Assembly: GCA_029582265.1 (NCBI GenBank)
Contig: CM055816.1
Location: forward strand, 38,138,466-38,202,465
From: Zoroaster sp. YZ-2022
Lineage: Eukaryota; Echinodermata; Asteroidea; Forcipulatida; Zoroasteridae
DNA length: 64,000 nucleotides
Reading direction: 5' to 3'
Part shown: piece after piece, positions 1 to 64,000 of the stretch
How the letters are laid out: each line of letters opens with the position of its first letter
How positions within the stretch are numbered: position 1 is the stretch's first letter
Position numbers and translations under genes: made by a program
The notes under the pieces: model-generated
Databases searched by the model: none
The model's input: only the letters and a program-made list of their open reading frames with translations
Told to the model about the DNA's origin: nothing

Positions 1-432
1 GAGTCAGATGTAAAAGATCCTCGGAAATGTTATAATCCAAAAATCGATAAAGTTTCGATTACTATAGAAGGAGTTCCCAATCAACTCTACGCGCAAGGGA
101 TGCGCAGGTATCAACACTGGGAAGAAATTCAAAAATATTTCGGAGATTTGAAAGAAGAACACGCCATGCAAGTAACCAAAGCTTTAAATTTATCAAATGT
201 GAAACAAGCCGATTATTTACTAAATAAATACGGTTTGTTTTTAGATATGAGATGCAGCGACGACAACAAAATTCACGGAAGCGGAAGACGAGTAGAAAAC
301 TTATCTGAAGGAATTACCATTCAAATGGATAAAGAGGCGGAAACCGCGGGTGATTTATACCTCTACACTTTTATCATCATGGACGCGCAACTCAATATCG
401 AAAACGGACGGTTTCATTCCGTGGAATATTAA
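1..432 (+). CDS. Polinton capsid-like protein, C-terminal part
   Basis: The frame is open from the first base of the window to a TAA at 430-432, giving about 143 residues. The gene continues off the left edge; the ATG at 100 is internal. The tail contains IHGSGRRVENLSEG and ends DAQLNIENGRFHSVEY. From memory this resembles the C-terminus of the animal F54H12.2-like proteins, which are Polinton structural proteins; whether major or minor jelly-roll capsid protein cannot be decided here. The visible part has no internal stop, unlike most of its neighbours. It is followed 26 bp later by the packaging ATPase on the same strand, a pairing expected in a virion-assembly module. Confidence 0.5.
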   Translation, partial: ESDVKDPRKCYNPKIDKVSITIEGVPNQLYAQGMRRYQHWEEIQKYFGDLKEEHAMQVTKALNLSNVKQADYLLNKYGLFLDMRCSDDNKIHGSGRRVENLSEGITIQMDKEAETAGDLYLYTFIIMDAQLNIENGRFHSVEY

Positions 433-458
433 CATGTTGACTATTATTTAAAAAAAAC

Positions 459-1132
459 ATGTTAAAAACTATGTTACCGAAATACCCACACGCTGCCTTA
501 ATTTGCGGACAAACTGGATGCGGAAAAACAGAATTTGTTTTAAATCTATTAGAAAAAGAATATCGTAAATATTTTACAACTATCGTCGTATTATGTCCCA
601 CCGTCGCGGTAAATCTCGCGTATCAAAATAGAAAATGGATTTGGAACGACGAGCGAGTGCACGTCGACGATCTGAGTGATTTATCATTAAACAAAGCGAT
701 AGAAATTTATAGCGACGTTTTTAAAGGAGACGAGACGTTGTTTATCATCGACGACTGTAGCGCGAGTAAAGAATTACAGTATAAAAAATACGAAAAGTTT
801 TTCAGCTGGTGATCGGCGTGAATGGCCCTGAGATAATTCGTGAGGCTACTTATGGCTAAAAGTTGGCTTTTAGCGGGAGACACGCCAACCACAGCGGTTG
901 GATTCTTTCACAAAAATATGATAGCGTGTTGAAAGGTTTTAGAGAGCAACTAAAGTGGGTGTGTATATTTTATTGTAAAGATAGAGACTCGTTTGAAAAT
1001 TGTCTTCGAGAAAATGATGTCGTACCGACTAAAGAGTTGAGAATACAAATGAATGAAAAATTTAAACGAGTCAAACATAGCAAGTTGATTTTAAAAACGG
1101 ATCAACCTACCGATTACGCGATACTTGACTAG
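459..1132 (+). pseudogene. Polinton genome-packaging ATPase (FtsK/HerA type), interrupted
   Basis: The N-terminal half (459 to about 799) has a clear Walker A loop, GQTGCGKTEF, at residues 17-26 and a Walker B strand, LFIIDDC, near residue 98. The C-terminal half (from about 863) begins AFSGRHANHSGW and runs to TAG at 1130-1132. This family packages DNA into adenovirus- and Polinton-type capsids. The two halves are in different frames because a 65-bp insertion bounded by a 7-bp duplication (AAAAGTT at 793-799 and 858-864) lies between them. The rest of each half is open, so this insertion is the only visible lesion. The stop codon falls inside a 45-bp tandem repeat that begins at 1124. Confidence 0.85.
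800..864. other. 65-bp insertion with 7-bp direct duplication
   Basis: AAAAGTT occurs at 793-799 and again at 858-864, exactly bracketing the point where ATPase homology breaks. The offset of 65 bp shifts the reading frame by two. The insert has no ORF and no obvious terminal inverted repeat. It could be a small transposon footprint or a filler inserted during break repair. Confidence 0.7.
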
Positions 1133-1285
1133 GTCGTGCTAGGTAACTTGTTAGGTTGCTATAGGTGACTTGACTAGGTCGTACTAGATAACTTGTTAGG
1201 TTGCTATAGGTGACTTGACTAGGTCGTACTAGGTAACTTGACTAGGTTGCACTAGGTGACTTGACTAGGTCGTACTAGGTAGCTT
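1124..1285. repeat. 45-bp tandem repeat, about 3.5 copies
   Basis: Units start at 1124, 1169, 1214 and 1260 with CTTGACTAGGTCGT. Each unit also contains a weaker half-repeat of about 23 bp (CTTG.TAGGTTGC.). The first unit covers the end of the ATPase reading frame and supplies its TAG stop. The array fills the gap before the next small ORF. Confidence 0.9.
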
Positions 1286-1318
1286 ACTAAGATTATATAA
1301 TACAATTTATAGATAAAT

Positions 1319-1501
1319 ATGCTTATCGAATGTTTAGTTACAGTTTGTGTTTTTACAAACTGCTTGACGCTAGTCGGAGTTGGACTTTTGATTCATAAAA
1401 TTTCTCTCGTCGATAGTGAAATTATAAAACCCTTATTATCAGCAAAAGCAATTATATATAAATTAATTTCTCGCATTATATATAATAACGGAACAAGTTG
1501 A
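1319..1501 (+). CDS. Small hydrophobic protein of the Polinton
   Basis: A 60-residue ORF starting with ATG. Its N-terminal segment (residues about 4-25, including LVTVCVFTNCLTLVGVGLL) is strongly hydrophobic and would form a signal anchor or a single membrane helix. Family and function are not recognised. It may be only the start of a longer protein, because a different frame directly downstream (from about 1494) continues with conserved-looking coding sequence. It sits in the small-protein block of the Polinton between ATPase and integrase. Confidence 0.4.
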   Translation: MLIECLVTVCVFTNCLTLVGVGLLIHKISLVDSEIIKPLLSAKAIIYKLISRIIYNNGTS

Positions 1502-1965
1502 GAACATTTTAAACGAATAGCTACAATCAAGTTGCGTTGAATCGTTACCACCACCGTCTAGTCAATGCGTCGATCGTTTGATAGCCCAAGTAGCCGGAGG
1601 AAACTCGAAAAAATATTTCGGCAAAGAGTATATATAGCATTAAAGAAATTGAAGCTTTAAATTCAGTCGACCAAGATAAATTATACGTACGATACGAAGC
1701 GAGATTTGGTTGTGAAAATGATAGCTTCGTTTGGTTCCTCGATTATAACTCTATACGTTAAAGCGTTTGGAGTGGGTTTAAACTTTATCGACGTGATGGG
1801 GTACCAGTTTATGATCGACGATGAAAATGAATTAATTACAGATTTAGAAAAGGACCCGCTCATTTTGAACGCTCTTTCTCGCGGATTATGCGAAACATAC
1901 CGGTACTACAAGTAAGGAATAAACTTGGCACCGATCACAGCGGCGCTAATTTCGGTGAAACATTT
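1494..1965 (+). pseudogene. Decayed Polinton ORF of unknown function
   Basis: Coding-looking sequence is spread over at least two frames. One frame reads on from about 1494, with a stop near 1530, and contains GGNSKKYFGKEY. After about 1705 the frame ATG 1706 to TAA 1913-1915 carries LYVKAFGVGLNFIDVMGYQF and a Leu/Asp-rich tail. Sequence past that stop (NLAPITAALISVKHLK) still looks coding. The alternating hydrophobic and charged pattern and the position resemble uncharacterised small Polinton proteins. I cannot assign a role. The multiple stops mark it as broken. Confidence 0.45.
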
Positions 1966-2000
1966 AAAAAGAAAAGATTCTTGTCTAGATTATAAAGACG

Positions 2001-2412
2001 ATGGAGCAGCATGAGATAAAGAAGGAAGCGGAGATAGAGAAACAAGCAGAGATGAATCGAGTAACAAAAACACCGACTAAAATAAAAAATCCAAACAGAG
2101 TCGCAGCCGGTAAAAGACTCGCGGAACTTAATAAAAAGAAAAAAACAAAATTTAAAAAAGAAAGCGGGTGTCGAAGCAAATTACATAGCTGATGTAAAAT
2201 CTTCGAGCGATGAAACAAACACGCTGTACATCGGACTAACAGTAATAGCTTTAGTGGGTTTTGTATATTATATTTCCTCTAATCAAACACCACCACCTAC
2301 AAAAACGTTGGAGCAACCAAAACCACCACCTACAAAAACTTTCAAGCAACCGAAATTAGCGCCAAAAGTTGATGTAATCGAAAAAGAAGTTAATGTTTTT
2401 AAAATGGAATAA
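2001..2412 (+). pseudogene. Lys-rich single-pass membrane protein of the Polinton, frameshifted
   Basis: The first frame (2001-2192) encodes a highly basic, probably helical N-terminus with RVAAGKRLAELNKKKK, a motif I associate with small Polinton proteins. Within the A-rich run near 2150-2165 the frame slips by one base. The following frame encodes one membrane helix (LYIGLTVIALVGFVYY) and a Pro/Thr/Lys tail with two near-identical PPPTKT repeats, ending at TAA 2410-2412. Basic region plus helix suggests a virion membrane or DNA-associated protein, but this is inference. Confidence 0.55.
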
Positions 2413-2452
2413 AAAATAAAAATAAAAACAAATATTGTCTATACTATAAAAT

Positions 2453-2673
2453 ATGATAGATACGAAAGGAATCCCAAATTCAGCTTATCACGGCGCTGTC
2501 GTAGGATTTATAACCGTTATTTATAGCATGGCCGCTAAAAAGTGTTTAAAATAAATCCAGCCGATTTGGGAAAGCTTAAACTAACGGCGACGGTCGGGTC
2601 GGCGTTAATTACGCAAAATTGGTTAGTTCAACAGGGAATTTTACCGCTCAGTATTATGAATTCTACTACTTGA
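2453..2673 (+). pseudogene. Small two-helix membrane protein of the Polinton, frameshifted
   Basis: ATG at 2453 opens a frame with GAVVGFITVIYSMAA, a hydrophobic segment, which stops at 2552-2554. The next frame immediately continues with KINPADLGKLKL and a second hydrophobic stretch, ending at TGA 2671-2673. A one-base slip near 2540-2548 explains the break. The protein would be about 72 residues. Polintons commonly encode such proteins beside the integrase. Function is unknown. Confidence 0.5.
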
Positions 2674-2693
2674 TTTATTTATAAAATTATAAA

Positions 2694-2835
2694 ATGGATA
2701 AGCATACGACATTAAAATTAGAAAATGTGTATTATATAGTCCAATTAATATTTATAAATACTAAATGGATAAACGTACGAGATTAAAACTAGAAAACGCG
2801 TATTATAGTCCGAAAGGATATAAAGGTCAATCGGC
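2694..2835. repeat. 71-bp diverged tandem duplication of the integrase start
   Basis: ATGGATAA.CGTACGA.ATTAAAA.TAGAAAA.GTATTATA occurs at 2694 and again 71 bp later at 2765. The copies differ by several substitutions and a small insertion. Only the second copy reads on into the integrase, so the first is a remnant. Confidence 0.8.
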
Positions 2836-3782
2836 GATTTAAAAATTAGCTAGAGAAACTAAAGTTTCTAAATGTTTAGTTCAACAGTGGATAAAAAAGC
2901 AAGCGCTGTGGCAAATTTATTTACCCTATCCCACCTACATTCCTAGACCGACCAGCTCAAACTCGATTCTAGAAAAACCAAACGAGGTTCATCAAGCGGA
3001 TTTATTGTTTCTTCCTCACGATACGATCAGTAAAATTATATACAAGTACGCGTTAACCATTTCTGACGAAGCCAGCAGGTACAAAGAAGCAGAACCGTTA
3101 ATCGATAAAACTGCCTCGCGAGTCAGTAATGCGTTTGAAACAATTTATAAGCGTTCTCCGCTAACTTGGCCGAACATTTTAAAAGTCGATCCTGGAAAAG
3201 AATTATGGCGAGCGTCAATACTTTAATGAGTAAAAATAATGTAAAAATACAAAGAAGCGAAGCCGGTAATCATAGAGCGCAAGGTATAGTAGAACGATTC
3301 AATAGAACTTTAGCCGAAAGATTATTTTCTCATTAATACGCGCGAGAAATAGTAACGGATACGAGATCTAGAGAATGGGTAAAAAGATTACCGCTGGTTA
3401 TAAAAGCATTAAATAATGAAACAACTAGACTCATAAATTTAAAACCTAAAGATGTTATTAAACGAAAATTCGTTGAGCAAAATCCAGCTTCACCGGCTAT
3501 TAAAAAGAATGAAAAAATAATTGCTTCGAACGCGTTAGTTAGATATTTATACGCACCCGGTGAAGTTGAAAACGATACGAGACGACGCGCGACCGATCCG
3601 ATATGGTCTATAAAAATTATTCCATTAAATCTTCTATGAAAGCACAAAATCAACCGATCTTGTATTATTTAAACTCGGGTCCTGCTCGTAGTTTTGTGAA
3701 AGAAGAATTACAAATCGTTCCGCGAGATACTGAAAATCCACCTAAAAATTATAACTCTTCTGTCATTGATGAAATCTTATAA
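2694..3782 (+). pseudogene. Retroviral-type (DDE) integrase of the Polinton, broken
   Basis: Three pieces fit an rve-fold integrase, which inserts the linear element into host DNA. The first catalytic Asp lies in HQADLLFL near 2990-3012, the second in the VDPGKEL region near 3184-3204, and the Glu in GIVERFNRTL near 3283-3312. The C-terminal region (DPIWSIK, then GPARSFVKEELQIVP in another frame) is typical of Polinton integrases. Breaks seen: TAA at 2840-2842, TAA at 3224-3226 with a frame change, TAA at 3334-3336, and a frameshift near 3620. The last 34 bp overlap the 3' end of the convergent polymerase gene. The start region is duplicated (ATG at 2694 and 2765). Confidence 0.9.
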
Positions 3783-6700
3783 TGATCGTAAGCAAAAGTG
3801 TATCTTCCGTCTTGTAAAATATATCTCTTTGTATCGAACCCATCCAACGTTGTGTTATTCACGGTCATCGTGAATAATCTAATACCCTTATTTCTAATAA
3901 AATTCATACAGTGATAAAGCGTTTTATTTTTGAATAAAACGTGTTTAAAATCCTCAAATATAATTTTCTTTTTCAATACTTGTTTTTTAACGCCCTTGGC
4001 CCTTTTTAGTTATTCTTTATCCGATAAAAGTATCGAGTACATTTTAGATCTTAAACCTACATATTCGGAGATCGGAGTTCCAGATGTCTCGTCTTTAAAC
4101 TTTCCGATGACCTTTTTATTCTCTTCCGAATACAAAAAATGATATTTTGAATAATTACTAAAATCGAATAAATCTTTGTCTTCTTCCATATCTTTATAAA
4201 CGTCTCTCGTTTGAATCTCCACCAACAAGCTGTCCGTATCCGTGTAAAGTAAATGACATTTTTCGTTGTATTTCTTTTTTAAATGATTGTAATAAAAATT
4301 GTACATGAAAGCTTTAGATAATTCCAATATACACATTCCAACGTATACGGGGCGGTTGAGTAGGAGTTTTGTTTTATGCATGTGTATAGCCGCTAAATCG
4401 AAATCAAAAATCTTCTGCTCGGCAAATGTTGGTTGAGCAATTGCTCTAACCATACGTTTCCCCTCATTTTCATCGTTTAATCTAAAGAGATTCACGTTAA
4501 CGTGATTTCGTATATTTTCCATCGTTTTTCCAAAAACATTATTCATGAGTTTGTACAAGTCTTTCTCAAAATCAGACTTTGCATTTTTTCTGAGTTGAGT
4601 ATTTAAATCGATGTATGATTTCATCCACGGTGATTCGTCAAATTCTAAAACACGATGAATTTTAGTTAGTTTCATACCGAGTTGTAAATACAGCTGTAAA
4701 TTTCTATAATGAAGAACGTATTTCGTTTTGTCGCCTAAATTACAAACTAATTTTTTAACGTTTGAAGCGGGTTTGTCACCCAATAGCTTCAGCTGATACG
4801 GCGACATCCATTGTTTTGGAATTTTCAATGATTCTGGCGCCAGTGGATAACCGTTGTGAGAATCGTGTAATTCTTTAGGATATTCTAAATCCACTTCTAA
4901 AATGTATCCTTTTCCATATTTGTATCCTTTTTTTCATTTGAGACTGTCAATTTGGTTTTTAGTCAACCATTTAAATTTACCCGTTGGAAGAAGTTGACTC
5001 ATCACCCAACCGTATAAATTATTCGCGTCTAAATACAAAACTCGAAGGTTTTGACGAATCGTAATCTGGTAAGAATTCGTTGTTTGCTTTTGCGTATCTC
5101 TGACTTACCATCGATATTCCTCCTCTCAAACATTTTTCTATAAATAAATATATGTCGTAATCCGTTAACAACTCTAAATTTATTTCTGAGTGTTTCAATA
5201 AAGCGTCCCAAATCAAGCCGGGACCCGTGTAATATTGAGCCGGATCCAACTTGTAGTGTTTTATACATGTTGTACGAAAACTTTCAAACACGTCCGCCAA
5301 TAACAAAGTATCAGTACGCACGTACAAATCGTGATAATCACCTAAATGTTTACATTGGAATATATTCCAAACGTTCTTTGCGTGCTCGTACTCTTCGTTT
5401 GTAATGTGCGAGTCGTTTAAACGACTATAACAAGCTTCTTTACAAGGAAGTTGAGTTTCTTCAAACCGTTCGAAACTGTCCATGTACTCGTAACAATAAA
5501 CGCCTTTCTTTAAAAGTAGCTTTAATTTTTCTAGATCTGATTCGTGTTATTTAGTAATGTGAAAATTCTTTTCATCGATCGATTTAACGAGCTTATCGAG
5601 CGAAGCGTTTAAAAATTGCATGCTATCGATAAAACGCAGTTGCCCGATTGAAAAAGAAATGTACTTTTCCATATTGTTAGGGATACAACTTAAATCTCCT
5701 TTTGTTTGCTGCTTGCATGATTAAACGAGAGTCGAATCCTCGTAAATTATGAAATACGACCGGGATAAACGTTTTGCCCGGTTTTAAACACAGTTTTAAA
5801 TTACATTTATTATGCGCTGCGCCTCTATATTTTCCGGTGACGTGACAATGATCTCTGACTTTTTCATAAGATTTCTTTAATCCTTCTACATTTTTACAAC
5901 ATTTACACGCAAAAATGCGTAGAATCTGTTCTACAAACCCAACAATAACACTCGTCGTCGTCGTTGGCGCGGTGAAAATAAATTTTTTCGCATATCCAAC
6001 ACTCGCTGGCGTTTTGAAAATTTTCTACATCGTCTTGCGTCATAATAATATCTTTAGGGTTTTAAAACATCTCGTTAATCTTTTTTACTTCTTCTTCCAA
6101 TGCATTTAAAAAGTGCTTGACGGTATCTTTACCCCTATATGTCTTGGGTAAGGATTCTTCACGATCGCATCGAACGACTTTGTACGAATAACCACAAGGG
6201 ATGTGTTCATTTTTTATTTCAGTATTGGTCGTACTCGCGTCGTTAGTCTCTGGAACTATAATCGTTTCAATGTCTGCGTATATAACAACAGGAACTTTCA
6301 TCTTTCTATTAAAATTTCGAAATTTTAATATATCGTTTTTACCCTTTTCTGGCATCTCGATACAAACCGCTCTGACGCCTATGCCCCTACACTCAACAAT
6401 GTGAACTTGAAGCAAATCTTCTCTACTGTAACCGTGCAAGCAACGATCGCAAAAGTGTTTACGTTCTTTATGTTTCGTTTGATCATAAAGTAATTTATTA
6501 AAAACAATTATCCAAATGTAGTGCGATTTAATTTCATCCTCTATTTCTTGATTTATCAATAATAAATTTATACGTTTTATTTCTTTGGGCTGATTACTAA
6601 TTTGAAAAGGTACGATCGATTTTCCTTCGCAACCAAAAACGTTTATGGCCAAATTGTTTTGTTTTTCAACTTTTCCGATCTGACTGATTGGCGTTGGAGC

Positions 6701-7129
6701 ATCGATCCCATCAAAATTTAATTTATATTTTTTCTTGTAACTAAACGTTTTATCCAAATGAGTTTTAGTGGGATAAAGAGCGGAACATAGCGCCCATCGC
6801 AAACAATTACCATCTTTGTTTTTTACGTTTATGCATGCCTTTTTGTTTTTCCAATAAGGTAAAAGATCGATAAAAGAACCGCCTCTAAAAGGTCTATATC
6901 TCGAAATTGTAATACTCATTGACATAAAACGATCTAACGCCCATCCGGAACCGTCCTTCCTACTTGTTTCTAAAACCTCGTTAATTTCATCAAAAGCCCT
7001 AGCTAATTCATCTTCGATATCGTTCATATTTAATAAAACTATTTGATTGTTATTATGAAAATGAATCTCTTGATATACAACCGTACCATCATCGCGAGTT
7101 CTACGCAATCGAAACTTAACATAAATCAT
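3749..7129 (-). pseudogene. Protein-primed family B DNA polymerase of the Polinton (PolB), broken
   Basis: The product would be about 1,100 residues, normal for Polinton PolB. In order: an N-terminal domain with KDGNCLRWALCSALYP; a C2H2-like HFCDRCLHGYS...H..EC; exonuclease motif I YADIETI (in 6062-7129); an HNH-like DHCHVTGKYRGAAHN (5819-5857); exonuclease motif II FHNLRGFDSRL (near 5740); palm motif A YLDANNLYGW (near 5010-5035); [13 protein letters not shown]; palm motif C YTDTDS (near 4230-4250); and the C-terminal tail to 3749. It would replicate the linear element from a terminal protein. Breaks: in-frame TAA at 6062-6064, stops or frame changes between 5490 and 5900, a frameshift near 5020-5035, TGA at 4934-4936 and TAA at 4010-4012. 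Confidence 0.93.
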
Positions 7130-7248
7130 AAACTTTATCTCTCCAAATTTGGCTTAACCGCATAAAAAAGGTAAAAATCTCTCTCTCTACTATCACCGTT
7201 CGGTACGGTCATCGTTCGCCGTCGTAAATACCTTCCGCCGTCAATGGG
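7130..7248. other. 5' flank of PolB, possible right end of the Polinton
   Basis: This 119-bp stretch lies between the PolB start and the TTC array. No terminal inverted repeat can be tested because the other end is outside the window. It is open on - as part of a chance frame that reads through the GAA repeats. Confidence 0.4.
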
Positions 7249-7422
7249 TTCTTCTTCTTCTTCTTCTTCTTCTTCTTCTTCTTCTTCTTCTTCTTCTTCT
7301 TCTTCTTCTTCTTCTTCTTCTTCTTCTTCTTCTTCTTCTTCTTCTTCTTCTTCTTCTTCTTCTTCTTCTTCTTCTTCTTCTTCTTCTTCTTCTTCTTCTT
7401 CTTCTTCTTCTTCTTCTTCTTC
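7249..7422. repeat. (TTC)58 microsatellite, 5' side of LINE
   Basis: Perfect, uninterrupted TTC repeats for 174 bp on the + strand. The array stops abruptly at the first base of the LINE 5' region (CTTGTAGGTCACG). It reads as poly-Ser on + and poly-Glu on -; neither is a real protein. Confidence 0.98.
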
Positions 7423-7632
7423 CTTGTAGGTCACGTTTTGATCGAGCTCCGGAGTAAGTAAGATTTTTGTAGCTTTTAGACCTTGTATGGTCACAGTTTT
7501 TATATTATCTTATTTAGTATTTATCATAGAACCTGCAAGACCATCCTCAAACTGTCGGGTTCTATAATTTTAGTGTATTTTACTGTAATTTCTCGTTTTA
7601 ATTTGGTTATTTTCGGCCTCTGGCTGGTCACC
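7423..7632 (+). other. LINE 5' untranslated region
   Basis: The sequence runs from the end of the TTC array to the first ORF1 ATG. A short imperfect repeat, CCTTGTAGGTCACG near 7422 and CCTTGTATGGTCACAG near 7482, may belong to an internal promoter. No TATA box is evident. Confidence 0.5.
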
Positions 7633-9214
7633 ATGACCAGTCAAGCATCACCAATTGAAAGGGGTCAGCCAAGCGTGAGCACGGCTGGCCCTGCGAAACC
7701 CATTGTTCAGGACATGAGTGAGCCTTATCGCGTCACCAGGAACAATGGCGTCTCTTTCAATGCTGCTGACAAGGTATCTGTACAAACATACGTAGACGCA
7801 TTTACTGCACATATACCCCAAAAGAAGTGATTTCGGCCTCCTGAATATCAAATGGCCGAATCGCAATCTACCTAAACTCGAGGGAGGCAGTAATCAACGC
7901 CGTTCAGAAAGGTTTAGTATACGGTGACTCCTTTCTTGAGCTCACTCCCCTCGTTCGCCCCACAACTCGTCTCATACTATCTAATGTTTATCCTGAAATA
8001 CCAAACTCGGTCCTTGTCAGCAACATTTCCTCTTTTGTAAAGTAGTGTCACAAGTTCGACCCATTCCCCTGGGATTCAAAAATAAAGAATTAACCCACAT
8101 TATGAGCTTCAGAAGACAGGTACAGGTTCTTTTAAATCCAAATATCATCCCTCCCGACCACATTAATTTCTCATTTTGCAATGTCAATTATCGTGTCTTT
8201 CTATCTACGGAGTCAGTGCGGTGTTTTAATTGCGGGGAGTTTGGACACATCAGCCGCTCCTGCAAAAAACACAAAAATTCCGATAAACATGACGAAAATG
8301 ATGACACAACCTCCAACCCCCTAAACCCACCACCGATCTTCGTGCACAATAAGAAATCAGACCCTAAACATCCTCCCAAACGGTCGAAACCCAACCCGCC
8401 CGATCCTGCTGCCGCTACGACTGCGCGTCCCGCGTCTGGACGGCCGGACGCGGGCTCAAGCGAGCCCGCGTCCGATGCGCCTGGCTCGGCCGCCGCCCGA
8501 TCTTCCATCGGGGGTGAGGTGCTGACCCGGGCGCCGTCTTCCTCCTCCGCTGGAAACTCCAAGGAGTCCTCGGCGGGGGCGGATGCGGGCGCGCCGAGTG
8601 GTAGCACAGATCGGGCCACCCCATCTCTCACGCCTGGTGCTTCCCCTTCCCAACCATCCACTCCAAATCCCACCAATAAACAATTCTCTGTATGGGGCTC
8701 GCCACCTGCACCCACGAGAAGTTTTTCTGATGTTGTTTCAAAAGGAAAACAGACACCCACAGCAACTTCTTCGACCCCCTCCAAAGTTCGCCTAATCACA
8801 CTAAAATCACCATCCCCACCCAGAAAACTTGCAAGGGTGTCGAGTCCCATGACGAGCAATTCCCCCTCCCTCTCCCAAGCTCTAGATTCCCAGACTCCTC
8901 TTTCCCCTACTCCATCCTCCACCGTCATGGAACAAAACACCGACACTGACTCCATGTGGGGGGATGATACTCAGACAGACGATGATCTCCTGGCTGAGCA
9001 TATTCCCATCTCCAAAGGCCCCCTCTCTGAAACTGAAATTATTAATTTCCTGTCTTCTGTAAAAGCTCGTAAATTACCTAAAATAGTTGCCAGAAAATTC
9101 ACTGGCAATATCCCCGGTCTAGTAAAACAATTAAAACCCTTACGTAACAATCCCCTGCTCAATAAAAACATGCAGCAGAGGATCCAGAAACTTGTAAAAA
9201 CTCTAAATAAATAA
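7633..9214 (+). pseudogene. LINE ORF1 protein (gag-like, CCHC zinc knuckle), frameshifted
   Basis: ORF1 of LINEs encodes an RNA-binding chaperone that packages element RNA. The first piece (from ATG 7633) stops at 7830. The frame then shifts and continues through LTPLVRPTTRLILSNVYPE to a stop near 8043. A third piece (8045-9214) contains the knuckle CFNCGEFGHISRSC (CX2CX4HX4C) at about 8221-8262. It is followed by a roughly 250-residue Pro/Ser/Ala/Thr-rich region and a basic C-terminus (KPLRNNPLLNKNMQQRIQKL). Total length is near 520 residues. The GC-rich middle (8380-8660) differs in composition from its surroundings. At least two breaks are present. Confidence 0.8.
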
Positions 9215-9257
9215 AAGTTGTCTCCTTTTCTGTCTTTCTATTCATTAGTGTATATCT

Positions 9258-12200
9258 TTGTTTTTCATTATGTGTGCCCATAACTCTGCTTTGTTTGCCC
9301 TTATGATGGCGCTGTCACTGCTCACCTTAAACACCGGAGGCTGTTCCGCTCCCACTCTGAACGCCTCCTTTCAAGCTTATGTGGAAACAATTATTTCTAA
9401 CCCAGATATTGTTCTTTTACAAGAAACGTACACGTTAAACGAAAAAAATACTTGCTGGAACTTGTGGTCCCACACCCCTTTTTGCTCCTGGCCCTACTCG
9501 AGGCTCGGAGTCACTACTTTAAACAAAAATAATAATATTAATATTCTTTCTTCTTGTGCCGTTTTTGATGGCTATATTTTGTACTCAAAATTAACTTTGA
9601 AAACATTACTTATCATATTTATAATACTTTAATTCCGCAGAATGACCAAAATGCCATTAATGCTATTATTTCCCTTCGGGACCACTGTTCCAGCTGCGGT
9701 GACGGTGTCATCATAATTGGAGGTGACTTTAATTGTACCGATAACCCGGCCATTGATCGTCTGTGTATGCCCATCGAACGCCGATATAAAGTGTCCATGG
9801 CTCTAAAAGACGCTGTCAATGGATTGTCTCTTTATGATGCCTGGCGCAGACTGAACCCATTAGAAAAAAAAATTCACCTGGCTTAGAAACAATCCCTCCA
9901 GCGTGTGTGGCGTTTCGAAATCCAGGCTGGATCGTTTTTACGTTCATTCTAGTATTATGTCATCCATTCAAACATGTCGTATTGTTCCCTGTTCTTTGTC
10001 CGACCACTCTGCGGTCACCCTTGTTATTAAACTCCCCTCCCAAAATCGGAAGGGCAGCGCCTATTGGCATTTTAATAACTCTCTACTTGATGATAAATAT
10101 TATTGTAATATTATAACGCAATTTTGGACAGATTGGAAAGCGAAAAAGTGCGACTTCCCTAGTCTCGCTTCTTGGTGGGACTTCGGGAAGTCACACATTA
10201 AATCTTTAAGCCAAATGTACGGCTCCAAAATCGCCAACGAAAAACGAATATCTTTTCTAGAATTAAACCAACAAATTGATGAACTTCAGTCTGCGCCAGA
10301 CTTAACGCCTCAAACTAGAGATACTCTTGCCGAACAAAGAAACAATTTAAATTATCTTCTCAAAACTGAAGCACAGGGCGCTCTCGTCAGATCTCGTTTT
10401 AAACATACAAATGAGACTGACTCGTGCTCCACGTATTTCTTCAATCTTGAGAAATCAAATCTCTCTCTAAAATATTTCTCATATCCGTCTCCCTTCTGGT
10501 CTTGTCTCCGAAGACCCAGGTGATATAAAAGCGCATATCCGCGAATTTTATAAAACACTTTATAGCCGAGTTCCAACTGACGAGAGTGCCCTCGATTACT
10601 TATTAACTGATGTAACTAAACTAGACTCCGGTGATGCAGAGGACCTTGATAGTCCTCTGTCTCTCGAAGAACTTAACCTCGCTGTCAAGCAACTTGGCAA
10701 AGACAAAACCCCGGCTTGACGGACTCACATCCGAATTTTTCTCTTTTTTCTGGCCTTTATTAAAAGATGACTTTCTTTCAGTTCTGCAATCTTCTATATG
10801 TTCTGGGTCTTTACCTCATTCTTTTCGTAGAGCTGTCATCACTCTGCTTCCTAAGAAGGGAGACTTGGCCGACATCGCAAATTGGCGCCCTGTCTCCCTT
10901 CTAAACACCGATTATAAAATCTTTGCCAAGTTGCTTGCCAACAGGCTGAAACAATCCATTGGCAGCGTCATCAAAGAAGACCAAAGTTATTGCGTCCCAG
11001 GACGTTCGATTTATGATAACATTAATCTCATTCGAGACATAATTTTCTACTCCAACTCAAATGACGTTCCTCTAGCCGTGATCAACCTTGATCAGAAGAA
11101 AGCCTTCGATAATGTTGATCACGGCTATCTTTTTAATACAATGAGAGCCATGGGCTTCGGTGCTCGTTTTATTTCTTATCTACAAATCTTGTGCAGGGGT
11201 GCCGAGAGCCTTGTAAAGTTTAGCTCCTGACTGTCCCCTTTTCATTTGAAAGGGATACGTCAGGATGCCCACTCAGGCCTACTTTATACAATCGCTATCG
11301 AGCCTTTACTCAACGTCTTAAGAACAAAATTAATTAATGTTAGTTTTCATCTCCCGAGCACTGAATTTTCGTGCGCCGTGTCGGCATACGCAGACGACGT
11401 GTCCATTTTCGTCACCTCCGATTCGGGCTTCAAAGAGGTGGAAGAGGCGTATAGCCTCTTCAGTCGGGCCTCTGCTGCACGTTTAAACACACAAAAGTCC
11501 CAGGGTCTGTGGGCCGGCTCCTGGACCAGACGAAACGACAAACCACTAAATTTCTCCTGGAATAGTGAGGGGCTTCCCTTTCTAGGGGTTCACTTAGGAA
11601 ACACAAACAATTACTTTAAACAAAACTGGGAGAAATGTAAAGACAAATTAAATAAAACTCTCTCTTCTTGGTCTAGACTTTCCGCTTCACTTTCATTCAA
11701 GGGTAAAATTATCATAGCTAATCAGCTCGCCGCTTCTAAAATTTTTCACTGTTTGGCTGTTCTCTCCCCTCCGGAAAATGTCCTAAGTGAACTCCAGAAC
11801 ATTCTTGTCGATTTCGTCTGGTCTAATAAACGACACTACTTAAAAAAACAAGTTCTCTTTCAAAAACCCGACAGGGGAGGGATGGGTCTTGCATGCCTCC
11901 AAGCACGCATTCTCACTTTTAGATTCACCACCATCCAGCGTTTTCTTAACCTATGCTCCCATCCCGCCTTTTTTCTCGTCAGTCATTTTCTCAAACAATA
12001 TAAAAAACTTGGGTTTGATTACCAGCTCTTCCTTTCGAAAACTGATCCTAAATTTTATACCAGTCTCCCCGTTTATTACAGTGAGATTTTGCGTGCTTGG
12101 ACGGCGTCCGGAGCTCGCATCGAAACGCAACCAGTCTCTATCAACCATGTCCTAAATTTACCCTTAAATAGCCAATTTGCTAGTTTTACAGCTGATGGTG

Positions 12201-13105
12201 ATGCGTCTCCTCCGGTGCGGCTTACGGCGTGCGGGATCAAACTCGTTCGTCATCTCCTGGATTTCAACACCGGCCGTTGGATCGACCCCCGAACTTTCCA
12301 CGCTTCTTTTCAAGGACTTCGTCCTCCATCTCTACGTCTTCTACAATCCGACCTTCGGCGTCAACATCTGACATAAATACAAAACATTACTCTGCTTCTC
12401 CACGAAGAGGGATGTCGTCTGCCTTTTTCTCAACTTCAAAACATCTCCTTTCGTCCCGACTCTCCAGTCATCTTCAATTTACCTGTGACTGAAAATGGAC
12501 TCTCCGCACCATCCAAAAATCTCTACGTTATTTTCAACAAAGGAATCAACTCTGAATCTTCTTCTTCGTCTACACACTGGAAAAATATTGGCTTTCTCGA
12601 CTCTTCAACTAAACTTCAATGGGAACAAGTCTATCAACTACCAACTTCTAAAAAGGAGGGTGACGTACAGTTTAAACTGTTTCATAATTTTCTACCCTCC
12701 CTTGCCGTCCTCCATCATCTAAATCCGGACATCTCTTCTTCCTGCGGATGGTGCGGAGAGAAGGGGTCGATCCATCATCTATTTATTTTGTGCCCAGCAA
12801 TACAGCCCGCCCTCAGTCTTCTACATTCACTCCTCAATCGTCTTCTGCCGTCTCTTCAACTCAACTTTGACATCTACTGGGCACTGATTCCGCACGCTAA
12901 AGGTCGCAGCAGGGAGGCAGTTCGCCTTGCCAATTTCCTCATCATCAGTTGTAAAAACATAATTTACTATTTATATAGGACATCCCGTTTTTCGGACCCT
13001 CTTATCATCTGGCAGCATCGGCTGAAAATAAAATCCTCCTTGAATTTACCTATTATAATTTATGCAACGACCTTAATACTTTTCTTAAAAATGGTCCTGC
13101 AATAA
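9258..13105 (+). pseudogene. LINE ORF2 protein (AP endonuclease + reverse transcriptase), frameshifted
   Basis: ORF2 nicks the target and copies the element RNA. The endonuclease spans about 9310-10010, with LLTLNTGG near its start, IIGGDFNCTDNPA near 9715, and SRLDRFYVHSS...CSLSDHSAVTL near 9915-10025. The RT spans about 10700-11700, with LPKKGDLADIANWRPVSLLN, EDQSYCVPGRSIYDNINLI, INLDQKKAF and SAYADDVSIFV. The C-terminal piece (12485-13105) has a Cys/His motif, CGWCGEKGSIHHLFILC, typical of L1/Tx1 ORF2. Breaks lie near 9630, 9885, 10525, 10718, 11228 (in a region that should encode the conserved RQG..S.LLY motif) and 12376. Most look like single-base slips. Confidence 0.88.
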
Positions 13106-13679
13106 TGCCCTTTTACTTTTTGATAATGATATTTTGACATGGTTGATCTAATCTGACCCTCTCGGTCCACCTTTCCTGTTTCGACCCACCTTGTGAACAG
13201 CTACTCCAATCTCTCTCTGATTGGAGGCAAGGTCTCTGCCACTGTTCACGAGTGGGGTCCTCTCTCTTTCCTTTCCTTTTCCTTTCCTTTCTTTCTCTTT
13301 GGGAGCCGCTGGAGTGGGTTCATGACCCACACCAGTAATGCCAGTGGCTCCCAACACCAGGGATCCTCGGGGGAGTCTGCTTGCACCATGGTGTTTGTAG
13401 TCTCCCTTATAGAGGAGCCCTTTCCCTTTCTTCCTTTCTTCCTTTCTTCATCAACCTTTGTTTATTGTCGATGATTTATAAATGTATTTTTGTTTTTGCA
13501 TTTACAAATGTTTTATTGTTATTACTTGTGTTAACAATGTAAACCGAATCTAGTTTTTATTACAGTAATATTGTATACTACTAATTTTGGTTAAACATTG
13601 TTTACTATTCTTTTATTTGTACATTTTGTATTGTTGTCTGTTTTGTAAATAAAGTTTTCTTTTGAAAAGTCAAAAAAAG
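13106..13679 (+). other. LINE 3' untranslated region
   Basis: 574 bp from the ORF2 stop to the TTC array. It contains a TTTCC/TTTCTT-rich stretch (13265-13310 and 13425-13450), a palindromic TGGGTTCATGACCCA near 13316, and an AATAAAG signal near 13646. The last bases are GTCAAAAAAAG, directly joined to TCTTCTTC. There is no long poly(A). Confidence 0.75.
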
Positions 13680-13751
13680 TCTTCTTCTTCTTCTTCTTCT
13701 TCTTCTTCTTCTTCTTCTTCTTCTTCTTCTTCTTCTTCTTCTTCTTCTTTG

Positions 13752-13782
<31 letters not shown>

Positions 13783-13918
13783 CTTCTTCTTCTTCTTCTT
13801 CTTCTTCTTCTTCTTCTTCTTCTTCTTCTTCTTCTTCTTCTTCTTCTTCTTCTTCTTCTTCTTCTTCTTCTTCTTCTTCTTCTTCTTCTTCTTCTTCTTC
13901 TTCTTCTTCTTCTTCTTC
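13680..13918. repeat. (TTC)n microsatellite, 3' side of LINE
   Basis: 239 bp of TTC repeats on +, interrupted once by TTTGAC at about 13748-13753. Same repeat, same strand and similar length as the array at the LINE 5' end, as expected if one array was split by the insertion. Confidence 0.97.
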
Positions 13919-16331
<2,413 letters not shown>

Positions 16332-17024
16332 GTATAGCGCCGGTATCCGCCGTACACAACGGCGTTCATGGCGCTTGCACACAAAACAATATCAACTGTT
16401 AGCAGGAGGAAATTTTTTCACAATAAAACTATCCCAAGCCAATGTTGGCCAATGCTGCGCAGTCGGCTGCACAAACCACTGCAAAAAGAACAATGTTCTA
16501 AGCCTAAACTTTTACAAAATTCCCCTCGCGGGCAGCGGCGTAGCCACGGGTGGGGGCGGCCTGGGGGCACGTGTCTCCCCACCCCCACAAATTTCCAGTG
16601 CCCCCTCACGAAAAATCCCAATAGTGCCCCGCGGGTCGAACTCCACTGAGAAAGGAGAAACACCACCGGTTGTTGTTGGCGATTTGCAAGAAACTATATC
16701 GGGTTTTGGTATCAAATGTATCGCGCAATTGGAGTTATTTTGGAGCATCGGTATGTACAAGTACAACCATACACCGTAACCATGGCTGGGTAGAACTGCC
16801 CGGTCGACTACGACTTAGACTACACTGTAAAAACTGTGCGCACGTCATGCACCTGTATGAAGTACGGTGAAGCACATGATGCGCGTACGGTGGGAAATAT
16901 AAATACGCACACATCAGCTGATGCTCACTGTCATTACATGTACTTGAAGAACAATACATGAGCAGTATTCTGGTACCTGCAGCACTTCATGCACTTGAGT
17001 TTAAAATTTACTTACTTTGAGAAA
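16332..17024. other. Non-coding stretch before the 104-bp repeat
   Basis: No gene recognised. It contains the truncated hAT-like MITE at 16533. Several short ORFs here (up to 134 aa) overlap that repeat and show no domain. Confidence 0.5.
16533..16632. repeat. hAT-like MITE fragment (left end only)
   Basis: It starts CAGCGGCGTAGCCACGG and has the G-rich then C-rich body and CACGAAAAATCCCAATAGTGCC seen in the intact copies at 27292 and 40570. The right terminal repeat is missing. Confidence 0.6.
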
Positions 17025-17500
17025 TACTTCATGTGTCTGAGGTACAGTAAGTGATTGTTAAACATGCACTTGCAGTTATGTAATGCACTTGAGGTGCTAT
17101 TTGTGATTATAATTCTGCGACTCAAAAATACCTCATGTGCATGTACAGTATGTGACAGTTCAAAATGCTCTAGCAGTAACGTGATGCACTTGAGGTGCAA
17201 AATGTAAACGTAATCCTGCAACTTAGAAATATACCTCATGTGTTTGAGGTACAGTCAGTAACAGTTCAAATTGCTCTCGCAGTTACATGATGCACTAAGG
17301 TGCAAAAAGGAAATGTAATCCTGCAACTTAGAAATATACCTCATGTGTTTGAGGTACAGTCAGTAACAGTTCAAATTGCACTCGCAGTTACATGATGCAC
17401 TAAGGTGCAAAAAGGAAATGTAACCCTGCAACTTAGAAATACCTCATGTGTTCAAACTGCTCTCGCAGTAGCGTATATACTTGAGATGGAAAATGTTATA
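17025..17500. repeat. Tandem repeat with 104-bp period, about 4.5 copies
   Basis: TACCTCATGTGTTTGAGGTACAGT-type starts lie at 17025, 17129, 17232, 17337 and 17440. Each unit also has GATGCACT.AGGTGCAAAA and CTGCAACTTAGAAATA. The third and fourth units are almost identical; the outer units are diverged. Confidence 0.9.
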
Positions 17501-18859
17501 ATTAATATATTAAATTTCTGGTAGTGACACCAAGCATTACCTTATGTGTGTGAGAATCTCATTGCTTTGTCACTTGCACTTTTTTGAGGTTTATTGACAT
17601 TCATGCATGTGTGATTGTCATGCATGTGAGACTGGTATATTAACACTGCAAATGTTTTAGGGTTTAATACGCGATCTGTGGTGGAATAGGCCTATGGAAT
17701 GGTTATCTCTTGCAAAAGTTCTAAGTGCGGAGTGATGATTGGTTATTCAATGTGAAGCACTTGCGTCCGGAAACGTTCACTTCATGCACGTGGGGCAAAA
17801 TTTCCCGGGTCTTATGATCACGTGTGATTGCTTTGAGAGGGGATGGATAATATACATGTAATATTGGAAGTTGTCGTTTTCAAGTGAAGTGTTTATCTAA
17901 AACGCATGACAAACAGTTATCTTTCGGTGCTCCCATTGAGGAAGGATATACTGACAGTTGTAATGTAAGGTTACATTTAAAAGATCTTTAACCCTAACCT
18001 TCCCAAATCCTCCAAAATCCTCTTTGCTAAAGTGAAGGTTACATTTAAAAGATCTTTAAACAACATCGACATGTTGGACTATTTCCTTTAGCGCAACTAA
18101 ATGAAAGTTTCAGCGTACGTTGTGCCGTTACCGAAAAAATAATGAAAACGATTCATAATGTTGTTTTGTTCCAATGTGCAATTTAGGAAAAGGTACTCTT
18201 TTACAAGTAGTTTTTTCCACTTTTCTTAAAAATTACAACACCTCGGACAAATTAATGTATCTCTGAGAAAAATTCATACCATTATAATCGTTACCCTATT
18301 TAATTATTTTCAAATTGGCAATAATGTAACTTACCTTTAATGGTCTGGGCCAAATGTCCTGCCTCTGAACAGGGAATTCCAAACTAACAATCATAATTTT
18401 CTGTTTACAGGTTTATTAGCTGAAATTCCTTGCTAACCCTTCAAATAAATACTCTTACGGTATTAAGCAACAAATGTTCTGGGCCATTTTATTTCGTATT
18501 CTGGACACATGCAACAAAATACACAGCGAAATCAAGTTTTTTGTTCAGGGGCGAAATCCCAGAAGGGGGAGGGTGGTCCATAAGATGACCAGAATATTTC
18601 ATGCGGTAAAAAACCTAAATAATAAGCAAATAATTCGTGAAAATTTAGCAAATTCTTGAAACTTTGGTTTGTTTCAAACAATATTGTTTCTTTGTCCGTT
18701 TGGGTGTCGTCTTTGTTACAGCTGTCAGATTCTGATTACTGTACGGTACTCCATTGTACACAAAGGTCAGTTTCCTTCCCCCACACTTTTCGACATGGAT
18801 TTACGCCACTGGTTTCGTTCATTTTGTTTCATTCTTTAATTTGGTTTGCACATTTCCAG
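17501..18859. other. Non-coding stretch upstream of the receptor exons
   Basis: No exon could be identified. TAACCCTAACCTTCCCAAATCCTCC with a following CTCTTTGCTAAAGTGAAGG (17990-18040) matches, inverted, the repeat at 40015-40075. The first exon (signal peptide) of the adhesion GPCR is expected here or further upstream but was not found. Confidence 0.5.
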
Positions 18860-19585
18860 CCAGGATGTATTGGTGGTCCCTTGGTGAAGGCGACACCAGT
18901 GAAAGTGATGAGTTCTGCAGCCTGACTGATTTCACCGATGGAAGGTTGATATCCATTGACTACGGTGAACTACTTAACCATCTACATATGATACCCGCCC
19001 CGGATGTTGTTGAAGAAACCTGTGCAGTTATGACATGCTCAATGTATTTTATCGACCTTGGGAATTACGATGGCACATGTATATCTGACCCGATGTTCTG
19101 CATGTCAGGAGGGTTCACATGGTCAGTCTGGCTCAACATACGTTCTATTTTGACAAATAATATGCTTAACAGTATAATAAACTCTGGCAATTATGGTCAC
19201 TACAAGTCTAATTTCAATCTCTGGATCACAGAGGATATGAATTATCTCTATTGCTCGGCTTATAATAATAACACCATAATTTCAACGGGCATCAACATCA
19301 TCGATAGCCATTTCAAGTGGATACACATTGCATGCGTATTCGACTTTTCTATTGCAGCAGATAACGGTACTGCCAAAGCATACATCAATGGCGCTGGGAT
19401 CGAAGGAAAATACCTTGAACATTTCAATGAAGAATATGCAACTTCTAAAGAACTTTATGTCTACAGTAATATGAGTCTTGGTGATGCAACAGTGTATTTT
19501 TATGTAGGCTTCAGCAACTTAGTGTTGACGGATGGTATCCTAGGTGATGACGAAATTGAGCACGTCTACTCATGTGGATCAATGG
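18860..19585 (+). CDS. Adhesion GPCR exon: LamG/pentraxin-like domain
   Basis: Acceptor TTTCCAG before 18860 and donor ATGG|GTGAGT after 19585; phase 1 to 1, 242 codons. The core contains FIDLGNYDGTC, DPMFCMSGGFTWSVWLN, INSGNY, FKWIHIACVFDF and AKAYINGAGI, the order of a concanavalin-like LamG sandwich as found in adhesion GPCR ectodomains. Paired Cys around GTCISDPMFC are typical. The ATG 18754 that opens the same frame lies upstream of the acceptor and is probably intronic. Confidence 0.85.
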
Positions 19586-22500
19586 GTGAGTGATGATTTT
19601 GTAAGCATGAAGTTCTCAAACAAAATTGTTCGTTGAAAGTTTGAAGAAAGTAGATATTAAGTAGATATATTTTTGTTTGTTTGTTTGTTAGACGTTTGGT
19701 TGGGGAGAAGTTGACAATTTCACTGGTTAGTTTTTAAAAATGGGGTCAACTAAGGCAATATGGTTCATTCAAGAAAATTGGATCCCTCTGGTACGTTGTG
19801 TTGTAATCCGTTATTATTATTTTATGCAAGCGCAATAACGCAATACCGCATCACTACCACGGGATCCATCTTCTCATGATCCGTATTTCATCAGCTTACC
19901 CGTTGTGTGACTTAGATCACCGCTTGAGGGCGCTATAACCAACTTTTATGTGTTTTTTCCAAAATTACGATTTTAAAGATTTTTACCCAAATTTCCGAAT
20001 AACCTTTAACAACTCATGAAAATTATATAAAAAGTTAGATATTGCAATTAAACGTAATGGCGGCCATATTTGATTCCCAGAATGCATTTAATGTTGTCCA
20101 GTTGAGACTGTTTGAAAGTTGAAAGCATACCTAAAAAATAATAATGTCTTACAGTATCAAAAATCAAGTATTTAAAATTGAAATTCAATTGGACCTGTTC
20201 AAAATAAAGAGATGCCATGACAACCATAAACACCTAGTATCGTTGATTTTGGCATGAGTGAGTCCCAAAGAATAGTTCTGATAGGGTTAAAACGATTCCC
20301 CTTTCAAAATGGGTTTCCACTGTCCCAGTGGCTACGTGTAAATGCAAACTAAATCGTTTGCTCAGAGCTGTAAGGACTTATACACACTTGATGACAATTT
20401 TATCTGTTTAATGACAACAGGTCTTATAAGATTAATTAACTGTAATTACCTAATTAAGTACAAGATGATGGGTCTTGAGTGCTGAATATAAATTGTGAGT
20501 ACTCCCATTGTTAAATAACATAAATTCAAATAATTAAGTTTGAATCTTAAATTTTTGGAGAAGTTTAAGCTTTCAAGTTCAGTGTTCTTAACGTAATTTG
20601 ATCATCACCGTTTTCCTCAAGTGACGAATCGGCCCACACAGCTGCAAATCCATGTTTTGAGATAATCGCCTTTGAAGTTGAACTGTTTTTGAAATCGCAA
20701 TTTCAAAGACTTTTCAGAATTAATTATTTTAGATTTTGCATCCTACTAAAGCTAATAACTTTAATTACAAAGAAAATTAATATCGGTATCTTTATAGTCG
20801 AGATTGTAATTGACGGGGAATTACTTTCTAAACATATTCGTCACTTCGTGAAAACGCAAAAACAAGACTGCGCGTGCAGAGCGCTGTATTAAACAACGTA
20901 TTAAGTGATTCGTCACTTCGTGAAAATGCTAAACGTATATTGGTCACACGATTCGTCACTTCGTGAAAACGCAAAATCATCAATACCTGCTTTGGCATTA
21001 TGCCAATTGCTAATGGCGATTCGTTACTTCGTGAAAACGGAAAACAGCTGAGCTAAGTGATTCACCGGGTATATTAATAGCGTAATTCTGAAACTAGAAC
21101 GTTTCAACACTTGAGAAATGTCGGCGACAATGAATTACACCTCAAATGCCTACAAAACTGAATTTGACACTGAATTTTTATGGATTCGTGACGTTATAAG
21201 TCCTTTCTGCTAAACACGACGAATTGCTTAAACTGTTTTCATTCACCATGGCAGATTGGAATCCCAAAGTTCGTCGTCTCAACCACGTATCAGCCGGAGT
21301 CAACCAATCAAATATTCAGTTCCAGTGCACAGCTAGTGACGTCACTGGCCCGACTGTGGTATGGCGCGTCTACCAATCGAAATGCAGCGTTTGGAGGTAT
21401 TTGCGCAATGAAACGGAGAATGGTATACGCATTGAGAAGCGTGCCGTGTCATCATGCGTCGCAACGTCTACCTTGACGATTTTGAATTATCGGGAACGAG
21501 GTTACGAGGGTTCAGTCATCGTGTGTTCAACCTCCAGTCAAGGGAGTCCATCAAATCATTCTGCTAACTTCACTATCCCAGGTAGGTTTGTGTTCGTTTG
21601 TTGCTAATTGTGGACACCGTGACATTATGATGATAACCCCAAAACGGTTGATCATAGCAGATCGTCCAATACCAACGATTAATTACAATTTGACCCAAAC
21701 CTTTCATAAACCGGCCAGTTATCACTTCTTTCAAAAAAGATAATATGTAACACAATACAGTAACAATGCAATTTACAACATATTCAGTATGATTTTTATG
21801 AATATATATTATAATGAGTTTGTTTTAATATATAGGTATAGGATGAATTACCAGGTTAGCAAGGCCTCACCGTTTTCACGAAGTGACGAATCGGCCCACA
21901 CTGCTGCAAATCCATGTTTTGAGATAATCGCCTTTGAAGTTGAACTGTTTCTGAAATCGCAATTTCAAAAAATGTTCAGTTCCTACTAAAAGCCAATAAC
22001 TTTAATTACAAAGAAATGTCAGTATCTTTATCATAGAAATTAATAGGAAATTACTTTCCAAACATATTTGTCACTTCGTGAAAACACGAAAAAGAAGACC
22101 GCGCGTGCAGAGCGCTGTATATTAAACGCTAAACGTATAATAGGTCACACAATTCGTCACTTTGGCATTTCGCCAATCATTCCAACGTATAATGTGGCGA
22201 ATGGCGATTCGTCACTTTGTGAAAACGGAAAAGAGCTGAGCTAAGTGATTCGCCGGGTATATTAATAGTGTAATTACGACTTTTGAACACTTTAGTGAAA
22301 CTTAGCAGAAATGTCGGTGACAATGAATACATCTCAAATATCTACAAAACTGAATTTGACCAAAAATTTGTTGTATTGATTTATATGTTTTACCTTGAAA
22401 TCGTTGACATGCACAGAGGAAATTCCAGTTGAGCATACGACTTCCTTAGCAAGCACCAATCCCCAAGAACCCAATGAGCATGTAGACGGTGACTCCATAC

Positions 22501-24017
22501 GTAGCTTCTTGAACGATGTTAACAGTGTCGATCGTGACAACGATATATGTGGCGGGGAAAGAACCTACGAAGAAGAAGACAAAGGTATATGTTCATGTGA
22601 TATCCCTTTGGTCTGAATTTTAAACGTTAAGGCGCGGAAAATATTATTGATGAGGGGTTTGAAGTCAACGTTCACACCCACCAATACACACCTTCCTCAT
22701 TTATCAAAAAATCGTCGATATAGCAATATCTTATGCTAATGAGTAAATATGCATAGTTCCTAATATGCCTATGCATAGTTCCTCGACTATTTGTAATTGT
22801 GCCATATTGAGGCATGCCAGTACCGTATAAAACATTAAAGACAACAAAAAATGATGTCTGATTGTTTGTATTTGCCTACAGTGACAAAGTTTGCTGTTCT
22901 GACAGCAGAGGAAGGGGAATACAGTGAAGTGGGTAGAGAACTCAACGGTGTTGTGTATTCCGTACAAATCCCTGGTATCGCGTCATCCAATGTATCTGGT
23001 AATATTCTTGTATTATTACATGTTTGTAGGGTGATAAACCAGTTGATATTCAGTGTGGTGGTTGACACCGATTGTCTTTGTATTTCTATTCACTGATAAA
23101 GGGCCTATAAAATGAAATTTTCTAACTAGCAAACATTAAGCACAACTCGGTGTCCATGTTGGTCATCACTTTTCTATCTTTTAAATGCAAACAAATTAAA
23201 TGGTGATTTGGAACAGTTGTGAACACTTCATGCGAGATCAGAATGTAAAACAATGATTGGTTTGGGCATACAAGGTTATAATATTCCTCGTCTTTTCACA
23301 AGAAATGTCTCTTAATGTTGTGTATTGCCATGTTAACTGAGTGTTTGGTTACCAGTCAGTATTTTGTTTGAGATAAACATGGTGTGTTCTTGTGTAAAGT
23401 TTGAGGTTTTGATTTTGTGCACTTGCAGTTCTGACGTGACACTGAGTTATTACAAAATACACCCAATCAACAATCAACTCAATTTATTTCAAAAAAGATA
23501 TCCAATGTTGTTTCCAACTGCCCAGATGCATTGTTATTTTGTGAAATATGCCCTTTTCACAAGGTGATAAACTCGACGTTTCGATCAAAATACTCTGATC
23601 GACTTCACGAGATTCTCCTGAATTCTCGTGTAATACGTGTCCAACCCCATATTTATTTTATCATTATTTCATTTTGTAGTGATTGCCATCATGAGTATTT
23701 ACAAATCACATGGTAATACAACGAGTCCCGATTACAGCGGTGACTTCGATGAACCGGTTCGATTCGGCAGTAAAGTAATCGAGTTGAAAGTGATCACTGA
23801 AACTGGAAGAAAGTTGACCAACTTTAGTTCTGATCCTATTAAATTAACTTTTCCTGTTAAGGAGGTATGTTGCGTACTTGTTCATTCGTCATGTTCACGT
23901 ACAATTGAAAACAACATACACTTGTGATAGATATACAAACTTTACAATAATCAATTATTTACATTTACATACACAAATTTGTGAATTGTTTATCTCCCGA
24001 CGCAAGAATTTCACCAA

Positions 24018-24052
<35 letters not shown>

Positions 24053-27000
24053 CAGAACCCGCTGCTATATGGGATTCTAGCCGGCCAATTGTCATCAGGC
24101 AAGCTCGGTGGTCGAGAGGTTAAGACGTCTGCACTAGTAAGCAGGAGGTCGTGGGTTCGAATCCCGCCTGAGTCGCCTGTGTAGTATTTTCACAGACACT
24201 CAGAAACTACTGAGTATTCAGTGCTATACACACGTCGGTGTAGGGCAAAATTAAATCAATTGTTTATCTCCCGACGCAAGAATTTCACCAACCTATAAAT
24301 CTGTGAATGTTTCAGCTTATTTGAATGTGTCGTTAACGAGAGAAAGTAAGAATGAAAACAGGCATTCAGATGATCTGTATTCATTCTAATGTGGAAATGA
24401 ATCATCAATTAACGATGAACAGTTTCAGATTTTAGTTTTGATGAACACTTTAGGATGATTGGTACAATTACCATCATTATTGTCCAAGCAAGCTTGAATA
24501 ATAACTATTTGCTTGGTTTCTTTTTCGAGTAATTGACAGGTGTACAGCCCATTCAGAAGCATACGCACCGCCTTTGTTCATGGGCTTGATCGGGCTATAT
24601 TGGACGCCCATCATGTTGCAGGACGAGATGTACTGGGTTGAATTGCCTGTAGATTAATTGAAGAGGCTTCAACTATTAGACATCTTTTCTATAGTCATTT
24701 GATAGATAATTATCTTCTGTTTTCATAATGTATTAAAATGTCTTTCGTTGTGTCACTTCTATTGGTAATCTCGAAAAACGTAGAATTAGTTGAAACTTTC
24801 ACATGTGAGTTTGTGTACATATTTCTTTATTCTTAATACAGTATTGATGAATTAACAGACATTTTACTAAAACATGTAAACTGGCTTTATTCCTCCTAAG
24901 CAGGAGACACGTTTCTGTATTTGAACAGAGGTTCAGCTATGTAGCTACGTTCAGTTAGTCAACATATATTAAAGGTGCTCTAAAATTAAATTTGTTTTAC
25001 TTGATGTCTTTTTTATGTTTCTATCCAAGTGTATCTGAGGCCTTTCAAGGGTGGAGAATTATTTTTTTCCGCAATTCTGAAACACGCGCAAAACCGCTTT
25101 TTGAACGTAGCTGGTATTAACATCTTATAATCAGGAGGGTTAAGGTGTGTTTAATTATTATGAATGTAATTCCTCCTTAAAACCATTTCACAGATCCGAG
25201 AGAGAGAGGTTCCGATTTGTTCTCACCAATCAAGTGTTGATCCGTGAGTTTGTTCCATTCTGATTTAACCCATATTCGCCTAGCTACGGGATTTCCTGTA
25301 GAACGCAAAAAGGCTGCAAACGCCTATCTACAGGAAATCACGTTGTCTATTTTTGTTCTTTTCTATCCCTTGCAAATCTTCTCCTGCACTGTACTATTAC
25401 CATGATTTATAAAACAGTTACATGTATATATCAGAATAAAGAGCATTTTATACTCTTTCAAATAGTATATTGTTTGTTTGCGATTGAGTTTTTGCAAAGC
25501 TGTAAATAACAAAGGTTTTTATTGTAATGCTCTTCAGTATTATGCTTGCATGGGGAAATCTTAGGCAGGAACACTGTTTATATGCTCCGAGTAAAAATGG
25601 ATTCGAATTTAAATTCAAATATAATATAAAATGTTTTTGTTGTAACGAAATGCACTGAAATGAGTCTTGGTGCGAGTAAACCTCCATTAAATTGAATACA
25701 GTATGCAAATTATTGTACTTAAATCTTTCACCGTAGGCAACATGTTGGACTCGTCTATTTAAATAAATGATATAATAACAAATTAGTAACCTAATTCATT
25801 ATGTATTAACATTTATGTACCTAAAAGACCACAGAACAGACTGGCCCTCGCAGCGTCGCCACTTGCGTGTTTGGTCTTTTTTCGTGTGTTTTTGTTCCGG
25901 GTTTCCACGTGGGCCTTGACTAAAGGCCAGTCCTGATTCTGAAGTTAAATTTAGAAAAAGGCCCCTAATAGCAACGTACACGGTTGTCTTGTGGCAAAGT
26001 GAATGTGATAACGTAATCAATTTAGTTAATGATACAAACAAGGTGAAATCATAATAGAAATCCTAAGACAAGTATAAACAAATGTTCCCTCATTAGTAAT
26101 GGTAATATTACATAACCACTAGTGTAATGGAATAAAAAAAAATCAATAATAAATAAATTAAGATCATTGTATGGTCAGATGTTGTTCAATGTAAAAAAAA
26201 ATAATATTAAAAAATAACAGTACTTCTGTGAACATTCTGTTGCCTAACTCGGTACTAAAAAGTTATTATATTTTGGTTTAACGATGCTAACCATAATGAC
26301 ATCTACTTTGGTTTTACCACTTTGTGAACACGCAGATATTGGTATACAGATGGTTGCCATGTTGCTAGCATCGTTGATGATGACGTCACTTGTAGTTGTA
26401 ATCACCTGACGCATTTCGCTATTCTGCTGCAGGTTCAGGAGGTATGATTTGTTTTGTTTAAAGTGAGTTCAATCACAATAATCTTTTCCCATTTCAAATT
26501 TTAAAAACACAACCTAATGCTCATCTGTTGTATTTGTCCAAGGTTGAGTCTGCTAACTCATTTATACTAGAGCTGCTTACACGAATTGGCCTTTCTATCT
26601 CGATTCTCTGTCTCGGAGTGACATTGCTGGTCTATGCGTTTTGTCGGTAAGTAGGCAAACTAGGTAAGTAGACCTTCCTTCAAAATGTCGTTTTGGGCCA
26701 TATTCATTCCGAATAATACCTCCCTAATTGAGCGAATGTGGGTTGATTAGACCTAGTTGTGCTAAGAATAATTTGCACCTCAGACGTACATATTTTTGAA
26801 GGGATTTTTGATACCACCAATGCTTAATACAACGTGTTCAAAATTGACCACTTTTTCAGGGCCTAGTGTATCCAAAATAATCCAAGTTGGAAGTCAAGTA
26901 CCCCAATGCCTAAAATGTATGGGCCTCAAAGTCTTTGTTTTTCAGAAAGAAATTTGACGGCATACACATTATGACGAACAGCTCGGCGCATTATTTGTCA

Positions 27001-30000
27001 CCATTAGTGACGTACACCAATGCGTGTTACGTTACATTTGTATATCCATCTCTTCGTGGTTCCTAACATTATAGTCGTGGCTACGGCCCGAATGCGAGTT
27101 GCAAACCCATACACATCAGCAAAGAATGGTTATAGCGTGGAAACTTGCAACCCCAAATGATACCGCCATAGACTGAGGGCTGTGGGCTCTGCTAGGAACT
27201 GGAGTTGTCTTCGGCGAGGTTATTCCGGCACGCTGAGCTTGGCCAATGTTGCCGTTACCGTCGAGTTGGGTAATCATGACAAACTTGAAAGCAGCTGCGT
27301 AGCCTCCCCTTTTTTGGTGGGGGGGGGGGGGCACAATCGGGATTTTTTCGTGGGGGAAACCTGGCTCCCCGTGGCTACGCCGCTGCTTGAAAGGGTTGAA
27401 ATTGCATTCTCGTGCATATAAAAGACCTCAACATGAAAACCATCCGCGCTATTCACAACTCGTCCTCGTGTCCTGTGAAGTATTGTACATTTTTTGTCAC
27501 AGTACATCTTCTCTGGTTGTCATTTTCAGACTGAACAACACTCGTTTTATAACACATTCTAACTTGGCATTTTCTCTGATGGCGTCGCACATAACGTTCT
27601 TCTTTATCGGCACGCAAAATAAGGTTAGACAGAAACAACTGTTAAGATGTGTTTTTAATTAGTTTTTATATATTATCTTGTAAGAACTTTCGTTTCAGTC
27701 AGGATCTCATAGGGTACTAGGTACCTCGTTATACTTATATTACTATTGAAAATTTTTGTTTTTTTCAAAATGTTATTTCCAAAATATTGGTCGTTGCACG
27801 CTCTTGTGGAGATCTAAGTGACGTCATCGGTTTATTAAAGACATCTCTACCAATTTTGATGGTCAATGTATGCAATGTTTTATTGCGGTGTATTTTAATA
27901 GGTTGGCTGCACCGCAGTCGCCATCGTGCTCCACTTCTTCTTGTTGGCAGCTTTCACATGGATGGCGCTAGAGGGCGTGTTTCTTTACGTCAAATCAACT
28001 CCCACATTCCGCTGGAAAATTCGACTGCCTGTTTGGCATCTGATTGGCTGGGGTAACATAACTCCTTTGGTCTTTATTATAAAATTGTTTCCATGTAGGC
28101 ATTCAGCTTCTTGGAAAACTACAAATGGAGGATTCTCAGAAACATGTTCACTGAAGCCACACCTCGTTTGTGAAAACAGTTCTGTACTAATGGTTGGTTT
28201 TGTTGTAAAGCTACAGTGAATAAACTCGCTTAATGAATGTGATTGGTATCAATGCAAAGCTTATTACTCTTTCAAAACCCTCAAACCCTGTGAAAAACGA
28301 ATGGTTTTGAGAATAGGAGGGTTAAGTGATGTATGTAAATAAACATTTTATTTCGAAATGGAATATTTAATATTCAACAAGGGTATTTAAGATAATATCA
28401 TTTAATTCGATTGATTAAATTAAACAGGGTGCCCAGCAGTTGTGGTTCTCATCTCAATGGCAGTACGTTTGCATGATTACACAAGAACTGGCAGGTAATG
28501 AAATTGTATGAGACGATATTACAATTTTGTTTTAATAAGACGATAAGAATATTCGCGTTTTAAAATTGAAGAACCAATAATATATTGTTTTCAAAATGGC
28601 GAACCTAGCAAACCTGAAAAAAGTACATGACATTAATTCATATGCATTTAAATTTGTTATAAATTAAAGATATGGCAATTCGTCACCGTTTTCACGAAGA
28701 GCCACATATCTCAAATGGCGTGATTGAGATTTACATTTTATACTATGCTTAGCTTAAAACTGCAAATCTGCAATACTAAAGCCACGGTTTGCAGTTTAAA
28801 ACATGATTCTGTAAAAGTTTAACCTCTCCATTGACTAACTAATTTCTTTTAAAATATTGGCTAATTGCCATAGTAATTAGTCAAAGATTATGTGTCTCTT
28901 CGTGAAACCTAAAAAGTGAGATGACCTACTTATACGCCCATCTGAATACGTGTTTTTGTTTACATAGGAAATGGATGCGCATGTCACGTGATCACACGCA
29001 CACTGACATATGTGGCTCTTCGTGAAAACGCAAAAATGATTTGACCTACATTTACGCCGTTCTGTTGCAATGTATTACATGCATCTTTGGGGATGTGTGG
29101 CTCTTCGTGAAAACGCAAAATGCAATTATTGAGATATACGCCCCTACCTGTTTTAATCAATAATTTGTCATTTTAACATTAGTGGCTCTTCGTGAAAACG
29201 GTGACGAATCGTATGACAGACCAAACAAAATAAGACCTCAGCTTGTGAATAATTAAATGTCCCAGTCGTTTGGTCTGCCCGTCACACACAACATGGCTAT
29301 ATATTTTAAATAAACCCTCTTTCTGGCAGGGTAGTTCATTACTTCAGATGTATATTTATCCGTTGTATTATAGATCCTCACTGTGCTAATTTCTCTTACA
29401 CTGCAGCTGTTGGTTGTCGTTTGATGACGGGTTCGTCTGGGCGTTTCTGGCTCCAGTTCTTGTTATTATTACCGTGAGTATAACCCCACTATATTACCTT
29501 TCTATCTATATTTATATTAAGGCTTTTACAAATTACCCTGCTACGTTAGTGTATATCATAACCGCCTTTAAAGCGAAGACACAAGTGTGGCATTTGGTAT
29601 GTTAATTTTAAATTCTAGTTATCCCAATTTATGGAAACGCATCACCAAGGTCTCACGTGTTCAGAAAACAACTATAAACAGTCGCACGTGTAACATTTTA
29701 TAAATTGGACATAGCAATTCCTGTTTTCTTGGGCAATGCTTGATGTATTGATTTGTACCGCGCGCTCCTGTTGATATCATAAAAGCGCCCTCTTTTATGT
29801 CATACTTAATCATGAACATTTAATTATAGAAACAAAATACATGTACATTCATTGTTACCTTTATGTAGAAACTGAACTAATGTTATTTCAAGGTTTGGGG
29901 ACACGCATGAATATCGTTAAAAATATGAATGAACATTAAGGTAAAAACGGTATCAAAGACCACACTATATTCCCATTTCAGTTAATACAAAATCATGTTA

Positions 30001-31355
30001 ACCTTTACTTTTGATGTATAATGATTATTAATGTTACCTGGACATTCTATTTGTCATACTGAGACGTCATCATTTGGTGCCATCCTTGTTTTGTGTGTTT
30101 TCATTAATGGTATCACTATAGTTTGTTTTAATTTGGATATATATTTAATTTGTTACTTTCTAGGGCAACACCCTTGTATTGATTCGGCTCATCTTTATCT
30201 TCTTTTCACTGAAGACCAACAAGGATAAATCAGAGGCCATGAAAATGAGGTTAGATAATGAACGCCTTGGAACCAACACTGTTTTGCATAATATAGAATT
30301 TAAAAAGTTGTCATCTTTTCAGAAAATGATTGGCCAGGTGCGAATCCATCCACTCCTTCGCTTTTTATTTTTTTTTTCACTATTCTTCCTAATGCTATGG
30401 TCCCACAGGAATATTTCGATCTTTCTGTCGAAATATATTTCGAATCCTGTTTTGTTTTGTTATTTTTAATAATTTCGTCAAAATCTCGTATAAATATCGA
30501 CAAAATATCTGTTTTCCGTGAGGAAATTTTTATTTTTGTATTTTCTCGACAATTTCGATTCATTTTCGATTTTATTTCGACGACTTTCGACTGTTTAGAT
30601 CATTTCGACTGGCATTTCGACAAAATTCGACTGTTTAGACTGTTTAGATTGATTTCGATTTTTTTTCGAATAATTTTCGATTGTTTTAAAAAATTTGGAC
30701 AAATGTTCCGATTTATTTCGCCTGTAACGATTGCTTAGACTATTTAGAGAGTTCAGATTTATTTCGACTGGTTTTCGAACTTTTAGACTGTTAAGACTAT
30801 TTCGATTTCATTTTCGATAGTTTCGATAAAATGTCGACAAAATTTCGATAAATTTGATCGAAACTTTATCGAAAAATATTGGTCAGGTTTAATAATTTTC
30901 GATTAATGATTTTTTTCCCCGACAAATCTCTACAAATATCGACAGTTTCGATTTTTGTTAGACTCTTTAGACTATTTCGACTTTTCTCGAGAAAATTTTG
31001 TAAAAAATATAAAATCTTGACGAAACACGATCTAGAGAGTCGAAATCTCTGTGGGACCATAGCATAAACGGCACAACAAAATAAACCAAAACTTTCAGAG
31101 GTATTAACTACAAATTTCCTTGACGCATATAATCAACAGAGGACCATAAAAACCTATAGTGCATCCTCGTTCATTATTTTTTGTTCAGCTTTTTCAAACG
31201 CTTTACAGTGTTGCTTCGTCTTTTGCAGAGCCGGACTGCGACTCGTTCTTGTGCTAGAGCCACTCCTTGGTATACCGTGGATTCTTGGTTTCTTCTACAC
31301 TAATGAAAGCACAGGCGTATTCGCCTATGCGTTTGTTATCTTGAACAGCTTGCAG
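18860..31355 (+). CDS. Adhesion G-protein-coupled receptor with LamG, Ig and GAIN domains (exons interrupted; 3' end in gap)
   Basis: Exons read so far: 18860-19585, 21255-21581, 22417-22584, 22882-22998, 23680-23864, 26336-26441, 26543-26646, 27530-27623, 27902-28052, 28428-28494, 29407-29473, 30164-30249 and 31229-31355. They encode an extracellular LamG/pentraxin-like domain, an Ig-like domain, an acidic linker, GAIN segments, the autoproteolytic GPS (CSCNHLTHFAILL) and seven-helix segments up to about helix 6/7. The phase chain agrees at every junction except 23864 to 26336, where one GAIN exon (phase 0 to 2) is unidentified. The signal-peptide exon is also missing, and the last helix and tail must lie in or beyond the N gap. 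Such receptors signal by exposing a tethered agonist after GPS cleavage. Ortholog identity is uncertain. Confidence 0.9.
19586..21254. other. Receptor intron with inverted-repeat element
   Basis: No coding sequence seen. The 3' part (20605-21180) is copy 1 of the CGTGAAAACG repeat described separately. A short TTTG run lies near 19673-19690. Confidence 0.6.
20605..21180. repeat. CGTGAAAACG-motif element, copy 1
   Basis: It begins CACCGTTTTCCTCAAGTGACGAATCGGCCC and contains several copies of ATTCGTCACTTCGTGAAAACG. It ends with GTGATTCACCGGGTATATTAAT and AAATGTCGGCGACAATGAAT. A second copy follows the next exon. Confidence 0.8.
21255..21581 (+). CDS. Adhesion GPCR exon: Ig-like domain
   Basis: Acceptor ATGGCAG before 21255, donor CCCAG|GTAGGT; phase 1 to 1, 109 codons. 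Ig features: IQFQCTAS with the first Cys, VVWRVYQ with the core Trp, TSTLTILNYRERGYEGSVIVC with the Asp/Tyr-corner-like region and second Cys, then SANFTIPG. Two extra Cys may form a second bridge. The phase matches the preceding exon exactly. The ATG 21249 is upstream of the splice site and not a start. Confidence 0.85.
21868..22361. repeat. CGTGAAAACG-motif element, copy 2
   Basis: It starts CACCGTTTTCACGAAGTGACGAATCGGCCC and matches copy 1 over nearly its whole length, ending AAATGTCGGTGACAATGAATAC and CTACAAAACTGAATTTGAC. The two copies flank the Ig exon in the same orientation. Confidence 0.85.
22417..22584 (+). CDS. Adhesion GPCR exon: acidic linker
   Basis: Acceptor GCACAG, donor ACAAAG|GTATAT; phase 1 to 1, 56 codons. 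It contains VEHTTSLASTNPQEPNEH, SIRSFLNDVNSVDRDND and an acidic end EEEDKG. The first half looks like a Ser/Thr/Pro stalk and the second like the start of the helical part of a GAIN domain. Confidence 0.75.
22882..22998 (+). CDS. Adhesion GPCR exon: GAIN segment
   Basis: Acceptor CCTACAG, donor TCTG|GTAATA; phase 1 to 1, 39 codons, with EEGEYSEVGRELNGVVYSVQIP. The amphipathic and beta-like pattern fits the GAIN interior, and the flanking phases agree. On its own the exon would not be recognisable. Confidence 0.7.
23680..23864 (+). CDS. Adhesion GPCR exon: GAIN beta-strand segment
   Basis: Acceptor TTTGTAG, donor AAGGAG|GTATGT; phase 1 to 0. It encodes VIAIMSIYKSHG, FGSKVIELKVIT and LTNFSSDPIKLTFPV. 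The phrase (P)IKLTF is the strand that usually precedes the CxxW part of GAIN domains. Confidence 0.8.
23984..24297. mobile_element. tRNA-derived SINE flanked by 40-bp direct repeats
   Basis: AATTGTTTATCTCCCGACGC and the next 20 bases occur identically at 23984-24023 and 24258-24297. Between them are an (AT)n run and a tRNA-like unit with box A TGGTCGAGAGG (24109-24119) and a perfect box B GGTTCGAATCC (24154-24164), then a tRNA-unrelated tail. The acceptor-stem bases do not pair fully, so a SINE is likelier than a functional tRNA. The long duplication would be the target site. Confidence 0.75.
24021..24050. repeat. (AT)n microsatellite
   Basis: About 15 AT units at the left end of the SINE insertion, overlapping the end of the left direct repeat. 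Confidence 0.9.
25740..25925. repeat. Dispersed repeat, copy A (partner at 42390)
   Basis: Shared blocks with 42390-42595: TTGGACTCGTCTATTTAAATAAATGATA, TAACAAATTAGTAACCTAAT, ACCACAGAACAGACTGG and TTTTTGTTCCGGGTTTCCACGTGGGCC, in the same order and orientation but diverged. Family unknown. Confidence 0.7.
26336..26441 (+). CDS. Adhesion GPCR exon: GPS autoproteolysis motif
   Basis: Acceptor ACACGCAG, donor CAGGAG|GTATGA; phase 2 to 0. It encodes YWYTDGC...VTCSCNHLTHFAILL. The Cys-x-Cys and His-Leu/Thr cleavage site are intact, so self-cleavage between Leu and Thr is expected. The residues after the cut (THFAILLQVQE) would be the tethered agonist. Confidence 0.95.
26543..26646 (+). CDS. Adhesion GPCR exon: transmembrane helix 1
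   Basis: Acceptor GTCCAAG, donor TGTCG|GTAAGT; phase 0 to 2. It encodes ELLTRIGLSISILCLGVTLL and VYAFC, the usual TM1 pattern of family B2 receptors. Confidence 0.93.
26647..27529. other. Receptor intron with an intact hAT-like MITE
   Basis: Non-coding. It contains the 94-bp MITE at 27292-27385. The ORFs here are in the repeat and show no domain. Confidence 0.6.
27292..27385. mobile_element. hAT-like MITE with perfect 8-bp target duplication
   Basis: The ends are CAGCTGCGTAGCC and GGCTACGCCGCTG, flanked by CTTGAAAG at 27284-27291 and 27386-27393. 8-bp duplications and CAG..G ends are the hAT superfamily signature. The interior is a poly(G) run plus CGGGATTTTTTCGTGGGGG. It is non-autonomous. 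Confidence 0.88.
27530..27623 (+). CDS. Adhesion GPCR exon: transmembrane helix 2
   Basis: Acceptor ATTTTCAG, donor AATAAG|GTTAGA; phase 2 to 0. It encodes LNNTRFITHSNLAFSLM and ASHITFFFIG, matching the R..IH.NL..SL pattern of the family. Confidence 0.93.
27902..28052 (+). CDS. Adhesion GPCR exon: transmembrane helix 3 and second loop
   Basis: Acceptor TTAATAG, donor GGCTGGG|GTAACA; phase 0 to 1. It encodes GCTAVAIVLHFFLLAAFTWM and ALEGVFLYVKS, the hallmark C..VA..LHF.FL..F.WM..EG..LY of adhesion GPCRs, then WHLIGWG. Confidence 0.95.
28428..28494 (+). CDS. Adhesion GPCR exon: transmembrane helix 4
   Basis: Acceptor TTAAACAG, donor GGCAG|GTAATG; phase 1 to 2. Read with the preceding exon end it gives the GWG.P pattern followed by AVVVLISMAV. 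Confidence 0.9.
28495..29406. other. Receptor intron occupied by an inverted-repeat element
   Basis: Mostly the 28678-29211 CGTGAAAACG-type repeat. No coding sequence seen. Confidence 0.6.
28678..29211. repeat. CGTGAAAACG-motif element, copy 3 (CTCTTCGTG variant)
   Basis: The left end CGTCACCGTTTTCACGAAGAG and right end CTCTTCGTGAAAACGGTGACG are perfect inverted repeats. GTGGCTCTTCGTGAAAACG recurs internally near 29010 and 29095. Related to the copies at 20605 and 21868 by the CGTGAAAACG core and the GTGACGAAT end. Confidence 0.85.
29407..29473 (+). CDS. Adhesion GPCR exon: transmembrane helix 5 (start)
   Basis: Acceptor CTGCAG, donor TTACC|GTGAGT; phase 2 to 0. It encodes CWLSFDDGFVWAFLAPVLVI. 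The CWL motif with the conserved extracellular Cys and W.F..P is typical. Confidence 0.93.
29474..30163. other. Receptor intron, nothing further seen
   Basis: AT-rich, no repeat family or exon recognised. Confidence 0.5.
30164..30249 (+). CDS. Adhesion GPCR exon: helix 5 end and third intracellular loop
   Basis: Acceptor TTCTAG. It encodes GNTLVLIRLIFIFF and KTNKDKSEAMKM. Two donors are possible: ATGAG|GTTAGA at 30250 (phase 2) and GGCCAG|GTGCGA at 30338 (phase 0). Only the first matches the phase-2 frame of the next exon (AGLRLVLVLEPLLG), so I chose it; the second may be an alternative site. Confidence 0.85.
30392..31065. mobile_element. TCGA-rich inverted-repeat element in receptor intron
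   Basis: The 17-bp ends ATGCTATGGTCCCACAG and CTGTGGGACCATAGCAT are perfect inverted repeats. The 640-bp interior holds about 30 TCGA words, mostly in TTTCGA context, and repeated ACTGTTTAGAC. There is no ORF. The start (CAGTCCCAC) recurs just before the N gap at 31435. Confidence 0.85.
31229..31355 (+). CDS. Adhesion GPCR exon: transmembrane helix 6 to start of helix 7
   Basis: Acceptor TTTTGCAG, donor TTGCAG|GTAAGC; phase 2 to 0. It encodes GLRLVLVLEPLLGIPWILGF and FAYAFVILNSLQ, corresponding to LLP.LG.TW..G and the start of helix 7. This is the last exon before the assembly gap; the remainder of helix 7 and the tail are not visible. Confidence 0.93.
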
Positions 31356-31443
31356 GTAAGCTCTACAGTTTGAATTATGGCTTACACCAAATAATAATGA
31401 CAGGTATACTATGGTTGTTATAAACCGTCTTATGCAGTCCCAC

Positions 31444-31943
31444 NNNNNNNNNNNNNNNNNNNNNNNNNNNNNNNNNNNNNNNNNNNNNNNNNNNNNNNNN
31501 NNNNNNNNNNNNNNNNNNNNNNNNNNNNNNNNNNNNNNNNNNNNNNNNNNNNNNNNNNNNNNNNNNNNNNNNNNNNNNNNNNNNNNNNNNNNNNNNNNNN
31601 NNNNNNNNNNNNNNNNNNNNNNNNNNNNNNNNNNNNNNNNNNNNNNNNNNNNNNNNNNNNNNNNNNNNNNNNNNNNNNNNNNNNNNNNNNNNNNNNNNNN
31701 NNNNNNNNNNNNNNNNNNNNNNNNNNNNNNNNNNNNNNNNNNNNNNNNNNNNNNNNNNNNNNNNNNNNNNNNNNNNNNNNNNNNNNNNNNNNNNNNNNNN
31801 NNNNNNNNNNNNNNNNNNNNNNNNNNNNNNNNNNNNNNNNNNNNNNNNNNNNNNNNNNNNNNNNNNNNNNNNNNNNNNNNNNNNNNNNNNNNNNNNNNNN
31901 NNNNNNNNNNNNNNNNNNNNNNNNNNNNNNNNNNNNNNNNNNN
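31444..31943. other. Assembly gap (500 N)
   Basis: Exactly 500 N, a fixed-size placeholder. The true length and order are unknown. Translations across it are meaningless. Confidence 1.
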
Positions 31944-32060
31944 TTTATATTGATACAGCTTCTTCAGTTGACTGTACAATTACATGTATACTGATCTTGA
32001 ACATGTTGTTGGTACATGTATTAAGTCTAACTACTTTCCTCAGAGGAATAAGGGACAATT

Positions 32061-32315
32061 AGGGCCAAAGTCATGGTACATTTGTGTACAGCCAAGCCTT
32101 TGAGAAGCCCGGCTAGGCCCAGGCTTTTCCCCTGCCTACTGACCTGTATAATGAGCTCTGCTTGCCTGGGCTAGGCCCTCCAGAAGCCAGGTTATATTTG
32201 ATTGGCAGGTACTGTATTGTTACAGGATTAGGACTCACAAAAGACAATTAGGAGGCCAGGTAGCCTAGCCTGGCCAGGCTTCTCAAAGGCTTGGCTGTGC
32301 CATGACTTTGGCCCT
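32061..32315. repeat. Palindromic MITE, AGGGCCAAAGTCATGG ends
   Basis: AGGGCCAAAGTCATGG and CCATGACTTTGGCCCT bracket the element, and a second inverted pair AGCCAAGCCTTTGAGAAGCC / GGCTTCTCAAAGGCTTGGCT lies just inside. The centre is rich in CCTGGC/GCCAGG. Confidence 0.9.
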
Positions 32316-32385
32316 CCTCCCTAAGTGTATAATTACTGATGGTGAAATGGGGCTTTAACTGCAAGAAAAATTGCAAACAATATTT

Positions 32386-32684
32386 TAAGAGATTGTATGG
32401 TTGTATGATCCATTAGCAAGATGAAGCTGGTTGAAATTAAATACTTTACTTCATTAAATGGGTGATTTTTTAGAAATAACAGAAATGAAAGTACATGAAG
32501 ACAGAAACAATGATAATGTGAACAGAACCAACAAACACACCAGTACCCTGTTGATTAATTAAGAGATTGTATGGTAGTATAATCCATTAGCAAGATGAAG
32601 CTGGCTGAAATGAAATACTTTATTTCATTAAATGGGTGATTTTATTTTAGAAATAACAGAAATGAAAGTACATGGAGACAGAAA
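32386..32684. repeat. Tandem duplication, about 174-bp offset
   Basis: TTAAGAGATTGTATGGT.GTAT and the following 120 bp (through AAATGAAAGTACATG.AGACAGAAA) occur at 32386 and again from about 32559, with few differences. Confidence 0.85.
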
Positions 32685-32697
32685 TAGTCAGAAATAA

Positions 32698-32774
32698 CAA
32701 CTTGATGTTTCGATCAGTATGTTCTGATCATCCTCAGGAGACGATCAGAGCATAGTGATCGAAACGTCGAGTTG
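32698..32774. repeat. Inverted GTTTCGATCA/TGATCGAAAC motif, hammerhead-like
   Basis: CAACTTGATGTTTCGATCAG and TGATCGAAACGTCGAGTTG form an imperfect palindrome around TCCTCAGGAGA. On the - strand the order CTGAGGA, a TGATCAG/CTGATC stem, then GAAA matches the hammerhead-ribozyme core. The + strand arm has one core mismatch. A diverged relative is at about 23574-23616. Such motifs are known in Penelope-like elements and retrozymes. Confidence 0.45.
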
Positions 32775-32890
32775 TAAACTCCAGTTCTTTTCAGAACTAA
32801 TTACTACTCAATTGAAATTTTCACATGGTGTCACCGCAATTAGTCTTACATATATCCTCTTCACCATGCAAAGCTACACGTTTTACAGGC
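32775..32890. repeat. Dispersed repeat ACATGGTGTCACCGCAA, copy 1
   Basis: CCAGTTCTTTTCAGAACTAATTACTACTCAATTGAAATTTTCACATGGTGTCACCGCAATTAGTCTTAC-type sequence follows the hammerhead-like motif directly. Partners: 38440-38510 (+) and 53030-53120 (-). Confidence 0.8.
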
Positions 32891-33203
32891 CTACATACTG
32901 TTTAAACCTGGACATTGTGGGCACCTGTCTAATATGGACACTTTTCATTGGTTCTGTTGGGTGTCCACTATTCATTAGTTTGATGATCGTTTATTGTAGT
33001 GTCACACCCCCCAAAAATGTTCAACTTTTGGTTGTGACTTGTACAACTCTAATCCCCACACATTTAAGCAACCTTTTAGGACCAAGGGTTTTATTACCAT
33101 GGACCCAGGCTATAGTCTCCTCTCTGTCTGACTTGGTTTGGGTGATTTATGATGCAAGAAGGAGGAATTTGGCCATGTGGTGTTCTAGTGGGCGATTTGG
33201 GCC

Positions 33204-33305
33204 ATTGTGACTACAGCTTTCGTCCAGTAAGCATCAAAAAGTCATAATCGCTACAAATCGTCTGCAAGACCCAACATCACCTAATTTATATTTTTGAACA
33301 TAGGT
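33204..33305. repeat. 102-bp direct repeat, left copy
   Basis: ATTGTGACTACAGCTTTCGT through TTTTTGAACATAGGT. It appears identical to 34529-34630, 1,325 bp downstream in the same orientation. Confidence 0.9.
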
Positions 33306-34528
33306 GAGTTTGCAAAATCCTTTTCTCTTTTATGAACATCATTTTAGTAATTGATAGGATATTTAATCATATGATATTCTGCTGAATTATCTACTCATTA
33401 CTCTCTTTGTATTAAATGATTGTAGATCTTAAACTTTGTAGCCCTCACGGCTAAAATAAAATATATGGATCGCATGATTTCCTTCATTTTTCATGATAGC
33501 TATTTCTGATATGATTTGAGTAGTTACTGAAGTAATATTTTTAATAGCTGATTGATCGTTGAGTCCTAGATTTTAGAATTCACGTGTTAAAAGTTAAGGA
33601 CAGTTTCTTGGTTTCACGTCAGGAATTATCGTATAGCACAATCCAATTAAGATATCACTTTCTATGAGTATGATATCGTATGTAAGACATGATATTATTT
33701 TAGCATAGGATTGGTTATCCCAGTTTCTTAATTTGATCCAATTTTATTTAAATTCTATGATTTTCGGGTTTTATCATTTATCACTTGCCAAATTCACTCT
33801 GATTGCAATTCACATAAGCTGTGCATAATAATTGGAAGTTGCAACTGTTTCCATATTTTATTTACAAGGTTTCACACTAGTTGTATTCAGTTCATTTTTT
33901 GTTTGTTCATCAGTTAGCTTATAGCAAAGACACTTTCATTTATTGTTTGACCTTGATGAAGTTTAGCTTCAGAAATTCTTTTAGCTTAGCTGTACATAAC
34001 ATTTCGCGGGAACACTAGGAAATTAGTTACTCAATCAATATACATGAGTTCAGTATTTTGTAGAAAGGAATTCTTTCTGTCACAAATTGTTGTTATTATT
34101 TCAGCCCATTGTTGGCATGGTTTATTTTTAGTTAGAGAAACTTCCTTTAATTTGGTTGTGCAGTAATGTACACAGTATCCATTTCTGCATTGTTTATATT
34201 ATAATTAGGCCAGGCAGGATAAGTTGTTTACAGAACATGTGGTCAAGCACTTTTTACTGTGTCTGTGACTACAGTGGGCTCTGGCACTTAATAGGGACTG
34301 TGTGTGTGTTGACAGTTTTATTGTTTTCCTGGCTGACCACCACTGGAGTTGTTTGCTATTCAATTCCCTGGTGTGAATAGACTTTCACTAAATCGTTGAA
34401 GATGTTGTTTTGGTGAATATTTAATCAGTTGAAGTTAGGGTCAGATTTTCTAAGTAATTTTATATTTTGTTTATTTAAAGTTGATTATTATTATTAATGC
34501 AGGCTTAGTTGATTAATTAATAATTACA
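33306..34528. other. Stretch between the 102-bp direct repeats
   Basis: AT-rich with no long ORF, so if this is a terminal-repeat element it is non-autonomous. No primer-binding site or polypurine tract could be defined. Confidence 0.4.
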
Positions 34529-34630
34529 ATTGTGACTACAGCTTTCGTCCAGTAAGCATCAAAAAGTCATAATCGCTACAAATCGTCTGCAAGACCCAAC
34601 ATCACCTAATTTATATTTTTGAACATAGGT
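34529..34630. repeat. 102-bp direct repeat, right copy
   Basis: Same as the left copy; homology ends sharply at AACATAGGT on the right and at ATTGTGAC on the left. Confidence 0.9.
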
Positions 34631-35858
34631 TGTTCAGCAATTGCCTCCAGCTCCTGATGTGCCGTGGATGGCCTTGATGTTTTGGCGTGTTGTTGTGGTG
34701 ACTTCACCAATTGTTTCTATGTTCATCTAGCCTTCATTTGTTCTACTAGCCCCATCTTCACTTCTTTTTCCTGATTTCCCTGGATCAAGAACTTTCTTTG
34801 CTTTCGTTCGTGTGATTCTTCATTGAACTTTGTACCTGCTCGCGTACGTCGGTCGCGTTGAATCAAGATCGTTCGGAGGATTGCTTAGATCATCATCGGC
34901 TAGCCACAGTCATCAACCCGCTAAGTTCCTTTTATTATTTTCCATTGTTACATTATATTAAATTTCATTCTCTTTGTAAACTTTGTAATATTCAATTTGG
35001 ATCAGTATTGGTTTAATTCTCATTTTCATATGTTCGAAGATTGTTTTGTCATTTTGTTTGTTTGAATATTTGACAGAATACATATTGAAATTCCGACTGT
35101 CAAATAGACCTCTTTTCATTATTTATTTCGTTTAATTTTGTCTTACCATTGAACCGGTAATTAATAATAATATCGGGAGTCCCTTTTAAAGGAAATACCC
35201 GTGACAGTAATATGAACATAACTGTAGATTAATTAATGTGGACATTATTCACTGGTTTCTTGGGTGTCCACAACACAGGTCTGACAATAACCTGTATACA
35301 CATGTACAATTTTACACATGTACATATGTGACCTGTTCCCACGATATGAGTGTAACAAAAAAAATTCTGGTATGGACTTGCAAAGTAATTTTTTTTAATG
35401 AAATGATTATAAGTTATGACGTTTTATAATTTTCATAGATTTTAATATAAAGTGCTAACCCAATTTTTTTTGTTACTATTGGAAAGCTTTTTTTCTCAGG
35501 GGTGTGAGTGGACAGTTTTGAAAAATCCACATAAATTTTGCTAGGGTATTGGGGCCGCTGTTGCGAACAGCGCTGGGGTGAAATCTATAGTTCTGAGCGT
35601 TTGCTTTGCTTAAACCTTTATTGCTTAAATCTTTAAAATCCAGAGGATCACAACATTGCGATTTGTAAAAATCAGAAAAAATCTGGACAAATTACACCCC
35701 TGTTTTCTACATGATTTGGAAATAAAAACATGTCAGTTTTGACAACATTCCAACTTTCATCTCATTTAGTGGGAGCAGGTCACATAAGGGTGTTATTTGA
35801 GCTTCAGAAATGTACTTTGTTTTAAAGTGAAGGTGATAGCTGATTGTTAGTAGCAGAC
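34631..35858. other. Non-coding stretch
   Basis: No gene seen. 35238-35275 (GTGGACATTATTCACTGGTT then GGTGTCCAC) resembles 32938-32975, so both belong to a small repeat. A Pol III or SINE head was not found. Confidence 0.4.
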
Positions 35859-35917
35859 CTTGGTTAGTAGCCACAAGTGCAGTAGCCACAAGTGCAGAGT
35901 TCACGCGTTTCTCAAAA
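35859..35917 (-). CDS. Candidate short exon related to the Ig-receptor tail exons
   Basis: Acceptor CCTGTTACAG and donor AACCAAG|GTCTGC on - define 59 bp. It contains two copies of GCACTTGTGGCTACT, a word also found at 36.7 kb. The frame without stops (phase 2) does not match the phase-1 end of the exon chain, so it may be a decayed duplicate. Confidence 0.18.
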
Positions 35918-36227
35918 CTGTAACAGGCCACAATGATAACAATGATTACAGTTGTATGAATTTCAGGCTACATATATATACATACATTTCTAACCATGTT
36001 TTCATTTATTAGTAAAAATTACAGGGAAAAAGATAACTATGTGTAACTGTGAATGTAAGGAAAACTGTAGATTGGAATTTGAAAATATTATAAGGACAGT
36101 GTGTTATTCTTGTAAACATTATACATACTGTAGGTTACAAATGACCATACATGTATGTAAGGAAATGTCCATGTAATGAAATACATGCTGGAAGGAATTT
36201 GTACTTAAAAAATGTTACTGAAAACAA

Positions 36228-36451
36228 TTTAAAGGGGCAGTATCGTCTCAATCAACAGGGCATGGAATCGGAGTGCTATTTTTCGATTGACTGAGTGACT
36301 GCCATAATACCCCACATGATAAGGTGTTATTACTGTTGCTGCTGCATAAATGAGCCACTGATTTTCAGTCAGTGTGTTCATCTTAAACTAGGACACTGAT
36401 TCCATGCCCTGTTGAAACTCTGCTTTGATCGTGGTGATACTGCCCCTTTAA
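36228..36451. repeat. TTAAAGGGGCAGTATCG MITE, copy 1
   Basis: The ends TTTAAAGGGGCAGTATCG and GTGATACTGCCCCTTTAA are inverted repeats. The interior has ACAGGGCATGGAATCGGAGTG, GACTG..., CCCCACATGATAAGG, CTGCTGCATAAATGAGCCA and TAGGACACTGATTCCATGCC, itself largely palindromic. Partners at 37753, 54015 and 63210. Confidence 0.95.
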
Positions 36452-36689
36452 GGTGATGACCCTCCCACAAACGCAACTTTGTCTAAGACAAATATTACTT
36501 TGGATATGATTTGTTCTCTGAAGAGAAAAAGAAAGAAAGAAATGCATTCATGAAACTAATTGTATAAGTCATAATTACAAACCAGGATATATACAAATTA
36601 CAATGCACATTTCATGGAGGAACATTTGTTGAAAATTGAGCTTTATAAATTAGTTTGAAGTGAATGTTGGAACAGAACGAGACAGCAGC

Positions 36690-36752
36690 AGAAACATCTG
36701 TTAGTAGCCACAACTACAGACATTCCCACAGAAAGATTCACTCCCTCTTCAA
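36690..36752 (-). CDS. Candidate short exon (Ig-receptor cytoplasmic tail, possibly terminal)
   Basis: Acceptor GGCTTATTGCAG on -, then phase-1 frame EEGVNLSVGMSVVVATN. It shares TTATTGCAGTTG.AGAGG and GTGGCTACTAA with the exon at 37176-37235, so the two arose by duplication. No convincing donor follows; the frame runs to a stop near 36645. Confidence 0.28.
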
Positions 36753-37175
36753 CTGCAATAAGCCACAATTTGGATTGCAGGCTTCGACATTTCCCCTTTT
36801 CAGTAAAGAATGTACAATAATAAATCGGTTGGATGAAATTGGTTATTAAAACATGTTTCAGCAACCAAATTTGTGGAGAGGTTTAACCAAAGCAAAATGA
36901 AAATGGCTTACATGGACGAGTGTAGAATTGAGACTTTAAAATACTTTTGAAAAAGTACTTTGAAAAAAAAAATATATTCCTCTTTCCACCTCCAGTTTAA
37001 CCAAGAAGAGATGATGCCATTAATAGGAAAACAGTATTAATAGGAAAACTTCTGTCTAAATATTAATGTATCAGTGCTAGAGAACAAAACAAGTAAACTT
37101 GGATGATAAACAAGTTTTAAGAAAAACTGTTATAATGTTTTGAAAGTAAGGACACCAAAAATAACAAATAATAAC

Positions 37176-37235
37176 CTTTTTTAGTAGCCTCATCGGCAGA
37201 TCCTCTGAAGGAAGATCTCAATGGTTCCTCTGCAA
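37176..37235 (-). CDS. Candidate 60-bp exon (Ig-receptor cytoplasmic tail)
   Basis: Acceptor GGCTTATTGCAG, weak donor AAAAAAG|GTTATT, phase 1 to 1, encoding AEEPLRSSFRGSADEATKK. The phase fits the end of the 39223-39295 candidate. The polar, basic content suits a cytoplasmic tail. Too short to prove from sequence. Confidence 0.33.
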
Positions 37236-37415
37236 CTGCAATAAGCCAAAATATTAATTCTAGTAAGGATTTCAAGCTATTAGACAGGCAACAACATGTA
37301 AATACTAATATAAACATGTATGGATGTTCAAAATGTGTTTGTATTATTTTTTTTATTCTATGCTACATTTTTTAAGATGATGCCGATGTTGATGAGAAAC
37401 TTGCTCTAAATTAAG

Positions 37416-37607
37416 CGGGGGTGGGGAGTGGGAGGAAAGGGGAGGGGAGGGGAGGGGGTCAGGAAGTGGGGGTGAGGAAGTGAGGGGAGGGGTTGAGGGG
37501 AGGAAGTGAGGGGAGGGGATGAGGGGAGGGGGTGAGGGTGAGGCAAGGGGGAGGGGGTGAGGGGAGGGGGTGAGGGGAGGGGGTGGGGAGGAGGTGAGGA
37601 GCTGGGA
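37416..37607. repeat. Purine-rich GGGGAGGGGGTGAGG low-complexity tract
   Basis: About 190 bp of G and A with a loose GAGGGGAGGGGGT unit. It is open as a Pro-rich frame on -, which is an artefact. Confidence 0.9.
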
Positions 37608-37752
37608 ACTTTGAAGTGCTGGCTCATTAATTCAGTTATTAGTCACATACCCAAGAGGGGGTAGGGGATACCTTCCATTTGTACTTATTTGTAACCCCCT
37701 CCCCAAAAAACAAACAAACAAAATGAAAACAAACATCAATAAACAAAAACAA

Positions 37753-37952
37753 TTAAAGGGACATTATCATCACGATCAACAGGGCATTGAATCGGAGTGC
37801 TAGTTTTAGATGAACTCAGTGACTGAAAATAATACCCCACATGATAAGGTCATATTACCATTGCTGCTGCATAAATGAACCAGTAATTTTCAGTCACTGT
37901 GTTCATCTTAAACTAGGACACTGATTCCATCCCCTGTTAAAAGTCCCTTTAA
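37753..37952. repeat. TTAAAGGGGCAGTATCG MITE, copy 2
   Basis: Starts TTAAAGGGACATTATCATCACG and ends AAGTCCCTTTAA. About 25 bp of the right arm are deleted compared with the other copies. Confidence 0.9.
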
Positions 37953-39222
37953 TAAAAAAAATTAAAACATTTATTTCATTATTCATTTGACTCAAGTCCG
38001 ATTTATTATTATTTATTTATTATTTTTTGGGGGGGGGGGGGAGCAGGGGTGTTTGTGATATGCTGTCATTTAGTGTCCCAACAAAACTGGGGTAGGGGCG
38101 TACATGTACATGTACATTATCTTCCTTAGATCCGCTATTGGACGCTTGGGGAGAATGTGAGTCTGGACACTCAAAGGAGATATCCTGCATGTGAAACTGC
38201 CAATCATATCAACAGTTTGTAAATTATAATTATTACAAGTTGCCAGTTTTGACAGGCTGTAAAAATAAAATTACATTTACAGTGCGCTAATGGAAAGAAG
38301 ACAAAATTCAACAAATTATGATTTTTCTTGTTACAGGGGTTCAGTATTGTAAGTTACATGGGTATGTATATGTATGTATTTGAGGTTACATGTAAATGAA
38401 TACTACTTACTAATACTAATGTAAAAGAAAACAAAAATTCACATGGTGTCACCGCAAATAGTCTTACATGTACTTATCCTCTTCACCATGCAAACCTACA
38501 AGTTTTACCTAATACTAACCTACTTACATGTAGTTGTACACAAAATACCATAAAATATTTTATTTATACCAGAAATATTTATATACATGTACAAGTAATG
38601 ACAACGTATTATATACGCATGACAAAAGGCAGCAATGTGGCCTAAACATGGATGAATTTTTGGCGTACAGTTTGTCTAAGGTTTGAGAAATGGAGGTAGA
38701 ATTGGGGTGCCTGGGGTGGGGTAAGATTCATTTCCCTCTTTTGTGTAAACTTTTGTATCATTTTCACTTAGGTAATTTTGAAGAATCTGTTTCTTTGACA
38801 AGAAGCATAATTGATAGTTTTCTTAATATTTCCATGAACAAATTCACATGACCCCATAATCAACATGGCAACAAACAATTTCTAAAAAACATTTCAAGTT
38901 AACATAATGGCCCCTGTGCACCCACACTGGGAGGGCTGTGTGCCTACACCTTTGGACCCCCTCCTTCCACAATTCTTGGATGCACCCTTGGCTAAGGGAA
39001 AGCAGAATGTCTATGAAATTGGCCCTAGGACTTAAAGACTATCAATGCCATGGTGTGGATTACAGCAGGCTGGCACGCTTCACATAGGTAGTAGACTTCT
39101 GGTATTGAACTTAAAGATATAATTGCTCACCAGAAAAAGAAATAAAATAAATAAAATAAATAAATAAATTAAATTCCCCGCAGCATGTTTTTGGCGATGG
39201 TTCTAAGATGAATAAGGCAGAC
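37953..39222. other. Non-coding stretch with one dispersed-repeat copy
   Basis: A poly(G) run lies at 38029-38041 and the ACATGGTGTCACCGCAA repeat copy 2 at 38440-38510. No exon recognised. Confidence 0.45.
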
Positions 39223-39295
39223 CTGTCTTTTTAACGGAGGAAGATTCTCCAGAAGAGAACTGTGGATGTTCGATTTTCTGTTCTGATAAAAGTAT
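39223..39295 (-). CDS. Candidate 73-bp exon (Ig-receptor cytoplasmic tail)
   Basis: Acceptor ACTTTTGCAG and donor AAGACAG|GTCTGC on -. In phase 0 it encodes LLSEQKIEHPQFSSGESSSV and KKT, ending in phase 1. That start phase is what the 45189-45232 candidate leaves, and the end phase is what the 37176-37235 candidate needs. Ser-rich, consistent with a tail. Confidence 0.38.
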
Positions 39296-39342
39296 CTGCA
39301 AAAGTAACATTACGTAAAGACAAAGTAAATGTCTTCATTAAT

Positions 39343-39654
39343 TTAACCCTCCTACACATGGAGGCCACTAGCTCCGATCCACTAAATTTTTAATGTTTTT
39401 CACCAACCTTTAGTACATACAAGCCCGCTGTCCTTTGCAAGTAATCTTACAAAATCAACTGTGTGTCACCCAAGGCCCCTGTGTTTGAACATAGTATTGT
39501 CTGCAATGCATCAATGGAGACCACCTTACCCTGCAATCTCAGTGGTGTAACAGTGCATAGAAGGGTAACCATAGGAGGCCACTGGTAACAGCTAATGGCT
39601 TGGAGTGGCCTGAATGGGTCATTTCACAAATTGCACTGATTGTAGGAGGGTTAA
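39343..39654. repeat. TTTAACCCTCCTAC MITE, copy 1
   Basis: The ends TTTAACCCTCCTACA and TGTAGGAGGGTTAAA are perfect inverted repeats, 312 bp apart end to end. Sibling of 43291-43547; single ends occur near 25133, 28312 and 51222. Confidence 0.88.
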
Positions 39655-40079
39655 ACACTTGGCACAGCATGGGTGCAAGTACTGCTTTATGGACGCAAAA
39701 ATTATCATATTTGCAACCTCTTTTTGCGCTACAGGCCAGTGCTCATCTAACACATCGGCCCACTCCATCGGCCCACTCCATCGGCCCACTTGCTTACACA
39801 TAACCTGAATCCTCCAAAATCCTTCAGTATAGTAAAGCAAGCACATGACATGTATGCAAACATGTGTTTCTAATCTGTGATACATGTACATGGCCAGGGA
39901 CCCTCCCTGCATGCATGGAGCAATAAACAGTGTCCACTGACCCAAGCACTGACCTTGCAATCACTACAACAAACATGGATGTACATGTACCATGGAAAGG
40001 CAAGTATGCCTAATAACCTCAATCCTCTTTGCTAAAGTGAAGGATTTTGGAGGATTTGGGAAAGTTAGGGTTAACCATC

Positions 40080-40190
40080 TATAGCCTCACAGGTACCCAT
40101 TTATACTCCTATGTGCAGAGAAGCAATTATGGTAAAATGTCTCAAGGACATAAGTACGTGTATGTGCACTCAACCGCTAGACCCCTTAAA
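40080..40190 (-). repeat. SINE fragment
   Basis: CACAGGTACCCATTTATACTCCTATG, AGAAGCAATTATGGTAAAATGTCTCAAGGACA and CGCTAGACCCC match the - strand SINE at 55.7 kb, without an intact box B. Confidence 0.65.
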
Positions 40191-40569
40191 AATAAAAGCA
40201 TTGTGATGCCTTGTTCTTTATAAAAAATATTAAAAATTACAAACCAATGGAGCTCAAATTTGTCTAGGTTTCTAATCTGCGCATATATAATTTTTCCCTA
40301 AACAAGTGCGAACGGAGAAACATTTGACAAAAACGGCAGTTTGAACTACATGTATTTATTGTTTTTTATATTTTTTTTATATACATGCATTATTTGTTTT
40401 CTAAATCAACAATGGGAGACAGATTATAAAGCACACCTGCTGCTGTTGGGAGGGAAATACGTGTATAACCTGATGACCTCGTGTATTTCACTCTCAATAG
40501 TACTGGTTCATCTGCTGAAAATTTATTGAAATATTGCACACGAAAAAAAAGAAAAGAAAAAGAATCATT

Positions 40570-40782
40570 CAGTGGCGTAGCCAGGATTTTTCAGTTGGGG
40601 AAACAGGGGGTGGGGGGGGGGCGGGGAAATTGCTTCTCAGTGGGGGCCCAGGGGTATGGGTTTTTTCCTTTTCTTTTTCTTTTCATTTCTTTTTTGGGGC
40701 ACTTTCAGGATTTTTTCGTGGAGGGCACCACTGGAACTTTGTCAGGGGCACGCCCCCCTGCCCCGCCATGGCTACGCCACTG
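40570..40782. mobile_element. hAT-like MITE with perfect 8-bp target duplication
   Basis: The ends CAGTGGCGTAGCCA and TGGCTACGCCACTG are exact inverted repeats, bracketed by GAATCATT at 40562-40569 and 40783-40790. The interior has poly(G), a C/T-rich tract and TTTTTCGTGGAGGGCACCACTGG. Same family as 27292-27385, larger. Confidence 0.92.
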
Positions 40783-41300
40783 GAATCATTGCACTTGGGT
40801 TTTGAAGGTTCTATTATATCTATTATATCTATTATATGTTCACAATGGAAAGTTACCTGATTTTAAAATTACAGAATTATTATGTGAAGTTGGTAATGGT
40901 ATATTTCCTTTAAAAACAATGTTCCAGCTTATTATGAAGATCGAGGTTCCACTTATAGTACTCGTAATCATACACTATGTACATTTTACTTCTGCATACT
41001 TGAATACAACTCAAGAACTGAAGTACTCATACCCGTACTCTCACCCATTTCCTGCGCCTAGATTATTGTGAAGTAGATCCCACTACACTATTCTGAACAC
41101 CCTCCTCATTGTGATTCTCAAATACATGTGTACAAGATGACCACTGTGTATGTATTAAATGGTCTACTGTACATGTCGGCATAAATTCAAAATAACAAGG
41201 ACAATAAAATTACGGGCGTAATTCCATGTCTACTGTACATTTACATACAAATTAACAGTGACAATGATCATATGGGCGTAATTCCATTAGGGAAGTATGA

Positions 41301-41517
41301 CCCCCGTCTGTCCCACCCCCGTCTGTCCCACCCCCCGTCTGTCCCACCCCCCGTCTGTCCCACCCCCCGTCTGTCCCACCCCCCGTCTGTCCCACCCCCG
41401 TCTGTCCCACCCCCCGTCTGTCCCACCCCCGTCTGTCCCACCCCCGTCTGTCCCACCCCCGTCTGTCCCACCCCCGTCTGTCCCACCCCCGTCTGTCCCA
41501 CCCCCGTCTGTCCCTCC
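41301..41517. repeat. CCCCCGTCTGTCCCAC minisatellite, 15-16-bp unit
   Basis: About 14 units; unit length alternates 15/16 bp by the number of C. It is open as Pro- or Gly-rich frames in several phases, which is an artefact. Confidence 0.95.
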
Positions 41518-42389
41518 CCCCACACTTTTTGAGCTAAAACAAAACTCATACAACAACCTCCCAAGCTACACGTAGGCGCATTTTATAATGTTTCAAACAA
41601 TGATTTTAGACTACCATTATTTCCCAATTTCACAAAATTTTCAATAATTTTTACACACTTGTTTATATTTTTGTTTCATGAATGCTCCCAATACTACATG
41701 TATGTTTTCCCAATTCTATGTTGTTTTTTGGGTTACAATGAAAATCATTATTTGACAGTTTGGTGATAAAAACCTGTTAAAACCTGTCAACTGGGAGAAA
41801 ACAGAAATGTGGGATCAGGAAAACAGATGTATTGAATTAAGCAAGCTCAAAAAAATCCGAGCAAGACAACTGCACCTGTAAATAAGTTGTATAATGTTAA
41901 CCAGTTCGCGTCAGAGGCCGTGTATACACGCAATTTTTTTTTGCACCACGGATCGGAGAGCGTCTAAACACGCCACAGGAAACTCCTATATATTTGTATG
42001 CATGCTCGGTTGAGCCACGCGTGTACGGTGACATGCTCGGAAGACGTGGCCACGAGCTGTGGAAGCTTCCATTAACGTGTGTGTGGGAAAAAGAAACCCG
42101 CACAGGGGCCCAGAAAAACTTTTTTATTCCCGACGCGAACTGGTTAATTACATGTACATGTACATGTACATGTAGTAATGACATACAATACAACATTTAA
42201 GAGAATCCGTGAACTGTGTGATCTACAGGGTTAATATTAGCCTTTAGTCAAAGTACACATTGCAATCCTGAACAACACAACAACCTATAATAAGATCCCA
42301 CACGTTCCGAGGAGGCTACTGCTGATTTATTCATAAACCTCCAGCAAATGTATGCAAATTTATTTAAACCAATCAGTGTAAGCAAAATG

Positions 42390-42595
42390 TTGGGCTTGTT
42401 TCTATTTAAATGAGTGATACTATAACAAACTAGTTGCCTAATGCATTAATCGGTAGAGGAATATAAAGAAAAACATAAAAACCACAGAACAGAGACTGGT
42501 TAAGGACCTCGGGGCATCTGCTAATCGCGTGGATTTTTTTATTTATTTCTTTTTTCTTTTTTTGTGCGTTGTGTTCTGGGTTGCCGCGTGGGCTA
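42390..42595. repeat. Dispersed repeat, copy B (partner at 25740)
   Basis: TTGGGCTTGTTTCTATTTAAATGAGTGATA, ACCACAGAACAGAGACTGG and GTGTTCTGGGTTGCCGCGTGGGC match copy A in order. Confidence 0.7.
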
Positions 42596-42656
42596 GGTTA
42601 ATATAATCCGTTTATGATAACAGGACAGCTACATGTACATGTATGCATAGCAGTAT

Positions 42657-42783
42657 GTCTCGACTGAGGTCTCGACTGAGGTCTCGACTGAGGTCTCGAC
42701 TGAGGTCTCGACTGAGGTCTCGACTGAGGTCTCGACTGAGGTCTCGACTGAGGTCTCGACTGAGGTCTCGACTGAGGTCTCGG
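42657..42783. repeat. GTCTCGACTGAG minisatellite, 12-bp unit
   Basis: About ten perfect copies, then a diverged GTCTCGGACTTTGAAGTCTTGACT. Open as Ser/Arg/Thr-rich frames on -, an artefact. Confidence 0.96.
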
Positions 42784-43290
42784 ACTTTGAAGTCTTGACT
42801 CCAACACTGATGCATAGTAATGGGGTAGGCAGTGATGACACCTTTGAACTGTGTGATTTCTTGGGTTAATAACAGCTGGTGATCAGAACAGGAAAGCTAT
42901 GTGTAATCATGGCTAGACAGTGACCACACCTTTGGGGCCAGCCTTGGCAAGGGGTTTCATGATCAGAGAGGTGTCGTCTGATTAGTTTGCCCTTTGTCGA
43001 CCCGAGTGTAGATTGCTGTGAAACAAAAAAATTGGCATACATGTATGTGCGAATGTTTGGAAACAGACACCAAGGCACAGGAGAATAGTATGATCATACC
43101 AACAATTAAAAAGCCAATAAAGTAAGGGAAACAGAAAGGAAACGGTATTCAGTTTACAATATTTAATATTTTAACAGCTTATACTTTGTATTAATGTAAT
43201 TAATGTTGGTACACATACAGTACATGTACATTGTGTATGCATCTACATGTACTATCATCCTAAGAGAGCATTTTGTCTGAAGTGTTTCCA

Positions 43291-43547
43291 TTAACCCTCC
43301 TACTATAGCTGCACTTTAGTGGGAAGTTGCTGTAGAGGTCAAAATCAGTCAACTGCCTCAGCGTTTTGACTGTTGAACCAAATGTGCACACAGGGCCATT
43401 TTTGACCGGTTTTGACTGTCATTTCAACTACCCTGAACAATACCAGACAATGCTTTTACCAGTGAAAAGAAACGTGCACTAGATATACCTTGGCAAGTAT
43501 ATCACAATTTTTACTGATTTTGAGCCTTGTAGTAGTAGGAGGGTTAA
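43291..43547. repeat. TTTAACCCTCCTAC MITE, copy 2
   Basis: The ends TTAACCCTCCTACTA and TAGTAGGAGGGTTAA are inverted repeats. The interior includes TCAGTCAA...TTTTGACTG, a second inner palindrome. Confidence 0.9.
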
Positions 43548-45188
43548 AGATAAAACAGGAATCATAAATTTAAAAGGTTGCCTTCTGGCAATTTTGTTTT
43601 CAATAAAAAATAAGTTTTCCTCAAACATGTAAGCAACTACATGTAAATTATATTATCTTATTCTTTCATCATTGTATTATGGGGAGACTTTTATAACAGT
43701 TTTATGGTACATGTATATTTCATCATGTCGAGGGTTTGAAATGAAAATACATTACCAAATACCAATGTTGTCTTTTCCTTTCAAGGGTCAAATGTAATAA
43801 ACACTGCAAAATAAAAACATAAAAACAAGGAACTACCTGCTGCATATTTGTATATTTTTACGCAGAACAAGGTAGTGCAAAACAAAGCAATTGAACTATT
43901 TTCAGTCTAAATAAACATGGTCAATGTTTATTATCAAGAGATGAGAGATATGACGTACATGTATGTTCTCAAAGAGATAAGAGATTTCAGATCAAATTAC
44001 AATGATTACACTTTATTACAGGCTGACTATGTACCATTTTTGTTGAAATGTTCAAAATGTTAATAGATATGGTATATTTGATACAGAAGGTGATGATACA
44101 AAGAATACCCATCATTTGTTTTAAATAATTAAATGAATTATGGTGAGAAATTACCTTCCATCAAACTGTTTACTCCTTCAAGAAAAACTTAAAAACTCAT
44201 CATAAGGACTACTAACATTCATTTATGTATTTATCTTTTTGTTTAGTATTATATTGCATTTGCTATTGTATTGTTATGCTATTGTATGATTTCTTGTTTA
44301 CTGTAAAGCGCCTTGAGCACTTCTTGGTGGATATATGCACATTATAAATCTTCTGTATTATTATTATTATTGTTGTTATTATCATAAGGAGGGTATGATG
44401 TAACATCCCATCACAGAATGGGGCATACTTGATGCCAAATTGTACATGTGCTGTACACAAATGTACTTGAGTTCCATTTGGGATGTTCACATAGATATAA
44501 AAGAAAATGACTAAATCGGCCGCAAGTACTTGTACATATACTCAATGATTACTCTGTACAATGTCTTCATCTCTTGATTCCTCAAGATTCCTCAAAACAT
44601 TGTGCTGAGCTGTAAGTGAATTTTATTTTCAAGTCTGTAGCTTTCCGTTACCATTGTTGTAGGTCTTGAGACCACTTTTTGTTGGTCTCGTTCTCGTTCT
44701 CGAGATTTTTAAACGCTCTTACAAATCTGTTCTACTACATGGGTTAAGTAGATATTGAGTACTAGAGTACTTTGTTAGTGTTATTTTGTCCTTTGTCTGT
44801 GTCTTCATTTGTATCTTATGTAACTTTTTTGTTATGCAGAATGTTCAGGGAACTTGGTAATCTTTTTCATTGTTATTCTCTGCCCGTGCCTGCATAGGGA
44901 CCCAACTACATACATGTACATTGTACATGCAAGCTTTGCTTCTAATGGGCCCCTTCTGCAGATTCACTTAGTTTCATTTTATATTACTATGTTAAAATGT
45001 ACTTTGATATTTAATTTGGACTCTGCGGAGAAAGAATAAACCTGAAACATGAAATCTAAACTGTGTGATAAATCATTGATCATCACATTCATTCAATTGA
45101 AACAAATATGATACAAAACAAACAACAAAATAATCAAACATAAAACAATCACATTCAGAAATATTTTTAGAAGTTAAAGGAAACTTAC
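43548..45188. other. Non-coding stretch with SINE tail fragment
   Basis: 44304-44380 (AAAGCGCCTTGAGCACTTCTTGG...TATAAAT...TTATTATTATTATTG) is the 3' end of the SINE family at 50.3 kb. No gene recognised. Confidence 0.5.
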
Positions 45189-45232
45189 CGTTGCTTTGTA
45201 GTCCTTCGTTAACACGACCATTTTCCCCAGAA
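45189..45232 (-). CDS. Candidate 44-bp exon (Ig-receptor cytoplasmic tail)
   Basis: Acceptor TTTTAG and a strong donor CAACG|GTAAGT on -. Entered in phase 1, as the transmembrane exon at 52312-52443 requires, it reads LGKMVVLTKDYKAT and leaves phase 0, which fits the 39223-39295 candidate. The length is too small for certainty. Confidence 0.38.
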
Positions 45233-45509
45233 CTAAAATTAAAGGTCAGATGAAAAATTCTGAGGTGAATATAAACACAAACAACTTATCAAACAATTTT
45301 TTTTTCATGATTTGTGCACATAACATTTAAATACAAAAGTATAAAAATATTTAATTTATGCGCAAAATTTCATTTAAAAGTTGAACTGTCAAATTTATTT
45401 TAAAAACATAAAAACAAAAACTGTAACAGTTATTATCGTTTCATCTAAAACATGAGCTCGTATTATAATTAAACTTTCACAGGTTAGTTTTATAATCAAG
45501 TAATGGATG

Positions 45510-45610
45510 TTTACCTAAAATAAACAGGACATTTGAAAAGTTGCAGTAACAGGAAAGAAACAGGACATGATACAAGGAAAAGTTCCTGTTTGGTAAGTTA
45601 TATATATCCT
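45510..45610. repeat. AAACAGGACATTTGAAA repeat family, copy 1
   Basis: GTTTACCTAAAATAAACAGGACATTTGAAAAGTTGCAGTAACAGGAAAGAAACAGGACATGATACAAGG-type block. Partners at about 46530-46640, 47805-47905 and 48095-48155. Confidence 0.75.
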
Positions 45611-45989
45611 ACTCAAAACAATTTAGAGAACACCGGATTTACTGCACCCGTTATTGAAACGTTCCATGAACCAGGATTTTCATTTGCAACCCCCCCCCCT
45701 CTCTTTCAGTAGTCATGTCATAAAATGTGTAATCACTAAATGCATCCTTTATCATCTGTTTCATTGTGCAGTTGTTTCTCATCAATTCTAGCTGTGAAAC
45801 ATTGTGTTTATCTGAAATAAATGATCTTGCTTTAACTGAGATTATTCCAGTGTTCCCTAAATTGTTTTGAGTAGTATATATATAAAAATTAGATGGTTGA
45901 AATGAACGTACATTGTACATTACTAAATAACAATGTTGTAGTAATGTTTAAGTTCGAAACATGAAAAACTTTGTATCCATGTACATTAT

Positions 45990-46115
45990 TCTGTCCACCT
46001 GTTCACTATGGCCACCTGTTCACTGTGGTCACCTATTCACTGTGGTCACCTGTTCACTGTGGCCACCTGTTCACTGTGACCACCTGTTCACTGTGGCCAC
46101 CTGTTCACTGTCTAT
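45990..46115. repeat. CCACCTGTTCACTGTGG tandem repeat, 16-17-bp unit
   Basis: About seven units of GTTCACTGTGGCCACCT with G/A and C/T variants. The same TGTGGCCACCTGT word builds the larger array at 49.6-50.15 kb. Confidence 0.9.
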
Positions 46116-46139
46116 TATAACTGAACTTTCACAGGTAAG

Positions 46140-46520
46140 GCCAAACAAAGCTCTCTGGTTTCTGGTCACAGGTCGGCTTCAAAATTGGTGTGGTGACACA
46201 CTTTTTTTTTTTTTTTTTTTTTGGCCAACCACTGATACGTGATACGATTATTTCCCACTCACAAAGTATGCTGGTTCAGAGAGGCCTCAAAAATTGAGAA
46301 AATGTTCATACCCCTATGGAGAAAAATAATTTATTTAAACACAGCACAGCAGAAGTTCAATCAATCCAGCAATTTTGGCTGCAATTGGACATCGTTTCAT
46401 AGCAAAAAAAAAAGAAAAAAGAAAAAAAAAGAACTAAAAATGCCTACATGCAGGTCTGAGGCGATGCACACAGGGACCAGAAACTGGACTTTTTTATGGG
46501 GGGGGGGGCCTAAGTTTTAT
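46140..46520 (+). repeat. GCTTCAAAATTGGT...ACCAGAAAC dispersed repeat, copy
   Basis: It includes GGTCGGCTTCAAAATTGGTG, GTGACACACTTTTTT, GGCCTCAAAAATTGAG, GTTCATACCCCTATG, AATCCAGCAATTTTGGCTGC, ACATCGTTTCATAGC and GGGACCAGAAACTGGAC. Other copies: 14526 (-), 54665, 56110 and 62240. Confidence 0.85.
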
Positions 46521-46529
46521 AATTAAAAA

Positions 46530-46640
46530 AAAGGTGTTTACCACAAATAAACAGGACATTTGAAATGTTCAATTAACTGGAAAGAAACAGGACATGATAC
46601 AAGGAACAGTACCCTTTCTGTTAGTTTTGTGGTATATTTT
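46530..46640. repeat. AAACAGGACATTTGAAA repeat family, copy 2
   Basis: Best-preserved copy. On - it reads TTTCTTTCCAG|TTAATTG...TTTATTTGTG|GTAAAC, i.e. a splice acceptor and donor 35 bp apart, but the frame needed by the Ig receptor has a stop. Confidence 0.75.
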
Positions 46641-47034
46641 GTCAAATTTGGATGGTTGAAACGAAAATAACATTCCCATAAAACAATGTTATACATGAAC
46701 CTTTCCCTTAAAGGGCCTATGAAATATGAATTGAAAGATATCATTTTGTAAATTTTTGTAATCTTTACCTTTTTATTGCTTCTAATTGTAAAACGCTTTG
46801 AGGTTCTTGCATAAGGTGCTATATAAATCAATTTTGTTCATTTTCAATTTGCGGTAACACCATGTGTTTATCTCAACTATTGCTAAGTGAGGCACTGATT
46901 CTGAAAAGAACCTTATCGCACAACTCGTATCTCAAGTGTCGCTTAGTGAGATTACGGTTCAGGGGAGAACCAATATCGGGCAACTCGTTTCTCAACTGTC
47001 ATAAGACTGCAGTTCAGGGAGAACCACAGGGACT

Positions 47035-47394
47035 TTAACCCCAACCCCCTAGGCATTCTGGCAAGGAACCTTCCTGAACCCTAACCACCTATGGGTCTTC
47101 TGGCTAGGAACCTTCTTTATCTCTAACCCCCTAGGTATTCTGGCTAGGAACCTTCCTGATGAATCCTCCAAAATCCATCAGTGCACTTTTGGAAACACAT
47201 GCCCTTATCTTCAAAATGCACCATGCATTTTCGTTGATCTTTCATATTCAGCACTTATGGCCTGTACTGCTTGCCAGGTAGTAATTTTGTCCCATTTGAA
47301 GAGATGAAAGTACCAGTTTCCCAAAACAGTGTTGAATTTTTCCAAAAAATTCCCGTTTGGAGAATTTTGATGGATTTGGTGTGGTTAGGGTTAA
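47035..47394. repeat. TTAACCCTAACC MITE, copy 1 (expanded left end)
   Basis: Left end TTAACCCCAACCCCCTAGGC, right end GTGGTTAGGGTTAA. The left arm unit CTAACCCCCTAGGTATTCTGGC plus GGAACCTTCCTGA is present three times. The body CTCCAAAATCCATCAGTGCAC...AGTACCAGTTTCC is shared with copies at 50880 and 53640. Confidence 0.9.
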
Positions 47395-47488
47395 AGTTCA
47401 CCTACGGCTATGAGTAAAGAATTTTATTACATGACATTAGATAATCCATCTGCAAGGTCTATCTAGTTGAAAAGAGTGAAACTGAAAG

Positions 47489-47800
47489 TATACTGAGACG
47501 CAATAGAAACTTACCACTTGTTTTGGAATAGCATAAAATTGTAATGGTTCAAAATAAGACGACACAACAATTTGGATTAGAAATGTTGGCATTTTATTGA
47601 GGAAATGTCCACGTTTTGTCCACTGTACGCACCTGGGCCATGAGGAGAACGACTCAAAGGTCACGTGACCATGTGTGACCGATTTGTCTGTAGGGGGTAC
47701 ACTGACTTGGTTAAAATAAGTGCACATATTACATTTGTGCATTGTGATTACTGATAATTTAAGGTCGAAAAGTGGTAAGTTTCTATTGCGTCTCAGTATA
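47489..47800. repeat. 31-bp inverted repeat spanning 312 bp
   Basis: TATACTGAGACGCAATAGAA plus ACTTACCACTT at 47489-47519 is mirrored by AAGTGGTAAGT plus TTCTATTGCGTCTCAGTATA at 47770-47800, apparently without mismatches. The interior contains AAGGTCACGTGACCAT. No target duplication is obvious. Confidence 0.9.
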
Positions 47801-47804
47801 TTTA

Positions 47805-47905
47805 TCACAAAATAAACGGCACATTTGGAAAATGTTGCATCAACTGGAATGAAACAGGACGTGGTACAAGGAAATGGTCCCTTTTGGTTGGTTTTGAAGT
47901 ACATG
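47805..47905. repeat. AAACAGGACATTTGAAA repeat family, copy 3
   Basis: TCACAAAATAAACGGCACATTTGGAAAATGTTGCATCAACTGG and the following CAGGACGTGGTACAAGG, directly beside the right arm of the 312-bp inverted repeat. Copy 4 (shorter) is at 48095-48155. Confidence 0.7.
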
Positions 47906-48155
47906 TACATGTATATTTCAAAATTTGATATGATTCCCAAATAAGAATGTTGTAGACTGTACAAGTACCCTCCTCCTTTAGGAAAGATGATTATGAAAAT
48001 GAATTAAAATAAACAAACAAATTCTCAGAACGTTAGACCATCTTCTCGTCTAGTTTCTCATTTCAACATTTAGTGTCGAAAAAGTGAAACTGAAAGTGTT
48101 TACCATAATGATAAATAAACAGGACGTTTTGAAATGTTGCAATTAAGGGAAAGTT

Positions 48156-49213
48156 ACAACTTTGGTATTTGGTAATGTGTGTTCATTTTAACCCTCTGTT
48201 GTTCAAGAAATATATCATTAAACTAATGAACACGTAGTTACATCACAAAAGGTGACAAGGTTTTTGAGAAAACTACAAACAAAACTACTACAAATTATGT
48301 TGTGTGTTTTGTGTTTTGTGTTTTACAAAAGGAGATTAACCATTATTGTTGTTGTTGTTTTTTGTGTTTTACAAAAGGAAATTAACCGAAGCGATAATGA
48401 TTATCCACCATATAAAGTCTCAAAACGTTTTAAAAGTTGCTGGATGTAAAAATTTGGGTAAATTCAACATTTCCTGATTTATCTAAGATGAAAACACTCC
48501 AGATAAAATAATACTGCATGATGAATGATACCTGTACCAACTTCACAGGTTTTATAAGTAATACTTCATTATTTTTCGGTTCCAATTACCCGTAAAATGA
48601 CTCTTGGCTAAAAAGGCTTTAGAAGTTTGCCGACAGACTTTCACAGATGTGCCGGCTTTAATTTGATGTATCTTGTTTGTTTTGGGTTGACTGCTGTCAT
48701 CCAAGTACATGTATCACGAGTTGGTATTTGTGCCTATTGTTCACAGTTATTGGATTAGTGGAAGGTGTGGGACACATGAATTTTGTTTGTGTGTAGGGAA
48801 TGGGGATGCTACAAGTCGTGGAAATTATTACAAGAAGTCCACATTTATTGATAAACAAGAGAAACTTGTATGTATTGGTAATTTTATACATTCAGGAGTA
48901 TTTACGTGTTTTTACAAATTTGATCAATGGTACCCGGTTCCTGAAATAACCGAAAACGCACAATCCTTAATTGGTGAACAGTTAATAAGCCGAGAATTAC
49001 AAATTGGTTGGTTACTGTCTATGTCGAACACTTGCAAGACACAATAAATGGAGGTATGGGGTGGTGACTATTGGCTCGCCTTAGTGACAAAACTAAGATT
49101 TGCCTACTGCTGATGAATTTGTACGACTGTGTGAGACTGATTTGAAACACAGACTACCAAGAAGGGAACAGGTGGACAGATATATGTATACACAGACATA
49201 CACACACAATCTT
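48156..49213. other. Stretch with an unassigned 112-residue ORF
   Basis: An ORF at 48709-49047 (+) encodes 112 residues with no domain I recognise and no splice or promoter context. 48300-48375 has duplicated TTTTGTGTTTTACAAAAGGA.ATTAACC. I treat the stretch as non-coding. Confidence 0.4.
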
Positions 49214-49405
49214 GTCTAAGGTGTAAACTGAGGACCTCCTATTGTTCGCCTCTTTTGTTCTCTTTGCTGTTGGACTTAAAACTTTTTGAGGCTTCTCCCA
49301 TTAGATTTGTACACGTTTTTTAACCGAGGACATTTGCTAACAATAACCGCCAACCGAGGACCTATTGTTCCCTTTTGTTATAAGTCCTCGGTTTACACCT
49401 TAGAC
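49214..49405. repeat. Palindromic MITE, GTCTAAGGTGTAAAC ends
   Basis: GTCTAAGGTGTAAACTGAGGAC and GTCCTCGGTTTACACCTTAGAC are inverted repeats with one mismatch. Inner copies of AACCGAGGACATT / AACCGAGGACCTATTGTTC suggest a compound element. Confidence 0.88.
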
Positions 49406-49594
49406 ATACTCGTAGTGACACACAGGCACATACACAAAGTAATCACAACAAGACATACAGTAATGATCATAATTTACCCTGCAAGTTCTATGCTGTCACT
49501 GTCTGTAAAAAAAACACACACAAACAAACATAAGATAAGTAAGGTTTTTATATAATAATGTACATGTAGGTACATGTATTAAAGGTAAAGAATG

Positions 49595-50145
49595 TATACC
49601 TGTCCCATTATGGCCATACTGTGGCCAAATGCTAATTGCGACCGAGACGTCTATTGTGACTACCTGTCCATTGTGGCCAATGCTAACTGAGACTGAGACC
49701 ACCTGTCATTTGTGGCCAAATGATTATTGTGGTCACCTGTCTATTGTGACTACCTGTCCATTGTGGCCAATATGCTTACTGAGACTGAGACCACCTGTCA
49801 TTTGTGGCTAAATGTTCATTGTGGTCACCTGTATAGATTGTGACTACAGGTCTGTCCATGCATTCTGTCCATTGTGGCCAATGCTAACTGAGACTGAGAC
49901 CACCTGTCATTTGTGGCCAAATGTTCATTGTGGCCACTTGTATATTGTGACTACAGGTCTGTCCATGCATTCTGGCCACCTGTCCATTGTGGCCAAATGC
50001 TAATTGAGGCTGAGACCAATGTTCATTGTGGCCAAATGTTCATTTTGGCCAAATGTTCATTTTGGCCATCTGTTTTATGTGGCCATCTGTTTTATGTGGC
50101 CACCTGTTTTATGTGGCCACCTGTTTTATGTGGCCACCCGTCTAG
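49595..50145. repeat. Complex TGTGGCCACCTGT tandem array
   Basis: About 550 bp built from words such as CACCTGTCCATTGTGGCCAA, TGCTAACTGAGACTGAGACC and TGTTTTATGTGGCCACC, in higher-order units of roughly 80-110 bp in the left part and 17 bp on the right. Shares its core word with 45990-46115. Confidence 0.85.
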
Positions 50146-50321
50146 ATCCATGACTGTACAACTTTAAGTAATCATGATGACACTCAATACTAATCATGCG
50201 GTCATTATTAAGGAAATAAATAGCGAGTATTTATGTTAAATGATCTTAAAAAAACTTTTAATTAGATTTTTTATGTTCTGAATGAAAATACAACGTAATA
50301 ACCAAATCATGATAAGGAATC

Positions 50322-50700
50322 TGGGGTGCCACGGCCGAGTGGTTTAGCGCATCAGATGTCCGAGTCATCAGAATGTGGGTTCGAATCCTGGCCGTGACTG
50401 TGGTACTTGTTTCCTTGAGCAAGACACTTCACTGTACAGTGCTTCCCTTTACCCAGGCATATAAATGTGTACCTGTGAGGGTAGAGGTTGATACATGTAT
50501 TGTGGTTGAAAAAGCTTATGATGCGCTATGGTAGCTATGGTAGCTATGGTAGCTCAGGGCAGTATACTCCCCAGGGAGCTGAGAAAGTTTAAGGATTGAT
50601 ATTGGCCCAATAACCAGGGGTAATAATGTAAAAGCGCCTTGTATCCTTTGGCGCTCTATAAATCCAGTTATTATTGTTATTATTACTATTATTATTATGA
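50322..50700 (+). mobile_element. tRNA-derived SINE
   Basis: The head has a box A region ACGGCCGAGTGG (50331-50342) and box B GGTTCGAATCC (50378-50388). The body carries CCTTGAGCAAGACACTTCAC and CCTGTGAGG. The tail has AAAGCGCCTTG, GGCGCTCTATAAAT and (TTATTATTG)n. A triple GCTATGGTA lies at about 50526-50550. Related - strand copies at 55526-56085, plus fragments at 40080 and 44304. Confidence 0.88.
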
Positions 50701-50879
50701 ACACATGTACAATCTATTAAAATAACTCAATTGGGAATTTCAGTTTAGAATTTCACATGAAGAAAAACAAGTGTAACTTGTTAAAACAAGGAAGTACTCT
50801 ACAGTACTCTGCTTTTATTGTTAGATATTGATGAATAGTGAAATATTTCACCAGGACAATTAATTCATTAAATTGTCCC

Positions 50880-51147
50880 TTAACCTAACCCCTAGGTATT
50901 CTGGCTAGGAACCTTCCCGAATCCTCCAAAATCCATCAGTGCACTTTTGGAAACATGCCCTTATCTTCAAAATGCACCATGCATTTTCGTTGAACTTTCA
51001 TATTCAGCACTTATGACCTGTACTTCTTGCCAGGTAGTAATTTTGTCCCATTTGAAGAGGTGAATGTACCAGTTTCCAACAGTGCTGAATTTTCCCCAAA
51101 AAGTGCCCCTTAGAGGATTTTGCAGGATATGGGGTGGTTAGGGTTAA
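50880..51147. repeat. TTAACCCTAACC MITE, copy 2
   Basis: Ends TTAACCTAACCCC and GGGTGGTTAGGGTTAA; body as in copy 1 with a single left arm. Confidence 0.92.
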
Positions 51148-51488
51148 TGTAAGGTATATACTACATGTACTTACTTACATGTATATCAACAGTTTGACTG
51201 ATTTTGACCCTTGTAGTAGCAGGAGGGTTAATAATAAATATGTGCTTATTAGACATCCTCTTTGTGAGTATAGGTGCGTCATACGCATGTGTACCGACAG
51301 TATGCGCACTTCTTTTTCAACTCAAATGCAAGAATAATTCATTGTGCAATTACAAAAGATGACAACCTTTACACATTTTTCATGTTTTCAATATAATTCA
51401 ATTGCTAAAATAGTAGCCATTACTAGTATGATTCCAATGTTTTCCAAAACATACAATGTACATTATAATGATTAACTACTAAACACTA

Positions 51489-51965
51489 TTAAGAAGAAAA
51501 ATGGGAGATGCATTTTGTGATATAAGCAGAATCCTTTTGTAACCACTCTGGAAAGCATACAGGAACTCGCTCCCTCAGTGCTTTAACATATTTAACATAT
51601 ATTTTTCAAAACATACACTGTAATGATTAACTACAGTGTACAATACGAAACGATTTCAACTGTAAAGCCCGGTTCATACTTGACGCGAAAGCGAATGCAA
51701 AGCAAATTTTACGTCATCAAATTCGCGGCGAATGATTCGTGCAAGCTGAAATGTGTTCAACTTTTTACGAACCTTCGCCGCAAATATTTGCTGTGAACCA
51801 CTGTCGATGTCACTAATTTCGCTTCACATTCGCGTTAAGTATGAACCGGCCTTTACTTTAAGAAGAAAAATGGGAGTTGCATTTTGTGACATTAGCGGAA
51901 TCCTTTTGGAACCACTCTGGAAAGCAAACAGGAACATGCTCCTCATCAGTGCTTTAACATATTTT
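51489..51965. repeat. 110-bp direct duplication flanking a MITE
   Basis: AAGAAGAAAAATGGGAG.TGCA through CAGTGCTTTAACATATTT occurs at 51490-51595 and 51859-51963. The sequence following the first copy (CATACACTGTAATGATTAACTAC) also repeats sequence before it (near 51450). A palindromic MITE separates the copies. Confidence 0.82.
51662..51855. repeat. Palindromic MITE, AAAGCCCGGTTCATAC ends
   Basis: Left TAAAGCCCGGTTCATACTTG plus ACGCGAA, right TTCGCGTTAAGTATGAACCG plus GCCTTTA, inverted with a few mismatches. The interior is also GCGAA-rich and palindromic. Confidence 0.88.
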
Positions 51966-52311
51966 ATTGTATGTCATTGTATTCTAAATGCACAATGAGC
52001 ATGGTACATGTAACTAGTATAACTACCCTGAATGCTTGCTGTAGGGCATCATAGGATTAGGCACTTAACTAGACGCAATTTTAAACTAGAGTCACAGATG
52101 GACCATCTGCACTAAACGCTCGGGTGCGCGCACGAGTTACTGTTCTCTCACATGCCGGATAACCCCCCCAGACTGCACTGCTTCCTTTTGAGACCTTGCC
52201 TGTCAGTCTGGACCAATATGTTATATGAATGGCCCAAATAGTACTCCCCTGGAAAAAAAATCTTGGATACCATCCCGCAGGTAGACCCCTTACTGAGAAG
52301 GTACCATTTAC

Positions 52312-52443
52312 CTTTTGTCTTTAGATATTTTGGTGATGTCTTCCTCAGATATACACTGAGGCAAATGATGATACATGTAGCTAGAAGGACGATGCCTCCT
52401 ACTACACCTCCTGCGATGACACCAGCATAGTTATTGACTGGAC
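52312..52443 (-). CDS. Ig-superfamily receptor exon: transmembrane helix
   Basis: Acceptor TTCCCAAAG and donor ACAAAAG|GTAAAT on -, phase 1 to 1, 44 codons. It encodes a short stalk PVNNYAGV, the membrane helix IAGGVVGGIVLLATCIIICL, then SVYLRKTSPKYLKTK, a basic stop-transfer and cytoplasmic start. The GG-rich helix start is typical of type I Ig receptors. It lies 1.8 kb downstream of the last Ig exon in transcription order. Confidence 0.78.
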
Positions 52444-53639
52444 CTTTGGGAAGGTTTGTGAAATAAACGGTGGAAAAACACAGTATATTCAAGTTTGATT
52501 ATGATAAATCCCTCTATTCTTGTCGAAAGAAAAAAAAGGAAATTTACTTTCAAACCAGGAATCAATTTCAAAAAGAAACGTGTGAACCCACATCTTGAAG
52601 CCTTGAACGAACATCTTCAAAGTGCATATATTGAAAGCACATTGTGAATGCACATCGTGAACACACATTATAAACTATTCAACTACTGCTAAGTCATATT
52701 AAAATTCACTGTTATAAATGGTCACTCACAGGCACAAAGTAGACGTGCACTAGTGCCTGATGCCAGTCAGTAGCTGTTTTTGAACACACTGTAAGCCATT
52801 ATTCCATGAAATCATCAAAACGTTTTAATTTAAATTGTTTTAACTTCAAACCAAGCAACAACTAAATGTGATCCGCTCTGACAAAACCCGAAACTTGTCG
52901 GCATAACAACCATAAAAAGGTCAAAAACTGACCCTAGGGACCAGTTTGAGATTTTCATGTCACCATATAGAGCATTTCTGTAGATTTTGATGGAAAAAGA
53001 AAAATCCTGAAACGTCGTTGGGAACATGGTTAATTTTAAGTAAGACTAATTGCGGTGACACCATGTGGAATCTCAATTGAGTAGTAATTAGTTCTGAAAA
53101 GAACTGGTGGTAATTTTCACAATAAATTTGGGAGGTCACTCCGAAAAATGTTGGGTCCAAGTTTAAGGTTTTGCCAGAGCCAGTCACACATCATAATGAT
53201 GTATAATGAATAATGATACACCTACAATGTATACACGTGTTTAATTAACTTGTCCGACCAGACTTGCATGCAAACATGTAACTACGCGACCCCCACATGA
53301 CTGTGTTTTAGCCAATCAGGATAAATAATCACAATGGGATAACAACATCCGTTTTGGACATAGCCTCATTCTGATTCTCACAGACTTGTGTATAGGAAAA
53401 AGCAATATGGCTGCTGTGTGCTATGAGAGAAATCGACTAATAATTTATTAGCTTGGTTTTGTTCTCTGTCCTTTTTTCTTTTTTTTTTTTTTGGGGGGGG
53501 GAGGGTGGCAAAAAACGTGGGCTATACATCTTTAAACAAGAACACACAAAAGTTCAAACAAATAACCATGATGTTGCATTTGAACCTGCTATGATATCAG
53601 AGATAAGCTGGTGATGTACATTCAATGTATATACATTAA
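52444..53639. other. Intron of the Ig receptor
   Basis: It contains the ACATGGTGTCACCGCAA repeat copy 3 (53030-53120, - orientation) and a T/G homopolymer tract at 53470-53505. No exon seen. Confidence 0.5.
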
Positions 53640-53871
53640 TTAATCCTAACCCCCTAGGTATTCTAGCTAGGAACCTTCCTGAATCCTCCAAAATCCATCA
53701 GTGCGCCATGCATTTTCGTTCATATTCAGCACTTATGGCCTGTACTTCTTGCCAGGTAGTAATTTTGGCCCATTTGAAGAGGTGAAAGTACCAGTTTCCA
53801 TCAATTGCTGAATTTTCCCCCAAAAAGTGCCCCTTGGAGGATTTTGATGGATTTCGGGTGGTTAGGGTTAA
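53640..53871. repeat. TTAACCCTAACC MITE, copy 3
   Basis: Ends TTAATCCTAACCCCCTAGG and GGGTGGTTAGGGTTAA. The interior is shortened relative to copies 1 and 2. Confidence 0.92.
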
Positions 53872-54014
53872 CATGGATTTTTAACAAGCGCAACAGAAAT
53901 TTAAAACACCCACAGATGGCAATATTAACAAGGTAACAAAATGATTTCAACATGGATACAGAGTCATGCATTGTGTTTCTAAGTTAAAACAAATCCCTAT
54001 TGCATTTAATCCAT

Positions 54015-54196
54015 TTAAAGGGACACTATCCTCACGATCAGAGCAGAATTTCAACAGGACATGGAATCGGTGTCCTATTTTAAGATGAAGTGACTGAAAA
54101 TTACTGGCTCATTTACAAGTATGCAGCAGCAACGGTAATATAATTTTATCACTCCGATTCCATGCCTTGTTGATCGTGACAATATTGTCCCTTTAA
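54015..54196. repeat. TTAAAGGGGCAGTATCG MITE, copy 3
   Basis: Left TTTAAAGGGACACTATCCTCACGATC, right GATCGTGACAATATTGTCCCTTTAAA. It lies in the intron 30 bp from the Ig exon donor. Confidence 0.93.
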
Positions 54197-54224
54197 AGTA
54201 CATGTAACATGTACTGTATCTTAC

Positions 54225-54602
54225 TTGATACATTGAGTAAGATTTCATGCGAGTCATTTCCTCCGATTCCATTGGAGCTGTTGCAGGTATACACCCCGTA
54301 GTCCATCTCTGAGTTCACTCTCTTGATAGTCAATTTGCTGGTAATCACATCTCCATATACATGTAGGCCAGCATCATCTACATGTGTGTACATGTATGTG
54401 TTTTCCACCAGGTACTTGTCAGTATTTGAACCACTGGTTATCACTGAGTTGTTTGGATTAAACCAAATCATGTTAGGTACGGGGTTGCCTTTAGCAATGC
54501 ATTTCAAGACCGCATCGTTACCAACTGTAGCACCAACCTCATTGTTACCTTCCTTATTGGTGATAAATGCTGAATCTGTGTGTTTAAGACAGTGTACATC
54601 AA
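54225..54602 (-). CDS. Ig-superfamily receptor exon: membrane-proximal Ig domain
   Basis: Acceptor GGTTATTACCAG and donor GTATCAA|GTAAGA on -, phase 1 to 1, 126 codons. I-set/C2-type features: GNDAVLKCIAKGNPVPNMIW (first Cys and core Trp), SKLTIKRVNSEMDYGVYTC (the D.G.Y.C corner), and a final beta strand HEILLNVS. NDS and NSS sequons suggest glycosylation. The ATG upstream of the acceptor is not used. Confidence 0.9.
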
Positions 54603-55525
54603 CTGGTAATAACCCCAAAACAACCTGAACAAATTATTATCTAAAAGGTTTCACCAAAAAAGAACAAAACAGAAAAAAAGTCTTCAGTTTCTGGTCATGA
54701 GTCAGCTTCAAAATCAGTGCTGTAAGGCCCTTTTTTGTTTTTGGTAATCTTTTTACCCAACCAAATTATTATCTATCAATTCATAGGTCAGCTTCAAAAT
54801 CAGTGCGGTGACTTGCATTTTTTTTCTTGGTAATCTTTTAATTTTTGTTTTGTTTTTGTCAACCAGTGAAATATGTGACACATGTATACGTGGTTATTAG
54901 AACCACACCAAATTTTCCATACACAAAGTACTGTACATGTATGGTGGCTAAGAGAAGCCTCACAAACGTTCATACCCTTTTGTGAAAAGGTCGTTTAAAA
55001 CACTACGTGTCAGAATTCCAAGCGATCCAGCAATTTTGGCTGCAATTGGACATCATTTCATAGGAAATAAAAAGAAAACTAAAAAATGCCAACTCAAAGG
55101 TCTTACACTATGAACATCTTCACCTTGAAAATACCCTGAAAATCTGTTTTTCCTTGAAATAACAGTTCACCCTAATTTAACTGCAATTTCACAGTGTCTC
55201 TTCCTCTCAGATATTGGCAATAATGTCCACGGTGATTTCACGGCAAATTCACGGTGATCTTGAGAATTAATGAGCTGCCCCAAAGCTGCCACAAGAAGTT
55301 CATGGCATGTTCACAGCATTTTCACGGCGAAGGAATTCCAAGGGTATTTTATGGCAATTTCACGGTGTTGTGTCAACATGAAATTGTTGTGAAATATTTA
55401 TTTCACGGTAAAACAGATTTTCAGGGTAAAGTTATTCATAGTGTTAGGCGACGTGCGAGGAGACCAGAAACCAGACACTTTTTTTTTGGCCTTATACATG
55501 TACATGTACATGTACATGTACATGT
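54603..55525. other. Intron of the Ig receptor with dispersed repeats
   Basis: 54665-55110 is a copy of the GCTTCAAAAT...ACCAGAAAC family containing a nested partial duplication (GTCAGCTTCAAAATCAGTGC at 54702 and again at 54790). 55140-55440 has imperfect repeats of ATTTCACGGTG/CACGGCAATTTCACGG. 55495-55528 is (CATGTA)n. Confidence 0.6.
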
Positions 55526-56085
55526 ACATAATAATAATAATAATAATAATGTATAGATTTATATAGCGCACGTATCCACCAACTAAGTGGCGCTCAAGGC
55601 GCATTATATTATTATCCCTGCTCATAAGGCTCATAAGGCTCATAAATCATTCCTGAAACCATCTCAGCTCCCTGGGGAGTATACAGCTCAATTGCTGCCA
55701 TTTCTAGCGCATATAGAGCAAACCATCTCTGCCTTCACAGGTACCCATTTAACCCCTGGGTGGAGAGAAGCAATTATGGTTAAGTGTCTTGCTCAAGGAC
55801 ACAGGTGTCACGGCCGGGGCTCGAACCCACACTCTGCTGCTGGCAACACCAGAACTTGAGTTCAGTGCGCTAGACCGCACGACAATCCGCTTTACGTGCA
55901 TTATACAACACACGGGACCTACGGCTTTACGTCCCATCCGAAGGACGAAGCAATTATGGTTAAGTACCTTGCTCAAGGACACAAGTGTCACGACCGGGGC
56001 TCGAACCCACACCCTGCTGCTGGCAACACCAGAACTTGAGTTCGGTGCGCTAGACCGCTCGGCCACGACACTCCACATATGTACA
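55526..56085 (-). mobile_element. tRNA-derived SINE with duplicated head
   Basis: (ATA)n at 55528-55550 is the 3' tail on -. Box B-like GGTTCGAGCCC occurs twice (near 55816 and 55996) because about 180 bp covering the tRNA head are duplicated (GAAGCAATTATGGTTAAGT to CAGAACTTGAGTTC.GTGCGC). Same family as 50322-50700. Confidence 0.85.
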
Positions 56086-56109
56086 TGTGTACTTGTTTAT
56101 TTATTTTAT

Positions 56110-56320
56110 TTAGTTTTTGGTCATCTTTTTTTTGCCAACCAGTATGAAACATGTGATACACATAAATATATATGCGGTTAGTTGAACCAGACCAAATTTA
56201 AAACACAGAATTCCAAGCGATCCAGCAATTTTGGGTGCAATTGCGCATCGTTTCATAGCAAATAAAAAGAAAACTAAAAATGGTGATGCATGTGATGACC
56301 AGAAACCGTAAAGTTTTTTG
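56110..56320 (+). repeat. GCTTCAAAATTGGT...ACCAGAAAC dispersed repeat, partial copy
   Basis: It contains GCCAACCAGTATGAAACATGTG, GATCCAGCAATTTTGGGTGC, GCATCGTTTCATAGCAAATA and GACCAGAAACCGTAAAG. The central part is deleted. Confidence 0.8.
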
Positions 56321-58549
56321 GGGCTAACATGTACATGTACATGTACATGTGTACTTGGTACCAATCATCCTAAGAATTGTTTCTGTCTGACATCCTATAT
56401 TTTTCAAGAAAAAGTAAACACATGTTCAAATCTGAAATGGATCACAGGCTGTGATCTATTTCCAAAGGGGCTGTGCATTTTAGAATAATTAGCTAAACCG
56501 GATATTCAGATTATAATTTCGATCGAATATTTGATATTCGAAGGCTACCGATTGTAAATTGTGCCACGTGATAAAACAAGCACGCACAATATGGTGGCGC
56601 CAAAAAATGTACTAAACAAATATCGCCTGAACTAGGATGGACTTGCTACATGTAGGTGGCGACCAAATGTAGACAAGATCGAGGATGATTGGAGTGGGGG
56701 GGGGGGGGGATAATGATGTACATGTAAGTGCCAATTTAAAAACAAAACTAATTCAACAAAAACTTATGTTTTTCTTCAAACATTCGAACCGGAAAAAAAA
56801 AACCGGATATTTGATCCATCGATTGAATATTTGAATATTCGGCACAGCCCTAATGTCCACATTAGAATGCACACAATTTATAAACAAATCTGAATGCATT
56901 TCCACAATATTTTTCTCATAAACGACAAAACAAAACTTTATTTTTTTTTCACATTTGGAAAACGAAACTGATACGGGCATTTATGAATGGTAATAAAAGT
57001 TTCACACTTGGTCTTCACTGCAGGTTAATGACCTGTTTTGGACATGGTCACAGGCTTCAGCTCGGTCATTATCGTCTGTGACCATGCCCAAATCCGGTCA
57101 TTATCCTGCAGTAAAGACCGTGCAACATACTTTTATTCCCTCCCTCGTCGAAAAAAACCAGGAATAAAACATGTTTTTATCCTAGTTAAAACATGTTTTT
57201 TAAAAACATGTTTTTTTCGGTTGTATTTGGAACGACTTAAAACAGGAACAAAACAGGTTTGGACTAGGATAAAAACAGTCTTCCAGAAAACAGCTTTAAA
57301 ACAGGATTCTGTTTTCAAAAAACAGGATTCTGTTTTCAAAAATGCAGTATTTTTTTACATGTAGTAGTGTGCTGTTTTTTGAAAACAGTTGAAGACCCTG
57401 TTTTACAAAAACAGTAAACTCTTCTAATTAGGACAGCTTAATTTACCCGTTTTGAAAAAAATGTGGATCCAGACCAAAAAAAATGCAGAAAATTTAAAAT
57501 ATTGAAGAATCATCAGTTCAAACAAATAAACAATGTATGCATTGCTGTTTCTATCAAAAGTAGTAACTGCATGGTTACATTTATTGTTATCTTTATCATA
57601 CTATTTGTAACTATTTTTGAAATCATTTTAAATGAACCTATTCAGCCATGGTCTTTTAATTAGTAACAAGTTATGTTCAAATGTGACTTTTAATAGTTTT
57701 TTCAATAACAATGATATACTCGGATGAGGAGAACATAATGTTATCTTGTCCTCATCCGAATATAGCATTTGTTTTGCAAAAAGTAGTAAAAGTCACATTT
57801 GAACATAGTTACTAAAAGACCATGGCTGAATATGAATTGGTCTTCTTTCTCCGCGAGAACATACATTTTTCAATGTCAAACCTTACCTTTAAACTTGTTC
57901 ATAAAACAGTACAAATTTATTTTGCGTCTCTGCTAGTGATGTTCATGAATATAACACTACAATGTATGACAAAATAAAGAAGACATAAGGTAACACATAA
58001 ATTAAGACTAATTAAAATTAAAAATGAAATCATGTAACCTTTCTAAAAAAAAAAATTGTATTGCATATTTGGCATAAATTGGAACCTTCATACAAATGTA
58101 TATTTCAAATATTTATGACGGTTTAAAAGCACACAATTTTTTTAAAAACATTTACCTGAGAATACAAGCTCATGTATAGAAACATATTTTGTGACATGCA
58201 CATTTTAGGCCCTAAATTTAAAAAAAATCATGGTATGTAAGTTCTTTCAGAGGTGCAGGAATCATGTACACCCTCAAAATTCCTTCATTCATCGAAAAAT
58301 ATGGGTTTCACACCATTATGTGTCTACTTTAGATAACTTGGTAAATTTTAAGCTAAAAACTCAATTGATTAGTGTTTTATATTATTTTGTGGTGCAAAAA
58401 CAAAATTTCACATGTTTTTAAGGGATAGTGTGTGGTTGGTTTAAAAACAGCTGATATTTAAGGGAGGACGGCGAAATAGGTAGTACAGCTAGGCCTTTGA
58501 GAATACCCACTTATGTTAAGGGGACACCAACGTTGTATTGCCTGATTAC
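56321..58549. other. Non-coding intronic stretch
   Basis: It holds (CATGTA)n near 56330, a poly(G) run at 56697-56709, an AAACATGTTTTT/AAACAGGATTCTGTTTT palindrome-rich region at 57150-57420, and the palindromic MITE at 57639-57832. No exon found. Confidence 0.5.
57639..57832. repeat. Palindromic MITE, TATTCAGCCATGGTCTTTTA ends
   Basis: TATTCAGCCATGGTCTTTTA at the left is mirrored by TAAAAGACCATGGCTGAATA at the right; pairing extends inward over GTTCAAATGTGACTTTTA. Central ATACTCGGATGAGGA...TCCTCATCCGAATAT forms a second stem. Confidence 0.93.
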
Positions 58550-58626
58550 CAGTTTTTGCCGTCTCTGTCTGCACTTCCTCAGAAGAGGTCGAGGGCAGAG
58601 GGTGTGGGTCAGACTGCTGGCCATGT
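58550..58626 (-). CDS. Candidate short exon, unassigned
   Basis: Acceptor TGTTTTTCCAG and donor AAACTG|GTAATC on -, 77 bp. The most protein-like frame gives HGQQSDPHPLPSTSSEEVQ plus TETAKT (phase 2 to 1). It does not fit between the two phase 1-1 Ig exons. Its Ser/Glu-rich content resembles a tail exon, so it might belong to another isoform or a tandem paralogue. Confidence 0.25.
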
Positions 58627-59984
58627 CTGGAAAAACAAAGTAAAATAATTAGTTCAAACAAACAAAAAACAAAATAAATAAGTACATAAAAATAAATTTA
58701 AGCAAATATGAATTGTGTTGAAAAGGAACTAAGGCAAGATTTTCCATTGATTATTTTAAGTTTGCAAATGAAATTTTAGGGCCTAATTTTACAAATCACT
58801 TTCACAATTTTTTGGGAACAATTTTGAAATAAAAAAAATGAAGATTTCAGCAAACTTTATGCCAGAAATATCGGCTTGGGCAATCTAACTTAATCGCAAT
58901 ATTTTTTTTTAAATTGTAAATTAGCACTAGCAGATCAAAAGTTGACAAATCGTTTTTTTGTTTGTAGTTTGTACAGTTCCATACATGTTGAACTATCACA
59001 GCACCCCAAAAATAGTTACAAAAACGTTAACATTTTGGTCTAAAGGAGACGGTCGGTCTGAAAGAATTTGGTACACAAACAGCAAAAGTTGAACAAACAA
59101 AACGTACATAATTACGTGCGTGCGTAGGTACATAGGCCTGGCTAACGTTAGTTATGTCCGAGCTCAAAACTCAACAGTGAACAACTATTTTTTATAATTG
59201 GGTCTACCGTGTAAACTTACCCAAAAAAAACATCAAGTTTTATGCATTTGGATGCGGCAGTATTCAGTTCACTTTTTTTTATATTTGCTACTGCTAGTCG
59301 ACCTTTTGACGGCATGTTGACGACCACCAAAAGCCCCGGTCACGTAATGTACAAACGGTTTACACACGATGATCGCGCGATCGATGCATGATGCACAAGC
59401 TGCATATGCGTGTCTAGGTACAGACTCATGTATTATTTTATGTTGCATGCACCCGGCGCCGCGCCATGCTATTTTAGCTGGTACCCGCAGAATGCCTGGC
59501 GTAGTGTTTATGTCGTGGGTACTGTTGACACCAACCAAAGTATTAGCAAGGGCCAAGTTCGTACAACGACCAAGCGGCCGCTATTGCCTGGTAACCGCTA
59601 TATCGTTTGGTCATGAGTACCAGGTAATTTTGAATATTTTGTTCCCAAATGGTCGTTGCGTGAACTTGGTCTTAGCAGCGCCAGTCACCGGTCGCGCAAT
59701 GTCGAGCGTGGCGCGGCGTCGATATATTTTTTCCGTGAGAATGTACGTACAAGTGGGCACAACGGCAATGCAGGGAAAAGGCACAGCAACTCGCTTGCCG
59801 TGAAAAGTGGCATTTTTAAAGGGCATTCAATAGCAAATGTAATGGTCAAAATTCATTGTGGACAATTGGTGATGTCCTCCGATTCAGTGTGTGTGAAACC
59901 TTTTTATCCTACATGTAGTATGAAATTATCAGATTGCAAAGATGAACATAGTAATTTTGAAACTTTAACCATTATAAAATCAAA
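58627..59984. other. Non-coding stretch with a CpG-richer patch
   Basis: 59330-59800 is richer in GC and CpG (CGATGATCGCGCGATCG, ACCCGGCGCCGCGCC, GTCACCGGTCGCGCAATGTCG) than its surroundings. Overlapping ORFs there (up to 144 aa) show no domain. It might be a promoter or first exon. Confidence 0.4.
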
Positions 59985-60340
59985 AATATTCTAAGTCCCA
60001 AAAAACAGTAAGAAAACAGGACAGTGATATTCAAAAATATTCTAAGTCCCAAAAAACAGTAAGAAAACAGGACAGTGATCTTCAAAAATATTCTAAGTCC
60101 CAAAAAACAGTAAGAAAACAGGACAGTGATATTCAAAAATATTCTAAGTCCCAAAAAACAGTAAGAAAACAGGGCATCCAACCTCAAAAATATTCTAAGT
60201 AAAAAAAAAACAGTAAGAAAACAGGAAATCTAACCGCAAAAATATTCTAAGTCCAAAAAAACAGTAAGAAAACAGGAAATCCAACCTCAAAAATATTCTA
60301 AGTCCCAAAAAACAGGAAGAAAACAGGTTTGTGTAAAAAA
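59985..60340. repeat. 49-bp tandem repeat, about 6.5 copies
   Basis: Unit: CAAAAATATTCTAAGTCCCA then AAAAACAGTAAGAAAACAGG and a variable 8-9 bp (ACAGTGATATT, GCATCCAACCT, AAATCCAACCT). Followed to 60470 by AACAGGATAAAAACATGTTTT, which is the inverse theme of 57150-57420. Confidence 0.92.
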
Positions 60341-60470
60341 AATAGGAAAAAAACAGGGTACAATTTTCAGTATTTTCATGAAAACAGGATAAAAACATGT
60401 TTTATTCCTATTTTGAAAGATAAAAACAGGTTAAAAACATGTTTTAAACAGGATTAAAACAGGATTTTGT

Positions 60471-61188
60471 TAGGTCATTTCTGCAAGGGCTTACACCGAA
60501 GGATACATTCTTTTCCCATGGCTTCCAGACTTCTGCCACATTACTGGTTCAAACAAGTCAAAATCATAATTATACAGAAATGTTTACAAAATTTGTTATT
60601 ATTCTTATGTTTTATAATAAAATTCAGTTAACCCCATGCGTACGGTTGACAGCTATCGGTGAATTAATTGATTTTCCAGCTGCATTTGCTGAGAATTCAC
60701 CTTGAATAGAAATCTTCAAGAAGGCTGGTCATTTGGTGAACCATATTGTTCTTGAAATGGAGTGTTATATAATAGATTGGGCTTTCGAGAGCATTCTGAA
60801 TACAGCCTTTTCATGAGATTTCTGAACACCGGCCTTTCAATTATGCTACATGTATGTGGGGACTTCACGTACGATGAATAGGGTGTGCCCGGCTTAGCTT
60901 GCCCGCTTATTGTTCAGTCTATACGCTTGGCTGAACAGCGGAGTTGTGCACATGTCCACGGCCGGGTTTGACCCACGGTGCTCTCCGGCCTCACAGATGT
61001 TGGCCACAACCACCTTCATTTGGTAAAAATAATACCGTACGCAAGGGGTTAAAGTAAACTTGATGATGATGGTGCATCACCAAACATGTTATTTGTTTGT
61101 CTAAATGTTACATGCTCATGTATTTTTTGAATAAATATTGAGCAGGTCTATATGAAATCATCCATTTAAAAAAAAAAAAAGTACTTAC
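60471..61188. other. Non-coding stretch
   Basis: 60945-60990 (CATGTCCACGGCCGGGTTTGACCCACGG) looks like a decayed tRNA-type head on -. Nothing else recognised. Confidence 0.4.
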
Positions 61189-61497
61189 ATTTGACATCAA
61201 TGGGTCCCAATAACCCATTCTGTGTAGCCCATGAATCCCTCTGTGCAGTACACTTGATGGTGTTACGATTGTCTTGTCTCGTAGGTGTAAACTCAATCTT
61301 ACTGCTGAACGTGTAGCGTTCACTTGATCCTGATAGGGCTGGTGTGGTATCAGGCATAGGCATGATAGGTGTGTCTCCATTGAACCAATCCAAGCTCCAA
61401 TCATCAGGATACCCCATATCTGCCATGCATGTCAGGGTAGTCAACACATTCTCAGTCATCTGTGAACTACCAGTTATCACAGGGGTATCAGGGGGAC
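61189..61497 (-). CDS. Ig-superfamily receptor exon: Ig domain
   Basis: Acceptor TTTTCTGCAG and donor GTCAAAT|GTAAGT on -, phase 1 to 1, 103 codons. It encodes PPDTPVITGSSQMTENVLTT, LTCMADMGYPDDWSLDWFN (first Cys and core Trp), then KIEFTPTRQDNRNTIKCTAQ with the second Cys, ending GPIDVK. The C.A..G.P pattern is that of C2-type Ig domains in nephrin/CD80-like receptors. More Ig exons and the signal peptide are expected beyond 61.5 kb but were not found. Confidence 0.88.
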
Positions 61498-63209
61498 CTG
61501 CAGAAAAAAAACAAAGTTGTTGTTGTTTAATTCCATTGTGAGGTGCAATTTTGCATGGCACCCTCGCACAGGATTACCAAGTTTCTTCCCATGCCTCCTT
61601 TTTTTAGGGATAAGAAAAAGAAAGAAAATGCCATTTTGAATAAACTATAATGACATGTACCTTCCCCCAAAAAATTGTAAAATACAAAAATAAAACAAAT
61701 ACTACAGAAGGTGGAGCTTTTAGGGATAGCAAGGATGTAGCTTAATTGACTTGAGGTGTAGAAAGGAAGAAAGAAAAAAAGATCTTTCTTTTCATGTTGT
61801 GCAAATGCGAAATACATTTATTAATAAAATCATAATGTTTAAACAAATGTTTTCAAATAAATAAAAAAATATATTGAGATCTGTATAGGGAAGGTACAAA
61901 AAAAGGTTTTTCAACAAATAAAAACATGATTAAAGTTTCACACGTACTATATGAACATTAAAACATACTAAGTAGTGTAAAGTCCATGATGGTACAAACA
62001 TTCATTGAATTTTTTTTGTCTGAGGTAACACCACTTTAGACATGAATACCATGTTTTTGTTTGTCGATTCAATACTTCAGTATTTTCTCACTAACAACAC
62101 AATGTAATAAGTTTATAGCTTTCACAGGATGGTTATTTATGGTAAAGATACAAAGAAAGTAAGCATTCGTTTAGAAGCATTTGTTTTTCAAAACAAACAT
62201 TTACCAATGTTGTAACTTCTCTTAAATTTACAATGCATTGTAACTGGAAATAGGTGGGCTTCAAAATTGGTCCGGTGACGCACTTTTTTTCTCTCTTTTT
62301 TTTTCTTCTGTTTTGCCAACCTGTGAAATATGTGAAACTTATATACACAGATATTGGAACCAGACAAATTTTCCCATACATTATCCATAAAGTATGGTGG
62401 CTAAGAGAGGCGTCACAAATCGGGCAAATGCTTATACCCTTATGTGAAAAAGTTGTTTAAAAAACAGCACAGCAGAATTCCAATCAATCCAGCAATTTTG
62501 GCTTCAAATTGAACATCGTTTCATAGCGCAAAAAGAAAACTAAAAATGCCAACGCGTGGGTCTAACATCTGGGTCTGACGCGACCAGAAACCACAGACTT
62601 TTTTTTTGAAAGGAGGGGGGGGGGGGGCGCTTGGCTTATAAAGTTCAGACATATTCTTTAACTTTAACATGTTATTGCATTTCACGCATTTCCAGTGCAT
62701 ACACTGAACTTGTTCAGTACAGTATGTAGTGTTTTTAATAACCTGTCAGTGCTTTCAAAAGGGAAGTCCATACATTTGTACTTAATCACTGATCTGGTCA
62801 TGTTGGAAAACTGCTTTAACATGTGTGCATGCTTGCTTAGTCTTTGAATTATACATGTGTAAACATCATAATGTACATTATACACAGATTTAAATAAAAC
62901 ATAAGATCATATATTAATGTGCACCTTGTACATAGTATGTATTTCACAAGAAAATAGTTTTTAAAAATGCATTAAGATTTGTGTACATGTATTCGTTCTA
63001 AAGAGGTACTTTTACCTGAATTCAACTTTGTAAATTGTTTAATTTTTTTGGGTTAAATTGCAGCACCTCGGAAAAAAATTAGTTCAACGTTAAAACCATC
63101 AAGTATGTACGTACATTTATATACATGTACAGGTGAGATTAATACATTAACATTGGAAAAGTTTGTAGACCCATGACAGAGATGTCCAAAACAAAGGTGT
63201 ACAATACAG
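61498..63209. other. Non-coding stretch upstream of the Ig exon
   Basis: 62240-62640 is a near-complete copy of the GCTTCAAAATTGGT...ACCAGAAAC family. Poly(A), poly(T) and poly(G) runs are frequent. No exon recognised. Confidence 0.5.
62240..62640 (+). repeat. GCTTCAAAATTGGT...ACCAGAAAC dispersed repeat, full copy
   Basis: GGCTTCAAAATTGGTCCGGT, GACGCACTTTTTTT, ATGGTGGCTAAGAGAGGC, ACCCTTATGTGAAAAAGT, ATCCAGCAATTTTGGCTTC, AACATCGTTTCATAGCGC and CGACCAGAAACCACAGAC appear in the family order. Confidence 0.88.
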
Positions 63210-63424
63210 TTAAAGGGGCAGTATCGTCACAATCAGGGCAGACTTTCAACCAGGGCATGGAATCGCTGTCCTAGTTTAAGATTAACAAAGTGACTGAAAA
63301 TTACTGACTCATTTTTGAAGCAGCAAAGGTAATATGACCTTATCATGCGTAGTATTATGGCAGTAATCTAAAACTAGCATTCCGATTCCATGCGCTGTTG
63401 ATTGTGACGATACTGTCCCTTTAA
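63210..63424. repeat. TTAAAGGGGCAGTATCG MITE, copy 4
   Basis: Left TTAAAGGGGCAGTATCGTCAC, right GTGACGATACTGTCCCTTTAA, with the family interior intact. Confidence 0.95.
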
Positions 63425-64000
63425 TAGGAATTTAAAACACAGAGCTTTAAGTGCAGTGTATAACCTATACACATGATGATATACGAATGTACACAATTCA
63501 ATCTACACTGTACATGCATTGGTTACACAAAAAACATCAAAACTACAATGAGCCATGGAGGGAGGGAGAGCCATGGACCATACAGGGTACATGAAATAAC
63601 ATGCAAATAATATACATGAGAATACATAATGTAATTGCCTGCAAAATACAAGTTAAAAGTATAATACATTTTCATTAAGTTATCATTAATTAAAAAACAT
63701 TTATTCCAATTGCCGATTTTGACCAAACAAAATAAACCACAAAGTTTAGACAAATAGTCAGATGATACAAGTATGCTAAAATGTTCTGTACACATACATA
63801 CATGAAACATGAATAAGCTTCATAAATGGTGGTTATGCATACATGTGTTTGCCATTTTGTTTCAAGAATTTGTCGAACGTATGCACCAAAAGAAACAAAA
63901 CCTTTCCCCTCCACTGGAATGATTCCCTGGAGTTTTCCTCCATATAACTTTTTATAGTATTTTGACTGTACTACATGCTCGTACATGTATATTTGATTGT
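63425..64000. other. Non-coding stretch to the window end
   Basis: AT-rich with TACATG words. No gene, exon or repeat family recognised. Confidence 0.5.

What the first reader, a model, noticed from the sequence alone, without database searches (positions are those of the whole stretch)
7249..13918. LINE inserted in a (TTC)n array: probable microsatellite-targeting Tx1-type element
Seen: a 6.26-kb LINE whose first base abuts 58 perfect TTC units and whose last base abuts 239 bp of TTC, on the same strand. Known: some Tx1-clade LINEs use fixed targets, and from memory the lineage called Koshi was described as specific for (TTC)n. Inference: this copy entered a TTC array by target-specific retrotransposition. 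The RT and C-terminal Cys/His motif agree with Tx1/L1.
Basis: partly seen in the sequence, partly recalled or inferred. Interest (0 to 1): 0.8.

Follow-up and report, generated by a model that had tools for sequence, protein, structure and literature searches.

The report
Jumping gene that targets TTC repeats
This is a broken copy of a LINE retrotransposon (a copy-and-paste jumping gene) whose relatives in the same animal genome nearly always sit in simple TTC-type repeats, so the family does seem to choose such repeats as its home; the kind is known, but this branch of it and its crowded landing sites look new.

Summary
In detail: a 6,257-bp LINE (7423-13679, +) lies between (TTC)58 (7249-7422) and a 239-bp TTC array (13680-13918). 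Of 41 copies found with the 3' UTR (best-scoring 40 of 535 candidates), 40 have a 3' end facing a pyrimidine tract, 29 of them TTC or TTC-rich; 36 of 41 have at least 90% pyrimidine in the next 60 nt, against about 0.1% of control positions. Of 36 near-complete 5' ends, 34 abut a pyrimidine array; of 15 truncated ones only 5 do. Two (TTTC)n copies have TTTC on both sides, so the array is the target, not the tail. The reverse transcriptase groups with Xenopus Tx1 and outside L1 anchors, on a branch separate from the vertebrate Tx1 elements. Families B and D and a 3' end E end in the same motif, TTGAAAAGTC-A(n)-GTC, also facing TTC. Families stack in one array, and part of the arrays lie in Helentron-like repeats. 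A known kind; branch, breadth of target and two-layer landing site look new.

The parts
7249..7422 (+). 5' half of the target: 58 perfect TTC units
   Evidence: TRF, 100% matches; the only TTC arrays of six or more units in the window are those flanking the element
7423..13679 (+). LINE copy (family A), 6,257 bp; 41 copies found with its 3' UTR in the same genome at 86-100% identity (40 of 535 candidates scored)
7997..9214 (+). open part of ORF1, 405 aa, with a CCHC zinc knuckle (about 8219-8269); the part before it is in other frames
   Evidence: Pfam zf-CCHC E 5.3e-6; frames
9249..13105 (+). broken ORF2: endonuclease part (Exo_endo_phos match at 9321-9599, below its cut-off), reverse transcriptase (RVT_1 at 10850-11167 and 11273-11596), C-terminal CCHC-type motif (12743-12793); frame changes near 9570-9630, 9864-9886, 10490-10520 and 10700, stops at 11228 and 12374
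   Evidence: best solved relative is LINE-1 ORF2 protein
13200..13420 (+). strongly folded part of the 3' UTR (several hairpins predicted)
   Evidence: MFE -91 kcal/mol, z -4.69 against 200 shuffles; role inferred only
13648..13681 (+). 3'-terminal motif AATAAA...TTGAAAAGTC-A7-GTC, shared with families B and D and the 3' end E; the last TC could equally belong to the array
13680..13918 (+). 3' half of the target: TTC x22, TTTGAC, TTC x55

Best explanation
A degenerate copy of a young, target-specific LINE of the Tx1 clade (in the wide sense). Shown: the copies read sit almost always in pyrimidine microsatellites, mostly (TTC)n, with the pyrimidine strand as the sense strand, and the 3' end is mostly ...GAAAAGTC-A(2-9)-GTC joined to the array. 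Inferred: its APE-type endonuclease nicks the purine strand (GAA)n, the freed 3' end primes reverse transcription on an RNA that ends in GUC (a 2-nt UC/GA match is possible), and the second strand is finished as in target-primed reverse transcription. Related families in this genome use the same target and the same end, and part of the arrays seem to be carried by Helentron-like repeats.
For: 3' side: 29 of 41 copies face TTC or TTC-rich arrays, 4 (TTTC)n, 3 TCC/TTC mixes, 3 (one duplicated locus) irregular pyrimidine, 1 a T run then TTC, 1 no array. 36 of 41 have >=90% pyrimidine in 60 nt; controls 88 of 111,502 window positions and 50 of 47,355 distal-flank positions. 5' side: of 36 copies that start at base 1-15, 29 abut TTC, 5 other pyrimidine arrays, 2 none; 32 of 36 have >=90% pyrimidine in 60 nt. 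In the window plus L009-L028, 15 of 21 loci show arrays on both sides: 11 TTC/TTC and 2 TTTC/TTTC agree exactly, L012 (TTCCTC/TCC) and L027 (TTC/TCC+TTC) are mixed; a fixed tail would not change with the site. Not one amplified locus: 18 clusters among 36 usable 3' flanks and 32 among 47 usable 5' flanks at 80% identity over 50 nt. 31 of 41 3' ends read A(n)GTC. RT trees. Recent activity: median pairwise identity 97.7% among 12 long copies, best pair 99.0%.
Against: Ten of 15 5'-truncated copies have no array directly at their 5' edge; later insertions are likely for some (L010, L016) but proved for none; one of the ten, L021, has (TTC)86 24 nt away. L040 has no array on its 3' side, and its 5' region (L077) gave no clean junction. 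L026, nearly complete, has no array on its 5' side. The array-less L040 and the irregular L041, L042, L045 are among the 8 of 41 copies at 86-88% identity, so the rule is cleanest in the young copies. Target-site duplications cannot be read inside arrays. Only 40 of 535 (3' query) and 40 of 283 (5' query) candidates were scored, best first. Flanks of a non-targeted LINE of this genome were not available as a control. Nick and priming were not tested.
Confidence: 0.87

Rival explanations
1. The 3' TTC array is the element's own tail (as in LINEs that end in simple repeats) and the 5' array is chance or an older neighbour's tail; there is no target choice.
For: All but one of the 41 family A copies, and the ends of B, D and E that were seen, meet a TTC-type tract; three 5' arrays do follow another 3' end of this kind (L018, L057, L064).
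Against: 3' arrays differ between copies (TTC, TTTC, TCC mixes). Where both sides were seen in the window plus L009-L028, 13 of 15 pairs agree exactly, among them two TTTC/TTTC, and two are mixed. 34 of 36 near-complete copies have an array on the 5' side, in 32 clusters of flanks (47 usable).
Confidence: 0.05
2. Insertion is not sequence-specific: copies elsewhere were lost, and those in harmless microsatellites remain.
For: Selection against insertions in genes is real in general (established knowledge); microsatellites are safe sites.
Against: Pyrimidine 60-mers are about 0.1% of control positions, yet 36 of 41 copies face one, with the pyrimidine strand as the sense strand. All 33 copies with 90% or more identity to the window's 3' UTR face a pyrimidine tract, so the pattern is there before old copies were sorted.
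Confidence: 0.04
3. The copies spread mainly by duplication of arrays or of Helentron-like repeats that already held the LINE, not by retrotransposition into arrays.
For: Groups of loci share flanks: L021/L027, L041/L042/L045, L059/L061/L069, L017/L066/L068, L018/L029, L030/L031 and others.
Against: 18 clusters among 36 usable 3' flanks and 32 among 47 usable 5' flanks remain (threshold 80% over 50 nt, so remote duplicates could be missed), and 3' joins differ in A-run length and GTC number.
Confidence: 0.06

Closest known systems
Tx1 of Xenopus laevis (YTX2_XENLA, P0161)
   Same: APE-type endonuclease, RT with AYADD, C-terminal CCHC-type motif; same clade with 100/98 support. That Tx1 has a fixed target, inside another transposon, is recalled.
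   Different: Separate, well-supported branch; the target here is a pyrimidine microsatellite.
Koshi and Kibi of fish (Kojima & Fujiwara 2004, paper not held; (TTC)n for Koshi is recalled)
   Same: Microsatellite-specific Tx1-clade LINEs.
   Different: No labelled Koshi sequence could be placed. The Tetraodon and Danio pol-like proteins (P0149, P0139), which may be of that set, fall in the vertebrate branch. Here the target also includes (TTTC)n and TCC mixes.
Unnamed ORF2 proteins P0001-P0026 (mostly from 'ena' contigs of 4.2 to 98 kb)
   Same: 49-66% identity over the query's residues 380-1268; the 17 of them put in the large tree share a branch with the window (SH-aLRT 99), the 10 put in the careful tree likewise (100/99).
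   Different: Host and flanks unknown; one scan of viral contigs found no relative.
L1 (PDB LINE-1 ORF2 protein; fish and frog anchors P0100, P0104)
   Same: Same enzyme order; best solved relative.
   Different: The RT lies outside the L1 anchors; P0100 and P0104 score 608 and 527 bits to PDB LINE-1 ORF2 against 282 for the intact relative P0002 and 263 for Tx1.

Membership tests
Tx1 clade of LINEs (wide sense) | RT groups with Tx1 and apart from L1 | tested here: met
   Clade of 24 rows with Xenopus Tx1 and the window at 100/98, L1 anchors outside; within it the window's branch and the vertebrate branch are separate, and the grouping of all rows outside the window's branch is weak (88/86)
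Tx1 clade of LINEs (wide sense) | APE-type endonuclease in ORF2 | tested here: met
   In the window the Pfam match is below cut-off (20.6 vs 24.5); the intact relatives P0001-P0010 carry PF03372
Tx1 clade of LINEs (wide sense) | ORF1 with CCHC knuckle (feature recalled) | tested here: met
   zf-CCHC, 26.7 bits, cut-off 20.8
Tx1 clade of LINEs (wide sense) | fixed kind of target (true of many, not all members) | tested here: met
   40 of 41 3' ends and 34 of 36 near-complete 5' ends in pyrimidine tracts
Koshi | RT within the fish Koshi branch | tested here: inconclusive
   No labelled Koshi sequence; Tetraodon pol-like P0149 falls in the other branch
Koshi | (TTC)n target (recalled for Koshi) | tested here: inconclusive
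   29 of 41 3' flanks TTC or TTC-rich, 12 of 41 otherwise
L1 clade | RT groups with L1 | tested here: not met
HINE / non-autonomous Helentron (for the surrounding repeat) | microsatellite, spacer, satellite-like repeats, 3' palindrome in this order | tested here: inconclusive
   spacer or about 149-bp repeat in 13 of 40 3' flanks probed, palindrome-like or satellite pieces in 12 of 48 5' flanks, some on the other strand; order as in PMC7492417 (passages seen); no whole element was delimited and no Helentron protein sought

The most novel reading that the evidence does not exclude
An old branch of the Tx1 clade, separate from the vertebrate Tx1 elements, is as a whole specialised on pyrimidine microsatellites through one shared RNA 3' end (GAAAAGUC-A(n)-GUC), and it lives on a second mobile element: Helentron-like repeats that spread TTC arrays serve as portable landing pads in which several LINE families stack head to tail. 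If fish Koshi lies in the vertebrate branch, choice of (TTC)n is either very old or arose twice.
Probability: 0.35. Interest if true: 0.65.

Novelty: new variant of a known kind. Interest (0 to 1): 0.5.

Why it matters
Few LINEs with an APE-type endonuclease are known to choose a microsatellite. Here one genome offers dozens of copies, many of them young, several families with a shared 3' end, and natural target variants (TTC, TTTC, TCC mixes). That makes two open questions testable: what part of the endonuclease reads a simple repeat, and how an RNA end is matched to its target. It also suggests how a microsatellite parasite keeps finding sites: other mobile elements carry them.

Tried and rejected
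Tail rather than target: rejected because arrays vary between copies and the two TTTC copies with both sides seen have TTTC on both. L1 membership: rejected by the RT trees. Relatives in viral contigs: one scan, 26 pattern matches, none a relative. Clean junction of the array-less copy L040 and of the L042 group: the 5' regions fetched (L077, L078) gave no array and no readable duplication. Tally of families B and D by genome search: not completed. Literature: seven paper searches listed no account that I recognised of this branch; I read passages only, and Kojima & Fujiwara 2004 is not held. Repbase, where an entry may exist, could not be searched. In one search family C was dropped from the tree because my script kept too little of it. 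The polB-like frames gave no Pfam match.

Full report
OBSERVATION. The window holds a LINE at 7423-13679 (+) that starts right after (TTC)58 (7249-7422) and ends at a 239-bp TTC array (13680-13918) broken once by TTTGAC. No other TTC or GAA array of six or more units is in the 64 kb. The copy is dead: of ORF1 only 7997-9214 is open, and ORF2 changes frame at least four times and has stops at 11228 and 12374. Pfam sees zf-CCHC, Exo_endo_phos and zf-RVT (both below cut-off) and RVT_1. The best solved relative of the first RT piece is LINE-1 ORF2 protein, then R2.

COPIES IN THE OWN GENOME. The window is part of a 1.0-Gb assembly of 616 contigs. The 3' UTR (13100-13650) gave 42 rows, that is 41 copies (one row is a fragment of another copy) at 86-100% identity; only 40 of 535 candidates were scored. 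I fetched 10 kb around 20 copies and about 460 bp at the 3' end of the other 19 loci; with the window and a second copy in L016 all 41 were read at the 3' end. The 5' end (7423-7950) gave 40 places, 40 of 283 candidates scored; 27 new 5' flanks were fetched and two longer stretches later.

3' JUNCTIONS (41 of 41 read). 28 copies meet TTC directly and L029 a TTC-rich array; L014, L016a, L025 and L033 meet (TTTC)n; L012, L027 and L038 meet TCC/TTC mixes; L041, L042 and L045 (one duplicated locus) meet irregular pyrimidine; L039 meets a T run and then TTC; L040 meets no array. In the first 60 nt 36 of 41 have at least 90% pyrimidine; the other five are L011, L028, L033 and L043, whose arrays are short, and L040. 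Controls: 88 of 111,502 positions of the window (both strands; the LINE with its arrays and the ACA array left out) and 50 of 47,355 positions in distal flanks (sense strand). The control is for position; flanks of another LINE family could not be had. All 33 copies with 90% or more identity face a pyrimidine tract; L040 and the irregular L041, L042, L045 are among the 8 at 86-88%.

5' JUNCTIONS (51 read). Of 36 that start at element base 1-15, 29 abut TTC, 5 other pyrimidine arrays and 2 none by the script (L026; and L056, which has (TTC)4 followed by TTA). Of 15 that are cut further in, 3 abut TTC, 2 TTTC and 10 no array. Of these ten, L021 has (TTC)86 24 nt away; L065 abuts the palindrome piece after which TTC arrays are seen elsewhere; L010 and L016 have one and the same other repeat as neighbour; L016b looks like a copy broken by a repeat that carries (TTTC)n; the others are unexplained. 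They are the main evidence against strict targeting.

TARGET OR TAIL. In the window plus L009-L028, 15 of 21 loci have arrays on both sides: 11 TTC/TTC, L014 and L025 TTTC/TTTC, L012 TTCCTC/TCC, L027 TTC and TCC+TTC. 13 of 15 agree exactly and two are mixed. A tail made by the element would not follow the site, so the array was there before. Shared flanks show that the loci are not all independent: at 80% identity over 50 nt there are 18 clusters among 36 usable of 40 3' flanks (13 fall in one cluster because of a shared satellite repeat, 4 in another because of family B) and 32 clusters among 47 usable of 48 5' flanks.

3' END. 31 of 41 copies read A(n)GTC at the junction, n between 2 and 9, a few with one C or T in the run; seven of these 31 read GTCGTC (L026 three times GTC). 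L041, L042 and L045 read GGTC, L044 GTTGTC, L016a GTA; L021 joins at the first GTC without A run; L036 and L039 lack the G; L037 and L047 lack the end motif. The G occurs also where the array is (TTTC)n, which holds none, so it is not from the target. Families B, C and D, met next to family A, are 63-69% identical to it where compared. B (L076) ends AATAAAGTTTCAGTTGAAAAGTCAAAAAGTC before TTC, D (L018, L064) AATAAAGTTCCAGTTGAAAAGTCCAAAAAGTC(C) or a close variant; a further 3' end, E (L057), reads AATAAAGTAACCTTTTGAAAAGTCAAAAAGTC. E is known by its end only and may be that of family C, whose own end lies in an assembly gap. The last 30-33 nt are 79-94% identical between A, B, D and E, the 80 nt before them 54-65%. 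I infer an RNA that ends in GUC and is recognised by its end. The 3' UTR before it is strongly folded (z -4.69).

FAMILIES STACK. Downstream of A in the same array, same strand, family B begins in L013, L022, L026 and L028 and family C in L023; upstream of A, family D ends in L018 and L064 and E in L057. That is 5 of 41 3' flanks, of which only those of 21 loci were read beyond 400 bp, and 3 of 51 5' flanks, read over a few hundred bases. A duplicated A-B block is not excluded for the four B cases; their 5' sides read differently.

CARRIER OF THE ARRAYS. A spacer or an about 149-bp tandem repeat lies beyond the array in 13 of 40 3' flanks probed (L009, L011, L012, L015, L017, L020, L024, L034, L040, L041, L042, L045, L046), and palindrome-like or satellite pieces lie before it in 12 of 48 5' flanks, in a few on the other strand. 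The same probes find nothing in the window. The order palindrome, microsatellite, spacer, satellite is like that of HINE elements (non-autonomous Helentrons) of the Pacific oyster (PMC7492417, passages seen). L014, L048 and L074 show a second hairpin repeat with (TTTC)n. This makes mobile repeats a likely source of landing sites; it is an inference, as no whole carrier was delimited.

KINSHIP. Homologues of ORF2 reach 66% identity in unnamed proteins; the named ones are mostly fish. A profile search brought in Xenopus Tx1 (P0161) and pol-like proteins of Danio (P0139) and Tetraodon (P0149); it listed 120 of 454 hits. In the careful RT tree (31 rows, 481 columns) the window and Tx1 share a clade of 24 rows (100/98) that leaves the L1 anchors out; inside it the window lies in a branch of 11 rows (100/99) and Tx1 with the fish proteins in one of 9 (100/99), while the grouping of the remaining rows with the latter is weak (88/86). 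The quick tree of 53 rows agrees. The anchors are L1 by score to PDB LINE-1 ORF2: 608 and 527 bits, against 282 for P0002 and 263 for Tx1; a further group (P0181, P0184, P0202) with 400 bits for P0184 lies between them and the Tx1 clade. Families B and D fall on other twigs of the window's branch (14 rows, 100/99). So the TTC habit is seen on two sides of this branch within one genome.

MECHANISM. Shown: choice of array, orientation, 3' end. Inferred: nick on the purine strand by the APE-type endonuclease, priming of reverse transcription on the RNA end, 5' truncation of part of the copies. Age: median identity 97.7% between 12 long copies, best 99.0%.

KNOWN OR NEW. Microsatellite-specific Tx1 LINEs are known (Kojima & Fujiwara 2004; not held, recalled; its title is seen in reference lists). 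KOSHITN1 is named as a fish element in PMC2684134 (passages); that it is from Tetraodon is read from the name. Passages seen of PMC10294476 (molluscs) and PMC11203168 (gastropods) count Tx1 elements and name no target. In some searches I saw no listing that describes this branch with its target, the shared 3' end or the Helentron-like carrier; Repbase was out of reach.

Noticed in passing
window 4010-7153: Frames on the minus strand that look like a type B DNA polymerase of a Polinton-like element (motif recalled; no Pfam match); the open frame next to the LINE ends about 95 bp from the TTC array.
   Followed up: partly
window 15533-16331: About 800-bp (ACA)n array, 95% matches, 1.6 kb right of the LINE's 3' array; its edges were not examined for an element.
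   Followed up: no
window 42657-42782: Perfect 12-bp minisatellite GTCTCGACTGAG, 10.5 copies.
   Followed up: no
window 41300-41520: 15-bp minisatellite ACCCCCGTCTGTCCC, 14.4 copies.
   Followed up: no
window 18736-19593: Open frame of 285 aa with a Laminin_G_3 domain; one relative, unnamed, 74% identity.
   Followed up: partly
L009, L011, L012, L017, L020, L024 downstream of the array: About 149-bp tandem satellite next to pyrimidine arrays, probably the core of a Helentron-like repeat.
   Followed up: partly
L013, L022, L026, L028: A second Tx1-type family starts in the same TTC array right after family A in four loci; duplication of an A-B block not excluded.
   Followed up: partly
L010 and L016, 5' side: Both truncated copies have the same other repeat as neighbour; its reverse strand resembles a GIY-YIG part of a Penelope-like element (recalled, not searched).
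   Followed up: no
L014, L048, L074: Hairpin repeat ATATCAGCCCTGCGAAGCAGGCTGATAT (read in L014) next to (TTTC)n arrays used as targets.
   Followed up: no
window about 31400-31950: Run of N, presumably an assembly gap.
   Followed up: no
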